A stretch of DNA of 64,000 nt, from the NCBI RefSeq assembly GCF_000526235.1, contig NZ_JAFR01000007.1, positions 124,001 through 188,000 of the forward strand, written 5' to 3'. Shown here in pieces: positions 1 to 64,000 of the stretch. The position numbers and the translations under genes are program-made. Every line of letters begins with the position of its first letter. Position 1 is the first letter of the stretch. Below the pieces are notes generated by a model. That model had not been told where the DNA came from, did no database searches, and worked only from the letters and a program-made list of their open reading frames with translations. Origin of the DNA: Acholeplasma granularum ATCC 19168. Lineage in GTDB: Bacteria; Bacillota_I; Bacilli_A; Acholeplasmatales; Acholeplasmataceae.

Positions 1-839
1 ATCAAATTTTTAGTAACTCCAGTATCTGATACTAATAATCCATTTTTAGTATAAGTAAGTGAGAAATCACTTATCTTAGATAATAACTTATTATTTTTTG
101 AGTATACCACAAAAGGTTGATTGACCTTCAAATCCATAAATATTAGTTTTTCAAGTCCATGAGCAAGTTTTTTTCCACGATATAAATTACCACTAGTTTC
201 TTGATCATCATAGGCATTTACATATAATAATTCTTTAATCTTCTCATAAAGTTCATCATCCGTATCATTTAAATATTCATCAGGTAATATAATTTTACTA
301 ATATAAGATGAACTAGGTCCCCTTTTTTTATAGATGCTCCACCTTGGAAATGATAAATATAAACCTTTTAAATTAAGAATGATAACAGGAATTTTAAGCA
401 TTTTGATAAGTTTTACTGTTGATTTTTGAATGGTTGAGGTCTCTCCTGTGTAGGTTGTGTTTCCTTCAGGAAAAATACCGATAGAACCGCCTTCATTAAC
501 AATTCTACGTACCTTTCTAATTGTTTCAATATCAGATACAGATTTAGATTTTTTAATGGGATTAACTAAATATTTTAGTACTCTTGATAAAAAAACTAAG
601 TTAAATATTTGCTCAGTTGCTATAAAATATACAGGAAAAGGAAAATGTAGACCCATAATAATTGGATCTAAATTAATTGTATGGTTTCCTAATATAAGAA
701 ATGGCCCCTTATTTTTAAGTGCTTTATAATGTTTAAATTTTAATTTATATTTTAATCGAATAAAAAAACTAAGCAAAGGTGATAATAATACCCTAACAGC
801 TTTATGTCTAAATTTAGTTTCTTTTGTAGCTTTTTTCAT
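1..839 (-). CDS. 1-acyl-glycerol-3-phosphate acyltransferase family (PlsC-like), partial
   Basis: Only the first 279 or so codons are present; the 3' end lies beyond the window. The family transfers an acyl chain to lysophosphatidic acid at the membrane. The acyltransferase signature is visible: NHTINLD (H-x4-D, near residue 54) and IFPEGNT (near residue 123). Two adjacent ATG codons exist (842 and 839); the second has the better spacing from AGGGAG. In many Firmicutes relatives the region after the catalytic domain is a CxxC...CxxC zinc ribbon. Here the matching stretch (after HGLEKLIF) has no cysteine as far as it can be read, unlike the paralogue at 63111. Exact substrate is uncertain. Confidence 0.8.
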   Translation of the reverse strand, partial: MKKATKETKFRHKAVRVLLSPLLSFFIRLKYKLKFKHYKALKNKGPFLILGNHTINLDPIIMGLHFPFPVYFIATEQIFNLVFLSRVLKYLVNPIKKSKSVSDIETIRKVRRIVNEGGSIGIFPEGNTTYTGETSTIQKSTVKLIKMLKIPVIILNLKGLYLSFPRWSIYKKRGPSSSYISKIILPDEYLNDTDDELYEKIKELLYVNAYDDQETSGNLYRGKKLAHGLEKLIFMDLKVNQPFVVYSKNNKLLSKISDFSLTYTKNGLLVSDTGVTKNL

Positions 840-1001
840 CATATCTCCCTGGTTGCAATAAACTATTTATCTATATGATAGCAAATTATATTTGTTTTCG
901 AAAGAAATAATGATTTTTTAAAGGAATTATTTATATTAGCTTAGTTAAATTTTATGTATATCACTCATAAATGGGAAAAATGAATCTAAGTCAATATTAA
1001 A

Positions 1002-1033
1002 TTAAAAAAGCCATATCATTTTATGATATAGCT
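1002..1033 (-). terminator. Intrinsic terminator after the RNA m5U methyltransferase operon
   Basis: An 11-bp stem (1009-1019 with 1023-1033, one G-U pair on the minus strand) and a 3-base loop are followed on the minus strand by a run of six T. It sits 25 bases past the stop of the gene ending at 1059. Confidence 0.75.
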
Positions 1034-1058
1034 TTTAGTTTGATAATGTATTAGTAAT

Positions 1059-2201
1059 CTATTTTAATTCTAACATAATAATGTTTTCTACATGTGGTGT
1101 GTAACTAAACATATCAACCGGTTGAATTTTCCTTAAAGTATAATGATTTCTAAGTTGTTTATAATCTCTTTCTTGTGTCATAGGATCACATGACACATAA
1201 ACAATTTTTTTAGGTTTAATTTTAATTATAGATTGAATAAATGATAAGCTTGCACCGTCTCTTGTTGGATCCATAATAAGTACATCTACATCTTCTTTAA
1301 AGTCTGTGATTGATTTTTCAACATCACCTAAAATAAAGTTAACATTAGTAATCTTATTTAGATTTTTATTATCAATTGCATCTTTATGAGATGACGGATT
1401 AATTTCTAATCCGTACACTGTTTTTGCATAACTAGAAGCAATTAAACTCATTGTACCAATACCTGAATAACAATCCAGTACAATGTCTTCTTTTTTAATA
1501 TCTGCAAATTCAAAAACTTTTTCATACAAATTAAACATTTGTACGGGGTTTATTTGATAAAATGCATTAGCAGAGATTTTGAATGTTAAATCACCTATTT
1601 TATCAAATATGAATCCATTTTTATATAGTATTCGTTCTTCATCTAGTAATACAAACTTCGTGTCTTTACGATGTATATTTTGAACAATGCTTTCAATTTC
1701 TGGATGTAATTCTAATAATTCTCTTATGAAGAGTTTATGATTTGGAAATGTTGAATTTTGAGTAACAATTACAACTTGAAAAGTATTAAAAGCAAATGAT
1801 TTCCTAATCATTACATGTTTAATAATACCATTACGATAATTTCTTGCATATGCTTTAAACTTATACTTTATTAATAATTTTTCTATCGAAATAAAGATAT
1901 TATCTATATCTTTATCATGTAAAAAGTGTCCTAATTTAGGTTTGATATGTTTTGTACCTTCTAAGAATAAACCTAATCTAATTTGTTGGTTATTGTTAAC
2001 ATTGATATTTGTTGCTGATAAAACTGCTTTATGTCTATAGCCTCTAGGACGATCGTTTTTAATAATCGGATCGGCTTTTTTCTTAAATAAAGTTTCTATA
2101 AAATCTTGTTTACTTTTTAGTTGTTGTTGATAAGGCATTTGATCATATTTAGTTGTTTCATGATTTTCAAATATATGTTGGTCGTTATAATCTCTACTCA
2201 T
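1059..2201 (-). CDS. RNA (uracil-5-)-methyltransferase, RlmD/TrmA/RumA family
   Basis: A 380-residue SAM-dependent m5U methyltransferase, probably acting on 23S rRNA. Visible motifs are the SAM loop DCYSGIGTMSL, MDPTRDGAS, the nucleophile motif YVSCDPMTQERDY (catalytic Cys), and HVENIIMLE near the C-terminus. Many relatives have a four-cysteine [4Fe-4S] site at the N-terminus. Here the aligned segment (KYDQMPYQQQLKSK) has none, and a TRAM domain also appears absent. It starts with an ATGA overlap with the SGNH gene upstream, so the two are probably translationally coupled; AAGGATG serves as ribosome binding site. Whether the target is U1939, U747 or tRNA U54 cannot be read from sequence. Confidence 0.88.
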   Translation of the reverse strand: MSRDYNDQHIFENHETTKYDQMPYQQQLKSKQDFIETLFKKKADPIIKNDRPRGYRHKAVLSATNINVNNNQQIRLGLFLEGTKHIKPKLGHFLHDKDIDNIFISIEKLLIKYKFKAYARNYRNGIIKHVMIRKSFAFNTFQVVIVTQNSTFPNHKLFIRELLELHPEIESIVQNIHRKDTKFVLLDEERILYKNGFIFDKIGDLTFKISANAFYQINPVQMFNLYEKVFEFADIKKEDIVLDCYSGIGTMSLIASSYAKTVYGLEINPSSHKDAIDNKNLNKITNVNFILGDVEKSITDFKEDVDVLIMDPTRDGASLSFIQSIIKIKPKKIVYVSCDPMTQERDYKQLRNHYTLRKIQPVDMFSYTPHVENIIMLELK

Positions 2202-2923
2202 TTAAGCATCCTTTTTATATCTATTTTTCTTAAGAATTTTTCCTTTAAGAAGATGTGTTTAATTTCTTTTGTTTGTTTACTCTTATATAAACTTAATGCA
2301 ACAATTGAAGCAATAATTTTTGCACCATTTGCTTTTAGGTGGGTATTATCGACTAATCCATTAGGGTAATTTTCAAATTCATTCTTATTTAGGTGCATAA
2401 ACATACGTTTTGATAAACTATCACCTAAATAATTATATAGATCAACAGTTTTTTTATAGATATCTATATGTTTAACTTTAAGATTTTTTGCTAAACTTAG
2501 TGCGGCCTTTGGATATTCATTTATTGTGTTTTTTTGCATCTTTTTTTCACTAATAAAAAATCTTCTAGAGATACTACTAAAAATAATGGGTGTTACTCCA
2601 TGTAAATGGGCTTGAAAAACATAATAGTTAATGTATTCTTGGTATGTTTTGTATGGTAATGTATATTTTTCCGGATCAATTATTTTTGAATCATTATGAC
2701 CAAATTGTATGATCAAATAATCACCTTTATTAAAGTGTTTGCTTGCATTTAAAAATAGTTGTCGGTCTTTAAATGATTTACTTGATTCACCATTTTTTGC
2801 ATGATTTAATACTTTGACATCATCAGTAAGAAAATCTTTTAGAAATTCACCCCAACCATGTTCTGGTCTTTTTGTATCCAGTTTATTTGCAGCTGTAGAA
2901 TCACCAATGATATGTATTGTCAT
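2198..2923 (-). CDS. SGNH/GDSL hydrolase, rhamnogalacturonan acetylesterase-like
   Basis: A 241-residue SGNH esterase. Block I is IIGDSTAANK (nucleophile Ser), block III is IQFGHND, and block V is DNTHL near residue 205 (catalytic Asp and His). The GDSTAA and DxTHL arrangement resembles rhamnogalacturonan acetylesterases (carbohydrate esterase family 12). No signal peptide is visible, so it probably deacetylates a small imported carbohydrate or another cytoplasmic ester; the substrate is inference. It lies in the operon 3777 to 1059 and overlaps both neighbours by 4 bases (Nudix upstream, methyltransferase downstream). Its stop codon is TGA, which supports the standard code. Confidence 0.8.
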   Translation of the reverse strand: MTIHIIGDSTAANKLDTKRPEHGWGEFLKDFLTDDVKVLNHAKNGESSKSFKDRQLFLNASKHFNKGDYLIIQFGHNDSKIIDPEKYTLPYKTYQEYINYYVFQAHLHGVTPIIFSSISRRFFISEKKMQKNTINEYPKAALSLAKNLKVKHIDIYKKTVDLYNYLGDSLSKRMFMHLNKNEFENYPNGLVDNTHLKANGAKIIASIVALSLYKSKQTKEIKHIFLKEKFLRKIDIKRMLK

Positions 2924-3330
2924 TTAATATCTAACCTTTTAGTAAGTTTTATAAATGACATTTTGTCATTATCATATGTTAAGTATTTTAATACTTGATC
3001 ATATGTGTACCACCCTGCATGTAAAATCTCAGATTCTTGAAATTTGATAATTTGATTACTTGCTTCTCCAATAAAATAATATACATCTTTATAGATGCCG
3101 TTTGGCATTAAATATGTAGTAACCTCTAGTTTATCTGATTTAAATTCAAAATGGATGCCTGTTTCTTCATATACTTCTCTTTTTGCTGTATCCATTATTG
3201 ATTCATTTTTTTCAATGTGTCCTTTAGGAAATGAGAAATGTTTTCCATTTTTATTTTGGATTAATAAATAAAGAAATTTATCTTCCACTTTTGTATAGAC
3301 GACTGCGCCAGCTGAAACTTCTTTAACCAT
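2920..3330 (-). CDS. Nudix hydrolase, Ap4A hydrolase-like
   Basis: A 136-residue Nudix protein. The Nudix box fits G-x5-E-x7-REUxEExGU exactly: GHIEKNE, seven residues, then REVYEETGI (about residues 40-62). The Glu cluster binds the divalent metal and the enzyme cleaves a nucleoside diphosphate linked to another group. The N-terminus (EVSAGAVVYTK) and the short length resemble bacterial diadenosine-polyphosphate hydrolases, but the substrate is not certain. It abuts the membrane-protein gene upstream and overlaps the SGNH gene by 4 bases, so it is an internal operon gene. Confidence 0.88.
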   Translation of the reverse strand: MVKEVSAGAVVYTKVEDKFLYLLIQNKNGKHFSFPKGHIEKNESIMDTAKREVYEETGIHFEFKSDKLEVTTYLMPNGIYKDVYYFIGEASNQIIKFQESEILHAGWYTYDQVLKYLTYDNDKMSFIKLTKRLDIK

Positions 3331-3777
3331 TTATTTTATCCTTTCATTTAATATTTTTAAAATGTTATGTTTAGTTCTTTTAGTAAAATACTTTAAATTG
3401 ATGACATCTTCATCATCACCAAACCATTGAATTCTTAATTGATTTTTGGTTTCATCATAATAGTATGATTTGATGTTAATAAATAGTATCGTGTTTTTTT
3501 CAAAATTCATAAAAACTATTTTTAACCACTCATTATTTAATTCTTTTAATCCATAAGAGATACTATCATTTGTGATAATTATATTATCTTTACGAATAAT
3601 TCTACTTCCAATACTATAAACCAATATTAATGCTAACACAAAAAGTGTAAGAATATTTAATAAGAGTTCATTTTTTTCATTATATGCAATATATATTCCG
3701 ATTCCTGATAGAACAAAAAATGGTATAAACCAAGATATGAATTTGTAGAGTTGTTTTGTTGGCATAAAAATTTTCAT
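3331..3777 (-). CDS. Small membrane protein of unknown function
   Basis: A 148-residue protein I do not recognise. Two hydrophobic helices occupy about residues 10-32 and 38-58, followed by a basic stretch (GSRIIRKD) and a soluble, strand-rich tail with an aromatic run (KSYYYDE). The two-helix-plus-strand layout is reminiscent of membrane PH-like proteins, but no motif proves it. It is the first gene of a tightly packed operon with Nudix, SGNH hydrolase and RNA methyltransferase, just downstream of the mhq-operon terminator. GAGGT precedes the ATG. Confidence 0.6.
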   Translation of the reverse strand: MKIFMPTKQLYKFISWFIPFFVLSGIGIYIAYNEKNELLLNILTLFVLALILVYSIGSRIIRKDNIIITNDSISYGLKELNNEWLKIVFMNFEKNTILFINIKSYYYDETKNQLRIQWFGDDEDVINLKYFTKRTKHNILKILNERIK

Positions 3778-3806
3778 TGTTTTTTACCTCATATCCATTA
3801 TAAAGC

Positions 3807-3831
3807 AAAAAGAGTCAAAAAGACTCTTTTT
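3807..3831. terminator. Terminator at the end of the Mhq-like operon
   Basis: A 10-bp stem (3807-3816 with 3822-3831) with a 5-base loop and T runs on both strands. The stop codon of the minus-strand carboxylesterase (3815-3817) lies inside the stem, so its last codons help form the hairpin. Confidence 0.75.
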
Positions 3832-4429
3832 TAGTAAGTTTTGAAAGCCATGTTCTTAAATCATTAAGTACTGTTTCATTAATTTGATGTCCTAGGTGAT
3901 GTTTATGAACATAAACGTTTGCATTTGCATTTTTAAGTTTTTCTATTAATATGTCATTTTCTTTGTTTTTAACATAAGGATCATTATCTGATGTTGCAAT
4001 AAATATATTAACACCTTTTAAATCTTTAAAATCAACATTAGGTTGTAATAAGACAGGGCTTAAAAGTACTGCTGTTTTAATTAAGGGACCATCAAGTTGT
4101 AGGAGGGATTCTAATATATTAGCTCCATTTGAAAATCCAAGACCGATTATATTATCAATATTTAGCTTATATGATTCTTTTGACGTTACAATAAACTCTT
4201 TTAAGTTATTTGTTTCTTCTATAAGATTTGGTATATCGTAATTGCCCATACCATGTCTTTTAAAGAATCTATTTAGTCCATTTTCATTTACATTACCACG
4301 AGGTGATAAGATATTATAATTAGGATTTAAGTAGTTTACTAATGGTATGAGATCATTTTCATCTGCACCAGTACCGTGAAGTGTTAAAAAAGTATAATTA
4401 GCATTTTTATCTATATATATATGTTTCAA
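3815..4429 (-). CDS. Alpha/beta hydrolase, phospholipase/carboxylesterase family (MhqD-like)
   Basis: A 204-residue esterase of the YpiB/MhqD carboxylesterase type. The nucleophile elbow is LGFSNGAN (Ser near residue 99), the acid is in TSDNDPYV and the His in HLGHQI; an HGTGADEND segment near residue 20 forms the oxyanion loop. In Bacillus, mhqD sits with ring-cleaving dioxygenases in quinone-inducible operons, and the same neighbours occur here. The start is TTG, directly after the TAA of the MarR gene; GGAGG eight bases upstream supports it and no in-frame ATG is near. The stop is TGA, within the terminator hairpin. The natural ester substrate is unknown. Confidence 0.8.
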   Translation of the reverse strand: MKHIYIDKNANYTFLTLHGTGADENDLIPLVNYLNPNYNILSPRGNVNENGLNRFFKRHGMGNYDIPNLIEETNNLKEFIVTSKESYKLNIDNIIGLGFSNGANILESLLQLDGPLIKTAVLLSPVLLQPNVDFKDLKGVNIFIATSDNDPYVKNKENDILIEKLKNANANVYVHKHHLGHQINETVLNDLRTWLSKLTKKESF

Positions 4430-4870
4430 TTATAAATCCTCCATATCTATTGCGTGATATCCTAACTTTTTAAGTAATGCATTAAGTGTTTGTTTTTCTT
4501 CGTTGGTTAAAATTTCAAATACATTTTCCATTACCTTATAGTGATTTGGAAAAATTTCATCAGCCTTTATATGCCCTTTTTCTGATAAATCTACATAAAA
4601 TGTTCGTTTATCATCTGCATCTTGAATACGGTTAATGTAACCTTTTTCTTCTAGTTTATCTAGTACATAAGTCATTGAAGAATTTGGAATTAAAACGGCT
4701 TGACACATGCTTTGAACAGGCATTTTACCTTTGTGATATAAAACTTCAAGCGCAGCAAACTCATTAACTGTAAGTTGATAATTTCTAACATCTTTTTTGA
4801 CTAAACTCTCAATAGCTTGATGTGTTCTAAAAAGAATTGTCATTGTTTTAAGATTAGGTTTTTGTTTCAT
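4430..4870 (-). CDS. MarR family regulator, MhqR-like
   Basis: A 146-residue MarR winged-helix protein. The DNA-binding region covers about residues 28-100, with recognition helix around AVLIPNSSMTYVLDKLEEKG and wing DADDKRTFYVDLSEKG. It lies between the second dioxygenase (11-base gap) and the carboxylesterase (abutting), the gene content of methylhydroquinone-resistance operons controlled by MhqR. It therefore probably represses its own operon through the palindrome at 7092-7109. One Cys occurs in the HTH region (MCQAV); redox or quinone sensing through it is possible but unproven. Confidence 0.85.
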   Translation of the reverse strand: MKQKPNLKTMTILFRTHQAIESLVKKDVRNYQLTVNEFAALEVLYHKGKMPVQSMCQAVLIPNSSMTYVLDKLEEKGYINRIQDADDKRTFYVDLSEKGHIKADEIFPNHYKVMENVFEILTNEEKQTLNALLKKLGYHAIDMEDL

Positions 4871-4881
4871 ATTATCACCTT

Positions 4882-5868
4882 CTACAAGTATTCTTTTTCG
4901 AATACTTTTGTACTTCTTACTGTATCAAAATGTTTAACAACACTTTCAACATAAGCACGTTGATTGATAAACCTTGGTGGTAATGCAAGTTTTTCACCTA
5001 ATATTTCATAAGTTTCCTCATGATCAATAAATCCTGGTTCATCTGTTGCAAGTTCAAATAAAATTCCTGGATATAATCTAGTGTATACAGATTCAAAGTA
5101 GTAACGGTCAACATAACCTGAGTGTGGAGCACCTAATTTTGATAGGTGGTCTGCCCATTCATCTAAGGATTTTCTATTTTTCGCTCTAAATGCTAGATGG
5201 TGTACACCACCATATCCTTGAGTACCTTGAGGAAGTAGGGCACTTTCTTCAACAATTACGGATGCACCATTACCACCTTCACCGGTTTCAAATAAATGAA
5301 GTGATCCTTCTTTTTTTACAAATCTAAAATTAAATACTTGAGTTAAAATGTTTTTCATAGATTCATAGCGGTTAACAGTTAAGTAAACTGGTCCAAGCCC
5401 GTATATACCAAACTCATTTGGGACGGGTCCTTTAAGCCAAGGTGTACCTGGCTTTACACCTTTATCATGTTCATCTGAAAATAGTGCGTAAGGTTGTTCG
5501 TCAAAGTCATAAAAGTATATTACTTTTTTACCAAAGACTTCTCTAATACCTTGGTGTTTTACTTGATATTTATCAAATCTTTTAATCCAATAATTTAGTG
5601 CTTCATCACTAGGTACTCTAAATCCACTTCGAGATATTTCATTTGTACCATGTTTTGCTTGAGGTATTCCTTGAAAATCAAAGAAAGTAATATCAGTTCC
5701 TGGACTACCTAAATCATCGGCAAAGAATAGGTGATATGTATTAATATCATCTTGATTCACAGTCTTTTTAACTAAGCGTAACCCTAATATATTTGTATAA
5801 AAATCATATATTTTTGGTGCACTAGATGTAATTGCTGTAATATGGTGAATACCTAGTAAATCAGTCAT
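4882..5868 (-). CDS. Ring-cleaving dioxygenase, VOC superfamily (MhqA/MhqO-like)
   Basis: A 328-residue protein with two vicinal-oxygen-chelate (glyoxalase/extradiol dioxygenase) modules. It starts LGIHHITAITSSAPKIYDFY (metal-binding His of module 1). Module 2 shows GVHHLAFRA near residue 220 and the metal Glu in GILFELATDEPGF near residue 272. This H...H...E set is typical of hydroquinone-type ring-cleaving dioxygenases. It overlaps the preceding dioxygenase gene by 8 bases and GAGGG precedes its ATG. It is a paralogue of that gene without the C-terminal extension. Substrate (quinone or hydroquinone) is inferred from family and neighbours. Confidence 0.85.
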   Translation of the reverse strand: MTDLLGIHHITAITSSAPKIYDFYTNILGLRLVKKTVNQDDINTYHLFFADDLGSPGTDITFFDFQGIPQAKHGTNEISRSGFRVPSDEALNYWIKRFDKYQVKHQGIREVFGKKVIYFYDFDEQPYALFSDEHDKGVKPGTPWLKGPVPNEFGIYGLGPVYLTVNRYESMKNILTQVFNFRFVKKEGSLHLFETGEGGNGASVIVEESALLPQGTQGYGGVHHLAFRAKNRKSLDEWADHLSKLGAPHSGYVDRYYFESVYTRLYPGILFELATDEPGFIDHEETYEILGEKLALPPRFINQRAYVESVVKHFDTVRSTKVFEKEYL

Positions 5869-7057
5869 TTTTTATACCCTCTTTTTTCTTTAGATTAACG
5901 TAATTTCCGTTTTCATCTTCTACAGATAAACTATTTAAATTATTTTCTAGTGTACCTCTTATATTCTTTAAATATTTTTTTCGTAGTATTTCTCTGTCAC
6001 TTAATTCTTCTTTACTCAACTTTCTTACCTTAGATTCTCTTGCATAATAATTTATTTTTTCAAGTAACTCTTGGTGTGCCTTCCAAATTAAATATTCTTC
6101 TTTGTTTTGGTATGGATAGTCTCTTAGTTCTTTAATTGGACGAATAAATAATGGCATCAATTTAGTTTCCACTTCACTTCTTAGGTTTTCAAAATGTGGT
6201 GGCATAAATAGTTTTGGTTCTTCTAAATATGGGCTATCTTGTTCAAATCCTGGTGTATTTGTAGCAAGTTCGATAATTGTACCACCTGGTTCTCTAAAGT
6301 AGATAGATTTGAAGAATTTTCTATCTTTAACACCTGTTATATGATATCCTTTTTCTTCAAAGTATGTCTTCCATGATTCAATTTCTGTTTCATTTACACC
6401 AAAAGCAATATGATGAACAGATCCAGCACCCATTTTAGACTGTCCCATACTTTTTTTATATAAATCTACATATCTTCCAAGCTCTTGATCACTTTCAAAA
6501 CGTATATATAAGTCATTTTCTTCAACTAATTTTAGTTTTAAATCATCTAATAGGAATGATTTTGTACCTAATACATTACTACTATATAATACAGCTCCAA
6601 AAAAACCTTTAATTGCTACATCTTTTGTAACACCATTAAATTCAAAGTTATTCATTGGTCCAAAATCAGTTTCAACTAATTCATTTTTTATTCCATGGGG
6701 ATCAACAAACTGTAAAAACTTATCATTAAAGCGTGTAATTTCATTATATTTAATACCGAAATTATTAAATCTATCTTTCCAAAAATCCATGGATCCTACT
6801 GGAATCATATAACTTGTAACTCCTACCTGACCATCTCCAACCATACCTTCTTTATATGTGTTTGGCCATGGAAAAAAAGTAATTGCACTTCCTGTTTGTG
6901 CATCATCATTACCAAAGTATAGATGATAGACTTGATGATCATCAAAATTTAAAGTTTTTTTAATTAATTTTAGTCCAAGTACACCTGCATAAAAATCTAT
7001 ATTTTCTTGTGCATGCCATACGATAGTTGATATATGATGAATTCCTGTTACTTTCAT
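5861..7057 (-). CDS. Ring-cleaving dioxygenase (VOC, MhqA-like) fused to a C-terminal DUF896/YnzC-like domain
   Basis: A 398-residue protein, first gene of the Mhq-like operon. Residues 1-305 or so are a two-module VOC dioxygenase: KVTGIHHISTIVWHAQENID at the N-terminus, SVHHIAFGV near residue 215 and GTIIELATNTPGF for the metal ligands. Relatives usually end near residue 315-330. Here about 74 further residues follow, containing KLSKEELSDREILRKKYLK and SVEDENGNYVNLK, which match the pattern of the small Firmicutes protein YnzC (DUF896). I place the start at 7057, where AAGGAG precedes ATG; an ATG 60 bases upstream would lie across the promoter and operator. Confidence 0.85.
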   Translation of the reverse strand: MKVTGIHHISTIVWHAQENIDFYAGVLGLKLIKKTLNFDDHQVYHLYFGNDDAQTGSAITFFPWPNTYKEGMVGDGQVGVTSYMIPVGSMDFWKDRFNNFGIKYNEITRFNDKFLQFVDPHGIKNELVETDFGPMNNFEFNGVTKDVAIKGFFGAVLYSSNVLGTKSFLLDDLKLKLVEENDLYIRFESDQELGRYVDLYKKSMGQSKMGAGSVHHIAFGVNETEIESWKTYFEEKGYHITGVKDRKFFKSIYFREPGGTIIELATNTPGFEQDSPYLEEPKLFMPPHFENLRSEVETKLMPLFIRPIKELRDYPYQNKEEYLIWKAHQELLEKINYYARESKVRKLSKEELSDREILRKKYLKNIRGTLENNLNSLSVEDENGNYVNLKKKEGIKND

Positions 7058-7087
7058 ATTATCTAATCTCCTTATTGATATGGTTAC

Positions 7088-7116
7088 ATTATATTTCGAA
7101 TCCGAAATAATTTCCA
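7088..7116 (-). promoter_or_regulatory. Promoter of the Mhq-like operon
   Basis: TGGAAA (7116-7111) and TATAAT (7093-7088) on the minus strand are 17 bases apart. The spacer is almost entirely filled by the palindrome at 7092-7109, a repressor-blocking arrangement. Confidence 0.6.
7092..7109. promoter_or_regulatory. Probable MhqR-type operator (18-bp palindrome)
   Basis: TATTTCG-AATC-CGAAATA: perfect 7-base arms around a 4-base centre, lying between the -35 and -10 of the operon that encodes the MarR protein. From memory it resembles the Bacillus MhqR box (a palindrome centred on CGAATTCG); that similarity needs checking. Confidence 0.65.
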
Positions 7117-7141
7117 TGAATATGCTTTTTTTGGTAAATTG

Positions 7142-7150
7142 TGGTATAAT
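7142..7150 (+). promoter_or_regulatory. Extended -10 promoter for the esterase gene at 7299
   Basis: TGGTATAAT fits TGnTATAAT. It would leave a leader of about 140 bases before the ATG at 7299, in which I see no clear fold; a nearer promoter cannot be excluded. Confidence 0.45.
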
Positions 7151-7298
7151 AATAAAGAATTCAGTACTTTTTTAAATGTTTTTATCTTAATTAATAAATT
7201 GATATTTATAAATTTAGTTAAATTAATCAATTATTATCCTATAAATTTTTAGATTATAAGACTATTAAGTACGAATAAATTATTAAGGAGTGTATTAA

Positions 7299-8042
7299 AT
7301 GGAAATCAATTTGACAAGTTATATGACTCTTGAAACTTATGAAAATAGTCTAATAAATGATGAGGTTTTAACATACCGTGTATTTATCCCTAAAGTTAAA
7401 AGACGTAAGTATAAAGCTTTTATCTTTTTACATGGTAGTGGACAAAGAGGGGATGACGGTATTAGTCATATACAAAGTAATGCTAAAATACTTAATTACA
7501 TTATTGAACATCCTATCTACGGTAAAGAGACTATAATCATAGCACCTCAACTTCCTAGTGAACAGTCCTGGGTTGATTTAGATGCACTTAAAAATGGGAC
7601 TTATGATTTTAAAAGCAATTATTCAAATCCTCAACAATTATTATTTAATGAGTTTTTAGATAAAGAATTAACCAAAAAATTTAAAATAGATCCTCAATTT
7701 ATTTATATAGGCGGAATTTCAATGGGCGGTGCAGCAACTATAGACTTTATAAGTCGATTCCCATCTAAATTTGCTGCTGCTATATCAATTTGTGGAACAC
7801 TTGACCTAAATCAAATTAAACTCCTTAGAAGAACGCCTCTTTGGTTATTCCACTCATCTGATGATCCTGTGGTCAACCATTTACCGTTTAAAAAAGGATA
7901 TGAGTTACTCACCGAACTTGGTGCAGACATAAATTATACCGAGTTTAAAAATACAGGACATGCTGTGTGGGATAAAGCATATGAAGAGCCTGGTTTAATT
8001 GATTGGATATTTTCAAAGAAAAAAATAATGCCGAGATTTTAA
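7299..8042 (+). CDS. Alpha/beta hydrolase, putative esterase/peptidase (COG4099-like)
   Basis: A 247-residue alpha/beta hydrolase with no signal peptide. The oxyanion region is FIFLHGSGQRGDDG (about residues 41-54), the nucleophile elbow is GGISMGGAAT (Ser near residue 142), the acid is in HSSDDPVV and the His in NTGHAVWD. The sequence resembles predicted cytosolic esterases related to feruloyl/PHB depolymerases; the substrate is unknown. AAGGAG precedes the ATG. It is transcribed divergently from the mhq operon across a 240-base gap and is monocistronic, with the terminator hairpin starting in its last codons. Confidence 0.78.
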   Translation: MEINLTSYMTLETYENSLINDEVLTYRVFIPKVKRRKYKAFIFLHGSGQRGDDGISHIQSNAKILNYIIEHPIYGKETIIIAPQLPSEQSWVDLDALKNGTYDFKSNYSNPQQLLFNEFLDKELTKKFKIDPQFIYIGGISMGGAATIDFISRFPSKFAAAISICGTLDLNQIKLLRRTPLWLFHSSDDPVVNHLPFKKGYELLTELGADINYTEFKNTGHAVWDKAYEEPGLIDWIFSKKKIMPRF

Positions 8043-8055
8043 TCGGCATTTTTTT
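8027..8055. terminator. Bidirectional terminator between the esterase and recD2 genes
   Basis: The stem AATGCCGA/TCGGCATT (8027-8034 with 8043-8050) is followed by T7 on the plus strand and a T-rich tract on the minus strand. It serves both convergent genes; the esterase stop codon is inside the loop. Confidence 0.85.
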
Positions 8056-10305
8056 CTACATAAAGTCCCATGGACTAATATTATCTAAATCATCATTATC
8101 AACTTCACTATTGTCTTTATTAAGTAAATTACTATTAGATTTAGTTTCATTTAAACGTTGTTTTAGTTTTGTATGTCTTTTCTCAACTAATTGATTAGAT
8201 GCATATTGTAAAAGTCTCATATCACCTAAAATTAATAGGTGTTGTTTTGCTCTTGTAATTGCCGTATAGATAAGTTCTTTTTTTAACATGTGCATATAAC
8301 TTTTAATAATAGGTAAGAATACTACTTTGTATTCAGATCCTTGGGATTTATGAATAGATATTACATAAGCTAGATTTAAGTTTTCAAGTTCACTTTGTTC
8401 ATATGTAACAAGTACACCGTCAAAACTAACTTCCATAATAGATTGATTTTTATCATTTTTGGTAATATTTTTAATGATACCAATATCACCATTCATAACA
8501 CCTTTATCTTTATCATTTTGAAGCTGAATAACTTTATCATTTTGAAAATATTCTTTGTCTAAATACTTCATAGAGTGACTTTTCTTGTAAAATGGATTAA
8601 ATCTTGACTGAATTTCTTTATTCATTATATCAATACCTAATTCACCTTTATATTGAGGAATTAATACTTGTATATCTTCAATTAAGTCATATCCTTTTTT
8701 TAGTGCTCCAGCAATTTGATTTAAGATAACCCTTTTGATATCTGCCCCATCACCCGAATAAAATGTAACATCATTGTAACTAATCAAATCATCATTTTGT
8801 AAATTTTGGTTATTTATACTTGATGCTAATTTTACAATATGAGAATCTTTAGCTTGTCTGTGAATTTCATTTAATCTAATAACGGGTAAGGTATTTGAAG
8901 CGATCAAATCTCCTAAAACATAGCCTGGACCAACACTAGGTAGTTGGTCTTCATCACCAACGATAACTATTTTAGTTCCCACTTCAATACTCATTAACAA
9001 TCTTCTCATTAAAAATATGTCTATCATTGATGCCTCATCTATGATGATTAAATTTTGAACAAGTGGTTCATAATAGTTATCTTTATTACTTGATTCAAAA
9101 TCAAATCCTAAATGAGAGTGAATTGTTCTTGCATTAAAGTTTAATAGTTCTTGCATTCTTTTTGAAGCTCGTCCTGTTGGAGCCATTAAAGCTATTTCAG
9201 CCTTAGCTTCTATCGATTTTAAGTTAATTTTATAGTAATTAGCATAAAGATTTAAAAGTCCATCAATTAAAGTGGTTTTACCTGTACCAGGTCCACCTGT
9301 AATGATGGTTATTGGATTTTGCATCGCAGTAATAATCGCATCAATTTGTTTTTCTGTATAGTCAATTGATTTTTGTATCGATATTTGAGATAACATTAAT
9401 TTTAGTAAATCCGTATCGATTGATTCACTTGGATAATCTTTTAACTCTAAAATACGTTTGGCAATATCGATTTCATAATCATAAATTGGTTTCGTAAAGT
9501 AGTTACCATTTTCTTCAATAATTCTTCTTTCATCTATCAATTCTTTTAATGCATGATCAAAACTTACATCAACATCTAAAATTTTTCTTATTTTAAACAT
9601 TAATTCATCGTAATTTAAATATAAGTCACCATCATTCATTGATGCAACTTGTAATGTATATAAAGCGGCAGCTTTTAATGATCTTATATCAGTTTTTTCA
9701 ATATTAAATTTTTCTGCAATATCTCTTGATTTTATAAATCCAAAACCATCAATTTCATACATTAAACGGTAGGGGTCAGCCTCTAATTTATCAAGTGTTT
9801 GATCACCATAGGTTTTAAATAGTTTAGCGGCTATTTTAGAAGTTAGACCTAAATCTAATAATTTAATAAAAATGGTTTGCTCTGTTTGATGAGCAATCAA
9901 TTCAGATTTTAATCTCATACGCTTGATTGGATTTAATATTGGTTTTAATACACTATCATCTTTTAGTATTTGATCTATTGCATCAAGTCCAAGTAAATCA
10001 ACTATCTTTTCAGCAGTTTTAGGTCCTATACCTGAAAAAGTGTCACTGGATAAATAACGAATTAAACCTGTTTTAGTTGCATTTTCTAAGCGTTTGTAAT
10101 TTATAACTTTTAATTGTTTACCATAACGTGGATGTGTGATAAATTCACCTTCAAAACCATACTCTATTTCTTCACTTAGCAAAGGAAAATAACCAACAAT
10201 GGTCATATTTTGACCATCCTTGGTTTCAATTTTCGCTATTGTATAACCGTTATCTTCATTTTTATAGACATATGATTTTATAAATCCTGTTATATTTTCT
10301 GTCAT
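8056..10305 (-). CDS. recD2: RecD2-type SF1B DNA helicase (RecD-like, YrrC)
   Basis: A 749-residue 5'-3' DNA helicase of the RecD2 class, found in bacteria as a stand-alone protein. An N-terminal OB-like region is followed by helix-hairpin-helix segments (SGIGPKTAEKIVDLLG near residue 92; IDGFGFIKSRDIAEKF near 185). Then come Walker A IITGGPGTGKTTL (near residue 337), Walker B IIDEASMIDI, GDEDQLPSVGPG (motif III) and YVISIHKSQGSEY (motif V/VI). Its start overlaps the mnmA stop by one base (TAATG), so it is the last gene of nadD-nadE-mnmA-recD2. Probable role: DNA repair or resolution of stalled forks. Confidence 0.92.
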   Translation of the reverse strand: MTENITGFIKSYVYKNEDNGYTIAKIETKDGQNMTIVGYFPLLSEEIEYGFEGEFITHPRYGKQLKVINYKRLENATKTGLIRYLSSDTFSGIGPKTAEKIVDLLGLDAIDQILKDDSVLKPILNPIKRMRLKSELIAHQTEQTIFIKLLDLGLTSKIAAKLFKTYGDQTLDKLEADPYRLMYEIDGFGFIKSRDIAEKFNIEKTDIRSLKAAALYTLQVASMNDGDLYLNYDELMFKIRKILDVDVSFDHALKELIDERRIIEENGNYFTKPIYDYEIDIAKRILELKDYPSESIDTDLLKLMLSQISIQKSIDYTEKQIDAIITAMQNPITIITGGPGTGKTTLIDGLLNLYANYYKINLKSIEAKAEIALMAPTGRASKRMQELLNFNARTIHSHLGFDFESSNKDNYYEPLVQNLIIIDEASMIDIFLMRRLLMSIEVGTKIVIVGDEDQLPSVGPGYVLGDLIASNTLPVIRLNEIHRQAKDSHIVKLASSINNQNLQNDDLISYNDVTFYSGDGADIKRVILNQIAGALKKGYDLIEDIQVLIPQYKGELGIDIMNKEIQSRFNPFYKKSHSMKYLDKEYFQNDKVIQLQNDKDKGVMNGDIGIIKNITKNDKNQSIMEVSFDGVLVTYEQSELENLNLAYVISIHKSQGSEYKVVFLPIIKSYMHMLKKELIYTAITRAKQHLLILGDMRLLQYASNQLVEKRHTKLKQRLNETKSNSNLLNKDNSEVDNDDLDNISPWDFM

Positions 10306-11432
10306 TAACTATATAGCCTTTTTTCACCTTCATTATAAACAACTGATATAAAACCTGAGCCAACACATTCCTCACCTTGGTAAATAGCACAAACTTGACC
10401 AGGTGTTACAGCTCTAATTTTTTGTGGATATTTGACTATAAATGTTTCATCATCAATCCATTTGATTTCTACATCTTGATCTGGTTGACGGTATCTAAAT
10501 TTTGCAGTGAACTTACCATCTTTTTTCTCACCTCTCCATTTAACTTCAGTAATTAATGCTTCATCTGAATATAAATAAGGGTGATGAAATCCCGGTTCAA
10601 CTAATAATGTATTTGTAGATAAGTCTTTACCCACAACAAACCAAGCATCGGTAGTTTCTGTTGTACCACCAATACCTAAACCTTTTCTTTGACCTATTGT
10701 ATAATTCATCAACCCGAAATGTTCTTTTATGTAAGTACCATCTAAGCGTGTCATACGACCTTCTTTAGCAGGCAAATAATTAGATAAAAACTCATTAAAA
10801 TGACGTTCCCCAATAAAACAAATACCCGTTGAATCTTTTTTCTCTGCAGTTGCCAGTCCAGCTTCTTTTGCTAATCTTCTAACTTCTTTTTTAGGTAAAT
10901 CGCCAATTGGAAATAAAACTTTTGATAACTGTTCTGTTTTTAATTGTGACAAGAAATAAGTTTGATCTTTATTCTCATCAAAAGCACGTAATAATCTAGG
11001 TTCCTTACCTGAATGATCAATTCTTGCATAATGCCCCATAGCAATATAGTCTGGTTTAAATTTAATGCTATAATCAACAAATGCTTTAAATTTTATTTCA
11101 TTATTACATAAAACATCTGGATTTGGTGTTCTGTTTTTTTCATATTCTTCAATAAAATATGAGAAAACACGATCCCAATACTCATGTATAAAATCTACTC
11201 TATGTAACTTAATACCTAATTTATTTGCAACTTTTAGTGCATCTTGGTAATCTTTTTCTTGCTCACATGTTTCATCATAAAGCGTTGGATTACCTTTAAA
11301 ATCCATGTTTGTGGCAGAATCCCAGTTACGCATAAAAACACCTTCTACATCATAACCCTGTTGTAATAGCAATAATGCTGCAACTGAGGAATCAACGCCT
11401 CCTGATAAACCTACTAATACTTTTTTCTTCAA
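10305..11432 (-). CDS. mnmA: tRNA-specific 2-thiouridylase MnmA
   Basis: A 375-residue enzyme that thiolates U34 in tRNAs for Lys, Glu and Gln. Visible: PP-loop VGLSGGVDSSVAALLL at the N-terminus, the catalytic Cys in NPDVLCNNEIKF (near residue 102) and the second Cys in STGICFIGERHF (near residue 200). The length matches the family. The start is TTG at 11432, 8 bases after the nadE stop; there is no in-frame ATG nearby and the Shine-Dalgarno is weak. The sulfur donor (IscS/SufS) is not in this window. Confidence 0.95.
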   Translation of the reverse strand: MKKKVLVGLSGGVDSSVAALLLLQQGYDVEGVFMRNWDSATNMDFKGNPTLYDETCEQEKDYQDALKVANKLGIKLHRVDFIHEYWDRVFSYFIEEYEKNRTPNPDVLCNNEIKFKAFVDYSIKFKPDYIAMGHYARIDHSGKEPRLLRAFDENKDQTYFLSQLKTEQLSKVLFPIGDLPKKEVRRLAKEAGLATAEKKDSTGICFIGERHFNEFLSNYLPAKEGRMTRLDGTYIKEHFGLMNYTIGQRKGLGIGGTTETTDAWFVVGKDLSTNTLLVEPGFHHPYLYSDEALITEVKWRGEKKDGKFTAKFRYRQPDQDVEIKWIDDETFIVKYPQKIRAVTPGQVCAIYQGEECVGSGFISVVYNEGEKRLYS

Positions 11433-11440
11433 ATCAACAA

Positions 11441-13288
11441 CTACTTTCTTTTAATATCGGATGGTATTCGTAAATCACCACGAGGTGATAGACTAATACT
11501 TAAAACTTTTGGTCCTTCAGGCATTACTTGGCGTTTAAATTGAGAATTATAAAACCTATTTAAGAATCTATTAGCATATAGATTTGCTTCTTCTTTTGAT
11601 AAATCAAAGGTTTTTTCTACAAGAAAAGATAGTTTTTCTTCACTTGCGCCACACTCAAGTAAATGATAAATCATGAAATCATTAATTTCATATTTACCTA
11701 CTGAATCTTCCGTTTTTTGATCTGCTTTTAATTCTGGACTAATTGGCCTATTTAATATACTTTCAAGTATATTTTTAATAAATTTATAATCATTTTTAGA
11801 ATGATATAAGGTTAACTCTTGAACCCATGTCTTAGTTAAACCAGAATTTACATTATACATACTCATGTGATCACCGTTAAATGTCATCCAGCCCAATGCA
11901 ATTTCGCTTAAATCACCTGTACCAAGAACAAAACCTTCATACTTGTTAGCAAGATCCATTAAAATTAATGTTCGAATTCTTGCTTGTGCATTTTCATATG
12001 TTATATCTGTTTTATCACTATGATTTATACTTTGTAAATGTAGATTTACTTGATCGGAAATAGGAATTTCAAAATATGTAATTCCAAGTTCTTGCATAAG
12101 CTTTAATGCATCAGATTTTGAATGATCTGATGTGACTTTCGAAGGCATAGTTACACCAATAATATCTAATGTATTTCTATTAAGTCTTTTTATTGCTTGA
12201 TGTGCTACTAATAATGCTAATGTAGAATCTAATCCTCCGGAAATACCTATAATAATTTTAGATGTTTTTAGATGTTTTAATTTTTGTATTAAACCTTGAA
12301 CTTGAATTTCATTTGCTATTTTAAATGCCTCTTTATCTTCCTTTTCTGGAAGTAATGGGGTTTTATTAAATTTATAATCAAATTCATAATCATCTGTTTT
12401 TGTAAAACTAACTTCAATTTCTTTTAAATCATCTACTAAAGATTGTTCTTCTCTAAATGTTGAGTCAATTCTTCTTTGGAATCTTATAGCCTCAATATCA
12501 ATGTCAATTGTAACAAATTCAGTAGCTTGTAGTAAATTATCCTCATAAATGAGTTTACCAAGCGAAGCCACAATCTTATGGGGGGCAAAGACTAAATCAG
12601 TAGTTGATTCACTAAATGTCGATGATGTATATAAATACGTACTTAATTGGCGTCTTGATGCATCAATTACTGTTGTTTTTCGAGTATTTGATTTACCTAT
12701 AATTTCAGGCGATGCTGAAAGATTTAAAATAACGTGTGCACCACTTAATGCTAAATTGTTACCAGGAGATTGTATAGCCCACATATCTTGACAGATTTCA
12801 ACTCCAAAAGCTATATCTAAATTCTTATCTTTAAAAATCATATCACCAAACGGTACAATTTGATTTAAGATGCTAACATTGTCAAATGCACTTTGATAAC
12901 CGGATTGAAACCATCTTTTTTCTTGAAATTCTTTTGAGTTTGGTAAATGATATTTGGGTACTACACCTAATATTTTTTGATTTTGGATAATTACAGCCAC
13001 ATTAAATAATGAATCTTTTATTTTTAATGGTAAACCCAAAACATAGATACCTTGATATTTAGTTTCATGAATTATTTTTTCAAGAGCCTCTAATGTTTGT
13101 TTTAAAAATATATCTTGAAAAAATAAATCCCCTGCTGTGTAACCAGTAAGTGTTAATTCAGGAAATAAAGTTAATCCAGATTGAGTTTTGTTTAATATAT
13201 TTAAAATGGGTTCAACATTTAATAATGGATTACCTATTTTAATTTCTGGACTTGCTAAAGTTACTTTTAAGATGCCATGTTTAGTCAT
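11441..13288 (-). CDS. nadE: Glutamine-dependent NAD+ synthetase
   Basis: A 615-residue two-domain enzyme that amidates nicotinate adenine dinucleotide. The N-terminal nitrilase-type glutaminase has Glu in FPELTLTGYTAGD, Lys in PKYHLPNSKEF and Cys in GVEICQDMW (near residue 165). The C-terminal synthetase domain has the PP-loop IIGISGGLDSTLALLV (near residue 348) and GTGDLSEIALGW. The glutaminase domain means that glutamine, not only ammonia, can supply nitrogen; many Bacilli have the short ammonia form. It abuts nadD, so the last two steps of NAD synthesis are co-transcribed. Confidence 0.95.
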   Translation of the reverse strand: MTKHGILKVTLASPEIKIGNPLLNVEPILNILNKTQSGLTLFPELTLTGYTAGDLFFQDIFLKQTLEALEKIIHETKYQGIYVLGLPLKIKDSLFNVAVIIQNQKILGVVPKYHLPNSKEFQEKRWFQSGYQSAFDNVSILNQIVPFGDMIFKDKNLDIAFGVEICQDMWAIQSPGNNLALSGAHVILNLSASPEIIGKSNTRKTTVIDASRRQLSTYLYTSSTFSESTTDLVFAPHKIVASLGKLIYEDNLLQATEFVTIDIDIEAIRFQRRIDSTFREEQSLVDDLKEIEVSFTKTDDYEFDYKFNKTPLLPEKEDKEAFKIANEIQVQGLIQKLKHLKTSKIIIGISGGLDSTLALLVAHQAIKRLNRNTLDIIGVTMPSKVTSDHSKSDALKLMQELGITYFEIPISDQVNLHLQSINHSDKTDITYENAQARIRTLILMDLANKYEGFVLGTGDLSEIALGWMTFNGDHMSMYNVNSGLTKTWVQELTLYHSKNDYKFIKNILESILNRPISPELKADQKTEDSVGKYEINDFMIYHLLECGASEEKLSFLVEKTFDLSKEEANLYANRFLNRFYNSQFKRQVMPEGPKVLSISLSPRGDLRIPSDIKRK

Positions 13289-13852
13289 TTATTCACCAAC
13301 TTTATATAATTTATTTTCTATTATGTAATTATAAACATTAGGGTTTAAATCATTTTTGTATAGATTAATATTTGTTCTAATCTTAGTACTGCTTATATTA
13401 CTCTTAAATGTTAATGTTTCATATTTAATTTTTAATTTATCCAAAAACTCTAAATCTAGTGAGTAATTATTTCTTGTAATTATAATAAATTTAAATTCCT
13501 CAATTAGTTTTTGATAATTAATCCATTTATCTAGTGTTTTTATATGATCAGTTCCAACAACAAAATATAAATCATTATATGTTTGACTTAATTTTTTTAA
13601 AGTTTCAAAACTACCACTAAATTGGTTTGTATTTTCTATATCAGAAACTTCAACATAATTAAGGTTTCTAGTCATTATTTTAGTCATATTAAAACGGTGA
13701 TTAAATTTTACTAAATTTGTTTTCCAATCATAAGGATCACCTACTGGAATGATTATGATTTTTTCTGGTTTAAATTTAGCATACAAATCATTGATAATTT
13801 TTTCATGTGCAATTGTTGGTGGGTTAAAACTTCCCCCATATACTAAAACCAT
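13289..13852 (-). CDS. nadD: Nicotinate-nucleotide adenylyltransferase
   Basis: A 187-residue nucleotidyltransferase that joins NaMN and ATP to give NaAD. Motifs are VYGGSFNPPTIAHEKII at the N-terminus (GSFxPxHxGH type; the usual HxGH reads TIAH here) and ISSTKIRTN near the C-terminus (SSTxIR). I chose ATG at 13852; a TTG nine bases upstream would sit only one base after the GGGG ribosome binding site. First gene of nadD-nadE-mnmA-recD2, with an extended -10 promoter at 13880-13888. No HD-domain YqeK gene follows, unlike in many Firmicutes. Confidence 0.93.
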   Translation of the reverse strand: MVLVYGGSFNPPTIAHEKIINDLYAKFKPEKIIIIPVGDPYDWKTNLVKFNHRFNMTKIMTRNLNYVEVSDIENTNQFSGSFETLKKLSQTYNDLYFVVGTDHIKTLDKWINYQKLIEEFKFIIITRNNYSLDLEFLDKLKIKYETLTFKSNISSTKIRTNINLYKNDLNPNVYNYIIENKLYKVGE

Positions 13853-13879
13853 ATAAAACAAACCCCGTTTCTAATAATT

Positions 13880-13888
13880 ATTATATCA
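13880..13888 (-). promoter_or_regulatory. Extended -10 promoter of nadD-nadE-mnmA-recD2
   Basis: TGATATAAT on the minus strand fits TGnTATAAT, 28 bases upstream of the nadD ATG. No good -35 is visible. Confidence 0.6.
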
Positions 13889-13970
13889 TGTTTTGAAGTC
13901 AAAAATTGGGTGGCGGGTACTGAAATAATTTTAATTAATTATATTATGTGATTTATTATATAAATAATGG

Positions 13971-13976
13971 TATAAT
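13971..13976 (+). promoter_or_regulatory. -10 element for the acyltransferase/Fur operon
   Basis: TATAAT lies 27 bases before the ATG at 14004, with AGAGGGAT as ribosome binding site. The -35 is not clear. Confidence 0.45.
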
Positions 13977-14003
13977 TTTTTATAATTAAGAGGGATAGTA
14001 AAT

Positions 14004-14759
14004 ATGTCTGACAATAAAAACAAAGTAAAACATGAATACGACATTATTAAAAATGTTAAGAAGGTAGAATTAAAAGATGGATATACTTTTTTTAATCATA
14101 ATCCGTTTTTTAAATTTGCTTCATTCATACTTATAATTTTAATTAAAATTTTAGCTTTTTATGTTTATGGCATAGTATTTAGGGGACTTCGCATTAAAGG
14201 AAAAAAGAACTTAAAACACTTAAAAAACAATCGTTTTATCTTAGTTTCAAACCATGTACATATATTAGATGCTATATGGATAGGTACCTTAATTTTTCCA
14301 AGAAAAATATATGTGACAATGTTAAAATCCAATTTAGGACTACCTTATGTTGGTAAAATTTTAAGGCTTGCAGGTGGTATCCCAATTCCTGAAACTAAAG
14401 AACATATGGTACACTTTTTAGATGAATTAAAGACTGAATTATCTAAAAAAACACCAGTACTTGTTATGCCTGAGGCTTCGATTAAACCATATCATGTTGG
14501 TATACGTAAATTTTTAAGTGGTGCATTTAGATTTGCTGCTGATTCTGATGCTAAAATATTACCTTTTGTATACGTATATAAAAAACCCAATTTTATTCAA
14601 AAATTATACATTAGAAAACCAAGAATACATTTGCATGTCTTAGAACCTATAGATGTCGTTTTAGGTCAAAATAAACATGAGACACTACAATTAACCAAAG
14701 ATAAAGTACATCAAGTAATGAGTGATTATTTTAATGAACATTCTGATATTAAGGAGTAA
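14004..14759 (+). CDS. 1-acyl-sn-glycerol-3-phosphate acyltransferase family (PlsC-like)
   Basis: A 251-residue membrane-associated acyltransferase. One hydrophobic segment covers about residues 38-58. Catalytic motif I is SNHVHILDAIW (H-x4-D, near residue 83); the later motif reads VMPEASIKPY, where most relatives have FPEGT, so Gly is replaced by Ala and Thr by Ser. A third block is AKILPFVYVYKK. This is one of three PlsC-type proteins in the window and differs from those at the two ends, which keep PEG. It is followed 7 bases later by the Fur-like gene. The substrate is uncertain: lysophosphatidate is most likely, another lysolipid possible. Confidence 0.8.
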   Translation: MSDNKNKVKHEYDIIKNVKKVELKDGYTFFNHNPFFKFASFILIILIKILAFYVYGIVFRGLRIKGKKNLKHLKNNRFILVSNHVHILDAIWIGTLIFPRKIYVTMLKSNLGLPYVGKILRLAGGIPIPETKEHMVHFLDELKTELSKKTPVLVMPEASIKPYHVGIRKFLSGAFRFAADSDAKILPFVYVYKKPNFIQKLYIRKPRIHLHVLEPIDVVLGQNKHETLQLTKDKVHQVMSDYFNEHSDIKE

Positions 14760-14766
14760 ATAAAAA

Positions 14767-15186
14767 GTGAAACCCCAAAAACTAATTGAAGATAACAAAC
14801 GCTTTACGAAGGCACGTAGGGCACTTTTGGAAGTCTTAAAAAATAGACATTTAACTTTTAAAGAGATTTATGAAGAATTATCAAAAAAAGGGTATAAAAA
14901 TATGTCAACCCTTTATAATAATTTACAGTTTTTCTTGAATAATAATCTAATTATTGAAATTAATTTAGATGGTACGAAATATTATGATTTAGGTACAGAT
15001 AATCCTTTTCATGATCATGACTCACATCTTCATATTGTATTAAAGAATCATAATGAATCTAGTCCAGTTATTAAAGAAGTCGATTATCCAGAAATATATG
15101 ATGCAATTAAATCCCATCCTGTTTTTAAACATTATGACATTGATTATATTAGAATATTAGTGTCAGCCACTAAAAATAAGAAGTAA
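14767..15186 (+). CDS. Fur family metalloregulator without structural cysteines
   Basis: A 139-residue Fur/PerR-type protein. The winged helix covers about residues 1-80 (FTKARRALLEVL, then YKNMSTLYNNLQFFLNNNLI as recognition segment). A metal-binding stretch HDHDSHLHIV lies near residue 83, in the place of the Fur H-H-H motif. The two CxxC pairs that hold the structural zinc in most Fur proteins are absent; the protein has no Cys at all. The start is GTG, eight bases after the acyltransferase stop. PerR-like metal or peroxide sensing is possible but cannot be assigned. It ends exactly where rsmH, convergent, ends. Confidence 0.8.
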   Translation: MKPQKLIEDNKRFTKARRALLEVLKNRHLTFKEIYEELSKKGYKNMSTLYNNLQFFLNNNLIIEINLDGTKYYDLGTDNPFHDHDSHLHIVLKNHNESSPVIKEVDYPEIYDAIKSHPVFKHYDIDYIRILVSATKNKK

Positions 15187-16083
15187 TTATTGTTTTTCTG
15201 CAATTCTTAATTGTGCGCTATGACTACGTTTGTTTTCATTTAATTCTTCTAAAGAAGGCTTAATAGCCTTTTTTTGTATAATTTTTAAAGGGGGTTGTTG
15301 AACAAATCTTACATCAACATGTTTAGGTAAATTAAGCTCACTATTTTGTTTAAAAAACTGTTTTACTATACGATCTTCTAATGATTGAAATGTAATAATT
15401 ACTAGTCTTCCACCGGGTTTTAATATTCTTATACTTTGTTCTAGTGCACTTTTAAGTACTTCCAGTTCCCTATTGACTTCTATTCTTAGCGCTTGAAACA
15501 CTCTTTTTGCAGAGTGTCCCTTTTGGTTTTTATTTATACTATCTGTAATAGAAACCAGTTCAAGTGTTGTATTTATTGGTCTTTTTTCTATAATTCGACC
15601 TGCCATTACCCATGCATTTTTTTCATCACCATAGTTTCTAAAGATGTCTGTAAGTGCTTGTCTATCATATGTGTTAATGATATCTTTAGCTGTTAATGGT
15701 TCTTCTTTGTTCATACGCATATCAAGTTCATTATCTTTTAAATATGAAAAACCACGACTTGCATCATCAATTTGAAATGACGATAATCCTAAATCAAATA
15801 ATATACCATCAACCTGTGTAATATTTAGTTGATTAAGTTTAGCTTCCATTGATGAAAAGTTAGAATGAATAAGTGTTTTATTGTGATAATTTTTTAAGCG
15901 TTCAGATGCTTTTTCATGCGCAAATTTATCTTGATCAAATGCATATAAATGACCATTATTCAGTTTTTTAAGAATCTCTAGTGAATGACCTCCACCACCA
16001 AGAGTTGCATCAACATATATACCTTCAGGAACAATGTTTAATGCTTCAATAGATTCATTTAATAAGACACTAATATGTTTCAT
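15187..16083 (-). CDS. rsmH: 16S rRNA (cytosine-1402-N4)-methyltransferase RsmH (MraW)
   Basis: A 298-residue SAM methyltransferase modifying C1402 in the ribosomal P site. Motifs: VDATLGGGGHSLEILKKL near residue 24, DGILFDLGLSSFQIDDASRG near residue 93, and GGRLVIITFQSLEDRIVKQF near residue 220. I place the start at 16083 (MKHISVLLNESI) with AGAGG eight bases before it; an ATG at 16101 overlaps the promoter. In walled Firmicutes it heads the mra/division cluster; here it stands alone after rpmF, with no ftsL or pbp gene, as expected without a wall. Confidence 0.95.
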   Translation of the reverse strand: MKHISVLLNESIEALNIVPEGIYVDATLGGGGHSLEILKKLNNGHLYAFDQDKFAHEKASERLKNYHNKTLIHSNFSSMEAKLNQLNITQVDGILFDLGLSSFQIDDASRGFSYLKDNELDMRMNKEEPLTAKDIINTYDRQALTDIFRNYGDEKNAWVMAGRIIEKRPINTTLELVSITDSINKNQKGHSAKRVFQALRIEVNRELEVLKSALEQSIRILKPGGRLVIITFQSLEDRIVKQFFKQNSELNLPKHVDVRFVQQPPLKIIQKKAIKPSLEELNENKRSHSAQLRIAEKQ

Positions 16084-16101
16084 AATTATGACCTCTTTCA
16101 T

Positions 16102-16110
16102 ATTATATCA
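16102..16110 (-). promoter_or_regulatory. Extended -10 promoter of rsmH
   Basis: TGATATAAT on the minus strand lies 18 bases upstream of the chosen ATG, directly next to the rpmF terminator. It supports the shorter reading of rsmH. Confidence 0.6.
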
Positions 16111-16141
16111 AAGAAAAAAGCACTTTTCGTGCTTTTTCTTT
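16110..16141 (-). terminator. Terminator of yceD-rpmF
   Basis: A stem built on GCAC/GTGC extended by A/T pairs (16110-16123 with 16129-16141) and a 5-base loop. On the minus strand the 3' arm ends in T6. It lies 8 bases past the rpmF stop. Confidence 0.8.
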
Positions 16142-16149
16142 AATAAAGG

Positions 16150-16341
16150 TTATTTGTCTTCTTTTTGTTTCTTTTGTAAAACTAATTGACCTTTATAATA
16201 GCCACTATTTGGAGTGACTCTGTGTGGTAAGGTAAATTCTCCTGTTTGTGGATCAACTACAATTGTTGGAGTCTTTAACTTGTAATGTGAACGACGACGG
16301 CGTTTTCTTCCTTTACTCTGTCTTCTAAATGGAACTGCCAT
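16150..16341 (-). CDS. rpmF: 50S ribosomal protein L32
   Basis: A 63-residue L32: it opens [20 protein letters not shown] and continues with a short conserved core ([20 protein letters not shown]). This is a form without the zinc-binding CxxC pairs found in other L32 proteins, so it should not need zinc. It follows yceD at 16 bases, the usual bacterial order, and ends just before an intrinsic terminator. Confidence 0.95.
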
Positions 16342-16357
16342 GTGTATTCACCTCCTT

Positions 16358-16792
16358 TTATTTTTTATATGTTTCTTTTAAATCCTTAAAAGCTGGGTGG
16401 GTACTAAAATCTTCTTCAAATGCTTCATGATTAGCTGTTTCATGGTAAACTACCACTTCTTTTTCAAGTAATATTTCAGAAAATATTACTTCAGTTAAAT
16501 CTATAATCTCTGTAGGTACATAGTCATAGGTTTCCAAGTCATTTGAGAAAATTATTTGGGTGTCGAAGTCTAGTTTATAGACCACTGGTTTTAATGTAAG
16601 CGCACATTTTTGAACGATGTTTGCAGTAACATGTAAATCTAATGTCACTTCATCATAATGTTTATAGATTTTTCCATTTACATTGCAATCATCAATTGAT
16701 ATTAAATCAACTGCGTTTTCAATGATGTCATGAAAATCTAGTTTTACATTAAGTGAGGTTATGGGTTCTAGTAGTTTTGTTTCTAATTTCAT
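16358..16792 (-). CDS. YceD/DUF177 family protein (rpmF-linked)
   Basis: A 144-residue acidic DUF177/YceD protein, a family almost always encoded immediately upstream of rpmF and implicated in 23S rRNA or large-subunit maturation. The central Cys-containing segment NIVQKCALTLKPV and the later DLTEVIFSEILLE block are recognisable family parts. I use ATG at 16792, seven bases after AGGTG; a GTG nine bases upstream is part of the ribosome binding site. Its promoter (16815-16843) is one of the best in the window. Confidence 0.87.
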   Translation of the reverse strand: MKLETKLLEPITSLNVKLDFHDIIENAVDLISIDDCNVNGKIYKHYDEVTLDLHVTANIVQKCALTLKPVVYKLDFDTQIIFSNDLETYDYVPTEIIDLTEVIFSEILLEKEVVVYHETANHEAFEEDFSTHPAFKDLKETYKK

Positions 16793-16814
16793 ATGATTCA
16801 CCTCAACCTTGTTA

Positions 16815-16843
16815 ATTATATTAAATAAGTACTTTTAAGTCAA
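16815..16843 (-). promoter_or_regulatory. Sigma-A-type promoter of yceD-rpmF
   Basis: TTGACT (16843-16838) and TATAAT (16820-16815) on the minus strand with a 17-base spacer; the ATG is 22 bases further on. Confidence 0.8.
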
Positions 16844-16979
16844 TCTATTTTTAGAATTTTTGACATTATTTTAATTAATTTTGTCATTTTTTTGATATAT
16901 CTTATAGTTTTCAAATGATTGACTTATAAATAACTTATTTTAACTATAGTTTAAATATTATATCACATGTATTTGAGAT

Positions 16980-17972
16980 TTAGTTATTAATAAATGCATT
17001 CTCAAATAAGACTAATAAATCCTCATTTTTAGAGTTTAGGATTATATCTTTTAAATCTATTTTTGAAAGTATATTTTTAATGGATTCATAACTCCATTCT
17101 TGATTAATAAAAAGTTTTTTTAATTCATCAAGATTTTCAGTTATTTCAAAAAAATCACCTGAAATACTAATATCTTTAATAATCCCTTGTTTAATGTTAA
17201 AACGCATATCTAAAACTCCCCAATCAAATCTTTTAGAAAGTTTTTGAGTATACTCAGGTTGGCTACGATATAACCATTCTTCACTACTATAAAGTTTAGC
17301 ATCCTCCATTAATTGGTTAATTTCAGAATCACTTAAAATGTATATTTGGTTTGTTAGTTCATTTTCAAGATAATCAACTAAAGCGTCATGACTCATGCCA
17401 TTTAGATAAGGTTTTAAATTGTTTACACGACTTCTAACAGAATCAATACCTTTAGAAATTAGTTTTTCATCAGGCGGATTTAAGGCTCTAACCATTGTTT
17501 CAATATCTAAATCATACATTAATGTACCATGCATTAACATGCCATACTTGTTTTGTAAGAATGCATTGCCTGATACTTTTTTACCATCTAATAATATGTC
17601 ATTTCGACCACTAAATTCTAAATTGACACCTATTTTTTTGAATGCTTCCGTAATTTTTTCTAAGTACTTTTTAAATGAAAAATTTTGATTTCCACGTTTT
17701 GTAATAATTGTAAACATGGTGTTGTTTTCATCTGCATAAACAGAACCACCACCTGTTGGACGTCTAAAGAATTTTATTTTATTTTCTTTGACATATGGAA
17801 AATTGATTTCATTTTCAATTACTTGATTTTTTCCGGAAACAATTCCTTTAATTCTCCAAGTAAAAAAGTAGGTTTCATCATCTTTTAATAGGTGTTCTAG
17901 TACATATTTTTCTAATGCAAAGTAAAAGTATGGTTCTAAATTTCCTTCATTATTATGTTTTACTAATATCAT
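16980..17972 (-). CDS. lplA: Lipoate-protein ligase A
   Basis: A 330-residue ligase that adenylates lipoate and attaches it to E2/H-protein lysines. The N-terminal catalytic domain has FFRRPTGGGSVYADENN (near residue 69; family RRxxGGGxVYHDxGN), FSGRNDILLDGKKVSGNAFL (near residue 119, with the catalytic Lys in GKKVSG) and a downstream MHGTLMYD. The last 90 or so residues form the accessory domain. It is probably needed to use scavenged lipoate for pyruvate dehydrogenase, which is not in this window. Monocistronic, downstream of the dnaJ terminator; AAAGGA is the ribosome binding site. Confidence 0.93.
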   Translation of the reverse strand: MILVKHNNEGNLEPYFYFALEKYVLEHLLKDDETYFFTWRIKGIVSGKNQVIENEINFPYVKENKIKFFRRPTGGGSVYADENNTMFTIITKRGNQNFSFKKYLEKITEAFKKIGVNLEFSGRNDILLDGKKVSGNAFLQNKYGMLMHGTLMYDLDIETMVRALNPPDEKLISKGIDSVRSRVNNLKPYLNGMSHDALVDYLENELTNQIYILSDSEINQLMEDAKLYSSEEWLYRSQPEYTQKLSKRFDWGVLDMRFNIKQGIIKDISISGDFFEITENLDELKKLFINQEWSYESIKNILSKIDLKDIILNSKNEDLLVLFENAFINN

Positions 17973-18001
17973 ATTATCAATTTCCTTTATTGGTATAGAG
18001 C

Positions 18002-18022
18002 AAAAAGAGGAATAATCCTCTT
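18002..18022 (-). terminator. Terminator after dnaJ
   Basis: The minus-strand stem AAGAGGA/TCCTCTT with loop TTAT is followed by T5. The dnaJ stop codon (18021-18023) forms part of the stem. Confidence 0.75.
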
Positions 18023-19133
18023 ATGCTGAAAAAAACGATTTAAATTTATCCCAACCAGATTTCTTTCTCTTAGAATCTAGTTTTGATAATTGTTCGAATA
18101 ATTTCTTCTCTTCAGATGATAGATTTTTTGGAGTTTCAACATTAATTATAACGTGTTGATCTCCAGTTTTACCTGTTCGAGCATCATTCGTACCTTTATT
18201 TTTCAATCTTAACTGTGTGCCAGTTTGAATTCCAGCTGGTATATTTAATTCGACATCTCCATGAATTGTTGGAATATCAATTTTATCACCTAATGCTGCT
18301 TGTGTAAATGTTATTGGAACATCAAGTATTATATCTGATCCACGACGTTTAAATATCTTATGTGGTTTGACTCTAAATGTAATATACAAGTCACCAGATT
18401 CGCCACCTTTTCTACCACCATGACCATAACCTGGTACTCTAAGTGTCATTTCATTATCGACACCTGCAGGTATTTTAACATCAACTGATTTTTTAGATTG
18501 AGTACGCCCATTGCCGCTACATACGTGACATTTATTATCGATTGTTTGACCATTACCTTGACAGGTTGGACATACTTGTTGGCTGCGCATTGTACCAAAC
18601 ATAGTACGCTGATCAACATTAACGTAACCTGTACCATGACATCTTGTACATGTGTGAACATCTTTAGAACTTTCTGCACCTGAACCATGGCAATGATGAC
18701 AATCTTCAGTAATATCAACACTTACTTGTTTAGTAGTTCCTAATACAGCTTCCATAAAGTCAATTGTCATACGAATTTGAATATCTTCTCCAACATTTGA
18801 TGTACGTTTTTGCTGGCGAGATCCACCACCAAAAAATTGGCTGATAATGTCATCAAAACCACCAAATCCTCCACCAAATCCACCGCCACCGAATCCACCA
18901 AAAGGATCACCTTGTGTACCAGCGTGTCCATATCTATCGTACTGAGCTTTTTTGTTTTGATCGTTTAATACATCATAGGCTTCTTGAACCTCTTTAAACT
19001 TTGCTTCAGCATCTTTTTCCTTAGAAACGTCTGGATGATATTTCTTAGCTAATGAACGGTAAGCTTTCTTTATTTCATCTGCTGATGCAGTCTTGGGTAT
19101 GCCAAGTACATCATAATAATCTCTTTTTGCCAT
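18021..19133 (-). CDS. dnaJ: Chaperone DnaJ (Hsp40)
   Basis: A 370-residue full-length DnaJ. J domain in residues 1-70 with the HPD tripeptide (KKYHPDVSKEK), a Gly/Phe-rich linker (about residues 75-105), then four zinc-binding repeats CHHCHGSG, CTRCHGTG, CPTCQGNG and CHVCSGNG, and the C-terminal substrate-binding domains. It stimulates DnaK ATPase and delivers clients. Last gene of hrcA-grpE-dnaK-dnaJ; a 12-bp hairpin separates it from dnaK. Confidence 0.97.
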   Translation of the reverse strand: MAKRDYYDVLGIPKTASADEIKKAYRSLAKKYHPDVSKEKDAEAKFKEVQEAYDVLNDQNKKAQYDRYGHAGTQGDPFGGFGGGGFGGGFGGFDDIISQFFGGGSRQQKRTSNVGEDIQIRMTIDFMEAVLGTTKQVSVDITEDCHHCHGSGAESSKDVHTCTRCHGTGYVNVDQRTMFGTMRSQQVCPTCQGNGQTIDNKCHVCSGNGRTQSKKSVDVKIPAGVDNEMTLRVPGYGHGGRKGGESGDLYITFRVKPHKIFKRRGSDIILDVPITFTQAALGDKIDIPTIHGDVELNIPAGIQTGTQLRLKNKGTNDARTGKTGDQHVIINVETPKNLSSEEKKLFEQLSKLDSKRKKSGWDKFKSFFSA

Positions 19134-19157
19134 TGTATCAATTCCTTTTTGTTAGTC

Positions 19158-19187
19158 AAATAGGAAAGTTTTTTCACTTTCCTATTT
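19158..19187 (-). other. Strong hairpin between dnaK and dnaJ
   Basis: Perfect 12-base arms (19158-19169 and 19176-19187) around a 6-base loop. On the minus strand the 3' arm ends TATTTGAC, with no long T run, so it looks like a partial terminator, an attenuator, or an RNA processing/stability element rather than a full stop. Confidence 0.65.
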
Positions 19188-19204
19188 GTTTATATGATTA
19201 TATA

Positions 19205-21566
<2,362 letters not shown>

Positions 21567-21572
21567 TTATAT

Positions 21573-22595
21573 CTACTCCTTATTGTCTTTATATAGTTTT
21601 GCTAAATTTGCTGCGATATACTCTAATAATGGAATTACTTTTTGATAACTCATCCTTGATGGTCCAACAAGTGCGATTGACCCTTTTTCTTCACTAGTTA
21701 TTTGATAAGGTATCGAAATTACAGTCATCTGATTTAATGCGGTAAGTTCCATATCAGATCCAAAACGTATACTAATACCTTCATCCTTACCGATTAACTT
21801 AATAATTTCACGTCTTTCCATCATATCGATAAATTTTTTCATGTGGTTAACGTTTGTAAATTCTGGTTGATCAAATACATTTGTTATACCAGATAGATAA
21901 AACGAGTCTGCTGCAAATTTACTAAAAGCTTCAATAAATGAATCTATTATTTGACTTTGATAGCTCATAAATTGATTTAGTTCGGATACTGCATATTCTT
22001 CTTTCAATATTTTAATTGCAGTTTCTAAGGTTTTATTTTTTAATAAATCATCGAGTGTATGAATTACCTCTTTAATATCGTTCATATTCATATCTTCAGA
22101 TATATGTATATGTTGATGTTGAACATGACCTCTATTAGTCACAATTAACATTACAGCATCTTTTAAACCAAGTGGAATCATTTCAATTCTTTTAATTTCA
22201 GACTGTAATATATCTGGACCAACTGCAACTGCAGTATAATTTGTAAGATCGGTCAATAACTTTAATGCTTCTTTAATTGTATGCTCTCTACCTAAGTTTT
22301 TTTTATTGAAAACCTCATCTATTAGTGGAAATACTTTAGTAATATTCGAATCTCTAGTAACTAAATGTTCTACATAATAACGATAACCCATTTCAGAAGG
22401 TATACGTCCTGATGATGTATGCATTTTTTCTAAATAACCAAGTTCTTCAAGTATTGCCATATCATAACGCAAGGTTGCAGATGAATAGTTTAAATAAGGT
22501 AATGCCATAAGTGCTTTAGAACCTACCGGTTCAGCTGTTTCTGAATATACATCTATAATAGCCTTTAAGATAAGTTTTTGTCTTGAAGATAACAT
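21573..22595 (-). CDS. hrcA: Heat-inducible transcription repressor HrcA
   Basis: A 340-residue HrcA. An N-terminal winged helix (RQKLILKAIIDVYSETAEPV, then YSSATLRYDMAILEELGYL) is followed by the GAF-like and inserted dimerisation regions (MHTSSGRIPSEMGYRYYVE near residue 57). It binds CIRCE sites and represses chaperone genes. First gene of hrcA-grpE-dnaK-dnaJ, with a CIRCE-like site between its promoter and start codon. A second CIRCE-like site is upstream of lon, so HrcA likely controls at least two operons here. Confidence 0.95.
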   Translation of the reverse strand: MLSSRQKLILKAIIDVYSETAEPVGSKALMALPYLNYSSATLRYDMAILEELGYLEKMHTSSGRIPSEMGYRYYVEHLVTRDSNITKVFPLIDEVFNKKNLGREHTIKEALKLLTDLTNYTAVAVGPDILQSEIKRIEMIPLGLKDAVMLIVTNRGHVQHQHIHISEDMNMNDIKEVIHTLDDLLKNKTLETAIKILKEEYAVSELNQFMSYQSQIIDSFIEAFSKFAADSFYLSGITNVFDQPEFTNVNHMKKFIDMMERREIIKLIGKDEGISIRFGSDMELTALNQMTVISIPYQITSEEKGSIALVGPSRMSYQKVIPLLEYIAANLAKLYKDNKE

Positions 22596-22607
22596 GTAAC
22601 CACCCTT

Positions 22608-22634
22608 TTAGCACTCTAATTGTCATAGTGCCAG
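22608..22634. promoter_or_regulatory. CIRCE element upstream of hrcA, one arm degenerate
   Basis: Plus-strand TTAGCACTC matches the consensus arm exactly. After 9 bases the other arm reads TAGTGCCAG against GAGTGCTAA (three differences). It lies 13 bases before the hrcA start and downstream of the promoter. Confidence 0.75.
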
Positions 22635-22638
22635 TATC

Positions 22639-22667
22639 ATTGTATAATAAAAAAATAGCACTGTCAA
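22639..22667 (-). promoter_or_regulatory. Sigma-A-type promoter of the hrcA operon
   Basis: TTGACA (22667-22662) and TACAAT (22644-22639) with a 17-base spacer on the minus strand, immediately upstream of the CIRCE element. Confidence 0.8.
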
Positions 22668-22701
22668 GGTTTGTATGCCACTTTTACATTTTTTATAAGT
22701 C

Positions 22702-22729
22702 TAGACATTTTATTTCTTTATGATATAAT
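22702..22729 (+). promoter_or_regulatory. Promoter of plsY
   Basis: TAGACA (22702-22707), 16-base spacer, TATAAT (22724-22729), with TG one base before the -10. GAGG and the ATG follow within 21 bases. Confidence 0.65.
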
Positions 22730-22749
22730 TTTATCCGAGGTATATAATC

Positions 22750-23436
22750 ATGCAAATTTTATGGATATCAATCGCTTTAATAATTTCATATTTAATAGGT
22801 TCAATTCCTTTTGGATATATCATTCCAAAAATATTTAAAAATATAGATATTAGAGAGCACGGCAGTAAAAACGTTGGTTCTACAAACGTTACAAGAGTAT
22901 TAGGTGCTAAATATGGTGTACCAACCTTTTTATTAGATAGTTTTAAAGGTGCTTTACCAATTATCATTATTCGTTATGTTTTAGGAACGCCAGAACTTAA
23001 CTTAATAAATGGTATCTATGATATTTCTATATTATATGGTGCTGCAGCAGCAATTGGACATATAAAATCTATTTATATCGGATTTAAAGGTGGTAAAGCA
23101 GTCGCTACTGGTGTAGGAGCTGTAATAGCTATCAACCCAGTTATAGGTATTTTAGGTATTATAATATTCTTTATTGTAGCATTTTCAACCAAATATGTTT
23201 CAATCGGCTCTGTTATAGCAACATTTTTAGTAGGCGTTATGATGTGGGTAGGTATATTAATTCCCCAAATATGGATACCTACAAACAATTTAACATTAAC
23301 ATATGAATCTCAAATTGTTAATTTAATAGGTATATCTTTAGTAGTTCTGTTAATCATATATATGCATAAAAAGAATTTTACCAGACTATTTAATGGCACA
23401 GAAAACAAAATAGGTCAAAAGAAAATTAATAAATAG
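22750..23436 (+). CDS. plsY: Glycerol-3-phosphate acyltransferase PlsY (acyl-phosphate dependent)
   Basis: A 228-residue integral membrane enzyme that starts phospholipid synthesis by acylating glycerol-3-phosphate with acyl-phosphate. About five to six hydrophobic segments are visible. The family motifs are IREHGSKNVGSTNVTRVLG (near residue 36), FKGALPIIIIR, and GFKGGKAVATGVGAV (near residue 112, phosphate loop). It is monocistronic between divergent hrcA and a strong terminator. The partner PlsX is not in this window. It would supply the substrate for the PlsC-type enzymes found here. Confidence 0.95.
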   Translation: MQILWISIALIISYLIGSIPFGYIIPKIFKNIDIREHGSKNVGSTNVTRVLGAKYGVPTFLLDSFKGALPIIIIRYVLGTPELNLINGIYDISILYGAAAAIGHIKSIYIGFKGGKAVATGVGAVIAINPVIGILGIIIFFIVAFSTKYVSIGSVIATFLVGVMMWVGILIPQIWIPTNNLTLTYESQIVNLIGISLVVLLIIYMHKKNFTRLFNGTENKIGQKKINK

Positions 23437-23446
23437 ATCGTTTAAT

Positions 23447-23473
23447 AGCACTTCAATTGAAGTGCTTTTTTTA
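23447..23473 (+). terminator. Terminator of plsY
   Basis: Stem AGCACTTC/GAAGTGCT (23447-23454 with 23459-23466), loop AATT, followed by T7 on the plus strand. Confidence 0.88.
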
Positions 23474-23490
23474 TTTTCTATATTATATAA

Positions 23491-23520
23491 TTGACAATAG
23501 TGTATGTCATACAGTATAAT
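23491..23520 (+). promoter_or_regulatory. Promoter of the PadR/HAAS pair
   Basis: TTGACA (23491-23496) and TATAAT (23515-23520) with an 18-base spacer. It overlaps the palindrome at 23501-23513. Confidence 0.75.
23501..23513. promoter_or_regulatory. Candidate PadR operator
   Basis: TGTATG-T-CATACA: perfect 6-base arms around one base, between the -35 and -10 of the padR gene. PadR proteins often bind ATGT/ACAT-type repeats and repress themselves; binding here is inferred. Confidence 0.55.
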
Positions 23521-23541
23521 AAATTTAGAAAGGGGCCTATC

Positions 23542-23877
23542 ATGGAAACAATATTAAATAATTTAATCATTGAACTCAAACGTGGAACTCAAATTCTATT
23601 TGTTCTAAGTGCCTTAAAATCTAGTCAATATGGATACTCACTACTAGAAAAATTACAAAATATCGGTGTTGAAATTGAAGCAGGTACGCTTTATCCATTA
23701 CTAAGAAGGTTAGACGAACAAGGTTTAATTAATTCTACTTGGGATACAACAGAATCTCGCCCACGAAAGTATTATAAAATTAATGAAAATGGATTACTCA
23801 TTTTAGAAAAACTAATTAACGAATGGTCAGTTATCGAAAAACGTATGAAACTAATAACAAAGGGAGAAAGTATATGA
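23542..23877 (+). CDS. PadR family transcriptional regulator
   Basis: A 111-residue PadR protein: a winged helix with LFVLSALKSSQYGYSLLEKL and EAGTLYPLLRRLDEQGLI, then WDTTESRPRKYYKINENG (the wing typical of PadR) and a short C-terminal dimerisation helix. I choose ATG at 23542 with AAAGGGG upstream; an in-frame TTG start 51 bases upstream would lie on the promoter. Its TGA overlaps the ATG of the following HAAS protein gene (ATGA), so both are made together. Such pairs act as regulatory units for the membrane partner; the signal is unknown. Confidence 0.9.
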   Translation: METILNNLIIELKRGTQILFVLSALKSSQYGYSLLEKLQNIGVEIEAGTLYPLLRRLDEQGLINSTWDTTESRPRKYYKINENGLLILEKLINEWSVIEKRMKLITKGESI

Positions 23878-24896
23878 ACAAAATGATTGAAAAGTATATA
23901 TATTCTGTTACTCGAAGATGTAAACCTGAAGCAAGAGATGAAATAAAGAAAGAATTAGAGTCAAATATTTTAGATATGCTTCAAGATAAACCCAATTATA
24001 CAGATAAAGATATTGATGATGTACTACATCAATTAGGAAATCCTATTGATGTTGCATATAGTTATCAAGATGAGCCCGTTTACTTGATAAACCCAAAATT
24101 TTATCAAGATTACATCACAATCATTAAATTTGGCATAATAACATCAACAATTATTGCAGTAATCACTGGTATTATTGAAAGTGTAATAACATTAAATGCT
24201 AATGAGCCATATGAAATAATTGGATTACTACTAAGTAGTATCATTTCAAACATTGCTTCATATTCAATCTTTATTTTTGCATTTATTACACTCATTTTTG
24301 CATCTTATAATATACCTAAAATTAAAACCAAAGTAGATGAAAGACTAAAAAATTGGAAAATAAGTGATTTAAGTAATGTACCTAAGGAAATTCCTAACAT
24401 TGAGTTTAAATCAAGAATTCCAACATTATTCGGTATGATAATTTCAACGATTGTTATGATTACACTAGGTATAGTTTTCTTAGTATATTATGATTCGATT
24501 TTTATACTTGTGCTTAACGGTGTTAAAACTCAAGTACTTAATCCAATATATAAACCTGTATTTACTATTTATATTATAGGTATAATTGTATTAAATTTAA
24601 TTAGTTACATTTATAAATTTTATGTTGGAAAAGAAAACTTTACTAGTCTAATTTTACAAACAATCTCTGAGTTTTTCGGATCAATTTTTATGGCTATAAT
24701 ACTGCTACTCCCAAATTTAGTCTTATTTGAAAATTATGAATCTATTGCATCTTTTTTATCAGTTGATATTGAAACTGTATTAAATATCTCAAATATAATA
24801 ACATACAGTTTTGTTTCAATTATATTAATAGCAAGTTTTATATCCTATTTTGCTAAATGGTTTAAATACTTAAAAAACACTTTAAGAAGTAAGTAA
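23874..24896 (+). CDS. HAAS-domain membrane protein, partner of PadR
   Basis: A 340-residue protein. The N-terminal 75 or so residues form a HAAS signalling domain (EKYIYSVTRRCKPEARDEIK through DDVLHQLGNPIDVAYSYQ). It is followed by about seven transmembrane helices, starting near residue 82. HAAS domains usually occur downstream of a PadR-like regulator, exactly as here with a 4-base overlap; they are thought to link the regulator to membrane or transport functions. The start at 23874 is set by GGGAG and the overlap. The membrane part gives no further clue. Confidence 0.82.
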   Translation: MNKMIEKYIYSVTRRCKPEARDEIKKELESNILDMLQDKPNYTDKDIDDVLHQLGNPIDVAYSYQDEPVYLINPKFYQDYITIIKFGIITSTIIAVITGIIESVITLNANEPYEIIGLLLSSIISNIASYSIFIFAFITLIFASYNIPKIKTKVDERLKNWKISDLSNVPKEIPNIEFKSRIPTLFGMIISTIVMITLGIVFLVYYDSIFILVLNGVKTQVLNPIYKPVFTIYIIGIIVLNLISYIYKFYVGKENFTSLILQTISEFFGSIFMAIILLLPNLVLFENYESIASFLSVDIETVLNISNIITYSFVSIILIASFISYFAKWFKYLKNTLRSK

Positions 24897-25046
24897 CTAA
24901 TAGTTTTATAGATTTATAACCTGTTTTAATGATTAAAAGAGCTTGTTTTATATAGTTATATATATGTTCAGTCAAATAATCACGCGTGCGAAACAATAAT
25001 CCAATTTTGGGATTAAAGCCATACATTATAATCTAAATGCTACCTA

Positions 25047-25055
25047 TGCTATAAT
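25047..25055 (+). promoter_or_regulatory. Extended -10 promoter of the MFS exporter gene
   Basis: TGCTATAAT fits TGnTATAAT, 21 bases before the ATG at 25077. Confidence 0.5.
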
Positions 25056-25076
25056 TGTTTTTGTGAGTGTGAAATT

Positions 25077-26321
25077 ATGAGAAAAAAACTATTTATATTA
25101 ATATTTATTTTCCTTATACAAGGAATATCAACAAATATGCATCACCCTTTAATGCCATCTTATGTTAAGCATATCGGTGTACCAAATTACATGTTTGGAT
25201 TCTTCTTTGCTTTTATGAACTTAGGTACAATGATCGGTGGTCCTTTCTGGGGTAATCTTGGTGATGCAGGTAAAAAGAAGATGGTAGTCATTTTAGGCTT
25301 TATCATATATGGTGTAAACCAAGCATTATTTGGTATGGGACATATTTTTGATCAATGGATTCTAAGTATATTTCGTTTAGTCAGTGGTTTTGGGATTGCA
25401 GCTGCAATCACAGTAATTTCTGGAGAAATCATAGTTGTATCTGACCAAGGAAAACGTGCAAGAAATATAGCCTACGGTGCAGCTGCACTTGCTTTAGGTG
25501 GTTCATTTGGACAATTTTTCGGTGGATTTATCCATACAAATTCATTTTTTATACAATTATTTAGAACAGATTTATTCTTTAACGCATTATTATTCCAATG
25601 TTTATTAAATATAGCATTAGCTATATTCGTATTTTTCTTCTTTAAACCAGAACCTGTCAAAAATAGCAGTAATAAAAAACGTGCTCAATTTTGGGAAGGA
25701 TTTAAGGAAATTAAAAATATAGGACCAGAATTATTATTCTTTTTATTATCACTAACATTTATTACAGTTGCAGCCACAAATGTTGATAAATATTTAGATA
25801 TTTACTTTGTTGAATTAGGTTATGAGGCTGATCAGTTAGGTAATTTTAAGATGATTGTTGGATTGGTTTCACTATTTGCAGCAATTCTACTTGTACCATT
25901 ATTTATGAAGATTAAAAAGAAACTATCACTGATTGCAATATTTCAAATACTTAGTTCAATTTTAATATTCATTGTATTCAGATCAAAAGAAACACAGTTT
26001 ATTATCTATATCTATTCCATATTTATGATTTATATTGGTATTAAAGCAATCTATGCTCCATTAGAACAAGAGCATGTAGCAAGTTTCTCTAATGAAAATA
26101 ATATCGCTACTACAATGGGGATTAGACAGTCATTTTACTCTATAGGAACTATAGTTGGTCCAATATTCGGTGCTTTCGTTTATGATTATAATCCATTGAC
26201 ATTGTTTGATACTTCAATCATATTCTTCTTACTTTCAGTAGTATTATTGTTAGTTAGTGGCTTATTTAGAAAAAAAAGTTATATCTCAAATCAGTTTAAA
26301 ACAACAGAATCTTATAAATAA
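25077..26321 (+). CDS. MFS transporter, drug-efflux (DHA1-like) type
   Basis: A 414-residue major-facilitator protein with about twelve hydrophobic segments. The loop 2-3 motif reads GPFWGNLGDAGKKK (family GxxxDxxGRKK; the second basic part is weakened), and GIGSFG-like glycine motifs appear in helices 4-5 (VSGFGIAAAITVIS). The overall form suggests an H+ antiporter for drugs or metabolites; the substrate is unknown. Ribosome binding site is weak (GTGAG). Single gene between its own promoter and a terminator formed directly at its stop codon. Confidence 0.82.
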   Translation: MRKKLFILIFIFLIQGISTNMHHPLMPSYVKHIGVPNYMFGFFFAFMNLGTMIGGPFWGNLGDAGKKKMVVILGFIIYGVNQALFGMGHIFDQWILSIFRLVSGFGIAAAITVISGEIIVVSDQGKRARNIAYGAAALALGGSFGQFFGGFIHTNSFFIQLFRTDLFFNALLFQCLLNIALAIFVFFFFKPEPVKNSSNKKRAQFWEGFKEIKNIGPELLFFLLSLTFITVAATNVDKYLDIYFVELGYEADQLGNFKMIVGLVSLFAAILLVPLFMKIKKKLSLIAIFQILSSILIFIVFRSKETQFIIYIYSIFMIYIGIKAIYAPLEQEHVASFSNENNIATTMGIRQSFYSIGTIVGPIFGAFVYDYNPLTLFDTSIIFFLLSVVLLLVSGLFRKKSYISNQFKTTESYK

Positions 26322-26344
26322 AGTTCACGAAAGTGAACTTTTTT
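26321..26344 (+). terminator. Terminator of the MFS exporter gene
   Basis: Stem AAGTTCAC/GTGAACTT (26321-26328 with 26333-26340), loop GAAA, then T run. It begins on the last base of the stop codon. Confidence 0.85.
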
Positions 26345-26345
26345 A

Positions 26346-26379
26346 TACAAAAAAAGGCAGTCACTAAAGTGATGCCTTT
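26346..26379 (-). terminator. Terminator of the valS-folC-lipase operon
   Basis: On the minus strand AAAGGCATCAC pairs with GTGA(C)TGCCTTT (one bulged base) around a 4-base loop, followed by a long T run. Confidence 0.8.
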
Positions 26380-26392
26380 ATAATGTTCTTTA

Positions 26393-27175
26393 TTAACTTA
26401 CTTGTTCATTTAACCATAAAATAATTTGATTTAATGCCTCTTCAGTAACAGTATCATCATTTAAATTATGATACCCTCCTGAAATCTCAATAAATTTTTT
26501 AGAGTTCGTCTTTAAGCTTTCTATAAAATCAATAGATTCTTTAATATTCACTATTTGATCATCGCTTCCGTGAATTGCCAAGACAGGTTTTTTATAATTT
26601 GAAATCTGTTTTTGAATATTTTTAATGCCTCTTTTTAGTGTTTGAATAATTAGTCTATATGTAAATGATTTTAATGCATAAGGATCAACATTATCAGTTG
26701 GTGGAAAATGTGAGAGTCGTGTATCACTAAAATCCGTTTTTATTCTGAGACCACCAAATATAAATGCAGGAAGCATACCAAATATACCTAATTTTGGTGT
26801 TTGATGTGGGCTTGAAACAATTATAGAACCATCAAAATTATCATACAAGGTTGCATATAGTTTAGTAATAATGCCACCCATAGAGTGCCCCAATAAATAT
26901 ATTGGTAAGTTATTGTGTTTTTTTGTTTGCTCAACTAACTCATATAAATCAGAAGTAAATTGAAATACATTTTTAATGTCACCGCGTTTACCTTGTGACT
27001 TACCATGACCTCTTACATCATATAAAACAACAGAATAATCTGCTTGATTTAGTAGTTCTGCAATTCTTCTATAATATAGTGAATGTAATGCTATACCATG
27101 TGTAACAATTACTATCCCTTTTGGATTCTTTACAAAATGATTTTCTGAATATATTAAAACTTGATTAATTAACAT
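26393..27175 (-). CDS. Alpha/beta hydrolase, monoacylglycerol lipase/lysophospholipase-like
   Basis: A 260-residue serine hydrolase of the lysophospholipase (COG2267) group. Features: VIVTHGIALHS (oxyanion loop), YDVRGHGKSQGKRG, nucleophile elbow LLGHSMGGIITK (Ser near residue 97), acid in IHGSDDQIV and His in SGGYHNL. No signal peptide, so it works on cytoplasmic or inner-leaflet lipids, or possibly on imported lysolipids. Last gene of the T-box operon; 9 bases after folC. Its place with valS-folC may be only co-transcription. Confidence 0.85.
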   Translation of the reverse strand: MLINQVLIYSENHFVKNPKGIVIVTHGIALHSLYYRRIAELLNQADYSVVLYDVRGHGKSQGKRGDIKNVFQFTSDLYELVEQTKKHNNLPIYLLGHSMGGIITKLYATLYDNFDGSIIVSSPHQTPKLGIFGMLPAFIFGGLRIKTDFSDTRLSHFPPTDNVDPYALKSFTYRLIIQTLKRGIKNIQKQISNYKKPVLAIHGSDDQIVNIKESIDFIESLKTNSKKFIEISGGYHNLNDDTVTEEALNQIILWLNEQVS

Positions 27176-27184
27176 AATATCACC

Positions 27185-28420
27185 CTATTTAAAGTACGGA
27201 ATTACTTCCTTTTTTACGTACCCAATAAAGTGCAAACTACCCGTTATTAAAATAACGTCATTTTCTCTTCTGTTTTGTATTAAATTTTCTAATGCTATTT
27301 TAGGATTATTTTCAAATTTAAATGGAAGATTTTCTAAAGTTTTATAACGAGGATCCGGAAAAGCAGTCAGAGTAATTGATTTAACAAATGGTTGAATTAA
27401 ATTCAACATTTTTTCTGGCTCTTTATCAGATAATGCACTAAAAAGTACATTTATATTATACACTTTATTTATTGATTGTAAAGAATAAATGACTCTCTTA
27501 ATTGCATGAACATTGTGAGCACCATCAATAAACACCCCATCTAAGACCATTTCTAAGCGTCCTGAATGTTTAGTATCAATTAATCCTTGTTTAATTTTGC
27601 TAACTTCAATATCCTTATATAAGTGTTTTACTATCTCTATAGCTAGACAAGCATTTAAATTTTGAAAATCTCCTAACAGTGATAGTTTATATGTTTCATA
27701 TTTATATTCAATAATATGAGGAAATTCAGAGATTACTTTTATATTATTTTTATCAATAAAATTTACTATTGCATTTTTATTAGTTGCATAATCAGTAAAT
27801 AACTTTTCAAATTTGCTGTCTACAGTTGTATATAATACACCATTTTTCTTTAAGATACCTAATTTATTTAGTGCAATCTGCTCTTCTGTATCACCTAATT
27901 GTTTCATATGGTCCATACCAATATTTGTGATGACAGAAACATCATAATTAAGTATGTTTGTGGAGTCTAACAACCCACCTATACCAACTTCCATTATCAT
28001 CACATCGACTTTTTTATCATGAAAAAACTTAATTGCCATCAATGTCATCAATTCAAAAAACGATAAAGTTTGACCACTTATTTGAGAATAATTTTTATTT
28101 AATTGATATATTTCATTAATAATTTTAAGTAAATCTTCATTAGAAATATCTTGTCCATTATATTTAATTCTTTCATTAAAGTTTTCTAAATAAGGCGAAA
28201 TGAAAGTACCAACATTTTTTCCCGATTTAACTAATATAGATGTTGTCATCATACATACAGAACCCTTACCGTTTGTTCCTGTAACATGAATTTTTTTAAT
28301 TTTTGATAAGTCTAAATGAAGGATGCTTAATGCATCCTTCATATGATCAAGACTTGTTTTTGGTCTAAATTTAATTTGTTTTTCTATCCATGATATTGCA
28401 TCATCTAGTTGATTAAACAT
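27185..28420 (-). CDS. folC: Bifunctional folylpolyglutamate synthase/dihydrofolate synthase
   Basis: A 411-residue Mur-ligase-like enzyme. ATP loop HVTGTNGKGSVCMMTTSILV (near residue 43), folate-binding SPYLENFNERIKYNGQDIS, VGIGGLLDSTNIL and DGAHNVHAIKRV near residue 290. It adds glutamate to folates (and may make dihydrofolate). It overlaps the valS end by 8 bases, the common Firmicutes order valS-folC. No other folate-synthesis gene is present, so salvage use is plausible. Confidence 0.93.
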   Translation of the reverse strand: MFNQLDDAISWIEKQIKFRPKTSLDHMKDALSILHLDLSKIKKIHVTGTNGKGSVCMMTTSILVKSGKNVGTFISPYLENFNERIKYNGQDISNEDLLKIINEIYQLNKNYSQISGQTLSFFELMTLMAIKFFHDKKVDVMIMEVGIGGLLDSTNILNYDVSVITNIGMDHMKQLGDTEEQIALNKLGILKKNGVLYTTVDSKFEKLFTDYATNKNAIVNFIDKNNIKVISEFPHIIEYKYETYKLSLLGDFQNLNACLAIEIVKHLYKDIEVSKIKQGLIDTKHSGRLEMVLDGVFIDGAHNVHAIKRVIYSLQSINKVYNINVLFSALSDKEPEKMLNLIQPFVKSITLTAFPDPRYKTLENLPFKFENNPKIALENLIQNRRENDVILITGSLHFIGYVKKEVIPYFK

Positions 28421-30995
28421 ATTTTTTCAGCATCTCGATGACATCATTATATTGCTTGAGATAATCATCATACTTTCTTTGTTCATTATTCTTTTTTTCT
28501 TCTGGTGCTTTAGACATGAATTTCTCATTAGTAAGTAAGCCTTTTGATCGTTCTAGTTCTTTTTCTAGCGTATCTTTTTGCTTTAATAATGAGGCTTTTT
28601 CTTGTTCTAAATCTATTAAATCAGATTTTTCTATATAAATGTTTATATTAGCACCAGCTATAAAAATCATATCTGTTGGTATCACTTCTTCTTGATAAGC
28701 TAATTGACTAGTGTTTAAAAACTTAACTAAATAACCATCATATAACTTAAGTGAATCTAGAATAAACGTATCCTTAATTTCTAATTTTATATTTATTGGT
28801 TTAGAAGGTTTTACATTATAATCATTTCTTAATGTTCTAACTTTTATAATGATTTCTTGTATTTCTTTAACTAAATCTATTTCATTAGTATAATCAAATT
28901 TAGCTACTGGCCAATCACTTATCATGATTGATTCTTCATCAAAAATATCAATAAATAATTTTTCTGTAACAAATGGTAGGAATGGATGAAGTAATTTTAA
29001 TATATCTTTAAGTACATAAACTAATACTGCTTGAGTGTTTTTATTTGCATTTTCATCATTTAAAGATACCTTAGAAAGTTCTAAATACCAGTTTGCAAAC
29101 TCTTCCCAAATAAAATGAGTTAAAACTTTTGATGCTTCATTAAATTCATACTTTTCATAAAAAGTATCAGCAAGATTAATTGTTTCAGATAAACGACTAA
29201 GTATCCATTTATCGAATAAATTTAGTTCATTTTCATTAATAGTAAGCTTTGAATCTGTAATATTAAGTGTAACAAATCTAGTTATATTCCATAGTTTATT
29301 AATGAAATTCCAACTTGACTCTATTTTAGTCACATCATAACGTGTATCTTGACCAGGTGCTGAATTTGATACAATAAAAAATCTAAGAGCATCAACACCA
29401 TATGTATCTATAACATCCATCGGATCAACACCATTACCTAAAGATTTTGACATCTTTTGACCATTTTCATCTCTAATTAAACCATGTAATAATACTGTTT
29501 TGAATGGATCTTTACCTGTAAATTCTAAACCTTGGAACATCATTCTAGCTACCCAAAAGAATATAATATCATAACCTGTTACTAAAACATTAGTTGGATA
29601 ATAACGCTTATAATCATCGCTTTCTATATCTGGCCAACCAAGAGTTGAAAACGGCCATAAAGCACTTGAAAACCATGTATCCAGGACGTCCTCATCTTGC
29701 TTCCAATCATCACCAGGAGAGTCTATTTGAACCTTAACTTCATCCCCTTTAAACCAGGCAGGTATTCTATGTCCCCACCAAAGTTGACGTGAAATTGTCC
29801 AATCTTGAATATTATTTAACCAATTTTCAAATGTGTTTTTAAATCTTTCTGGTACAAATTGAACCTTATTGTTTTTTAAAGTTTGTTCAGTCAATCCCTT
29901 CATATCAACAAACCATTGAAGTGATAGTCTAGGTTCAACCATAACACCTGTTCTTTCTGAGTAACCAACCTGGTGTGTATAATTTTCTATCTTAGGACAA
30001 AGCCCTAGTAATTCTAAGTCTTTTGTAACTAATTTACGACATTCAAATCTATCTAGACCTTCATATTTAAGTGCCATTTCATTCATTTTTCCATCTTCAT
30101 TCATACATAGCGGCATGGATAAGCCATGACGTTTTGCTACTTCATAGTCATTTGGGTCATGTGCAGGTGTTACTTTAACAACACCTGTTCCAAATGTCAT
30201 GTCAACATAGTCATCAGCAATCACTGGAATTTTAGTGGATGTTCCTGGAATATATACAAATTTTCCAATATGCTTTTGATATCTTTCATCTTTAGGATGA
30301 ACCATAAGTGCTTGATCAGCAAACATTGTTTCAGGTCTTGTTGTAGCAATTGTTAAATAGCCTTCTTCACCTACAAAAGGATAGTTAAAATGATATAAAT
30401 GACCTTGAGTTTCCTCATATTCTACTTCAATATTAGATAGTGCAGTTTTTGCTTCACAATCCCAGTTAATAATTCTATAACCTCGATATATCCATCCTTT
30501 TTTATATAAAGAAATAAATACATGATTTACAGCATCGTTTAATTTATCATCTAGTGTAAAGCGTTCTTTTGTGTAATCTAAAGAAAGTCCTAAAGCTTTC
30601 CATTGTTCTTTAATATGTCCTGCGTATTCTTCTTTCCATTCCCATGCTTTTTCTAAATATTTTTCTCTGCCTAAATCATATCTAGAAATTCCTTGATTTT
30701 TTAGTCTTTCATCAATTTTTGCTTGTGTTGCAATTCCTGCATGGTCCATACCAGGAAGGTATAAAGCATCATAGCCTTGCATACGTTTACGACGAATAAT
30801 AATATCTTGGATTGCTGTATCCCATGCATGGCCCAAATGAAGTTTTCCTGTAACGTTTGGAGGTGGAATAACTATTGTAAATGGTTCTTTTTTAAAATCT
30901 TTACCAGATTCAAAAAAACCTTTAGATAACCAATAATCATATCTTCCTTCTTCAACACTTTTAAAATTATATTTCGTCTCTAAATTTATTTTCAT
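28413..30995 (-). CDS. valS: Valyl-tRNA synthetase
   Basis: An 860-residue class I synthetase. HIGH motif in PPPNVTGKLHLGHAWD (about residues 40-55), editing domain with TTRPETMFADQALMVHP, KMSKS motif in GQKMSKSLGNGVDPM (near residue 520), and a C-terminal coiled coil (ASLLKQKDTLEKELERSKG) typical of ValRS. I choose ATG 30995 (MKINLETKYNF); ATG 31001, closer to AAAGGAG, is equally possible. Its start overlaps the acetyltransferase end by about 30 bases. Expression is probably set by the valine T-box at 31541-31790. Confidence 0.96.
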   Translation of the reverse strand: MKINLETKYNFKSVEEGRYDYWLSKGFFESGKDFKKEPFTIVIPPPNVTGKLHLGHAWDTAIQDIIIRRKRMQGYDALYLPGMDHAGIATQAKIDERLKNQGISRYDLGREKYLEKAWEWKEEYAGHIKEQWKALGLSLDYTKERFTLDDKLNDAVNHVFISLYKKGWIYRGYRIINWDCEAKTALSNIEVEYEETQGHLYHFNYPFVGEEGYLTIATTRPETMFADQALMVHPKDERYQKHIGKFVYIPGTSTKIPVIADDYVDMTFGTGVVKVTPAHDPNDYEVAKRHGLSMPLCMNEDGKMNEMALKYEGLDRFECRKLVTKDLELLGLCPKIENYTHQVGYSERTGVMVEPRLSLQWFVDMKGLTEQTLKNNKVQFVPERFKNTFENWLNNIQDWTISRQLWWGHRIPAWFKGDEVKVQIDSPGDDWKQDEDVLDTWFSSALWPFSTLGWPDIESDDYKRYYPTNVLVTGYDIIFFWVARMMFQGLEFTGKDPFKTVLLHGLIRDENGQKMSKSLGNGVDPMDVIDTYGVDALRFFIVSNSAPGQDTRYDVTKIESSWNFINKLWNITRFVTLNITDSKLTINENELNLFDKWILSRLSETINLADTFYEKYEFNEASKVLTHFIWEEFANWYLELSKVSLNDENANKNTQAVLVYVLKDILKLLHPFLPFVTEKLFIDIFDEESIMISDWPVAKFDYTNEIDLVKEIQEIIIKVRTLRNDYNVKPSKPINIKLEIKDTFILDSLKLYDGYLVKFLNTSQLAYQEEVIPTDMIFIAGANINIYIEKSDLIDLEQEKASLLKQKDTLEKELERSKGLLTNEKFMSKAPEEKKNNEQRKYDDYLKQYNDVIEMLKKYV

Positions 30996-31527
30996 GTGCA
31001 TAAAACTCCTTTTTCGTAATTTCATAATATAAAACATAATGTATCTTAGGATTTTCAATATATTTTTTATGTTTTTTAAACATAAATTTAAACCCTGATT
31101 TTTCAATCACCTTTTGACTTGCAATATTAAAATCCGCATGTGCTGCTCGAACATAATCAAATTTTAATGTACTAAAAACATAGTTTAAAACTAAACTTAC
31201 AGCTTTGGTTACAATTCCTTGATTCCAATAATTATTATCTAGTACAAACCCTATTTCAGCTCCAAGTCCAAAAAATTTATCACTTACTTTATTATGTAAA
31301 CTGATTGTACCAATCATCAAATCATCATTTTCTAAAGTAATCGCCCAAACATTATTTTCTATAATATGTAGTGCTAAGATTGCTTTTGTTTCATCTAGAT
31401 TTCGATGAGGAAACCAACCCGCATTTGGACCAATTTCACTTTTCGATGCAAAATAGAAAAATGATACTAAGTCACTATCTTTAGGCATCCTCAATATAAT
31501 ATTATCCATTTTAAGTGTAGGTAGCAT
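30967..31527 (-). CDS. GNAT family N-acetyltransferase (RimJ/RimL-like)
   Basis: A 186-residue acetyltransferase. It shows NIILRMPKDSD at the start, AEIGFVLDNNYWNQGIVTKA (acetyl-CoA binding motif A region, with the RimJ-type NxGxxTEA pattern altered to NQGIVTKA, near residue 100), and NIASQKVIEKSGFKFM (motif B). Such proteins acetylate ribosomal-protein N-termini, amino acids or drugs; the target is unknown. It lies directly after the T-box terminator and overlaps valS, so it is the first gene under valine-tRNA control. Confidence 0.85.
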   Translation of the reverse strand: MLPTLKMDNIILRMPKDSDLVSFFYFASKSEIGPNAGWFPHRNLDETKAILALHIIENNVWAITLENDDLMIGTISLHNKVSDKFFGLGAEIGFVLDNNYWNQGIVTKAVSLVLNYVFSTLKFDYVRAAHADFNIASQKVIEKSGFKFMFKKHKKYIENPKIHYVLYYEITKKEFYAHENKFRDEI

Positions 31528-31540
31528 ATTTATCCCCCTA

Positions 31541-31790
31541 ATAAATAAAAATCCTTAGACCAATAAACGGTCTAAGGACGAAATAATCGCGGTACCACCT
31601 TAGTTTACATGTAAAAAACATGTACACTTGATTTCTTCGTAACGTGAAGATAATTTTTACGAGTTTAACTACTTTATTGTTCATTAAACCAGCTCCATGA
31701 TGACATTCGTTATTTATAATCAAGTTTTGCACCAACCAACTTGTCTCTTTAAACTATAAGATAACTACTCTTTCACTTCATAGCTTTATA
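31541..31790 (-). ncRNA. T-box riboswitch leader, valine-specific (specifier GUC)
   Basis: On the minus strand the leader has AGTAG (31770 region), AGAGAC, a GGTTGGTG apical motif, then GAAT-GTC-ATCATGGAGC. The position of GTC (31704-31702) after GAA and before A/GGAGC is that of a T-box specifier, and GUC is valine, agreeing with valS downstream. The T-box core AGGTGGTACCGCG is at 31600-31588. The terminator TCCTTAGACC/GGTCTAAGGA (31578-31552 region) with a T-rich tail follows 14 bases before the acetyltransferase start. Uncharged valine tRNA should open the terminator and raise expression of the operon. Confidence 0.93.
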
Positions 31791-31792
31791 AT

Positions 31793-31821
31793 ATTATATA
31801 CTAATTATTTTTGATATGCAA
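31793..31821 (-). promoter_or_regulatory. Probable promoter of the T-box leader
   Basis: TTGCAT (31821-31816), 17 bases, TATAAT (31798-31793) on the minus strand. It overlaps the 3' end of the oxidoreductase gene. Confidence 0.55.
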
Positions 31822-32446
31822 TTGTAAAACGAGAATTAATATACTTTGGATTTTCTGCCTCTAGTACAATTGCATAAGCTAAATCTTGCACAGATATTCT
31901 AGAACGCTCCAATTTATCATACAATAAATGATCTTTTCCATAGCTAAATTCTTTTGTTAGATCACCATCAAAGACTTCAGCTGCAGGAGATATAAAGGAT
32001 ATTTTAATGGAATGCTCATTTTTATATTTATCATAAACCATGTCAGTACCTGCTAAGGCAGCTATCCAAGGTTTTGGATATACTAATCCGTTTTTAACTA
32101 ACTCACCATCATATTGAATAAGTGTAGTTGATCCTATTACAGCTATAATATGTTTATTTAATTTTTTTGCTATTTTAAACATTACATCATATCCATCAAC
32201 GAATCTTTGTGCTTGTGCAACATGATAATAGCCAGGATTATAAGCAGATATTATAACATCTGCATCTTTAATTGTATTTTCGAATATTTCCTCATCAAAA
32301 ATTGTTAGTTTGTGAAGTTTAAGGTTATTTTGATCTTTAATTTTGTTTCTTCTAAAAATCCCTATAACTTCATGACCTCTACTTAATGCAACATTTACAA
32401 TATTTTCACCTACAAAACCCGATGCACCAATTACTGCTATTTTCAT
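31805..32446 (-). CDS. NAD(P)-binding oxidoreductase/epimerase-like protein
   Basis: A 213-residue Rossmann-fold protein: IAVIGASGFVGENIVNVALS (GxxGxxG nucleotide loop) at the N-terminus and GIFRRNK, where the Arg suggests NADP. It is shorter than full epimerases and lacks a clear YxxxK, so it belongs to the atypical SDR/NmrA-like group (YwnB-type flavin or quinone reductase relatives). The role is not assigned. Last gene of engB-degV-oxidoreductase, 11 bases after degV. Ends within the promoter region of the T-box leader. Confidence 0.75.
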   Translation of the reverse strand: MKIAVIGASGFVGENIVNVALSRGHEVIGIFRRNKIKDQNNLKLHKLTIFDEEIFENTIKDADVIISAYNPGYYHVAQAQRFVDGYDVMFKIAKKLNKHIIAVIGSTTLIQYDGELVKNGLVYPKPWIAALAGTDMVYDKYKNEHSIKISFISPAAEVFDGDLTKEFSYGKDHLLYDKLERSRISVQDLAYAIVLEAENPKYINSRFTIAYQK

Positions 32447-32457
32447 AATCTATTTAC

Positions 32458-33306
32458 CTACCTTTGAATGTATAATATACCAATTGTACCTTTTCCGCAG
32501 TGACTTGAAATGACGCAACCTGCATGTCCTTCTAATATATTTTCTACATTAATTTTACCTTCAAGTTGACTTTTAATGTATTCAAATGAATCATCAGCAA
32601 GCGAATGTGTGATAAATACATAACTATTATCTATATTATCTTTAAGTGCTAATAAATCTTCTATCATTACATCAAGTGCTTTGCTCATTTTTCCAACAGT
32701 TTTTTTATAGACATCTAACTTTCCATTGGTGACTTTAATTATCGGTTTAATTCTTAACATTGAACCAATTAAAGCAGCTAAACCACTTGCACGGCCACCT
32801 TTATGAAGATAATCTAATGTTTTTATTGCAAATTGACTTGATACTTTAGGTACCAATTCTATTATTTTTTCATGAATTGACTTAGCATCCATACCAGATA
32901 TTGCATAGTCACTCGCTTTTAAAACCAGTAATCCAATACCTGATGATAAATTAAGTGAATCAATTAAATGTACTTTATTTGTTTCTAATAGTTCAATAGC
33001 AATTGTTGCAGCTTGATGTGTTGCAGAAATTTTTGAACCAATTGAGACATGTACAATTTCATAACCTTCATCTAAATATTTTTTAAAAAAGGCTTCAAAG
33101 TCCCCCGGTGATACAGCTTGAGTTTGAGGAAGAAATCCTAATTCTTCTACTTTATCATATAGTTCAGATGTTGTGATATTTACACCATCTTGATAAGAAT
33201 CATCGCCAAATCTTACATATAAAGGAATACTTTTAATATTTCTTGCATCAAGTATTTCTTTACTCAAATCTGATGTTGAATCCGTTGTAATTAATACTTT
33301 ATTCAT
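32458..33306 (-). CDS. DegV family protein (fatty-acid-binding, FakB-like)
   Basis: A 282-residue DegV protein. It begins KVLITTDSTSDLSKEIL, has the conserved YQDGVNITTSELYDKV, SIGSKISATHQAA and, near the middle, LDYLHKGGRASGLAALIGS. DegV/FakB proteins bind a fatty acid and present it to the kinase FakA for acyl-phosphate formation, which would feed PlsY; FakA is not in this window. It overlaps the engB end by 8 bases. Confidence 0.9.
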   Translation of the reverse strand: MNKVLITTDSTSDLSKEILDARNIKSIPLYVRFGDDSYQDGVNITTSELYDKVEELGFLPQTQAVSPGDFEAFFKKYLDEGYEIVHVSIGSKISATHQAATIAIELLETNKVHLIDSLNLSSGIGLLVLKASDYAISGMDAKSIHEKIIELVPKVSSQFAIKTLDYLHKGGRASGLAALIGSMLRIKPIIKVTNGKLDVYKKTVGKMSKALDVMIEDLLALKDNIDNSYVFITHSLADDSFEYIKSQLEGKINVENILEGHAGCVISSHCGKGTIGILYIQR

Positions 33307-33871
33307 TCATAAATACCTCATTAATAAGTTTTTCAATTCCATATTTAGTTGCACTGGATGTTATATACATTTTTTGACCATCAAAAAATTTTGATTCGAT
33401 TATTTTTTGCTGTTTCATACGATACGATGATTTGACTTTATCATACTTTGTTGCAACTATAATAAGTTCAATATCTATTTTTTGAAGTTCTATATATAAG
33501 TTTAAATCATCTATTGTAGGGCCAACATTAAAGTCTATAAGAAGAATTATCTTTTTTAAATGACCATTATATTTAATATACTCTTTAATCATTTTTAAAA
33601 AAGATAAACTTTGTGTTTTTGATCTTTTTGCATAACCGTATCCGGGTGCGTCAACAAGATAAAGTGATTCATTTAATAAATATAAGTTTAAAGTAATAGT
33701 TTTACCAGGTGTTTGTGACACCCTTGCTAAACCTTTTCTGTTAGTAACTGCGTTAATCAATGACGATTTTCCTACATTTGATCTTCCTAAGAGTAAGAAA
33801 TGGTCAAAATTATCATTAGGTAAATCGGCAACTGAAACGACCGATGTAACAAATTCTGCTTGTTTAATCAT
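33299..33871 (-). CDS. engB: Ribosome biogenesis GTP-binding protein EngB (YsxC/YihA)
   Basis: A 190-residue GTPase needed for assembly of the large ribosomal subunit. G1 LGRSNVGKSSLINAV (near residue 30), G2/G3 region TPGKTITLNLYLLN and LVDAPGYGYAKRS, G4 VATKYDKV. Normal length. It often lies next to lon in Firmicutes, as here (lon 130 bases upstream). It begins its own transcript from the extended -10 at 33890-33898. Confidence 0.95.
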   Translation of the reverse strand: MIKQAEFVTSVVSVADLPNDNFDHFLLLGRSNVGKSSLINAVTNRKGLARVSQTPGKTITLNLYLLNESLYLVDAPGYGYAKRSKTQSLSFLKMIKEYIKYNGHLKKIILLIDFNVGPTIDDLNLYIELQKIDIELIIVATKYDKVKSSYRMKQQKIIESKFFDGQKMYITSSATKYGIEKLINEVFMNE

Positions 33872-33889
33872 AATAATACCTCTTAACTT

Positions 33890-33898
33890 ATTGTATCA
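33890..33898 (-). promoter_or_regulatory. Extended -10 promoter of engB-degV-oxidoreductase
   Basis: TGATACAAT on the minus strand (TGnTAnAAT), 19 bases upstream of the engB ATG. Confidence 0.5.
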
Positions 33899-33958
33899 TA
33901 TTTTATGACTTGAATTTCTTATAAAGTTTATTTAACTATTTATTTATATTAATTCACT

Positions 33959-33991
33959 AAAAAAATAAGAGTGCTTAGTTACAAGCACTCT
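33959..33991 (-). terminator. Terminator of lon
   Basis: Stem AGAGTGCTT/AAGCACTCT (33968-33976 with 33983-33991), 6-base loop, followed on the minus strand by TATTTTTTT. Confidence 0.88.
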
Positions 33992-34001
33992 ATTATGTGT
34001 A

Positions 34002-36314
34002 TTATTTTACAATTGCTTGAGTAAATACATCAGCTACTGTTTCAACTGGAATAATTGTTAATTTCTCTCTAACTTCTTGAGGGATATCATCAATGTCTTT
34101 TGTGTTTTGTTTTGGAATTAAAATTGTAGTTAATCCACTTCGTAGTGCAGCAATAGCTTTTTCTTTTAAACCACCAATAGGTAGTACATAGCCTCTTAAT
34201 GTAATTTCACCTGTCATACCAAGATCTTTTCTTATGTATTGTTGGGTAGCAGCAGACATTATTGCAGTAGCCATAGTTATACCTGCAGATGGACCATCTT
34301 TAGGCACAGCTCCTTCAGGTACGTGTACGTGGAAGTCATTTTGCTCAAATATTAACGGATCAATTTTAAATTCAGCAGCATGTGATTTAACGTATGAAAG
34401 AGCAGTTATTGCAGATTCTTTCATAACATCACCAAGTTTACCTGTTAATACGAGTTGACCTTTACCTTTGTAATATGTAACTTCTACTGGTAATGTGTCA
34501 CCACCAAAAGCAGTATAAGCAAGACCAGTAACAACTCCTATTTGTTCTTTTTCATCCATTAGATTATGAACAAATTTAGGTTTACCAATATAACTTTCAA
34601 CATTATTATTAGTTATATGGACATTTGTTTTTTTATTCATTAAAATTTCTTTTATTGCTTTACGTACTAAAGAACCAATATATCTATTTAATTCACGAAC
34701 GCCTGCTTCTCTTGTATAGTGTCTTACAATAAAGTAAATTGTTTCTTCATCTATTTGGAATTTATCTTCTTCTAAGCCATGAGCTTTTAATTGCTTTTGA
34801 ATTAAGTGTTTTTGAGCAATTTGGATTTTTTCATATTCTGTATAACTAAATAATTCAACAATTTCCATTCTATCACGCAATGGTGCTGGAACATTTTCTA
34901 AATAGTTTGCAGTTGTAATGAATAAAACTTGACTTAAATCATACGATTCTTCTAAATAATGATCGCTAAATTTTTCATTTTGTTCAGGATCTAGTACTTC
35001 TAGCATAGCTGAAGCTGGATCTCCCCTATAATCTGAGGCCATTTTATCGATTTCATCAAGTAGGAACACTGGATTAACTGTCCCTGCATCTTTCATACCT
35101 TTTAAGATACGACCAGGCATAGCACCAACATAGGTTCTTCTGTGTCCTCTAATTTCTGATTCATCTTTTACTCCACCTAAAGACTGTTTTACAAATTTGC
35201 GTCCTAAAGCTTCAGCAATTGATGTTGCTAATGATGTTTTACCAACCCCTGGAGGTCCTGCCAAACAAAGAATTGTCTGTGGATTTCTACCAGTCATAAT
35301 TTTAACAGCTAAATATTCAATTATACGTTCTTTTACATTTTCAAGACCATAATGATTTTTATCTAAACTATCTTGTACTTTTGCTAAATCATTTAAATCT
35401 TTACTAGATTCATTCCAAGGAAGTGCAACTAGAAAATCTAAGTAAGTTTTGATAATTTGTGATTCTGCCATTGCAGAAGGGGTTGATTGATATCTCGATA
35501 GTTCTTGTAATGCTTTTTCTTCGATATGAAGTGGCATTTTTGCCTTTTTAATATCTTCTCTAAGCTTATCAATCTCATCTTCTTTTTTTGCTTTATCGCC
35601 CAATTCATTTTGAATTGCGCGCATTTTTTCTCTTAAATAATATTCTTTTTGATTTTCATCGATCGCTTTTTTAACGTCTTCATTAATGCGTTGTTCTAAG
35701 TCTGCAATCATTTTTAGACGATTTAAATCTTCTAAAATTAGTTTTAATCTATTATTAATGTTGAGTTCTGCTAAATATTTATACTTATCGGTATCATTAA
35801 TACGCAAGTTAGAAGCTAAAATATCAGATATCTTATCAGCAGGTAGGCCAGATTGTAATTGATCAGACATTTGTTGACCATTATTAAATAATTGATTGCC
35901 ACCAGCAATTGCCTCACTTAATATTAATTTAAGTAAAGTGGTTTCTTCTTCAAGGCTGCCATTAACCTGTTCAACCTCTTCATAATCAGCAACAAAATAT
36001 GGATCTGTTAAAAAATACTCTTTAACTTTTATTCTATTAATAATATTAAACTTAACCTTAAAATTATTATTAGGTAATTGGATTTTCATCGCTACTTTTG
36101 CAATTACACCATATTCATGTAAATCTGCAGTTGTTGGATTTTCAATTAATGGATTTTTTTGAACTAAGATTAAAACGTGTGATGAGAATCCCTTTTCTGA
36201 CTCTTCAATGGCTTTAATAGAGGCTTTTCTGCCTACTTCAATTCTAAAATCATTATGTGGGATAGGTACGATACCACGTACGACTACCGCCGGTAAACTT
36301 GTTTGTAATTCCAT
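34002..36314 (-). CDS. lon: ATP-dependent protease La (Lon)
   Basis: A 770-residue Lon. N-terminal substrate domain (about residues 1-200), coiled-coil region, AAA+ domain with Walker A LAGPPGVGKTSLATSIAE (near residue 350) and VFLLDEIDKM, sensor region, and protease domain with catalytic Ser in PKDGPSAGITMATA (near residue 675) and Lys in IGGLKEKAIAALRSG. It degrades misfolded proteins. A CIRCE-like site next to its promoter suggests heat induction through HrcA, which explains why this protease gene is part of the stress regulon in this organism. Confidence 0.97.
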   Translation of the reverse strand: MELQTSLPAVVVRGIVPIPHNDFRIEVGRKASIKAIEESEKGFSSHVLILVQKNPLIENPTTADLHEYGVIAKVAMKIQLPNNNFKVKFNIINRIKVKEYFLTDPYFVADYEEVEQVNGSLEEETTLLKLILSEAIAGGNQLFNNGQQMSDQLQSGLPADKISDILASNLRINDTDKYKYLAELNINNRLKLILEDLNRLKMIADLEQRINEDVKKAIDENQKEYYLREKMRAIQNELGDKAKKEDEIDKLREDIKKAKMPLHIEEKALQELSRYQSTPSAMAESQIIKTYLDFLVALPWNESSKDLNDLAKVQDSLDKNHYGLENVKERIIEYLAVKIMTGRNPQTILCLAGPPGVGKTSLATSIAEALGRKFVKQSLGGVKDESEIRGHRRTYVGAMPGRILKGMKDAGTVNPVFLLDEIDKMASDYRGDPASAMLEVLDPEQNEKFSDHYLEESYDLSQVLFITTANYLENVPAPLRDRMEIVELFSYTEYEKIQIAQKHLIQKQLKAHGLEEDKFQIDEETIYFIVRHYTREAGVRELNRYIGSLVRKAIKEILMNKKTNVHITNNNVESYIGKPKFVHNLMDEKEQIGVVTGLAYTAFGGDTLPVEVTYYKGKGQLVLTGKLGDVMKESAITALSYVKSHAAEFKIDPLIFEQNDFHVHVPEGAVPKDGPSAGITMATAIMSAATQQYIRKDLGMTGEITLRGYVLPIGGLKEKAIAALRSGLTTILIPKQNTKDIDDIPQEVREKLTIIPVETVADVFTQAIVK

Positions 36315-36347
36315 AAAGTTTAAGCCCCTTTCTCGAGGTATATTTAT

Positions 36348-36375
36348 ATTATATATTATAATACAAAATTGTCAA
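36348..36375 (-). promoter_or_regulatory. Sigma-A-type promoter of lon
   Basis: TTGACA (36375-36370), 16-base spacer, TATAAT (36353-36348) on the minus strand, abutting the CIRCE site upstream. Confidence 0.75.
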
Positions 36376-36402
36376 TTAGCAATCAATAAGCATGAGTGCC
36401 AA
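36376..36402. promoter_or_regulatory. CIRCE element upstream of lon
   Basis: TTAGCAATC-N9-GAGTGCCAA differs from the CIRCE consensus TTAGCACTC-N9-GAGTGCTAA by one base per arm and keeps the exact 9-base spacing. It touches the -35 of the lon promoter. Confidence 0.85.
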
Positions 36403-36431
36403 TTATTTTTCACATGTTTTTTCACAATTGA

Positions 36432-36464
36432 TATAATAAAGCCTCTGATATTTACAGAGGCTTT
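36432..36464 (-). terminator. Terminator of tig
   Basis: Perfect 10-bp stem AAAGCCTCTG/CAGAGGCTTT (36438-36447 with 36455-36464), followed on the minus strand by a T-rich tract. Confidence 0.82.
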
Positions 36465-36472
36465 AATTTGAT

Positions 36473-37756
36473 TTATTTTTGGATTGCGTTTTCTACTAAG
36501 AAGTTTACAGCCTTTTCAAATGAAATATCATTAACTACTAATTCATCATTAATATATTTTTTGATTTCAGCTACATCCATCTTATAATGATTCGCTAGTT
36601 CTTCATAACGTGCATTTAATTCCTCAGGAGTTGTTTCAAAGTTTTCTTTTTTAGCGATAGCTTCAATAACTAATGATTGGAGTACACGTTTTTCTGATTG
36701 CTCTTTAGCTTGAATATTAAATGCTTCTTTTGTTAAACCTGAAAGTTGAATAAATGTATCTAGATCTAATTGATATTGTTTTGCTTGAGCCTCTACATTT
36801 TTAGTAAAGTTTTCAATTTCAGTATCAAACATTACCTGAGGTACATCTACCTTAGCATTTTTTACAACTTCAGCAATAACTAAGTCTGTTAATTGTCTTT
36901 TTGCTTGTTGTTCTTTATTTAAAGTTAAATCAGCTTTAATTGATTCTTTTAACTCAGCAACAGTAGAAACACCTTCACGATTTAAAGACTGAACCCATTC
37001 ATCATTAAGTTCTGCTAATTTTTTTGATTTTATTTCATGTAATAGAACTTTAAATACTGCAGGTTTACCAGCTAGATTTTCAGCTTGATATTGTTCTGGG
37101 AATGTCACATTAACATCTCTTGACTCACCAGCTTTTAGGCCTAACATACCTTCTTCAAACCCTGGAATGAATTGACCACTACCAATTTCTAATGTAAAGT
37201 TTTCAGCTTTTCCACCTTCAAAGGCAACTCCATCTTGGAAACCTTCAAAGTCAAATATAGCAGTGTCTCCATTTTCTAGAGCACCTTCTTTAGGTTCTAA
37301 AACTGCATTTTGAGCAAGTAATCCTTCGATATTTTGATCTACTTCTGCATCAGTTACTTCACTATCAACTTTAGCAACTTCTACCCCTTTATATAAACCT
37401 AATTCTACTTCAGGTTTAATAGCAACTTCAAAACTGATCTCAAAGTCTTCTGTTCTTGAAATTTTATCAAAATCTAAATCGATGTTCATTGGATCTGATA
37501 CAATTGTAAAATCCTTAACTAGTAAAGCATCATTATATTTATGACCGATTGCATGGTTTAATGCTTCAGGATATAAAGCAGTTTCTCCAAATTTTTGTTC
37601 GTATACTTTTTGAGTTACTTTACCTTTTCTAAAACCTTTAATTTCAACATCATCTTTAATATGTGCAAATGCATGTTCTAAAGCATGTTCAAATTCATGT
37701 GGTGTAACTGTAAAAGTAAATTTTACTTGATTCTTATTTATATGTTCAAATTTCAT
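36473..37756 (-). CDS. tig: Trigger factor (ribosome-associated peptidyl-prolyl isomerase)
   Basis: A 427-residue trigger factor. The N-terminal ribosome-binding domain contains IKGFRKGKVTQKVYEQKFG (GFRxGxxP signature; the usual Pro is Thr), the FKBP domain runs from about residue 150 (NGDTAIFDFEGFQDG, then SGQFIPGFEEGMLG) and a long helical C-domain follows. It shields nascent chains. The start is 37756, where GGAGG precedes ATG by five bases; an upstream in-frame codon 12 bases earlier is less likely. Its own extended -10 promoter is visible. Confidence 0.95.
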   Translation of the reverse strand: MKFEHINKNQVKFTFTVTPHEFEHALEHAFAHIKDDVEIKGFRKGKVTQKVYEQKFGETALYPEALNHAIGHKYNDALLVKDFTIVSDPMNIDLDFDKISRTEDFEISFEVAIKPEVELGLYKGVEVAKVDSEVTDAEVDQNIEGLLAQNAVLEPKEGALENGDTAIFDFEGFQDGVAFEGGKAENFTLEIGSGQFIPGFEEGMLGLKAGESRDVNVTFPEQYQAENLAGKPAVFKVLLHEIKSKKLAELNDEWVQSLNREGVSTVAELKESIKADLTLNKEQQAKRQLTDLVIAEVVKNAKVDVPQVMFDTEIENFTKNVEAQAKQYQLDLDTFIQLSGLTKEAFNIQAKEQSEKRVLQSLVIEAIAKKENFETTPEELNARYEELANHYKMDVAEIKKYINDELVVNDISFEKAVNFLVENAIQK

Positions 37757-37786
37757 AATTTCCTCCATAATTGTTTCAACTTTTAT

Positions 37787-37795
37787 ATTATAACA
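37787..37795 (-). promoter_or_regulatory. Extended -10 promoter of tig
   Basis: TGTTATAAT on the minus strand, 30 bases upstream of the tig ATG. Confidence 0.55.
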
Positions 37796-37836
37796 TTTTA
37801 AATATATTTTAAAAGAAAATAGACATAAAATATAGA

Positions 37837-38634
37837 TTAAGATTCAATTTCTTTAATATCATCGTCAGATAATGTGAAATCAAAGATATTTATGTTCTCA
37901 AATTGTCTAATTTTATTGTGTGATTTGGGTATCACTAAAACCCCTCTACTTATTTGATATTTAAGCAATACTTGTGCCCATGTTTTTTGATACTTATAAC
38001 CAATTTTTTCAAATACTTCCTTATTTGGTACAGGATCAAGTGGTCCCCAAGCTGTAACTAAAATATTGTTATTTTGACAAAATTTAATTAACTCATTTTG
38101 CCAGTTACCAGGATTTGATTCGATTTGATTTATCATTGGTTTAATTTCGGCATGATTCATAAGATATGTTAATTGCTCTTCATTAAAATTAGATACACCA
38201 ATTGCTTTAATATGATCGTTTTTATAATAATTTTCTAGTTGACGCCATATTTTTAAGTTTAGCTCATTGCTTTGAGTTGGATGATGAATTAAATATATAT
38301 CAATATATGAGCCTATATTTCTAATAGATTCATTAATGATTCTAATTATCTCCTCATCACTAATATCTGCTAAATTTTTGGATGGAAACTTAGAGGTAAT
38401 TATAACTTCTTGTCTAATTAAATTTGCATCTATAATTGATTTACCAATAACTGCCTCATTTCTATAAGCGACTGCAGTATCAACAAGCTGATAACCATTT
38501 TCATATGCAGTTAAAAGTTCTTTGGTATCCATTGTAATTTCACCTGAATACTCGTTATTAAGTTTTCCAAACGTATTGGTTCCTATTCCTATTTTAGGAA
38601 TCATTAATCCATTACTTAAAGTGAAATATTCCAT
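37837..38634 (-). CDS. Aldo/keto reductase
   Basis: A 265-residue aldo/keto reductase. The catalytic tetrad is visible: Asp and Tyr in QLVDTAVAYRNEAVIG, Lys in IITSKFPS, His in YLIHHPTQS; NADPH-binding VIPKSHNKIRQFENI lies near the C-terminus. It reduces small aldehydes or ketones; the actual substrate is unknown, methylglyoxal-type carbonyls being typical of the family. It ends the run pullulanase-ROK-glucosyltransferase-AKR, 13 bases after the glucosyltransferase. No terminator is visible between it and tig. Confidence 0.88.
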   Translation of the reverse strand: MEYFTLSNGLMIPKIGIGTNTFGKLNNEYSGEITMDTKELLTAYENGYQLVDTAVAYRNEAVIGKSIIDANLIRQEVIITSKFPSKNLADISDEEIIRIINESIRNIGSYIDIYLIHHPTQSNELNLKIWRQLENYYKNDHIKAIGVSNFNEEQLTYLMNHAEIKPMINQIESNPGNWQNELIKFCQNNNILVTAWGPLDPVPNKEVFEKIGYKYQKTWAQVLLKYQISRGVLVIPKSHNKIRQFENINIFDFTLSDDDIKEIES

Positions 38635-38647
38635 ATGAATCTCTCCT

Positions 38648-39646
38648 TTATTTTTTTAGTCTAATAACTTCTTCATAAACTTTTTTTAATTCAATACCAA
38701 TTTTATCTATAGATCTTGCTTCAACAATTTTATATCCATTTTCAATCATTTTAAATTGATTTTCACTCATAGTTTGTTCAATTAACTGCTGAAATTCAAA
38801 ATTGTTGTGTCCTTTTAAAACATGTGTTTTATGTTGTAACCAGTCATAGTAAACAGGTATATCTCTAATAACTATCGGTGTTTTACTTGCTAATGCCTCT
38901 AAAACAACAATACCTTCTGTTTCTTCATAACTTGGGAAGAATACACAATTTGCACCACTAAATGCTCCTTTAATGACACTTCCATCTACATATCCAGCCA
39001 TATATACGTTTTTAGGTTTATTTTTAATTGCTTTTTTAATAAAGTGTGTTGTCATTATCCTAGATAGATGTCCAAACCATATAAATTTGACATCTGGCAT
39101 TGATTTTGCAACTTCAATAAAATCGTGAAGCCCTTTTCTTTCAAATAATAGTCCTACACCAATAACAACTCTATCTAATTTATCTAAATTAAAATATTTT
39201 CTAAAAGCATCTACATTATCTTGTTTATATAAATACTGTTCTAAATCAATTCCATTGGATATAGCTCTTACTGGAGCTTTTACCACATGCATTGACTCTA
39301 TTAGAAATTTAGAATATCTAGTTGGCGTGATAATTAAGTCTGCATGACCGTATATATTTTGTAAATGTTTATAGAAAAATGGTGCAATAAATCTCCAGTA
39401 TGCAAAACTTCTTCTAAAATCTTGAACAGTTGAATGACCATGAACAATAACCGGGTGTTTTTTCCTAAATTTTTTAATTTTACCAACTTGCGCGATATTG
39501 ACATGTACTAAATCATAGTTGTCATTAGGATCTGTTGTATATTGAACACCAGCTGATTCAAGTGCACGCTTTTGATGATAAAATGCACGTCCTATCCCTG
39601 ATTTTTTTAACATTCCTTGTTTTTGTGAGTATAAAAGTACTTTCAT
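38648..39646 (-). CDS. Glycolipid glucosyltransferase (GT4), probable diglucosyldiacylglycerol synthase
   Basis: A 332-residue GT-B enzyme of family 4. The N-terminus KVLLYSQKQ...KKSGIGRAFYHQKRALE, TTDPNDNYDLVHVN, IVHGHSTVQDFRRSF and ITPTRYSKFLIES matches the group that adds a second sugar to monoglucosyldiacylglycerol (Acholeplasma DGS, pneumococcal CpoA, LafB-like). The nucleotide-sugar motif ETEGIVVLEAL (E-x7-E) is near residue 245. It would act at the inner membrane face to make a bilayer-forming glycolipid. The start at 39646 is set by GGGG ten bases upstream; an ATG 21 bases earlier lies before it. Product linkage is inferred. Confidence 0.85.
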   Translation of the reverse strand: MKVLLYSQKQGMLKKSGIGRAFYHQKRALESAGVQYTTDPNDNYDLVHVNIAQVGKIKKFRKKHPVIVHGHSTVQDFRRSFAYWRFIAPFFYKHLQNIYGHADLIITPTRYSKFLIESMHVVKAPVRAISNGIDLEQYLYKQDNVDAFRKYFNLDKLDRVVIGVGLLFERKGLHDFIEVAKSMPDVKFIWFGHLSRIMTTHFIKKAIKNKPKNVYMAGYVDGSVIKGAFSGANCVFFPSYEETEGIVVLEALASKTPIVIRDIPVYYDWLQHKTHVLKGHNNFEFQQLIEQTMSENQFKMIENGYKIVEARSIDKIGIELKKVYEEVIRLKK

Positions 39647-39679
39647 TTTGAAAAAACCCCGTTTCATTTCTTTTTATTA

Positions 39680-40561
39680 TTAAATATTTAAATAGTTTCT
39701 ACCATTAATTACTGCACCTAGTACACCTGAATTAATACTTTTTTGAGCATAATATACTTTGAAGTTTGCTTTTGTATTATCAGCATATAGGTTGTCTTGT
39801 ATTAATTTTTCCAAATAACTTTTTGGAAATTGATCACTCATGATAACACCTCCACCTAAAATGATGGTGGATATATCTAAAAAAGTGATCATCGTTGTAA
39901 TATAGATTGCTAAAAGGTGAAGATAATCTTGTATTGGTTCACTTTCTAAGTGGTGTATGAATATTTCTTCAAACGGTGTATCACTAAAGTATTCATTATG
40001 GATGTTTTTTAAATTGAATCCTGAAACTACTGATTCTAAATCCTTTTGTTTATGATTATATAAAATACTTCTTAAATATATCGGTACATGCCCTATTTCC
40101 CCTGCAGCACCAAAGTCTCCTTGATACATCATGTTATTAATTCTAATTGCACTACCAAAACCAGTTCCTAAATAAAAGCCTAATATCGATTTATTTTCAT
40201 TTATTCCAAATAATTTTGCATCATACAACATTAAAACATTCACATCATTTCCAATAACAATAGGTATATTTAACTTTTCTTGTAACTCATTTAAATAGGT
40301 ACCTTCAAATGATTTTTGATTTGGGATATTTAATACATTTAATGTGTTTTGGTCTACCAGACCTGGAAACCCAATTGAAATTAATTTAATTTTGTATTGA
40401 TTTTTATATTTATTAACAAAGTTTTCTATTAATTTGTCTAAGTTACGGCCAACTTCATCGGATTTATATTTTGATTCAAATAGTATATTTAAATTTTGAT
40501 CAACTAATCCAATACGAATATTTGTGCCACCACAGTCAATACCAACATAATAGTCATTCAT
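39680..40561 (-). CDS. ROK family sugar kinase (probable glucokinase)
   Basis: A 293-residue ROK protein. Phosphate-binding YVGIDCGGTNIRIGLVDQ at the N-terminus, catalytic region PIVIGNDVNVL (Asp near residue 103), and GAAGEIGHVPIYL. In typical ROK kinases GEIGH is followed by a zinc site CxCGxxGC; here the corresponding stretch (SILYNHKQKDLESVVSG) has no Cys, so the metal site is lost. Placed 4 bases after the pullulanase gene, it probably phosphorylates glucose released from glucan, but another hexose cannot be excluded. Confidence 0.83.
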   Translation of the reverse strand: MNDYYVGIDCGGTNIRIGLVDQNLNILFESKYKSDEVGRNLDKLIENFVNKYKNQYKIKLISIGFPGLVDQNTLNVLNIPNQKSFEGTYLNELQEKLNIPIVIGNDVNVLMLYDAKLFGINENKSILGFYLGTGFGSAIRINNMMYQGDFGAAGEIGHVPIYLRSILYNHKQKDLESVVSGFNLKNIHNEYFSDTPFEEIFIHHLESEPIQDYLHLLAIYITTMITFLDISTIILGGGVIMSDQFPKSYLEKLIQDNLYADNTKANFKVYYAQKSINSGVLGAVINGRNYLNI

Positions 40562-40565
40562 GTTA

Positions 40566-42521
40566 TCATACTTTCCTTTTAATTATATATACACCTGGTT
40601 TACTTAAAATATATTGATCTGATTTTTTTGATACCAGTTGTGAACTAAATATCATTTTACCATTATTTGGTATAGAAATTTCTTTAAAATCATTTTTTAG
40701 ATAATGAGTTAATTCATACGTTTTTGATTTTAACACATATGTGATGTATTCATGTCCTAAAAAAACATCAATATTTTCATTATTGTAAAAATCATATCTA
40801 TAAACTTTATATGACTTACGTAGTTTCAAGATTTGGTTGAATTTTTCTACACTTTTAGGAATGTCCCATTTTATCTGATTAATATCATCAGGGCTTTTAT
40901 AGGAGTTTTCAACACCTTTTTTACTTCTATATAATTCTTGACCTGCATGATAAAATGGCACACCTTGTGAGATTGCTATTACATGATTTGCAAAATCTTG
41001 ATAAATTTGTTTAACTTTTATATCATCATAGTTGAATGCTAATGTATCAAATAATGTTAAGTTATCATGACATTCAACATAGTTTAATGATTTATTAGGT
41101 GTATCAAAGATGTGTGGAGAGCCCAGCAAGGCTTGTAATACATCTTTTAAATGTTTTTTACTTCCTGTTGCAAAACCTAGATTTTTAGTATGAAGTTCAC
41201 CTTTAAAAAGATTTCTATAAAAATCATTAAAATGACCAATGTTTTTCATTAGAGCTTGATTACTCATATTACTTCTTTTTATTTTTGGTAATGCATTATC
41301 CATATTCCAGCCTTCACCATAAAGCATAATATTTGGATTAATTTTTCTTAATACCCTTTCAATTTCATTCATCGTATCAACATCCATTAATCCCATTAAA
41401 TCAAATCTAAAGCCATCGATTTTATAATTTTTGACAAAGTGGATGAGTGAATCGATTATTAATCGTCTTACCATGTAATTTGTAGTTTCAATATCGTTTT
41501 CTAAAAAAGCTGAATGTGTTTGTTTATAATGTTTATCGTGTCTATAGAAATATCCTGGAACAAACAGGTCATATGGAAACAATGAACGTTCATAAACGTG
41601 ATTATAAACCACATCCATATTCACTCCAAGTCCAAGATCATGTGCAGTGTCAACTAAATATCTAAATTCGTTTATACGAGTATAAGGGTTATTTGGATCT
41701 TTAGATAACCATCCTTCTAAAGCAAAGTATTGCATTGGATTGTATCCCCAATTATAATACAAATCTTTATTTATATCATCAACACCATAAAAATCATAAA
41801 CAGGTAAAACTTGAAAGTGTGTCATGCCTAAGTTTTTAATATATGATAAAACACTTTGACCTAACTTGTTAGAATGTTGTGTCACACCTAAAAATGTTCC
41901 TTTATCTTCAACATCTAAATCAATTGTTAAATCTCTAATCATACCTTCATAAATTACAGCATCGGTATACTTATTTAATTTTATATGTTCTGTTTTTTGT
42001 TTATACAATTTTTCTGGATTAATAATCACAGAATTGTTTAAATCACTTGCAAGGGTATAAGGGTCTTTAGCAAGTACGAATTGATCGACTAAACGAACAT
42101 TATAAATGTATGTTTTATCCTCTAAATTACCTAAAACTTCCCTAAACCAGGTACCACCTTCTAAATATGTCATAGGATATGCTTTATCATCTACAAGTAC
42201 AAATACTTCTTTAGCAACAGGACTATACACATAAAACTTTGTTGATTCTTTGGTATAGACCGCTCCTAATGGTCCATCATATCTATATTTTTTTTCAAAT
42301 GAATTTTTTAGAGTCACAAGACCTATATTTAATGGATACGCGTGATGATTAATATATATAGTATCTGCTATATGCAAATCTATTTCTTTATTCGATTTAA
42401 AATACTGATTTTGTTCTTGATTTTTATACCATGATATTTCATATCCATTAATACGAATATCATATATATATTCTATAGATTCAATTCTTATGAGTTGTAA
42501 ATCATCAATAAATGCTTTCAT
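40566..42521 (-). CDS. pulA: Type I pullulanase (glycogen/alpha-glucan debranching enzyme)
   Basis: A 651-residue GH13 enzyme that hydrolyses alpha-1,6 branches. The order is an N-terminal strand-rich domain (AFIDDLQLIRIES), CBM48 (GPLGAVYTKESTKFYVYSPV), then catalytic barrel with YNWGYNP (type I pullulanase signature, near residue 260), VNMDVVYNHVYE (region I), DGFRFDLMGL (II, nucleophile Asp), LYGEGWN (III, Glu) and VECHDNLTL (IV). No signal peptide, so it acts on cytoplasmic glucan. I start it at 42521; the reading frame continues open upstream but would run into the divergent lacI gene. The ribosome binding site is weak. Confidence 0.92.
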   Translation of the reverse strand: MKAFIDDLQLIRIESIEYIYDIRINGYEISWYKNQEQNQYFKSNKEIDLHIADTIYINHHAYPLNIGLVTLKNSFEKKYRYDGPLGAVYTKESTKFYVYSPVAKEVFVLVDDKAYPMTYLEGGTWFREVLGNLEDKTYIYNVRLVDQFVLAKDPYTLASDLNNSVIINPEKLYKQKTEHIKLNKYTDAVIYEGMIRDLTIDLDVEDKGTFLGVTQHSNKLGQSVLSYIKNLGMTHFQVLPVYDFYGVDDINKDLYYNWGYNPMQYFALEGWLSKDPNNPYTRINEFRYLVDTAHDLGLGVNMDVVYNHVYERSLFPYDLFVPGYFYRHDKHYKQTHSAFLENDIETTNYMVRRLIIDSLIHFVKNYKIDGFRFDLMGLMDVDTMNEIERVLRKINPNIMLYGEGWNMDNALPKIKRSNMSNQALMKNIGHFNDFYRNLFKGELHTKNLGFATGSKKHLKDVLQALLGSPHIFDTPNKSLNYVECHDNLTLFDTLAFNYDDIKVKQIYQDFANHVIAISQGVPFYHAGQELYRSKKGVENSYKSPDDINQIKWDIPKSVEKFNQILKLRKSYKVYRYDFYNNENIDVFLGHEYITYVLKSKTYELTHYLKNDFKEISIPNNGKMIFSSQLVSKKSDQYILSKPGVYIIKRKV

Positions 42522-42563
42522 ATATATTTGATTGCCTGCACTTTCGTTTATTTTCTTTTTATG

Positions 42564-42572
42564 TGTTAAAAT
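42564..42572 (+). promoter_or_regulatory. Extended -10 promoter of the LacI-type gene
   Basis: TGTTAAAAT, a TGn-extended -10, 24 bases before the ATG at 42597; AAGGGGTG is the ribosome binding site. Confidence 0.45.
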
Positions 42573-42596
42573 ATTATTAATATAAGGGGTGTTAAA

Positions 42597-43568
42597 ATGA
42601 AACCAACCATTAAAGATGTTGCCAAAAAAGCAAATGTTAGTATTTCGACTGTATCTAGAGTAATCAATAAAAAAGGTTATGTCCATGAAGATACTAAAAT
42701 ACTTATTGAAAAATCAATTGCTGAACTAGGATTTGTTCCAAATCAATTAGCTAGAAGTTTAACTAATAGATCCAGTAAGATTATTGCAGTAATTGTGCCA
42801 CATATCGGGCCATACTTTTACGGTGAACTTTTAGAATCTATTGAATCTCAAGCTCAAGCCAATGGCTATAAAATAATGTTCTTTAACGTTCAAGATGACC
42901 CTGATAGAGAGTTAGAATACATCAAATTCTTTGAACAATACAATATTGAAGGCATTATTGTTGCATCTAATTTCCAAAACACATCGAAGCTTGATGAGAT
43001 TAAAGTACCAATTATTTCAATTGATCATATTATGGATGAAACAATTCCATCTATAACAGCAGACTCTGTTAAGGCTGGTGAATTAGCAGCCAAAAGACTT
43101 ATTTCAGGTGGTTCTAAAAACTTAGCTGTATTTAGAGGTCCAAGTTTTTTAATGACAACAATTGAACGTACATTAGGTTTTAATAAAGTACTTAAAAAGC
43201 ATAAAATGCACGCTGATGTATTTGACTTTGACCTAGTCAATCCAGATGCAAAATTAATCGAACAAGTTTTAAGAGCTAATCCTCATATCGATGGCATTTT
43301 CGCCTATTCTGATACAATGGCTCTTGTTATTTCCTCTCTCTTACAAAAACTTGGTAAAAGGATACCAGAGGATGTCCAAATTATTGGTTATGACAATACA
43401 CCTTTTGTTGAATGGATTAGACCTTCACTTACAACAATTGCTCAGCCAATTAATCTCTTAGGTAAACAAGCATTTATCAATTTAACACGATTAATTCGTG
43501 GAATCGATCTTCCTACTCTTCACGAGGTGATGGATGTAGAATTAATTGAAAGAGAATCTACAAGATAA
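42597..43568 (+). CDS. LacI family transcriptional regulator of glucan/maltodextrin genes
   Basis: A 323-residue LacI-type repressor. The N-terminal HTH is TIKDVAKKANVSISTVSRVI, the hinge helix follows near residue 50 (NQLARSLTNR), and the periplasmic-binding-like sugar domain covers the rest (IIAVIVPHIGPYFYGELLES; IFAYSDTMALVISSLLQKLG; ITAD...; GYDNTPFVEW). It is divergent from pullulanase across 75 bases and convergent with glgB, so it likely senses maltodextrin or a related sugar and controls this cluster. It could also be the organism's CcpA-like regulator; that is less likely from its location. Confidence 0.87.
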   Translation: MKPTIKDVAKKANVSISTVSRVINKKGYVHEDTKILIEKSIAELGFVPNQLARSLTNRSSKIIAVIVPHIGPYFYGELLESIESQAQANGYKIMFFNVQDDPDRELEYIKFFEQYNIEGIIVASNFQNTSKLDEIKVPIISIDHIMDETIPSITADSVKAGELAAKRLISGGSKNLAVFRGPSFLMTTIERTLGFNKVLKKHKMHADVFDFDLVNPDAKLIEQVLRANPHIDGIFAYSDTMALVISSLLQKLGKRIPEDVQIIGYDNTPFVEWIRPSLTTIAQPINLLGKQAFINLTRLIRGIDLPTLHEVMDVELIERESTR

Positions 43569-43591
43569 GAATCCTTAGGGGTTCTTTTTTT
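43567..43591 (+). terminator. Terminator of the LacI-type gene
   Basis: Stem AAGAATCC/GGGTTCTT (43567-43574 with 43579-43586, one G-U pair), loop TTAG, then T7. It also contains the stop codon of the convergent glgB gene. Confidence 0.78.
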
Positions 43592-45428
43592 CATATTTTA
43601 ATATAATACTTGTTAGTCCAGCAAGTTGAAGTTTAATATGGTATGGTTGATTATTTCTACCATCATTAAATGCATCAAGTAATGCCCCGTTATAGAGATT
43701 TGACCCATGATATATATCTTTGTTTGAATTTAGTATTTCATGATAACTGCCATCAAAAGGTACACCTATTTCATATGCATGGTAAAAATTAGGCGTCAAA
43801 TTATGAACAATTACTAAAACCTCATTTTCTGATTCTCTGGTATAAGCAAAAACTGAGTTATCTTTATGGTCTACAATTAACCACTTAAAGCCACTTGGAT
43901 CATGATCTTTTTCATACATTGCACTATGATGTCTATAAACTTGAGCTAAATCTTTAAAATATCTGTTCAGGCTATCATGTATTGGAAATTCAAACAAATT
44001 CCAATCAAGTGATTTTTTGAAATTCCATTCACTGATTTGTCCAAACTCTTGACCCATAAATAATAGTTTTTTTCCTGGTTGGGTCATAAAATACGTTAAT
44101 AAAGTCTTATAATGTGAAAACTTTTCATAGTAACTTCCTGGCATTTTTGAAAGTAATGAACCTTTTAGATGGACAACTTCATCGTGACTAAAAGGTAATA
44201 TAAATTGCTCATTATAAGCATACATTAAACCAAATGTTAACTTATCATGATGAAATTTTCTGTATATTGGATCTTGTTTAAAATAATATAAAGTATCATT
44301 CATAAACCCCATATTCCACTTATAATTAAACCCAATACCACCCATATTGGTTGGTTTTGTTACTAAAGGATATGCTGTTGAATCTTCTGCTGAAAATATG
44401 AAACGGTCATCTTTACTGAAAACATGTTTAGATATTTCTTTAAGAAAATCAATAGCTTCTTTATTTTCACCTAGATTAGAATCTCCTAAGTAATAAATCA
44501 AGTTTGAAACTGCATCTATTCTAAAGCCATCAACATGAAAATAATCAATCCAAAAGTTTAATGCTGACATCATAAAACTTCTAGTAATTCCTTTATTAAA
44601 ATCAAGATTTGCTGTTCCCCAGTTAATATTTTCTCTTCTTTTTTCATCTTCATATTCATAGAGGTTTGTACCATCAAACTTAAATAATCCAAAATCATCT
44701 TTATTTATGTGTCCCAAGACCCAATCTAGTATAATTCCTATACCATTTTGATGACATTTATCAATAAAATACATTAAATCTTTTGGTGTACCATACCTTG
44801 ATGTGGCTGCAAAAAAACCAGTCCCTTGATACCCCCAAGAATCATCAAGTGGGTGCTCATAAACAGGCATCAGTTCAATATGTGTAAATCCATTTGATTT
44901 AACATGTTTTATTAAATCATCAACCACTTCATTATACTTTCTAAATTGTCCGTGATCACGTTTCCAAGAACCTAGATGTACTTCATAGATTAACATTGGT
45001 TCCTTATAGACATGTTTTTTATTTTTAAACCATTTTTCATCATTCCACTTATAGCCATCAATATCATAAACCTTTGAACCATTTGCAGGTCTAAGTTCTG
45101 CATAATATGCAAATGGGTCAGCCTTGTATAGAATTTGGCCATTAAAAAGATGAATTTCATATTTATAAGTAGACCATTCATAATTTTTAGGTATTGTTAT
45201 TGACCAAAATCCTTGTGGATGTATTTTAGTTAATACGTGTTTCCAACCCTCATAATTATTAAAATCAGCAATCAATCGTACTTCTTTGGCATTTGGAGCA
45301 TAAACACTAAATGTGGTAGAAACAATCTCGTTATTTTTATTTTTATTTAATGTAGATCCCAAAAAATCATAAGATAGATAGTTTTTCCCAAGTAAATATA
45401 AATCAGCATGTTCATTAGTAAATGGCAA
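43575..45428 (-). CDS. glgB: 1,4-alpha-glucan branching enzyme
   Basis: A GH13_9 branching enzyme of about 617 residues: CBM48 (TTFSVYAPNAKEVRLIADFN) then the barrel with ILDWVLGHINKDDFG (region I), DGFRIDAVSNLIY (II, Asp nucleophile), IFSAEDSTAYP (III, Glu acid/base) and LPFSHDEVVHLKGSLL (IV). It makes alpha-1,6 branches. The start is most likely TTG at 45428: GGGGGAGG lies 8 bases before it, whereas the ATG at 45446 has no ribosome binding site and sits in front of that sequence. In either case the family N-terminus is intact. Confidence 0.92.
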   Translation of the reverse strand: MPFTNEHADLYLLGKNYLSYDFLGSTLNKNKNNEIVSTTFSVYAPNAKEVRLIADFNNYEGWKHVLTKIHPQGFWSITIPKNYEWSTYKYEIHLFNGQILYKADPFAYYAELRPANGSKVYDIDGYKWNDEKWFKNKKHVYKEPMLIYEVHLGSWKRDHGQFRKYNEVVDDLIKHVKSNGFTHIELMPVYEHPLDDSWGYQGTGFFAATSRYGTPKDLMYFIDKCHQNGIGIILDWVLGHINKDDFGLFKFDGTNLYEYEDEKRRENINWGTANLDFNKGITRSFMMSALNFWIDYFHVDGFRIDAVSNLIYYLGDSNLGENKEAIDFLKEISKHVFSKDDRFIFSAEDSTAYPLVTKPTNMGGIGFNYKWNMGFMNDTLYYFKQDPIYRKFHHDKLTFGLMYAYNEQFILPFSHDEVVHLKGSLLSKMPGSYYEKFSHYKTLLTYFMTQPGKKLLFMGQEFGQISEWNFKKSLDWNLFEFPIHDSLNRYFKDLAQVYRHHSAMYEKDHDPSGFKWLIVDHKDNSVFAYTRESENEVLVIVHNLTPNFYHAYEIGVPFDGSYHEILNSNKDIYHGSNLYNGALLDAFNDGRNNQPYHIKLQLAGLTSIILKYEKKNP

Positions 45429-45466
45429 TTTAATTTCCTCCCCCATAATTTGATAATTGTAAGTTA

Positions 45467-45472
45467 ATTATA
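45467..45472 (-). promoter_or_regulatory. -10 element of glgB
   Basis: TATAAT on the minus strand, 38 bases upstream of the TTG start of glgB, just past the glgP terminator. No convincing -35. Confidence 0.45.
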
Positions 45473-45490
45473 TTTTACACTCATTTGATA

Positions 45491-45519
45491 GAAAAACGGC
45501 CTTATTTATTAAATAAGGC
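45491..45519 (-). terminator. Terminator of glgP
   Basis: Stem GCCTTATTT/AAATAAGGC (45499-45507 with 45511-45519), loop ATT; T5 follows on the minus strand. Confidence 0.75.
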
Positions 45520-45537
45520 TCATTTTTAAAGATTTAA

Positions 45538-47913
45538 TTATATTTTAATTGTATCTAGTTTCCATATATCTTGATTATACTCACTTATTGTTCTATCTGA
45601 AGTAAAGAAACCTGCATTCGCAATATTCATAATGACCATTTTCCACCATAAATCTTGATTTTTATATAAATAATTCGCTTTTTCTTGAGCACTTACATAA
45701 CTATCAAAATCTTTTAATACTAAGAAATAATCTGATGTTAATAGATTTTGTAGTATGAAATCAAAATGTGTTGGATTTGGTGTCAGTTTTCTAATGAATT
45801 CAAATACTCGTTGTAATCTCTGATCTTGATCATATATTTTTCTTGGGACATATCCATTATTCTTATAAATATTATTAACTTCTTCGGCAGATAAACCAAA
45901 GATAATATTATTTTCTTTACCAGCTTCTTGTACAATTTCAACGTTTGCACCATCCATTGTACCAATAGTAATCGCTCCATTTAGCATAAATTTCATATTA
46001 CCAGTTCCACTAGCTTCTTTAGATGCAGTTGAAATTTGCTCTGATAAATCAGCAGCTGGAAATAGGAATTCTGCATATGTTACATTATAATTTTCTACAA
46101 AAACAACCTTTAATAAGTCATTAGTTTCTACGTCATTATTTATAACGTGTGAAACTTTATTAATTAACTCAATAATACCTTTTGCCATAACATATGATGG
46201 CGCTGCTTTAGCTCCAAAAATAAAGTTTTGTGGGTAGAAATTTTTCTTAAATTCATTATCTGATTTTAATCTTAAATACGTATGAATCACATTTAAAATA
46301 TTCAGTAGTTGTCTTTTATATTCATGAAGACGTTTAATTTGAATATCAAAAATAGCATTTTCGTTTAAAGTAACACCTGTATCTGCTTTTATTTTTTTAA
46401 TAAGTGCGCGTTTTTTTGCTAATTTCATCTCTTTAATTTGGTTTTGAACTTTTTTATCATCTTTATATTTTTCTAAACCTTTAATTTGTGGTAAATCTGT
46501 TTGCCATTTTGTACCCAATAAATTATTTAGAATATCTGTTAGTTCATGGTTGATATGAAGTAACCAACGACGATGTGTTATACCATTAGTTTTATTATTA
46601 AATTTTTCGGGATATAAATTATAAAAGTCATTTAATTCTATATTTTTTAATATATCGGTGTGAAGTGCTGCCACACCATTTACAGAAAATGATCCATATA
46701 TACATATATTAGCCATACGAACATTGTTAGCTCCAATTAGTTGCATCGTATATACTTTTTCTGCTGGCACTTTAGCTTCTTCAAGAACAATTTTAAAACG
46801 ACGATTCATTTCTTGAATGATTTCAAATGTTCTAGGTAATAGATTTCTAAATATTTTAATATTCCACTTTTCTAAAGCTTCTGATAAAATTGTATGATTT
46901 GTATAAGCAACTGTTTTGGTTACTATATCCCAAGATTCATCATAACCTAAATTTTCCTCATCCATTAATATACGCATTAACTCAGGAATTATTAAAGTTG
47001 GGTGTGTATCATTGACTTGAAACACATAGTATTTTGGTAAGTCTCTTACATCTCTACCAAGTTTCTTATGATTTAAAATTACATTTTTAATTCCAGCTGC
47101 CGAAAATAAGTATTGTTGTTGTAATCTTAATGTTTTACCGGCTTCTGTTGAATCATCTGGATATAATGATTCTGTAATTTTATCTACCATTTTTAGATAT
47201 TCATCATCGTGATATTTATGCCACTGACTTTTTTCGGCTGACCACAATCTAAGTGTTGTAACTATACCATTGTTTGCACCTACGACTTTAACATCATAAG
47301 GAACAGCTTTTATCCATACAGGATCAATTAATTTAGTGTCTTTTACATAGCCAAAATATGGAATTTGAATTGCTTCATCTTCTTTTCTTTCTTCCCAATA
47401 AAATGGTTTTTCTAACCAAGGATCCGGATATTCTTTTTGCTGATCATTTTCAAATCGTTGCACAAAGAATCCTTTTTTATATCTAAGTGAATTACCATAC
47501 AAAGGTAATGAAAGTGATGCAGCAGAATCAAGAAAACAGGCAGCAAGTCGACCAAGCCCACCATTACCTAAACCTGCATCAGTTTCAGCTTGCTCTACTT
47601 CATTTAGGTCAATTCCCCAATCATCAAACGCTTCTTTTACAACATCAATATAACCAGAATTCATTAAATTAGAAGTAATTAAACGCCCCATTAAAAATTC
47701 CATTGAAAAGTAAATTGTTTTCTTTAGATTGTTTTCTTCTACATATTTTGTTGTTTTTTCATAGTTATCATCCAGTTGCTTATTCAAAAGTGAAGCTAAA
47801 GCTGCATATTTTTCATAAGTTGTAGCAGATTCTACCTTCTTATTAAAAAGGTTTTTTAACATTAAAATATATGCACCCTTAAAAATATCCTTGTTTAAAA
47901 ATACGTTGTCCAT
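45538..47913 (-). CDS. glgP: Glycogen/maltodextrin phosphorylase
   Basis: A 791-residue GT35 phosphorylase that releases glucose-1-phosphate from alpha-1,4 chains. The N-terminal part has YFSMEFLMGR and GLGNGGLGRLAACFLDS; the PLP-binding Lys is in KEASGTGNMKFMLNGA (near residue 650). AAAGGA precedes the ATG at 47913. It is downstream of a LacI/cre-like operator and separated from glgB by a terminator, so it has its own transcript. Its product enters glycolysis without ATP cost, an advantage for a fermenting organism. Confidence 0.95.
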   Translation of the reverse strand: MDNVFLNKDIFKGAYILMLKNLFNKKVESATTYEKYAALASLLNKQLDDNYEKTTKYVEENNLKKTIYFSMEFLMGRLITSNLMNSGYIDVVKEAFDDWGIDLNEVEQAETDAGLGNGGLGRLAACFLDSAASLSLPLYGNSLRYKKGFFVQRFENDQQKEYPDPWLEKPFYWEERKEDEAIQIPYFGYVKDTKLIDPVWIKAVPYDVKVVGANNGIVTTLRLWSAEKSQWHKYHDDEYLKMVDKITESLYPDDSTEAGKTLRLQQQYLFSAAGIKNVILNHKKLGRDVRDLPKYYVFQVNDTHPTLIIPELMRILMDEENLGYDESWDIVTKTVAYTNHTILSEALEKWNIKIFRNLLPRTFEIIQEMNRRFKIVLEEAKVPAEKVYTMQLIGANNVRMANICIYGSFSVNGVAALHTDILKNIELNDFYNLYPEKFNNKTNGITHRRWLLHINHELTDILNNLLGTKWQTDLPQIKGLEKYKDDKKVQNQIKEMKLAKKRALIKKIKADTGVTLNENAIFDIQIKRLHEYKRQLLNILNVIHTYLRLKSDNEFKKNFYPQNFIFGAKAAPSYVMAKGIIELINKVSHVINNDVETNDLLKVVFVENYNVTYAEFLFPAADLSEQISTASKEASGTGNMKFMLNGAITIGTMDGANVEIVQEAGKENNIIFGLSAEEVNNIYKNNGYVPRKIYDQDQRLQRVFEFIRKLTPNPTHFDFILQNLLTSDYFLVLKDFDSYVSAQEKANYLYKNQDLWWKMVIMNIANAGFFTSDRTISEYNQDIWKLDTIKI

Positions 47914-47948
47914 GTTATATCCTTTCTTGTAACAGATTTTACACTTTT

Positions 47949-47957
47949 ATTTTAACA
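47949..47957 (-). promoter_or_regulatory. Extended -10 promoter of glgP
   Basis: TGTTAAAAT on the minus strand, 35 bases upstream of the glgP ATG. The LacI-type palindrome lies just upstream of the expected -35 position. Confidence 0.5.
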
Positions 47958-47971
47958 TAGTTGGTAAAGAT

Positions 47972-48024
47972 AAAAGATGTGCAACCGTTTACATTGATAA
48001 ATCACACAAGGTTTCACATCTTTT
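47972..48024 (-). terminator. Long hairpin terminator of the LLM/SRAP gene run
   Basis: AAAAGATGTG and CACATCTTTT (47972-47981 and 48015-48024) pair, with AACC/GGTT continuing inside. The T tract is part of the stem, so termination may be incomplete. The glgP operator palindrome is inside it. Confidence 0.55.
47980..47993. promoter_or_regulatory. LacI/cre-type operator upstream of glgP
   Basis: TGCAACCGTTTACA fits TGnAAnCGnTTnCA at every fixed position, the form bound by LacI-family maltose repressors and by CcpA. It lies upstream of the glgP promoter and is the best copy seen near the glucan genes. Confidence 0.6.
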
Positions 48025-48042
48025 TTAAATATAAATATTAAA

Positions 48043-49089
48043 TTAAGAAGATTTAAGTTTTTCTTTTATACTCGGCACTATTACTTTACCAAATAATTCA
48101 ATCGTTTTTATCACATCTTCATGAGGCATTAAAGAGCCTGGTGTATGTAATAAAAATCTATTGATTCCCAAACCTTTAATGATTTCATAAATTCTTTTTT
48201 CAATATTATCTACATGTCCTACCAATAATGGTCCGTTTTTAATTTTCTCTAAATAATCTTTTTTATAGGTTGTTTGCCAACCACGTTCTTCACCTATTTT
48301 CTTATAGCTAGAATGATGAGGTAGATAATATCTTTCTATTAAATCTTTATCGTCTTTATCTGTAATTAAACCATGCATATGGATACCAATTTCCATATCT
48401 TCTTCTTTGTTACCTGCTGCAAAATAATAATACTTATATAAATCAATAAGTGGTTTAAATCTTAGTGGATTACCTCCAATAATAGCAAGCATAAGTGGTA
48501 ATCCTAGCTTCGCAGCTCTTACAATACTTGATTGTGTACCACCTACGGCAATACTTATCTTTAACTTATCTTGTACACTTCTAGGATAAATTCCTAAATT
48601 ATTTAATTTTGGTGTATGTTTAGTGCCTTGCCAATTTGCTTTTTCATGACTTCTAATATGCAATAGCATTTCTAATTTTTCAGTAAATAATTCATCATAA
48701 TCTTCTAAGTTATAACCAAAAAGTGGAAAAGACTCGATAAAAGATCCACGTCCTGCCATGATTTCAGCACGACCACCACTTAATATATCTAAAGTTGCAA
48801 ATTCTTCATATATTCTTACAGGATCAGCACTTGATAAAACAGTTACGGCACTTCCTAAATGAATATTTTTTGTAAGTTTTGCAGCAGCAGAAAGTATCAT
48901 CTGTGGAGATGATGCTGCATAATCATAACGGTGATGTTCCCCAATGCCATAATAATCCAGTCCAACTTCATCTGCTAAAATAATTTCTTCAATTGCCTGG
49001 TTTATTCTGATATCATGGCTTATCATGCCACTTTCTTTATCAACACCAGTTTCTAAAAAGGTAGTAAGCCCAAATGTATATGGTTTCAT
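48043..49089 (-). CDS. LLM class flavin-dependent oxidoreductase
   Basis: A 348-residue luciferase-like monooxygenase. The N-terminus (PYTFGLTTFLETG), DYYGIGEHHRYDYAASSPQM, LGSAVTVLSSADPVRIYEEF and RAEIMAGRGSFIESFPLFG match the FMN-binding TIM barrel of the group. It oxidises an unknown compound with reduced flavin from a reductase. First position downstream in the block that separates glgP from glgC-glgA; one base after the AbiEii-like gene, so the two are co-transcribed. Confidence 0.87.
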   Translation of the reverse strand: MKPYTFGLTTFLETGVDKESGMISHDIRINQAIEEIILADEVGLDYYGIGEHHRYDYAASSPQMILSAAAKLTKNIHLGSAVTVLSSADPVRIYEEFATLDILSGGRAEIMAGRGSFIESFPLFGYNLEDYDELFTEKLEMLLHIRSHEKANWQGTKHTPKLNNLGIYPRSVQDKLKISIAVGGTQSSIVRAAKLGLPLMLAIIGGNPLRFKPLIDLYKYYYFAAGNKEEDMEIGIHMHGLITDKDDKDLIERYYLPHHSSYKKIGEERGWQTTYKKDYLEKIKNGPLLVGHVDNIEKRIYEIIKGLGINRFLLHTPGSLMPHEDVIKTIELFGKVIVPSIKEKLKSS

Positions 49090-49090
49090 A

Positions 49091-49852
49091 TTATTTTTCC
49101 CTCATTAGAAATTTTATTTTAGGATGCTTGATGACTTTATTGGCCATAGTTTGAGGCAAGATAAGGTGTGGTTCAAAAATATTTTCTTCAATCTGTCTTA
49201 AATACTTTAATTCATCATCATTAAAATTTAGAATATCTTTTAGATACGTGTTTGTATAAATACGTTCTAAATTAGATTTTGAAGTACTCATACCCAAATA
49301 AAACATTGTTATTTTTTTTAAAAATGGATATTGTTGAGGTAATATTTTTTTATTAATCATTAAGTAATTTAAAATTGTTTCATCACTCATACCTTCATTA
49401 TATTCTACAAAATAACGTGCATAGTTTTCTAAAGTTGACAGACTATAAATATGAAGGTCTTCAAAATCTTTATCTTTACGTGCGAAATATTCCGGTTTTA
49501 AAATATGCACTCTGTTTAAATAATCAAACTTTATATAAAAATGTTCTTTAGTATGATTATCTATAAAAGCATAAGTATCTAAATATCCTTTTAACTCTGT
49601 TTTTTTAGTATCAAGTGTAAAGTTTTTTTTCTGTAGTAATAAAGGTAGTTCTTTATTTACTGAGCGTCTATATTCATTAATTGCTTCTATTGGTGCATCA
49701 CTATCTAAATCAAAATACAATGTGTTTGTTATAAAACCTATGTCAAAAATTAAAAACTGTAATGCCGATGTTCCTGATAATTTATAGTGACTGAATAACT
49801 CATTTGTATCAAATGTGTATAAAATATCACCTAGTCTATGTAATTTATTCAT
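49091..49852 (-). CDS. AbiEii-like nucleotidyltransferase-fold protein (weak call)
   Basis: A 253-residue protein without a firm family. Near the N-terminus LSGTSALQFLIFDIGF followed by LYFDLDSD resembles the GGTALxL...S-DIDL pattern of AbiEii/type IV toxin nucleotidyltransferases, with the GG changed to SG and the Ser missing. Later LSTLENYARYFVEYNEGMSD resembles the helical part. No AbiEi-type antitoxin gene is adjacent, so it may be an orphan or a domesticated relative. It is co-transcribed with the SRAP gene upstream (12 bases) and the LLM gene downstream (1 base). Confidence 0.45.
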   Translation of the reverse strand: MNKLHRLGDILYTFDTNELFSHYKLSGTSALQFLIFDIGFITNTLYFDLDSDAPIEAINEYRRSVNKELPLLLQKKNFTLDTKKTELKGYLDTYAFIDNHTKEHFYIKFDYLNRVHILKPEYFARKDKDFEDLHIYSLSTLENYARYFVEYNEGMSDETILNYLMINKKILPQQYPFLKKITMFYLGMSTSKSNLERIYTNTYLKDILNFNDDELKYLRQIEENIFEPHLILPQTMANKVIKHPKIKFLMREK

Positions 49853-49864
49853 ATTAAATATCCT

Positions 49865-50542
49865 TTATTCACTAATTTTTTCTATTAAACTTCTATCATC
49901 ATTTATTGTAGCATTAACACGGTTAGAAACCTTATGATAATGCATTTTATCCGGTTCATAAGGTATAAGTATTTTTTCTAATATTTTTCTGTCTTTGATG
50001 TTTGTATTTAACCATATTTTTTCAGTTTCTTTATTTAAGATAACCGGCATTCTATCATGTATATTTTCCATTAAATTATTACTATGAGTAGTAATAATAG
50101 CAACTGTATGTAGCTTTTTTCCGTCTTCTAATTTATATGTACTCCAGATTGCTGCCATTGGAAAAAGTAATTGATCCGTTAAGATTCTATACGGTTGTTT
50201 TTGATTGTTTTGTTTTTGCCATTCATAAAAACTATCTGCCAAAACCACGCATCTTTGATTAATCACACTCACTTTAAAGGCGTTATTATCAAAAATAGTT
50301 TCGGCTTTTGCATTAATAATTTCTATCTTTTTATGATTTTTTGAATATGGTGGTATAAATCCCCATTTAAGTTCACCAACTCGGTAATTTATGCCATCAC
50401 TAATAACTGAAATAACGTTATTGGATGGTGCAACATTAAATCTAGGTATATTAAATGATTTTGAGTTTAAAATATCATATCTCTGACTTAAAAATTGATT
50501 CAATTGATCATTATTAAGTGTTATTGTAAATCGTCCACACAT
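49865..50542 (-). CDS. SRAP domain protein (YedK/HMCES-like, abasic-site DNA crosslinking)
   Basis: A 225-residue SRAP protein. The catalytic Cys is residue 2 (MCGRFTIT), INAKAETIFDN gives the active-site Asn and Glu region, CVVLADSFYEWQKQ and the His in IHDRMPVIL complete the signature. Such proteins bind single-stranded DNA with an abasic site and form a reversible thiazolidine crosslink that protects the lesion. Starts with ATG that must be removed to expose Cys2. Neighbours are the AbiEii-like gene and a helicase, giving a DNA-maintenance flavour to the block. Confidence 0.92.
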   Translation of the reverse strand: MCGRFTITLNNDQLNQFLSQRYDILNSKSFNIPRFNVAPSNNVISVISDGINYRVGELKWGFIPPYSKNHKKIEIINAKAETIFDNNAFKVSVINQRCVVLADSFYEWQKQNNQKQPYRILTDQLLFPMAAIWSTYKLEDGKKLHTVAIITTHSNNLMENIHDRMPVILNKETEKIWLNTNIKDRKILEKILIPYEPDKMHYHKVSNRVNATINDDRSLIEKISE

Positions 50543-50574
50543 ATAAAATCACCTCATAAATATTTTAACAAATA

Positions 50575-50599
50575 AACAAAAAATCCTCTATTTAGAGGA
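50575..50599 (-). terminator. Terminator of the DUF2188 gene
   Basis: Stem TCCTCT/AGAGGA (50584-50589 with 50594-50599), loop ATTT, then T6 on the minus strand. The TAG stop overlaps the stem. Confidence 0.78.
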
Positions 50600-51181
50600 C
50601 TTGTTGCTGTAATCTTGTTTTCTAATTGAACCATCTTTTTTATGTATGACAACAGATGTATTATTTGAATCTGCTAAATCTTGAGCATACTTTATTGCTT
50701 CAACTTGTGTTTTAAAGTACTTAATCGTTTTTTTAGAACCTTCTTTTCTGACTCGCCATTGACCACTGAATTCAGAATTTTCATCTTTGTTTAAAGATAC
50801 ATGATATTTTAGTACTTTAGCTGGTTTAGGTTTATCTATTTTAGAATCTTCTTTTGTACTTAGATTATCATCAATATTTTTAGTATTATCTTTATTAGTA
50901 ACTGTATTTGAATTTTTTTCTACTGTTACTTCAGGGTCTTTTACTTGTTCAATAACTGTTGCTTCTTCATTACTTTGAACAACAGGTTTCGATGTTGGCT
51001 TTGTATCATCTTCATCAATTGACTTCTTATCAACTTTAACCTCTTTATAACTAACATTTTGTTTCTTTTTCTTTGGAACCAGTATCAAAATAAGTATAAA
51101 GATTAACAACAAGATGATTATAGCAGTTACATATTCTAATAAGCCCCAACTGTTTATGTCAAATCCGTCTTTAAATGGCAT
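50588..51181 (-). CDS. Membrane-anchored DUF2188 protein
   Basis: A 197-residue protein in three parts: one transmembrane helix (about residues 13-33), a low-complexity charged middle rich in Lys, Asp, Thr and Val (residues 35-125), and a C-terminal DUF2188 domain with GQWRVRKEGSKKTIKYFKT and SVVIHKKDGSIRKQDYS. The Lys run after the helix suggests the soluble part faces the cytoplasm. DUF2188 has no known biochemical role. Own promoter (51218-51246) and terminator, so it is monocistronic. Confidence 0.78.
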   Translation of the reverse strand: MPFKDGFDINSWGLLEYVTAIIILLLIFILILILVPKKKKQNVSYKEVKVDKKSIDEDDTKPTSKPVVQSNEEATVIEQVKDPEVTVEKNSNTVTNKDNTKNIDDNLSTKEDSKIDKPKPAKVLKYHVSLNKDENSEFSGQWRVRKEGSKKTIKYFKTQVEAIKYAQDLADSNNTSVVIHKKDGSIRKQDYSNKSSK

Positions 51182-51217
51182 AAATCCATCCCCCTTTGTT
51201 ATTTGTTTATTAACTAT

Positions 51218-51246
51218 ATTGTACTACTTATTACATTTTTTATCAA
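51218..51246 (-). promoter_or_regulatory. Promoter of the DUF2188 gene
   Basis: TTGATA (51246-51241), 17 bases, TACAAT (51223-51218) on the minus strand, then AAAGGGGG eight bases before the ATG. Confidence 0.7.
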
Positions 51247-51302
51247 TAATATGTATAAATTGATAGTTTTTATCCATATTATTGATTATTTTTTTATATA
51301 AT

Positions 51303-51584
51303 CTATATTTGAGTATAGAAAAAATATAATAATAAAAGATGTCCAATAAAGGTAATCCAATTTACCAAGACAAAATACCAATGTTTTGTTTTATGTCTAG
51401 CTATATAAAGTCCCATTAATCCACCTATTGAACCTAAAAAAACAGACAATAAAAGTAAATCTTTTTCTTTAATACGCCATTTATTCTTTTTTGCAGCATC
51501 CTTATCATATAAATATATTACATATGTAATTAAGGAAATAAAAATCCAAACAATTACATAGATATATAGGTATAACGGGTTCAT
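51303..51584 (-). CDS. DUF1294 family membrane protein
   Basis: A 93-residue membrane protein with three hydrophobic helices. The DUF1294 core is present: YLYDKDAAKKNKWRIKEKDL, then LLSVFLGSIGGLMGLYIARHKTK. Function unknown. The ATG overlaps the stop of the large helicase gene by 4 bases (ATGA), so translation is coupled to it; this is the only clue to a joint role. Confidence 0.85.
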   Translation of the reverse strand: MNPLYLYIYVIVWIFISLITYVIYLYDKDAAKKNKWRIKEKDLLLLSVFLGSIGGLMGLYIARHKTKHWYFVLVNWITFIGHLLLLYFFYTQI

Positions 51585-54500
51585 AATATACTCTTTTCTA
51601 ATTTATTTTTTAATAATTCTTTTATATTTTTCAGCTCTTTATTTGGATCAGTATACCAATTAGATTCTAAAAGTCTATAGGTATTCCAATTTCTTGATTG
51701 AAGATATTTTTCATAATGAAGTAAATCTCTTCTAGCATATAAATGTTCTTTACTAAACTCACATAGTATTCCAAGAAGATAATCATCAGTATTTTTATTC
51801 TTGATAGCAAGATTAATTTTATCATTACCAATACCTATATTTAAGTCTACAAGATAACCTAATTTTTCAATTCTTTTTTGCAAATCTAAAATCATTTCGT
51901 TATTTGACTTGACTTGTAGATTATCGTCATTTTGATGAAGGTTAGATAATACTGCTTTAGTTAGTACATCATTATTTGTAGAAACATAGTAACAATATCT
52001 CATAAAATCTTTTAATAGTTTAGGCCCTTTTGACTGTAAGTCCTCTACCTTAAATTCCTCTGGGTATAAACTTGATACGAAGTAAATCTTCTTTTTTGCA
52101 CGTGTAATCGCAACATTTAAGCGGTTTTGTCCACCTTCTTGGTTTAGCCATCCAAATCGGCGCATGACCTGTCCTTGTTCGTTTTTAGCATATCCCATAG
52201 AAAATATTATAATATCTCTTTCATCACCTTGTACGTTTTCAATATTTTTTATAAATAATGATTTATCTTCACCATCATCTTTTCTAAACATTTCTTTTTC
52301 AAAATGCTTTTGATAAATACCTTTTTTAAATAATACCTGATCGACTTGATTTTCAATCATATCTCGATGTGCACTATTAAATGTAATTACACCTATTGAT
52401 TCATTATTTTCTCTAGTTTTAAATATTTTCTTTAGTAATTCAACAACTGCTTTAGCTTCTTCTTTATTTGATCTATTTTCAAAGGATGCATTTTTTACAT
52501 ATACATATTCAATTGGTGGCGTAACCGACTTTTCTTGGTTTGGAGATATAATTAGTTTTCCATCATAAAATGCATGATTTGAAAAAGCAATCAACTCTTC
52601 ATATTTTGATCTATAGTGATAGTTTAATAGTGTCTCTTTATATCGATATCTAGCTAAATCAAGTAAACTCTTAGCATCCAAAGATACATCCTTTAATATT
52701 TCATCTTCATAAAACTCATTTGAATCATCAAGTCTACCACTACCTAAGCTAGAAGGTCTTAATTGTTTAGGATCTCCTGCAATAACTACCTTTTTAGCTC
52801 TATAAATAGAAGGAATTCCTTTTTCAACATACATTTGACTTGCCTCATCAAATATAACCAAGTCAAACATGCCTGATTCTAAAGGTAATATGGTTGATAC
52901 TACCTCAGGTGTCATCATCCATAACCTAATATGTTTACTCATTTCAACATTAAATGTTTCAATAAATGACTTAATACTTGGCTTACTATCTTGTTCAAAT
53001 ATACGTTTAATATCCATAATACGTTTTGTATTATTCAAATTTAGTGCATGTTTATATAATGCCATTTCAAAAGATTCAATTGTAATGTTCATTTTAATAT
53101 TCATTAAATCTTTAATAGATTCTAATTTAGTTTGATAATTATCAAATATATACAAATATTTTTGATGACTTGCTTTAAATTCTTCTAAGTATCCTGAATA
53201 GAAACCATCAAATATGTATTTTCTGTATTTATATATATCAGTAATATCTTTTAGTTGATTATTAGTATTTAACATTTTCAAAAATGTTTTATGAGCTGGT
53301 CTTAAATTTTGATATATTGTTTTATATTTATTTAATGAAGTGATGTTGTCATAAATATAATGATGTAAATCTTTATTTTTAAACATTAGGTTTAAATAAT
53401 TTTTACGTATTTTTTTCTTTTGACTTAAGAAACTCATACTATCTATATATTCATTAACAAATTTATTTCTTATTTTTCTTTGTTTGAAATATGTTTTCTT
53501 TTCATAGATGTCTATTATATTTAAATAGTCATTATGTAATTGTTCAAATATTATTTTTTGACTTCTTGTGATTTTAGTTTCTAGCATATGCATTATTTTA
53601 TAATTTCTAAAGTAGTAATCAAAATCTAACATACGCTTTAAGTGTAAATCAGTATCAAATGTCTTTTCTAGTGCATCTACAATTTGAAAATTAATTTTTT
53701 TATAATTTTCATTAAATATTTTATGTATATCAGATGGTGTAAGATGATTTAATATGTCTTTATCTTTTATATATCTTTTATATAACTGAAAAACCGGAAT
53801 ACCTTCAATAGTTTCATCATATAGCAATTTTAATGATTGATCCATGTCATTTAATAATCGCTTAATTTCTAGTTCATTAGAATAAATGTCATTATTCATT
53901 GTTCTAACTGGAGCAACAGGATCTAAAAATTTATTTAATTTATCATAAAAATCTTGTTTATTTTCAGCATCATCAATAAACATAGCATATCTATTTGCGG
54001 TTTTAAGTCTAGAATATATGACATCAAGTGCAACCTTTTTTTCCGAAACAACTAATACATTTTCGCCTTTTAAAATTGAGGTTGATATAAGTGATGTAAT
54101 AGTTTGACTTTTTCCTGTTCCAGGAGGTCCCCAAATAACTATTTTCTTTTCCGTATTGAGTAGATCTATAACTTTTTCTTGGGAATAGTTTAGATCGTTA
54201 ATATATGAGATATTTTCTTCATCAATCGGTGATTTTGTAACTTCTATTAATTCAGTTTTAGCAGATTTAAAAAGGTTTGTTTCATCAATGAGTCCTTCTA
54301 AAAGTTCATTATATGTTTTTGATTGTAGGATTTTTTCCATATCCTTTTGAATACTTGAAGAAAATACTTGAAATCTAGATAATGTAATATAAGGCTTTAT
54401 AATAAATCCTAAGTGTTTACGTTTAAGAAAATCATCTTTTAATTCGTTTAAAAATGGAATAAATTTATTTTCAAATTGCTTATTTATGTTTAGTCCATGT

Positions 54501-55303
54501 TTTTCATAAAAAGGAATAATTACTTCTGTTAAAACATTCAAACTAAATTCAGTAATTTGAGGCATAGTTGCATCAATTGATGATTTTTCCATTTTTGATG
54601 TAAGCAATAATAGATCACGGTTGAGTATGATATCTTTATCTTGATCTTTTTTTATTGTAAATGTTCTAAGTGTTCTTTCTAATTTTACTGGAAAATATAA
54701 AAGTGGTGCTTTGATTGGAAATTTGTCTTTGGAAAACACACCTTCAATAAATGGATAGGCAATATATAAGTTATATGATCCAGTGTCTTTGAAGGTTTTA
54801 TTTACCTCTCTGTAGAGTTTAGTTATATGACTTTCAAAACTTTGTTCATTATATACTAATCTAAGGTTTTTAACTCGGTTATTTGTTAAATAATCTACAA
54901 GTTCATTTTGATTCGTTAAATGGGTTAAATCAAAACTGTGATTTTGATTAATCTTACCTAAATATAAATTAACATTTGATTTTGACATATCAGTTAATCT
55001 ATCTTTATAATGATGTAAGACTTTTGTAGCAGATTTTGATACTTTTACTTGTTTAGAATTTAAATTTGTGTAATTCACAATAACATTTAAAAAACGCTGT
55101 GCATGCATCCTTAAAAACTCAGGTCCTAAACCTGAATATGCATTAAAATCTTCTACTTTGTTTGGTTTAGAATTCGACATTTCAACAAGTGCTTTATCAG
55201 TACATACATCTATTTTTTCACCTGTTTGAAAAAAATGATCTTCCCGAATAATATTTCTTAAATTGTAAAGTAACTCTAATAGTTCATTTTTAGCAGACAT
55301 CAT
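51581..55303 (-). CDS. Large SF1 helicase with HRDC, DUF4011-like and nuclease-like domains
   Basis: A 1240-residue protein. N-terminal HRDC-like domain (IDVCTDKALVEMSNSKPNKV to LGPEFLRMHAQRFL), then a DUF4011-like part (YKDRLTDMSKSNVNLYLGKI), Walker A VIWGPPGTGKSQTI near residue 388, a 400-residue helical insertion, motif II VIFDEASQMY near 814, GDPKQLRPSS, and NRLNVAITRAKK near 1064. The last 110 residues resemble the Vsr/REase-like domain of this helicase group, but the family rID reads KIN and IECDG reads ILCEF, so nuclease activity is doubtful. The start is ATG 55303 (or 55300) after GAAGGG; upstream codons code a leader-like hydrophobic run. Related proteins are predicted anti-phage or DNA-repair factors; the role here is unproven. 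Confidence 0.85.
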   Translation of the reverse strand: MMSAKNELLELLYNLRNIIREDHFFQTGEKIDVCTDKALVEMSNSKPNKVEDFNAYSGLGPEFLRMHAQRFLNVIVNYTNLNSKQVKVSKSATKVLHHYKDRLTDMSKSNVNLYLGKINQNHSFDLTHLTNQNELVDYLTNNRVKNLRLVYNEQSFESHITKLYREVNKTFKDTGSYNLYIAYPFIEGVFSKDKFPIKAPLLYFPVKLERTLRTFTIKKDQDKDIILNRDLLLLTSKMEKSSIDATMPQITEFSLNVLTEVIIPFYEKHGLNINKQFENKFIPFLNELKDDFLKRKHLGFIIKPYITLSRFQVFSSSIQKDMEKILQSKTYNELLEGLIDETNLFKSAKTELIEVTKSPIDEENISYINDLNYSQEKVIDLLNTEKKIVIWGPPGTGKSQTITSLISTSILKGENVLVVSEKKVALDVIYSRLKTANRYAMFIDDAENKQDFYDKLNKFLDPVAPVRTMNNDIYSNELEIKRLLNDMDQSLKLLYDETIEGIPVFQLYKRYIKDKDILNHLTPSDIHKIFNENYKKINFQIVDALEKTFDTDLHLKRMLDFDYYFRNYKIMHMLETKITRSQKIIFEQLHNDYLNIIDIYEKKTYFKQRKIRNKFVNEYIDSMSFLSQKKKIRKNYLNLMFKNKDLHHYIYDNITSLNKYKTIYQNLRPAHKTFLKMLNTNNQLKDITDIYKYRKYIFDGFYSGYLEEFKASHQKYLYIFDNYQTKLESIKDLMNIKMNITIESFEMALYKHALNLNNTKRIMDIKRIFEQDSKPSIKSFIETFNVEMSKHIRLWMMTPEVVSTILPLESGMFDLVIFDEASQMYVEKGIPSIYRAKKVVIAGDPKQLRPSSLGSGRLDDSNEFYEDEILKDVSLDAKSLLDLARYRYKETLLNYHYRSKYEELIAFSNHAFYDGKLIISPNQEKSVTPPIEYVYVKNASFENRSNKEEAKAVVELLKKIFKTRENNESIGVITFNSAHRDMIENQVDQVLFKKGIYQKHFEKEMFRKDDGEDKSLFIKNIENVQGDERDIIIFSMGYAKNEQGQVMRRFGWLNQEGGQNRLNVAITRAKKKIYFVSSLYPEEFKVEDLQSKGPKLLKDFMRYCYYVSTNNDVLTKAVLSNLHQNDDNLQVKSNNEMILDLQKRIEKLGYLVDLNIGIGNDKINLAIKNKNTDDYLLGILCEFSKEHLYARRDLLHYEKYLQSRNWNTYRLLESNWYTDPNKELKNIKELLKNKLEKSIL

Positions 55304-55322
55304 ATATACCCTTCCTATACTT

Positions 55323-55331
55323 ATTGTAACA
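55323..55331 (-). promoter_or_regulatory. Extended -10 promoter of the large helicase gene
   Basis: TGTTACAAT on the minus strand, 19 bases upstream of the ATG at 55303. Confidence 0.45.
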
Positions 55332-55389
55332 TATATAATTGTGTATATAATGAGATAGTCTTTTACTTTAATCAAATTTTATTTTATTG

Positions 55390-55395
55390 TATAAT
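55390..55395 (+). promoter_or_regulatory. -10 element of the four-helix membrane protein gene
   Basis: TATAAT 20 bases before the ATG at 55416; TAGGAGG is a strong ribosome binding site. Confidence 0.45.
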
Positions 55396-55415
55396 AACTT
55401 TAGGAGGAAGTAATA

Positions 55416-55919
55416 ATGACGAAAAAATTAGAAAATCTTTTACCTTTAGTTATTTTATTGTTTGGACTTTTAATTTCAGTTACAATGTTTTTGGATGTCT
55501 TAAAAACAAATGATGATCAGGCTATTATGAATGGATTAACTGCTATTTTTGGTGGTAATACTTATAGATTTGGCACATTTATTGATCATAATGTTAATTT
55601 TAGTATTTTAAATTTACTAGCATTTATCTTGCCTGGTTTTATGAGTATACTTTTAGTTATTGGTGTCATCAACCATAAAAAAACATCATATATTAAGTTA
55701 ATTATGGGACTTATAACTACTACAGTATTTGTAATATCAATTATATTGTTGTTCCAACTACCAAGTAACACTACTTTTACAAGAACTATTATTAATGTCG
55801 AATATAATGGAACTTATAAAGCATATAATTTGGCAATTGGAGCTGTATTCGGTTATGTATCTGCTATATTAGGAGCTGTATCATCTGTTATTTATAGTGT
55901 TTTACAATTTGAAAAATAG
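55416..55919 (+). CDS. Membrane protein of unknown function, four predicted helices
   Basis: A 167-residue protein I do not recognise. Hydrophobic helices lie at about residues 8-28, 65-84, 93-115 and 138-162, with a polar loop (TNDDQAIMNG... and TFIDHNVNF) between the first two. A strong TAGGAGG ribosome binding site supports expression. It is divergent from the helicase gene and ends at a bidirectional terminator shared with glgC. The only plus-strand gene of the block that separates glgP from glgC. Confidence 0.65.
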   Translation: MTKKLENLLPLVILLFGLLISVTMFLDVLKTNDDQAIMNGLTAIFGGNTYRFGTFIDHNVNFSILNLLAFILPGFMSILLVIGVINHKKTSYIKLIMGLITTTVFVISIILLFQLPSNTTFTRTIINVEYNGTYKAYNLAIGAVFGYVSAILGAVSSVIYSVLQFEK

Positions 55920-55937
55920 ATAATTGTTTATGCAAAA

Positions 55938-55981
55938 ATAAAAATAGAGCTACTTTTAATTAAAAGTAGCTCTATTTTTTT
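55938..55981. terminator. Bidirectional terminator between the membrane protein gene and glgC
   Basis: A perfect inverted repeat of about 20 bases per arm centred between 55959 and 55960, with A/T runs outside on both strands. It is the longest perfect hairpin I saw in the window. Confidence 0.88.
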
Positions 55982-57206
55982 ATCGAATCGTTGATCCTGA
56001 TGGTACATCTTTTTCGTTAATTGTTCCTGATCTATATATTCTACAATTTTTACCAATTCTTATATGACCTGGAATAACACTTTGTTTTTCAACTAAAGTA
56101 ATACCACTATAAAGATTTTTGGGTTTTTCTTTATTTGGTGTTAAGTCATTACCATAACCAATTTGTGTATAACTTCCAATTGTTACTTCTTTATCAATGA
56201 TTGACTTTGTAATTTCAGTGTAATTACCTATTATTGTATCATTTAGTATAACACTATCTTTAACAACAGTTCCTTTACCAACTCTAACTCCTGGACTTAG
56301 GACTGAATTAATTACAGTACCTTCAATAATACACCCATTAGAAACTAAACTATCTACAATTTTAGCATCGTTTCCTACTTTAACAGGAGGTAGGTCTTCA
56401 CTTTTTGTAAATACTTTCCAGGTTGGATCATATAAATCTAATTTTGTATAGTTTTTAGTCATTGCTAAGTTAGTTTCTAAATAAGAATCTAATGTACCAA
56501 CATCCATCCAGTAATCATTAAATTCATAAGAAAATACAGCTTTTGAAGTTGTATTGATTAGATGTGGGATGATGTGTTTACCAAAATCTAAATTTTCTTG
56601 TTCAAGTTCCGTTAGGACTTTCTTTAAAAGTTTAAAATCAAATAAGTAAATTCCCATACTTGCTAAGTTGGAATCTGAATGTTCTGGTTTTTCTTGGAAT
56701 TCTATGATCTCATTATTTGAATTAACTGACATAATACCAAATCTAGAAATATCCTCAGGTCTAACTCTTTGAGTTGCTATTGTTAATAATGCATTATTTT
56801 CTTTGTGGAATGAAATCATTTTGCGATAATCCATTTTATAAATATGATCACCTGACAAAATTAAAACATATTTTGGATTTTTGCGGTTTAAGTATTCAAG
56901 ATTTTTATAGACAGCATCTGCAGTACCTAAATACCAATTTGTATGTGGTTGTAGTAAAGTTACTGATGAATCCCTTCTATCTAAATCCCAGGGTTTGCCA
57001 CTACCAATATGTTTATTCAATGAAAGCGGCAGGTATTGAGTAAGTATGCCAATATCATATATTCCAGACTGTGCACAATTTGATAAAGTAAAGTCTATAA
57101 TTCTAAATTTACCAGCAAAAGGCATGGCTGGTTTACTACGCTTTTCAGATAATAAATCTAGTCTTGTACCTTTACCACCTGCTAAAATTATTGCTAATGT
57201 CTCCAT
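55980..57206 (-). CDS. glgC: Glucose-1-phosphate adenylyltransferase
   Basis: A 408-residue ADP-glucose pyrophosphorylase. The N-terminal nucleotidyltransferase part contains AIILAGGKGTRLDLLSEKRS and PAMPFAGKFRIIDFTLSNCA, ILSGDHIYKMDYRKM, FQEKPEHS and YWMDVGTLDSYLETN; a left-handed beta-helix follows from about residue 285. It makes ADP-glucose for GlgA. Only two bases separate it from glgA. Bacillus-type clusters carry a second, non-catalytic homologue (GlgD) beside glgC; none is present here. Confidence 0.95.
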   Translation of the reverse strand: METLAIILAGGKGTRLDLLSEKRSKPAMPFAGKFRIIDFTLSNCAQSGIYDIGILTQYLPLSLNKHIGSGKPWDLDRRDSSVTLLQPHTNWYLGTADAVYKNLEYLNRKNPKYVLILSGDHIYKMDYRKMISFHKENNALLTIATQRVRPEDISRFGIMSVNSNNEIIEFQEKPEHSDSNLASMGIYLFDFKLLKKVLTELEQENLDFGKHIIPHLINTTSKAVFSYEFNDYWMDVGTLDSYLETNLAMTKNYTKLDLYDPTWKVFTKSEDLPPVKVGNDAKIVDSLVSNGCIIEGTVINSVLSPGVRVGKGTVVKDSVILNDTIIGNYTEITKSIIDKEVTIGSYTQIGYGNDLTPNKEKPKNLYSGITLVEKQSVIPGHIRIGKNCRIYRSGTINEKDVPSGSTIR

Positions 57207-57208
57207 AA

Positions 57209-58639
57209 CTATTTTTCCCCTAACATTTCTTTGTATATTTTTTCATATGATATCGCCATTTTATTAAGTCCATAATCAGTTTTCATCGCTTGATTAACCA
57301 ATTTTTTCCAAACACTTGCTTGATTGTTATATACATGAATGCTTTCAAATAATTTTTCTTTTAAATCATATGAATCATAATTTGCAAAAGTAAATCCTGT
57401 ACCTTCATTTGTATATTTATTGTATGGAATAACTGTATCTTTTAGACCGCCTGTTTCTCTTACAATGGGTAAAGATCCATAACGCATTGCAATCATTTGA
57501 CCAAGGCCACATGGTTCAAATCTACTTGGCATCATAAACATATCACTTCCAGCATAAATTAAATGTGCAATTTTTTCGTTAAAACCTATATAATTGGCTA
57601 CTCTATTCGGATATTTTCCAGTTAAGTATCTAAAAAAGTTTTCATAATTTTGATCACCTGAGCCCATTAGTATAAATTTGGCATTAGAATATTCTAGTAC
57701 CTCTTCTATACAAAACTCCATTAATGAAATACCTTTTTGATCAGCAAGTCTTCCAACGTAGGCAATAAGTGGTTCTTTAGTTGATAAATCAAGACCAAAA
57801 TGTTCAAGTATAAATGCTTTATTTTCTGCTTTACCAAATAATGCATCTTTTAATCCATAATTTTTTTCAATCATTTTATCAGTTTTAGGATTAAATACTA
57901 CATCGTCAATACCATTTAAAATACCACTAAAATCATTTTGTCTATTCTTTAAGGCACCATCTAGAGAAAATCCAAATTCATTAGTCATTACCTCTTTACT
58001 GTAGGTTGGTGAAACTGTATTAATTTTGGTTGCTCTTTCTATGCCTGCCTTTAAAAAGTTTACACGATCAAAATGTATGTAAGAATAATCAAAATCTGTA
58101 TTAAATAGTTGAGCTACAGACTTATCAAAATTACCTTGATATTGTAAATTATGTATGGTTAATAAAATATGAATTTTAAAATAATTATAACTTTGATGTC
58201 TATAATGTTTATCCAGTAAATATGGTAAGATTGCAGTTTGCCAGTCATTAAGGTGTATGATATCCGGGTAAAAATTAATTAGTTCTAACCCTTCTAAAAT
58301 TGCATAATTAAAACAGGTAAATCTTTCAGCATCATCATGATATCCATATAATGAATCTCTTTCAAAATAATGCATATTTTGAACAAATATATATGTGGTG
58401 TTTTCATAAATCATCTCATAGTAATTTACAATCGTCTCAAAATGGGACATATATATTGTTTTACTACCTAAAAATCTCATTTTATCGTGGTATCTTTTTA
58501 TTTGCTCATAATACGGTGTAATAATTTTAATTTCATGTCCGAGTTTATTAATTGATTTTGGCAAAAAATATGCCATATCTGCTAAACCACCCGTTTTACT
58601 AAAAGGAAAACACTCTGAACTACAAAATAAAATTTTCAT
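57209..58639 (-). CDS. glgA: Glycogen synthase (ADP-glucose, GT5)
   Basis: A 476-residue GT5 starch/glycogen synthase. ADP-glucose-binding KTGGLADMAYFLPKSI near residue 15, IIHLNDWQTAILPYLL near residue 125, YVGRLADQKGISLMEFC near residue 290, and MPSRFEPCGLGQMIAMRYGS near residue 380 (catalytic Glu). It extends alpha-1,4 chains. It is the first gene of glgA-glgC, with a promoter at 58677-58705. It is unusual to find a full ADP-glucose route in such a small genome type. Confidence 0.95.
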   Translation of the reverse strand: MKILFCSSECFPFSKTGGLADMAYFLPKSINKLGHEIKIITPYYEQIKRYHDKMRFLGSKTIYMSHFETIVNYYEMIYENTTYIFVQNMHYFERDSLYGYHDDAERFTCFNYAILEGLELINFYPDIIHLNDWQTAILPYLLDKHYRHQSYNYFKIHILLTIHNLQYQGNFDKSVAQLFNTDFDYSYIHFDRVNFLKAGIERATKINTVSPTYSKEVMTNEFGFSLDGALKNRQNDFSGILNGIDDVVFNPKTDKMIEKNYGLKDALFGKAENKAFILEHFGLDLSTKEPLIAYVGRLADQKGISLMEFCIEEVLEYSNAKFILMGSGDQNYENFFRYLTGKYPNRVANYIGFNEKIAHLIYAGSDMFMMPSRFEPCGLGQMIAMRYGSLPIVRETGGLKDTVIPYNKYTNEGTGFTFANYDSYDLKEKLFESIHVYNNQASVWKKLVNQAMKTDYGLNKMAISYEKIYKEMLGEK

Positions 58640-58676
58640 ACTTAGACCCCTCTTATATGCAATTTATTATAGTTAA

Positions 58677-58705
58677 ATTATACAATATGGTAACGTTTTT
58701 TACAA
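58677..58705 (-). promoter_or_regulatory. Promoter of glgA-glgC with an AACGTT core in the spacer
   Basis: TTGTAA (58705-58700), 17 bases, TATAAT (58682-58677) on the minus strand. The spacer holds AACGTT (58692-58697), a partial LacI-type half pattern. Confidence 0.6.
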
Positions 58706-58752
58706 CTAATCTCAAATACATAACAATTATAAAGACTATCTAGGTATTTATT

Positions 58753-58767
58753 TAATAAGTCTTATTA
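58753..58767. repeat. 15-bp perfect palindrome upstream of the OFA-type transporter
   Basis: TAATAAG-T-CTTATTA, 85 bases before the ATG at 58852. Candidate operator; AT content makes chance occurrence possible. Confidence 0.5.
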
Positions 58768-58788
58768 GTTGATTTTATTATTGTATTT

Positions 58789-58803
58789 TTGTTATTCTAA
58801 CAA
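58789..58803. repeat. 15-bp inverted repeat upstream of the OFA-type transporter
   Basis: TTGTTA-TTC-TAACAA, about 50 bases before the ATG at 58852; second symmetrical site in this intergenic region. Confidence 0.5.
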
Positions 58804-58851
58804 TATCGTTTTTTTATATGGATCAATATAACTAAGATGTAGGTGAAATAA

Positions 58852-60021
58852 ATGCAAGAAATGACAAAAAAACATCAAATAATCACACTAATTAGTGGTA
58901 TCCTTATTGAATTAATATTAGGCACAGTATATGCATACAGTATTGTAAGATTATATTTAGAAAATGAATTTAATCTAAACCACACCCAAAGTTCGTTTCC
59001 ATATCTAACATCTTTAGCATTTTTTTCATTGTTTGTTATGATTAGTGGTAGATATATAAACAAAGATAATTTTATAAAATGGCTCATTTATGGTGTGCTA
59101 CTTGTTGGTTTTGGTTATATAATTTCTGGATTAGCATCTAATTATCTTATTTTCACTGTGGGTTATGGGGTTTTAGTTGGTATAGGTGTTGGTATACTAT
59201 ACGGTATTCCTATAACAATCATTCAAAAAGTTTTTCAGAAAAGGCAAGGAATTGCGGTTGGATTTACAATTGCAGGATTTGGTTTATCGACAGTAATTAC
59301 AGCTCCAATATTACAAATATTATTTGATTTTTTAGGATTTAAATCTACATTCTTGCTATTTGGTTTAGTCTCAGTTTTACTTCTTTCTTTATTTAGTCAT
59401 TTACTAATTAAAAGAGTAGACATAAGTTTACTATATTCCATTAAATCTGAAGAAACACCTTATGCAACAAAATCAGTTTTTGTATATTTTTTTATTATAT
59501 TTATGTTCGGAATTATGTTTGGTTTAGCGATGATCGGTTTAACTGTGTTTATAGGCATGGAGTATTATGGGCTAAATACAAATACTATTAGTCTTTTAAT
59601 GATTGTATTTGCCCTATCAAATGGTCTTGCAAGACCAATATTTGGATATATTTATGATAAATATAGATTAAAATTTTCAGTAATACTTTTATCATTATTA
59701 ACCATTATTGTGTCAACCATATATATTTTCTTTGATAGTAAACACAGCTTTTTATTCATAACCACATTTATTCTTAGCTGGGCAACTGTCGGTGGATGGT
59801 TAGCTTTAATGCCTTTGATTACCAAAGAAATCTTTGGATTAAATAGTTTTAGCAAAACATATGGAAAAATGTATCTAAGTTATGGTCTAGCAGCAATTAT
59901 AGGTAATTTGTATACAGGTGTCATGATTGATAAAATGCTTGACTTAAGTATTATTTTGATACCAATATTAATAATATCTGTTTTAACAATTTTTTCAATC
60001 TTATTTATAAAATTCAAGTGA
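58852..60021 (+). CDS. MFS transporter, OFA (oxalate/formate antiporter-like) family
   Basis: A 389-residue carrier with about twelve helices. The first helix GILIELILGTVYAYSIVRL and FGLSTVITAPI near helix 5 follow the OFA pattern (N-terminal G...GxxYAxS motif). OFA members carry mono- and dicarboxylates, for example oxalate, formate or lactate; substrate not assignable. GTAGGTG precedes the ATG. Intergenic palindromes upstream suggest dedicated regulation. Confidence 0.82.
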   Translation: MQEMTKKHQIITLISGILIELILGTVYAYSIVRLYLENEFNLNHTQSSFPYLTSLAFFSLFVMISGRYINKDNFIKWLIYGVLLVGFGYIISGLASNYLIFTVGYGVLVGIGVGILYGIPITIIQKVFQKRQGIAVGFTIAGFGLSTVITAPILQILFDFLGFKSTFLLFGLVSVLLLSLFSHLLIKRVDISLLYSIKSEETPYATKSVFVYFFIIFMFGIMFGLAMIGLTVFIGMEYYGLNTNTISLLMIVFALSNGLARPIFGYIYDKYRLKFSVILLSLLTIIVSTIYIFFDSKHSFLFITTFILSWATVGGWLALMPLITKEIFGLNSFSKTYGKMYLSYGLAAIIGNLYTGVMIDKMLDLSIILIPILIISVLTIFSILFIKFK

Positions 60022-60032
60022 CTCATATGACT

Positions 60033-60069
60033 AAACCCAGAAATTAATTTAATTTCTGGGTTTATTTTT
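60033..60069. terminator. Terminator between the OFA transporter and the DEAD-box helicase
   Basis: A 13-bp stem AAACCCAGAAATT/AATTTCTGGGTTT (60033-60045 with 60051-60063), loop AATTT, then ATTTTTA on the plus strand. Convergent genes end on both sides. Confidence 0.85.
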
Positions 60070-61432
60070 ATTTATTGGATTTACTTTTTTTAACTTGATA
60101 GTGTGGATTCGTCTTTTTTTGATACTCTACAAAAGACTTACTTTTTTTCTTTATAGAGGTTTTAGAATTTTTATTTTCTTTAGATTTTGGTTTGTGACCT
60201 TTAAATTTTAAGTAATCCGGTAATTTATTTTGATCTTGTCTTCTATTTATTTCATGTTTTGGACTTTTAGTTATTGGTTTTATAGATTCTTTGATAGGTT
60301 TTAACACCTGAAATTGATGTTCAATAACATTGATTGATTTACCGATATGTTTTTCAATTTGATTAAGTAATTTAGGTTCAGCTGGGTCAGAAAAAGATAT
60401 AGCAATACCACTTAATCCTGCTCTACCCGTTCTACCGATACGGTGTATATATGTTTCTGGTACTTCTGGTAAATCATAGTTAACTACAAAATCTAGAGCC
60501 TCAATATCAATGCCTCTTGCTGCTATATCTGTTGCTACTAGTATTTTTGTTTTTCCCGACTTAAAGTTATTTAGTGATCGCTCACGCGATGCTTGAGATT
60601 TGTTACCATGAATGGGTTCTGATTCAATATTTACCATCATTAGATTTTTAACTAATCTATTTGCACCATTTTTTGTTCGCGTAAATACTAATACAGATTT
60701 CATATTCATTTTTTTAATTAAATCAACAAGTAAAGCTGTTTTATATGATTTTGAGACTAAATAAACAGATTGATTGATTAAGTCAAGGGTTTGTGTGACT
60801 GGAGCAACAGCAATTCTTACTGGATTTATGAGTATTTGTTTTGATAATTGCTCAATTTGTTTTGGCATGGTTGCAGAAAATAGCATTGTTTGTCTATCTT
60901 TTGGTATTTGATTAACTATTTTTAGTACATCTTTAATAAATCCCATATCTAACATCTGATCAGCTTCATCTAACACCAAGTATTTTATATCATTTAAGTG
61001 TAATATTTTTTGATTTAGTAGATCGAGTAATCTTCCTGGTGTTGCAATAACTACATCTACACCACGTTTAATAGATTCTTCTTGGCGTTTTTGAGAGACC
61101 CCACCATATATTGTAGTATTTTTTATGTTCAAGTATTTTGAGTAATTTGTAAAATTTTCAGCTACTTGTAGTGCAAGTTCTCGCGTTGGGGTTAATACTA
61201 ATGCTTCAATTTTTCTATCTGCCTTATGATTTTTACTTTCATATATTTTTTGTAAAATTGGTATAGCAAATGCTGCTGTTTTACCGGTACCTGTTTGTGC
61301 ACTTGCTAGTAAATCTTTACCATCAAGTAGTGCAGGTATTGCATTTACTTGTATAGGTGTAGGCTCACTATATCCTGATAAAGATAAAGATTTTGTAATA
61401 CGTTCAATTATATTTAAATCATTAAATGTCAT
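60068..61432 (-). CDS. DEAD-box RNA helicase
   Basis: A 454-residue DEAD-box protein. Q motif NLSGYSEPTPIQVNAIPALL-type segment (SGYSEPTPIQVNAIP), motif I ASAQTGTGKTAAF, DEAD box as VLDEADQMLDMGF, SAT in LFSATMPKQ, and HRIGRTGRAG (motif VI). A Lys-rich basic tail (about residues 370-454) ends in SKSNK, typical of ribosome-assembly or cold-shock helicases (CshA-like). The start is ATG at 61432 after AAAGGA; the frame is open further upstream through the leader. A terminator-like hairpin in the leader points to attenuation. Confidence 0.92.
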   Translation of the reverse strand: MTFNDLNIIERITKSLSLSGYSEPTPIQVNAIPALLDGKDLLASAQTGTGKTAAFAIPILQKIYESKNHKADRKIEALVLTPTRELALQVAENFTNYSKYLNIKNTTIYGGVSQKRQEESIKRGVDVVIATPGRLLDLLNQKILHLNDIKYLVLDEADQMLDMGFIKDVLKIVNQIPKDRQTMLFSATMPKQIEQLSKQILINPVRIAVAPVTQTLDLINQSVYLVSKSYKTALLVDLIKKMNMKSVLVFTRTKNGANRLVKNLMMVNIESEPIHGNKSQASRERSLNNFKSGKTKILVATDIAARGIDIEALDFVVNYDLPEVPETYIHRIGRTGRAGLSGIAISFSDPAEPKLLNQIEKHIGKSINVIEHQFQVLKPIKESIKPITKSPKHEINRRQDQNKLPDYLKFKGHKPKSKENKNSKTSIKKKSKSFVEYQKKTNPHYQVKKSKSNK

Positions 61433-61456
61433 ATTTTTTTCCTTTATATATTGTGA

Positions 61457-61491
61457 TTTTAAAAAGGTGTTTGATTGTAACCAAACACCTT
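61457..61491 (-). terminator. Terminator-like hairpin in the leader of the DEAD-box helicase gene
   Basis: AAGGTGTTTG/CAAACACCTT on the minus strand (61464-61473 with 61482-61491), 8-base loop, followed by TTT. It lies 32 bases upstream of the ATG, inside the transcribed leader, so it is likely a regulated attenuator. Confidence 0.7.
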
Positions 61492-61530
61492 CTTTATATA
61501 TAAAATGTTTATAAATCAATAACCTATAAA

Positions 61531-61539
61531 AGTATACCA
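61531..61539 (-). promoter_or_regulatory. Extended -10 promoter of the DEAD-box helicase gene
   Basis: TGGTATACT on the minus strand (TGnTATnnT). It would give a leader of about 90 bases that includes the hairpin at 61464-61491. Confidence 0.5.
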
Positions 61540-61623
61540 TAATTAAAACTATTATTTCTATTATATGTTTTATTATGTAGAGAAAATAACTGATGATATA
61601 TATCAAATACTTTAATAATTTCA

Positions 61624-61637
61624 TGGAATCGTTTAAC
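61624..61637. promoter_or_regulatory. Partial LacI/cre-type site upstream of the GPH transporter
   Basis: TGGAATCGTTTAAC matches TGnAAnCGnTTnCA except for the last two bases (AC for CA). It overlaps the -35 of the transporter promoter. Confidence 0.35.
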
Positions 61638-61660
61638 TTAATTTTTATGCATGATATAAT
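61632..61660 (+). promoter_or_regulatory. Promoter of the GPH transporter gene
   Basis: TTTAAC (61632-61637), 17-base spacer and TGA-TATAAT (61652-61660), an extended -10; ATG at 61700 after AAAAGGA. Confidence 0.6.
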
Positions 61661-61699
61661 AAACATAATATACAATATAGATAAAAGGATATCATAATT

Positions 61700-63109
61700 A
61701 TGAAAGAAAAAACATTTGGAAAGAAAATAGCATTTGCTGCTGCCGATATTTTAGGTGGTGGCTCTTTTAATATTATTAATTTTTTATATACTGGATTTCT
61801 AGTATTAGCAGTTGGTTTAAGCCCATATTATGCAGGTTTGATTATTTTATTAGCAAGAATTTGGGATGCAGTAATTGATCCAATAATGGGCTATATCAGT
61901 GATAAAACAAAATCAAGATGGGGAAAACGACGAGTTTATCTAATATTCGTATCTCCTCTTTTAGTTATTTCACTTTATTTACTTTTTTATCCTTATAATT
62001 TTGAACAAGAAATACTTAAGGTTATAGCATGCTTAGCAAGTTATTTACTCTTTACAACCGTACAATCAGCAATCATGGTGCCCTACTATTCACTTGGTTC
62101 TGAAATAAGCAGTGATTATCACGAACGTGCCTCATATAATAGTGTTCGTTTAGGTTTTTCAATCTTTGCATCTATTATTTGTGTTGCTGTTCCCGGTTTG
62201 ATAATTTCAAGTTTTGAAGACCAGTCAATAGGTTACCAAGTTATGAGTTTAACTTTCGGTGTTATATTTGCTGTATCTACGATGATTACTGGTATTTTTG
62301 CAAAAGAAGAAATTATAACTGAACCAACTAAAGCTAAATTCAACTTTAAAGACTTATTAAAACCATTAAAACTAAAAAGTTATCGACAATACTTATATTT
62401 ATTTTTAGTTGTTCAAATGTGTATGGCAATTATGAGTGGTTTATTTTTCTTTTATATTGATTTTTATATTACTAAAACAGCAACATTTAATGGTTCTACC
62501 ACATCAGTTGGTTTAATCTCAGCTGCACTGATGTTTGGTATGCAAATTGTTGCATTACCTTTCTACTTAAAGACAATAGAAAAATTTGGAAAAACGTTTA
62601 CCTACCGCTTAGGGGCATTTATTTGGATAATTGTTGCACTAATATTACTCTTAGTTCCTCAAGATTTGAATCAAGTATGGATTATCTACTTACTTGCTGC
62701 ACTTATGGGTTTTGGTATTTCAGGACCCGGACTCATTCCACATACTATGTTTGGTGATGTTGTTGATGCAGGTCAATTAGTATTTGAAGAGAGATTAGAT
62801 GGTCAGATGGGTGGTTTTACAAACTTTGTTAATCAAATATCTCAAGCTATCGGACTAGCCTTATCGATGTTTATCTTAGGTCTTGCTGGTTTTGTTGAAA
62901 GCGATCTAACAAATCCACCACTTAATCCTTCACAACCAGAAAATGCATTATTAGCGATTAAACTAATTATGTCACTGGCACCACTTCTACTAATGACAAT
63001 TGGCATAATTGTTTCTCATCGCTATAAAATAGATGCTCAAATGCAAAAAGAAATTAGACTTGCAATTAAGGATAGCACAAATATCGATGAATTAGTTAAG
63101 GCTCTTTAA
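61700..63109 (+). CDS. Sugar cation symporter, GPH (MelB-like) family
   Basis: A 469-residue member of the glycoside-pentoside-hexuronide group. Twelve helices are predicted; the diagnostic first loop is LARIWDAVIDPIMGYISDKT (DxxxDPxxGxxxD), followed by SRWGKRRVYLIF (GxxRP replaced by GKRRVY). It imports sugars with Na+ or H+. Its gene lies one base before the acyltransferase gene, and a partial LacI-type site lies in the promoter, so it may feed the glucan genes 10 kb away; the substrate is unknown. Confidence 0.88.
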   Translation: MKEKTFGKKIAFAAADILGGGSFNIINFLYTGFLVLAVGLSPYYAGLIILLARIWDAVIDPIMGYISDKTKSRWGKRRVYLIFVSPLLVISLYLLFYPYNFEQEILKVIACLASYLLFTTVQSAIMVPYYSLGSEISSDYHERASYNSVRLGFSIFASIICVAVPGLIISSFEDQSIGYQVMSLTFGVIFAVSTMITGIFAKEEIITEPTKAKFNFKDLLKPLKLKSYRQYLYLFLVVQMCMAIMSGLFFFYIDFYITKTATFNGSTTSVGLISAALMFGMQIVALPFYLKTIEKFGKTFTYRLGAFIWIIVALILLLVPQDLNQVWIIYLLAALMGFGISGPGLIPHTMFGDVVDAGQLVFEERLDGQMGGFTNFVNQISQAIGLALSMFILGLAGFVESDLTNPPLNPSQPENALLAIKLIMSLAPLLLMTIGIIVSHRYKIDAQMQKEIRLAIKDSTNIDELVKAL

Positions 63110-63110
63110 T

Positions 63111-64000
63111 ATGTTAATGAAAAAAACTAATAAATTTGTTTACTTAATGGTTGGTTTTTTACTTAAACTTGTGGCAATTTTTAAGGGACAAAAAATCTTA
63201 AAGAAAGTTAAGATTACTGGGCCAGCAATCACTTTAAGCAATCACACATCATGGTATGATTTTGCATATACATTTGCAGCAATTTATCCAAAAGGGACTA
63301 CATTTTTAGCAGCAGAAAAAATGTTTTATGATCGACGAATGGGGTTTTGGTTAAAGTTAGCAAAGGCTATACCAAAAAAACTATTTAGAGCAGATCCAAA
63401 AGCCGTCCATTCTACATTTAAACTATTAAAACAAAATGAAATTGTATCAATATTTCCTGAAGGTCAAATATCTACGACTGGTCGCCCTATACCAATTAGT
63501 TTTGCTATTGCAAAACTAGTTAAAAGAGCAAGAGTTGATGTCTACGCAATTACTCACGAAAATGCATCCTTGGTCAATCCAGCATGGTCTAAAAAAAGCT
63601 TTAAAGGCAAAATATATACTTCTATATTGCCAATATTATCTAAAAACGAAATTGAATTCCTGTCTGAAAATGAAATCTACAATCGTATTGTAGATAAGTT
63701 AGCTGTTGATTCATCAGTTATTAACTTATCTAAAAAACTTAAGTTTAAAGGTAAAAATATTAAAGGTTTAGAAAACGTTATTTATCAATGTGATAAATGC
63801 AAACATGTTGGTTTAAATACACATAAAAATGAAATAATTTGTCCAAGTTGTAATTCTAGAAGAATTTATGATTTATTTGGTCTACTTGATAATAAAACAA
63901 TTTATGAAGTGTATGAAAAACAAAAATTATATTTTATCGATTCACTTAAAGAAAACTCTAACTTTAAAATTGAAAGTTCAACAATACTTGAAAGTTATGA
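63111..64000 (+). CDS. Lysophospholipid acyltransferase with C-terminal zinc ribbon, partial
   Basis: The 3' end is beyond the window; 296 codons are visible. PlsC motifs: SNHTSWYDF (H-x4-D, near residue 43) and SIFPEGQIST (near residue 113). After the catalytic domain comes a zinc ribbon, YQCDKCKHVG then IICPSCNSRRI (CxxC...CxxC, near residues 225-245), typical of Firmicutes forms of this family. ATG 63111 (or 63117) follows the transporter stop by one base, so the two are in one operon. Compare the Cys-less paralogue at 1-839. Confidence 0.85.
   Translation, partial: MLMKKTNKFVYLMVGFLLKLVAIFKGQKILKKVKITGPAITLSNHTSWYDFAYTFAAIYPKGTTFLAAEKMFYDRRMGFWLKLAKAIPKKLFRADPKAVHSTFKLLKQNEIVSIFPEGQISTTGRPIPISFAIAKLVKRARVDVYAITHENASLVNPAWSKKSFKGKIYTSILPILSKNEIEFLSENEIYNRIVDKLAVDSSVINLSKKLKFKGKNIKGLENVIYQCDKCKHVGLNTHKNEIICPSCNSRRIYDLFGLLDNKTIYEVYEKQKLYFIDSLKENSNFKIESSTILESY

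What the first reader, a model, noticed from the sequence alone, without database searches (positions are those of the whole stretch)
51581..55303. Four-part helicase with HRDC and degraded nuclease-like tail
The order HRDC, DUF4011-like, SF1 helicase with a very large insertion, then a Vsr/REase-like tail recalls single-protein helicase-nuclease systems predicted to act against phages. In the tail the conserved Asp appears as Asn (KIN) and the IECDG-type site as ILCEF, so it may have become a non-cutting repair or silencing factor. It is coupled by ATGA overlap to a DUF1294 membrane protein, an odd partner that could localise it.
Basis: partly seen in the sequence, partly recalled or inferred. 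Interest (0 to 1): 0.65.

Follow-up and report, generated by a model that had tools for sequence, protein, structure and literature searches.

The report
Helicase with a disarmed nuclease tail
An Acholeplasma gene encodes a large DNA helicase related to anti-phage helicase-nucleases; its nuclease-like tail keeps the fold but has lost its cutting residues across a whole clade of relatives, so it probably acts by binding and moving along DNA rather than cutting it.

Summary
Window 51581-55303(-) encodes a 1240-aa HRDC / DUF4011 / SF1 helicase / Vsr-like (MTES_1575) protein; each part is over its Pfam cut-off. The tail is predicted to have the Vsr-type fold, but its catalytic positions are gone. 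This is clade-wide: the active-site Glu is absent in 38 of 38 compact relatives, and the conserved Gly and His motif (IECDG..YH) is missing. The tail is still under strong purifying selection (dN/dS 0.05-0.08 in four clade pairs). A sister protein with the same four parts, and Klebsiella Hhe, keep an intact site. The active site has eroded independently in several other branches. The DUF1294 link (ATGA overlap) is real, but close only within the genus; elsewhere the genes are unlinked or DUF1294 is absent, so a partnership is not supported. The gene lies among glycogen-metabolism genes, not in a defence island. It is present in all 8 genus genomes examined, yet its tree strongly rejects the rpoB topology, so it has moved between orders. 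Best reading: a non-cutting, translocating DNA-interference or genome-surveillance helicase of the Hhe / PDC-S37 kind. The anatomy is well supported; the function is inferred.

The parts
51581..55303 (-). HRDC-DUF4011-SF1 helicase-pseudo-REase protein, 1240 aa
55064..55300 (-). HRDC domain, residues ~2-80
   Evidence: Pfam; RecQ HRDC by profile and by fold
54611..55066 (-). DUF4011 domain, residues 80-231
   Evidence: Pfam 48.2 bits
53969..54211 (-). Helicase N-terminal lobe, residues 365-445, Walker A GPPGTGKS at 392-399
   Evidence: Pfam AAA_11; 80% mean identity among 26 orthologs
52934..53968 (-). Large insertion, residues 446-790, the least conserved part (44%)
52064..52921 (-). Helicase motifs II-VI, residues 795-1080 (DEAS, GDPKQL, QGDE, TRAK)
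   Evidence: Pfam AAA_12; 75% mean identity
51608..51895 (-). Vsr/MTES_1575-like tail, residues 1137-1232, catalytic positions lost (I1138, N1164, L1180, E1182, F1183)
   Evidence: Pfam; AlphaFold and VIA-align Z 8.9-10.2 to Vsr and I-Bth0305I; active-site columns
51303..51584 (-). DUF1294 small membrane protein, ATGA-overlapping neighbour; genus-level synteny only, not considered part of the system

Best explanation
The gene encodes a working SF1B-type (Upf1/IGHMBP2-like) helicase or translocase that loads on nucleic acid with its N-terminal HRDC domain and keeps a Vsr-type C-terminal domain as a non-cutting DNA-binding or clamp module. I think it acts on foreign or abnormal DNA (phage, plasmid, stalled or branched DNA) by translocating on it and remodelling it, blocking its replication or expression without cleavage. 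It belongs to the wider DUF4011-helicase-Vsr kind (Hhe, PDC-S37) as a compact, HRDC-bearing, nuclease-dead branch. Shown: domain content, predicted folds, loss of catalytic residues across the clade, purifying selection on the dead tail, transfer between lineages, absence of a fixed partner. Inferred: DNA as substrate, clamp role of the tail, interference with foreign DNA.
For: Helicase motifs are 75-80% conserved. The tail has lost the Glu (0 of 38), the Gly (0 of 38) and the YHSS segment (0 of 38), with Asp kept in 22 of 38, while G1157, G1159, R1191 and H1196 are invariant in the 26 orthologs tested. Tail dN/dS is 0.06, 0.06, 0.05 and 0.08 in four clade pairs (in the fourth, L013/L026, one row lacks the N-terminus). 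The sister L105 has the same four domains with an intact site (MTES_1575 125.5 bits vs 48.2 here), and Klebsiella Hhe is intact. PADLOC PDC-S37 and Hhe match. The tree rejects the rpoB topology (AU 1e-58), and helicase identity to another order (59%) exceeds that to a same-genus species (52%). Relatives lie on plasmids.
Against: No defence-island context: 112 neighbours of 20 relatives are mostly metabolic and transport genes, and the window copy sits within a glycogen cluster. It is present in 8 of 8 genus genomes with mostly conserved synteny, which also fits housekeeping. No phage challenge data exist. Loss of catalysis is inferred from residues; Vsr itself differs from MTES_1575 in its active site (own knowledge), so residual activity is not strictly excluded.
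Confidence: 0.45

Rival explanations
1. A genome-maintenance helicase: it processes stalled forks or recombination intermediates, standing in for RecQ with its HRDC domain, and has no specific role against phages.
For: Present in 8 of 8 genus genomes, mostly in one syntenic place among metabolic genes. No RecQ over cut-off in the 28 genomes tested. Within the genus its divergence (68%) is ordinary for the locus (41-89%).
Against: RecQ is equally missing where this helicase is missing, so it does not track the loss. Patchy outside the genus, transferred between orders, and broken by in-frame stops in G024. Nearest characterised relatives are anti-phage.
Confidence: 0.33
2. An active helicase-nuclease: the tail still cuts, using a different set of residues from the MTES_1575 canon.
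For: Fold retained, purifying selection, invariant R1191 and H1196.
Against: In this protein the helix Glu, Asp, second Glu, Gly and His positions are all lost. H1196 also occurs in sister L105, whose canonical site is intact, so it is not a replacement.
Confidence: 0.12
3. A two-gene system with the DUF1294 membrane protein, which tethers the helicase to the membrane.
For: ATGA overlap and adjacency in 4 of 8 genus genomes.
Against: Separated in the other four genus genomes (up to 178 kb); absent from 7 of the helicase genomes searched and present in many genomes without the helicase.
Confidence: 0.04
4. Decaying remnant: a former defence gene whose tail is on the way to being lost.
For: Active site lost; G024 copy broken.
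Against: Full-length in many species across several families of the phylum; dN/dS well below 1 in nearly every domain, tail included.
Confidence: 0.03

Closest known systems
PDC-S37 (PADLOC phage-defence candidate)
   Same: Best profile match, E 7e-138.
   Different: A candidate only; the profile is 1550 positions long and the best stretch covers only the helicase C-lobe and tail. Here the gene is not in a defence island.
Hhe (DUF4011-helicase-Vsr anti-phage protein; named Gao Hhe in PMC11291487)
   Same: DUF4011, SF1 helicase and MTES_1575 in the same order.
   Different: Hhe has 1911 aa, no HRDC hit and an intact IDLA/IECDG..YH site; this protein scores 356 bits against a 2000-bit cut-off.
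ProA (NCBIfam NF058533)
   Same: 471-bit match, best stretch over the C-terminal part.
   Different: Far below the 1500-bit cut-off.
Druantia I/II YprA helicases with predicted inactivated Vsr tails (PMC12458937)
   Same: Helicase of a defence system with a dead Vsr tail: same design principle.
   Different: YprA family helicase, multi-gene systems; here an SF1B helicase alone with HRDC and DUF4011.
L105 (G267, same class, other family)
   Same: Same four domains, about 1240 aa, 38% identical.
   Different: Tail with an intact catalytic motif.

Membership tests
Hhe (NCBIfam NF042953) | Score at or above curated cut-off of 2000 bits | tested here: not met
   356.4 bits
Hhe (NCBIfam NF042953) | DUF4011 + SF1 helicase + MTES_1575/Vsr domain order | tested here: met
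Hhe (NCBIfam NF042953) | Intact Vsr-type catalytic motif, as in Klebsiella Hhe | tested here: not met
Hhe (NCBIfam NF042953) | Protection against phage | not testable with these tools
   needs a phage challenge
ProA (NCBIfam NF058533) | Score at or above curated cut-off of 1500 bits | tested here: not met
   471.3 bits
PDC-S37 (PADLOC) | Best match to the family profile | tested here: met
   E 7.3e-138, 459.5 bits; no cut-off given
PDC-S37 (PADLOC) | Coverage of most of the profile | tested here: inconclusive
   three stretches; best covers 919-1342 of 1550
PDC-S37 (PADLOC) | Location near other defence genes | tested here: not met
   neighbours of 20 relatives mostly metabolic or transport
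Vsr-type PD-(D/E)xK nuclease | Fold | tested here: met
   VIA-align Z 8.9 to 1cw0/1vsr and 10.2 to 3r3p, tail model pLDDT 75
Vsr-type PD-(D/E)xK nuclease | Catalytic residues (MTES_1575 canon as seen in intact relatives) | tested here: not met
   0 of 38 clade members keep Glu, Gly or the YH segment; Asp is Asn here
HRDC domain | Profile and fold of RecQ HRDC | tested here: met

The most novel reading that the evidence does not exclude
A widespread Mycoplasmatota branch of single-gene immunity that has given up DNA cleavage and controls invading DNA purely by helicase translocation and tight binding through a pseudo-nuclease clamp, the same disarming having happened several times independently in the family.
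Probability: 0.3. Interest if true: 0.72.

Novelty: new variant of a known kind. Interest (0 to 1): 0.45.

Why it matters
Helicase-nuclease defence proteins are usually explained by their nuclease. Here is a large clade of cell-wall-less bacteria in which the nuclease site was lost once at the base and lost separately in sister branches, while the domain stayed under selection. With an intact sister of the same four-part architecture (L105) for comparison, whether such helicases can act without cutting becomes directly testable.

Tried and rejected
DUF1294 partnership: rejected by distribution. A hidden nuclease gene next to the dead-tail helicase: no recurrent one among 112 neighbours; an Endonuclease I family turned up in 3 of 112 only. 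A RecQ-UvrD fusion beside the helicase in three genomes is not a general partner. Viral contigs: no relative found by the pattern scan, which reaches close relatives only. Phage records: one relative covering the query in a faecal 'Bacteriophage sp.' contig plus weak partial hits. A sequence-profile search of the tail in the PDB gave nothing useful, so the fold rests on the model. DUF4011 found no fold match beyond the HRDC part. Papers: none on PDC-S37, none describing DUF4011 function.

Full report
What is there. The minus-strand gene at 51581-55303 encodes 1240 residues from ATG 55303. Pfam finds HRDC, DUF4011, the two AAA_11/AAA_12 helicase parts and the REase_MTES_1575 tail, all over their curated cut-offs, HRDC only just. 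HRDC is independently supported by profile against RecQ HRDC structures and by fold. All helicase motifs read intact: GPPGTGKS 392, DEAS 819, GDPKQL 843, QGDE 1025, TRAK 1067. A 345-residue insertion separates the Walker A lobe from motif II and is the least conserved part (44% mean identity), against 80% and 75% for the two helicase parts. The genus is Acholeplasma: the 68% ortholog in G002 lies on the same contig as an A. laidlawii record.

The tail. An AlphaFold model of residues 1084-1240 from 13 sequences has pLDDT 75. VIA-align places it on I-Bth0305I (Z 10.2, 95 residues, 2.8 A), Hjc (9.0) and Vsr (1cw0 and 1vsr, Z 8.9, 96-100 residues), so the Vsr-type fold is well supported although Foldseek alone gave only weak E-values. 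In relatives with an intact site the motifs read FE, IDLA, GIECDG and YHSS. In the window protein these are MI, INLA, GILCEF and no histidine segment. Among 38 compact relatives the second Glu is never present (Ile 25, Leu 10, Val 3), the Gly never, the YH segment never; the Asp survives in 22 and the helix Glu in 3. A tree of about 80 C-terminal regions puts the loss of Glu at the base of this clade, with Asp lost later several times. Separate erosion is seen in family f12 (Asp to Asn or His, Glu kept), genus g20 (Asp to Ala in three members), the long-form f3 proteins (Glu to Met) and three f8 proteins from TGA-reading mollicutes (Glu to Ile). The intact state is kept by L105, which has the same four domains and 38% identity, by several other proteins of the phylum and by Klebsiella Hhe. 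Despite this the tail is constrained: dN/dS of 0.06, 0.06, 0.05 and 0.08 in four clade pairs, and G1157, G1159, R1191 and H1196 invariant in 26 orthologs. In a pair of the f12 sister branch the value is higher, 0.19.

Distribution and descent. All eight genus genomes carry a full-length ortholog, and it recurs across several families of the class and phylum. The helicase tree rejects the rpoB topology (AU 1e-58, log-likelihood difference 334). G000 is 59% identical to G111 from another order (rpoB 60%) but only 52% to G006 of its own genus (rpoB 80%), and over all pairs helicase and rpoB identity hardly correlate (Spearman 0.14). Transfer between lineages is therefore well supported. Within the genus the divergence is ordinary for the locus and the place is mostly shared, which points to vertical inheritance there. 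The copy in G024 has in-frame stops, so the gene is dispensable at least there.

Surroundings. The window copy lies between glgC/glgA and glgP/glgB. Scanning 112 neighbours of 20 relatives gives ABC transporters, acetyltransferases, redox enzymes and the like, and only scattered generic PADLOC matches; the PDC-S37 and Hhe hits there are most likely the second half of the broken G024 helicase, which was among the neighbours scanned. DUF1294 overlaps the helicase by ATGA here, is adjacent in G002, G003 and G005, one gene away in G004 and G006, 4.7 kb away in G007, 178 kb away in G001, and elsewhere unlinked or missing. I regard it as a syntenic neighbour.

How it probably works. The protein is best read as an SF1B translocase with an HRDC loading domain and a non-cutting Vsr-type grip. 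Its closest families are anti-phage (PDC-S37, Hhe, ProA), but it falls far below the NCBIfam cut-offs for Hhe and ProA, and it lacks the intact nuclease that Hhe has. It is therefore filed as a variant that may work like them in recognition and translocation, not as a member. A published precedent for helicase-borne inactivated Vsr domains in defence is Druantia types I and II (PMC12458937), and inactivated nucleases kept for nucleic-acid binding are proposed in CoCoNuTs (PMC11090510). The main rival is a repair role; RecQ over cut-off is missing from all 28 genomes tested whether or not they carry this helicase, so that test does not decide it.

Limits. Loss of catalysis is inferred from sequence. 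The tail model is of moderate confidence and the superposition is by an automatic aligner without a residue-by-residue check. dN/dS values come from a simple counting method on few pairs. Genomes are one per species, so strain-level patchiness was not tested.

Noticed in passing
L049:346-5136, L050:2546-7339, L036:1329-6092: A ~1,600-aa fusion of a RecQ/DpdF-like helicase and a UvrD-like helicase lies 1-3 genes upstream of the DUF4011 helicase in three genomes; found in 11 of 43 genomes at least in part, mostly unlinked.
   Followed up: partly
L149:5480-11458: A Spiroplasma citri plasmid carries a DUF4011 helicase split over two ORFs, followed by an unknown protein and an NgoFVII-type nuclease gene.
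   Followed up: partly
L016 (G024): Ortholog interrupted by an in-frame stop after about 819 codons, with a further break near the end.
   Followed up: partly
G010:C1:990753-991313, G003:C1:430937-431440: Small ORFs (323-351 aa) with two HRDC-like stretches in genomes without a RecQ over cut-off.
   Followed up: no
window 50588-51181: Protein with a predicted N-terminal hydrophobic stretch and a DUF2188 domain in the same syntenic block, fast-evolving (41-46% within the genus).
   Followed up: no
window 49865-50542: SRAP (HMCES/YedK-type) DNA-damage protein two genes downstream of DUF1294; found in 4 of the 8 genus loci.
   Followed up: no
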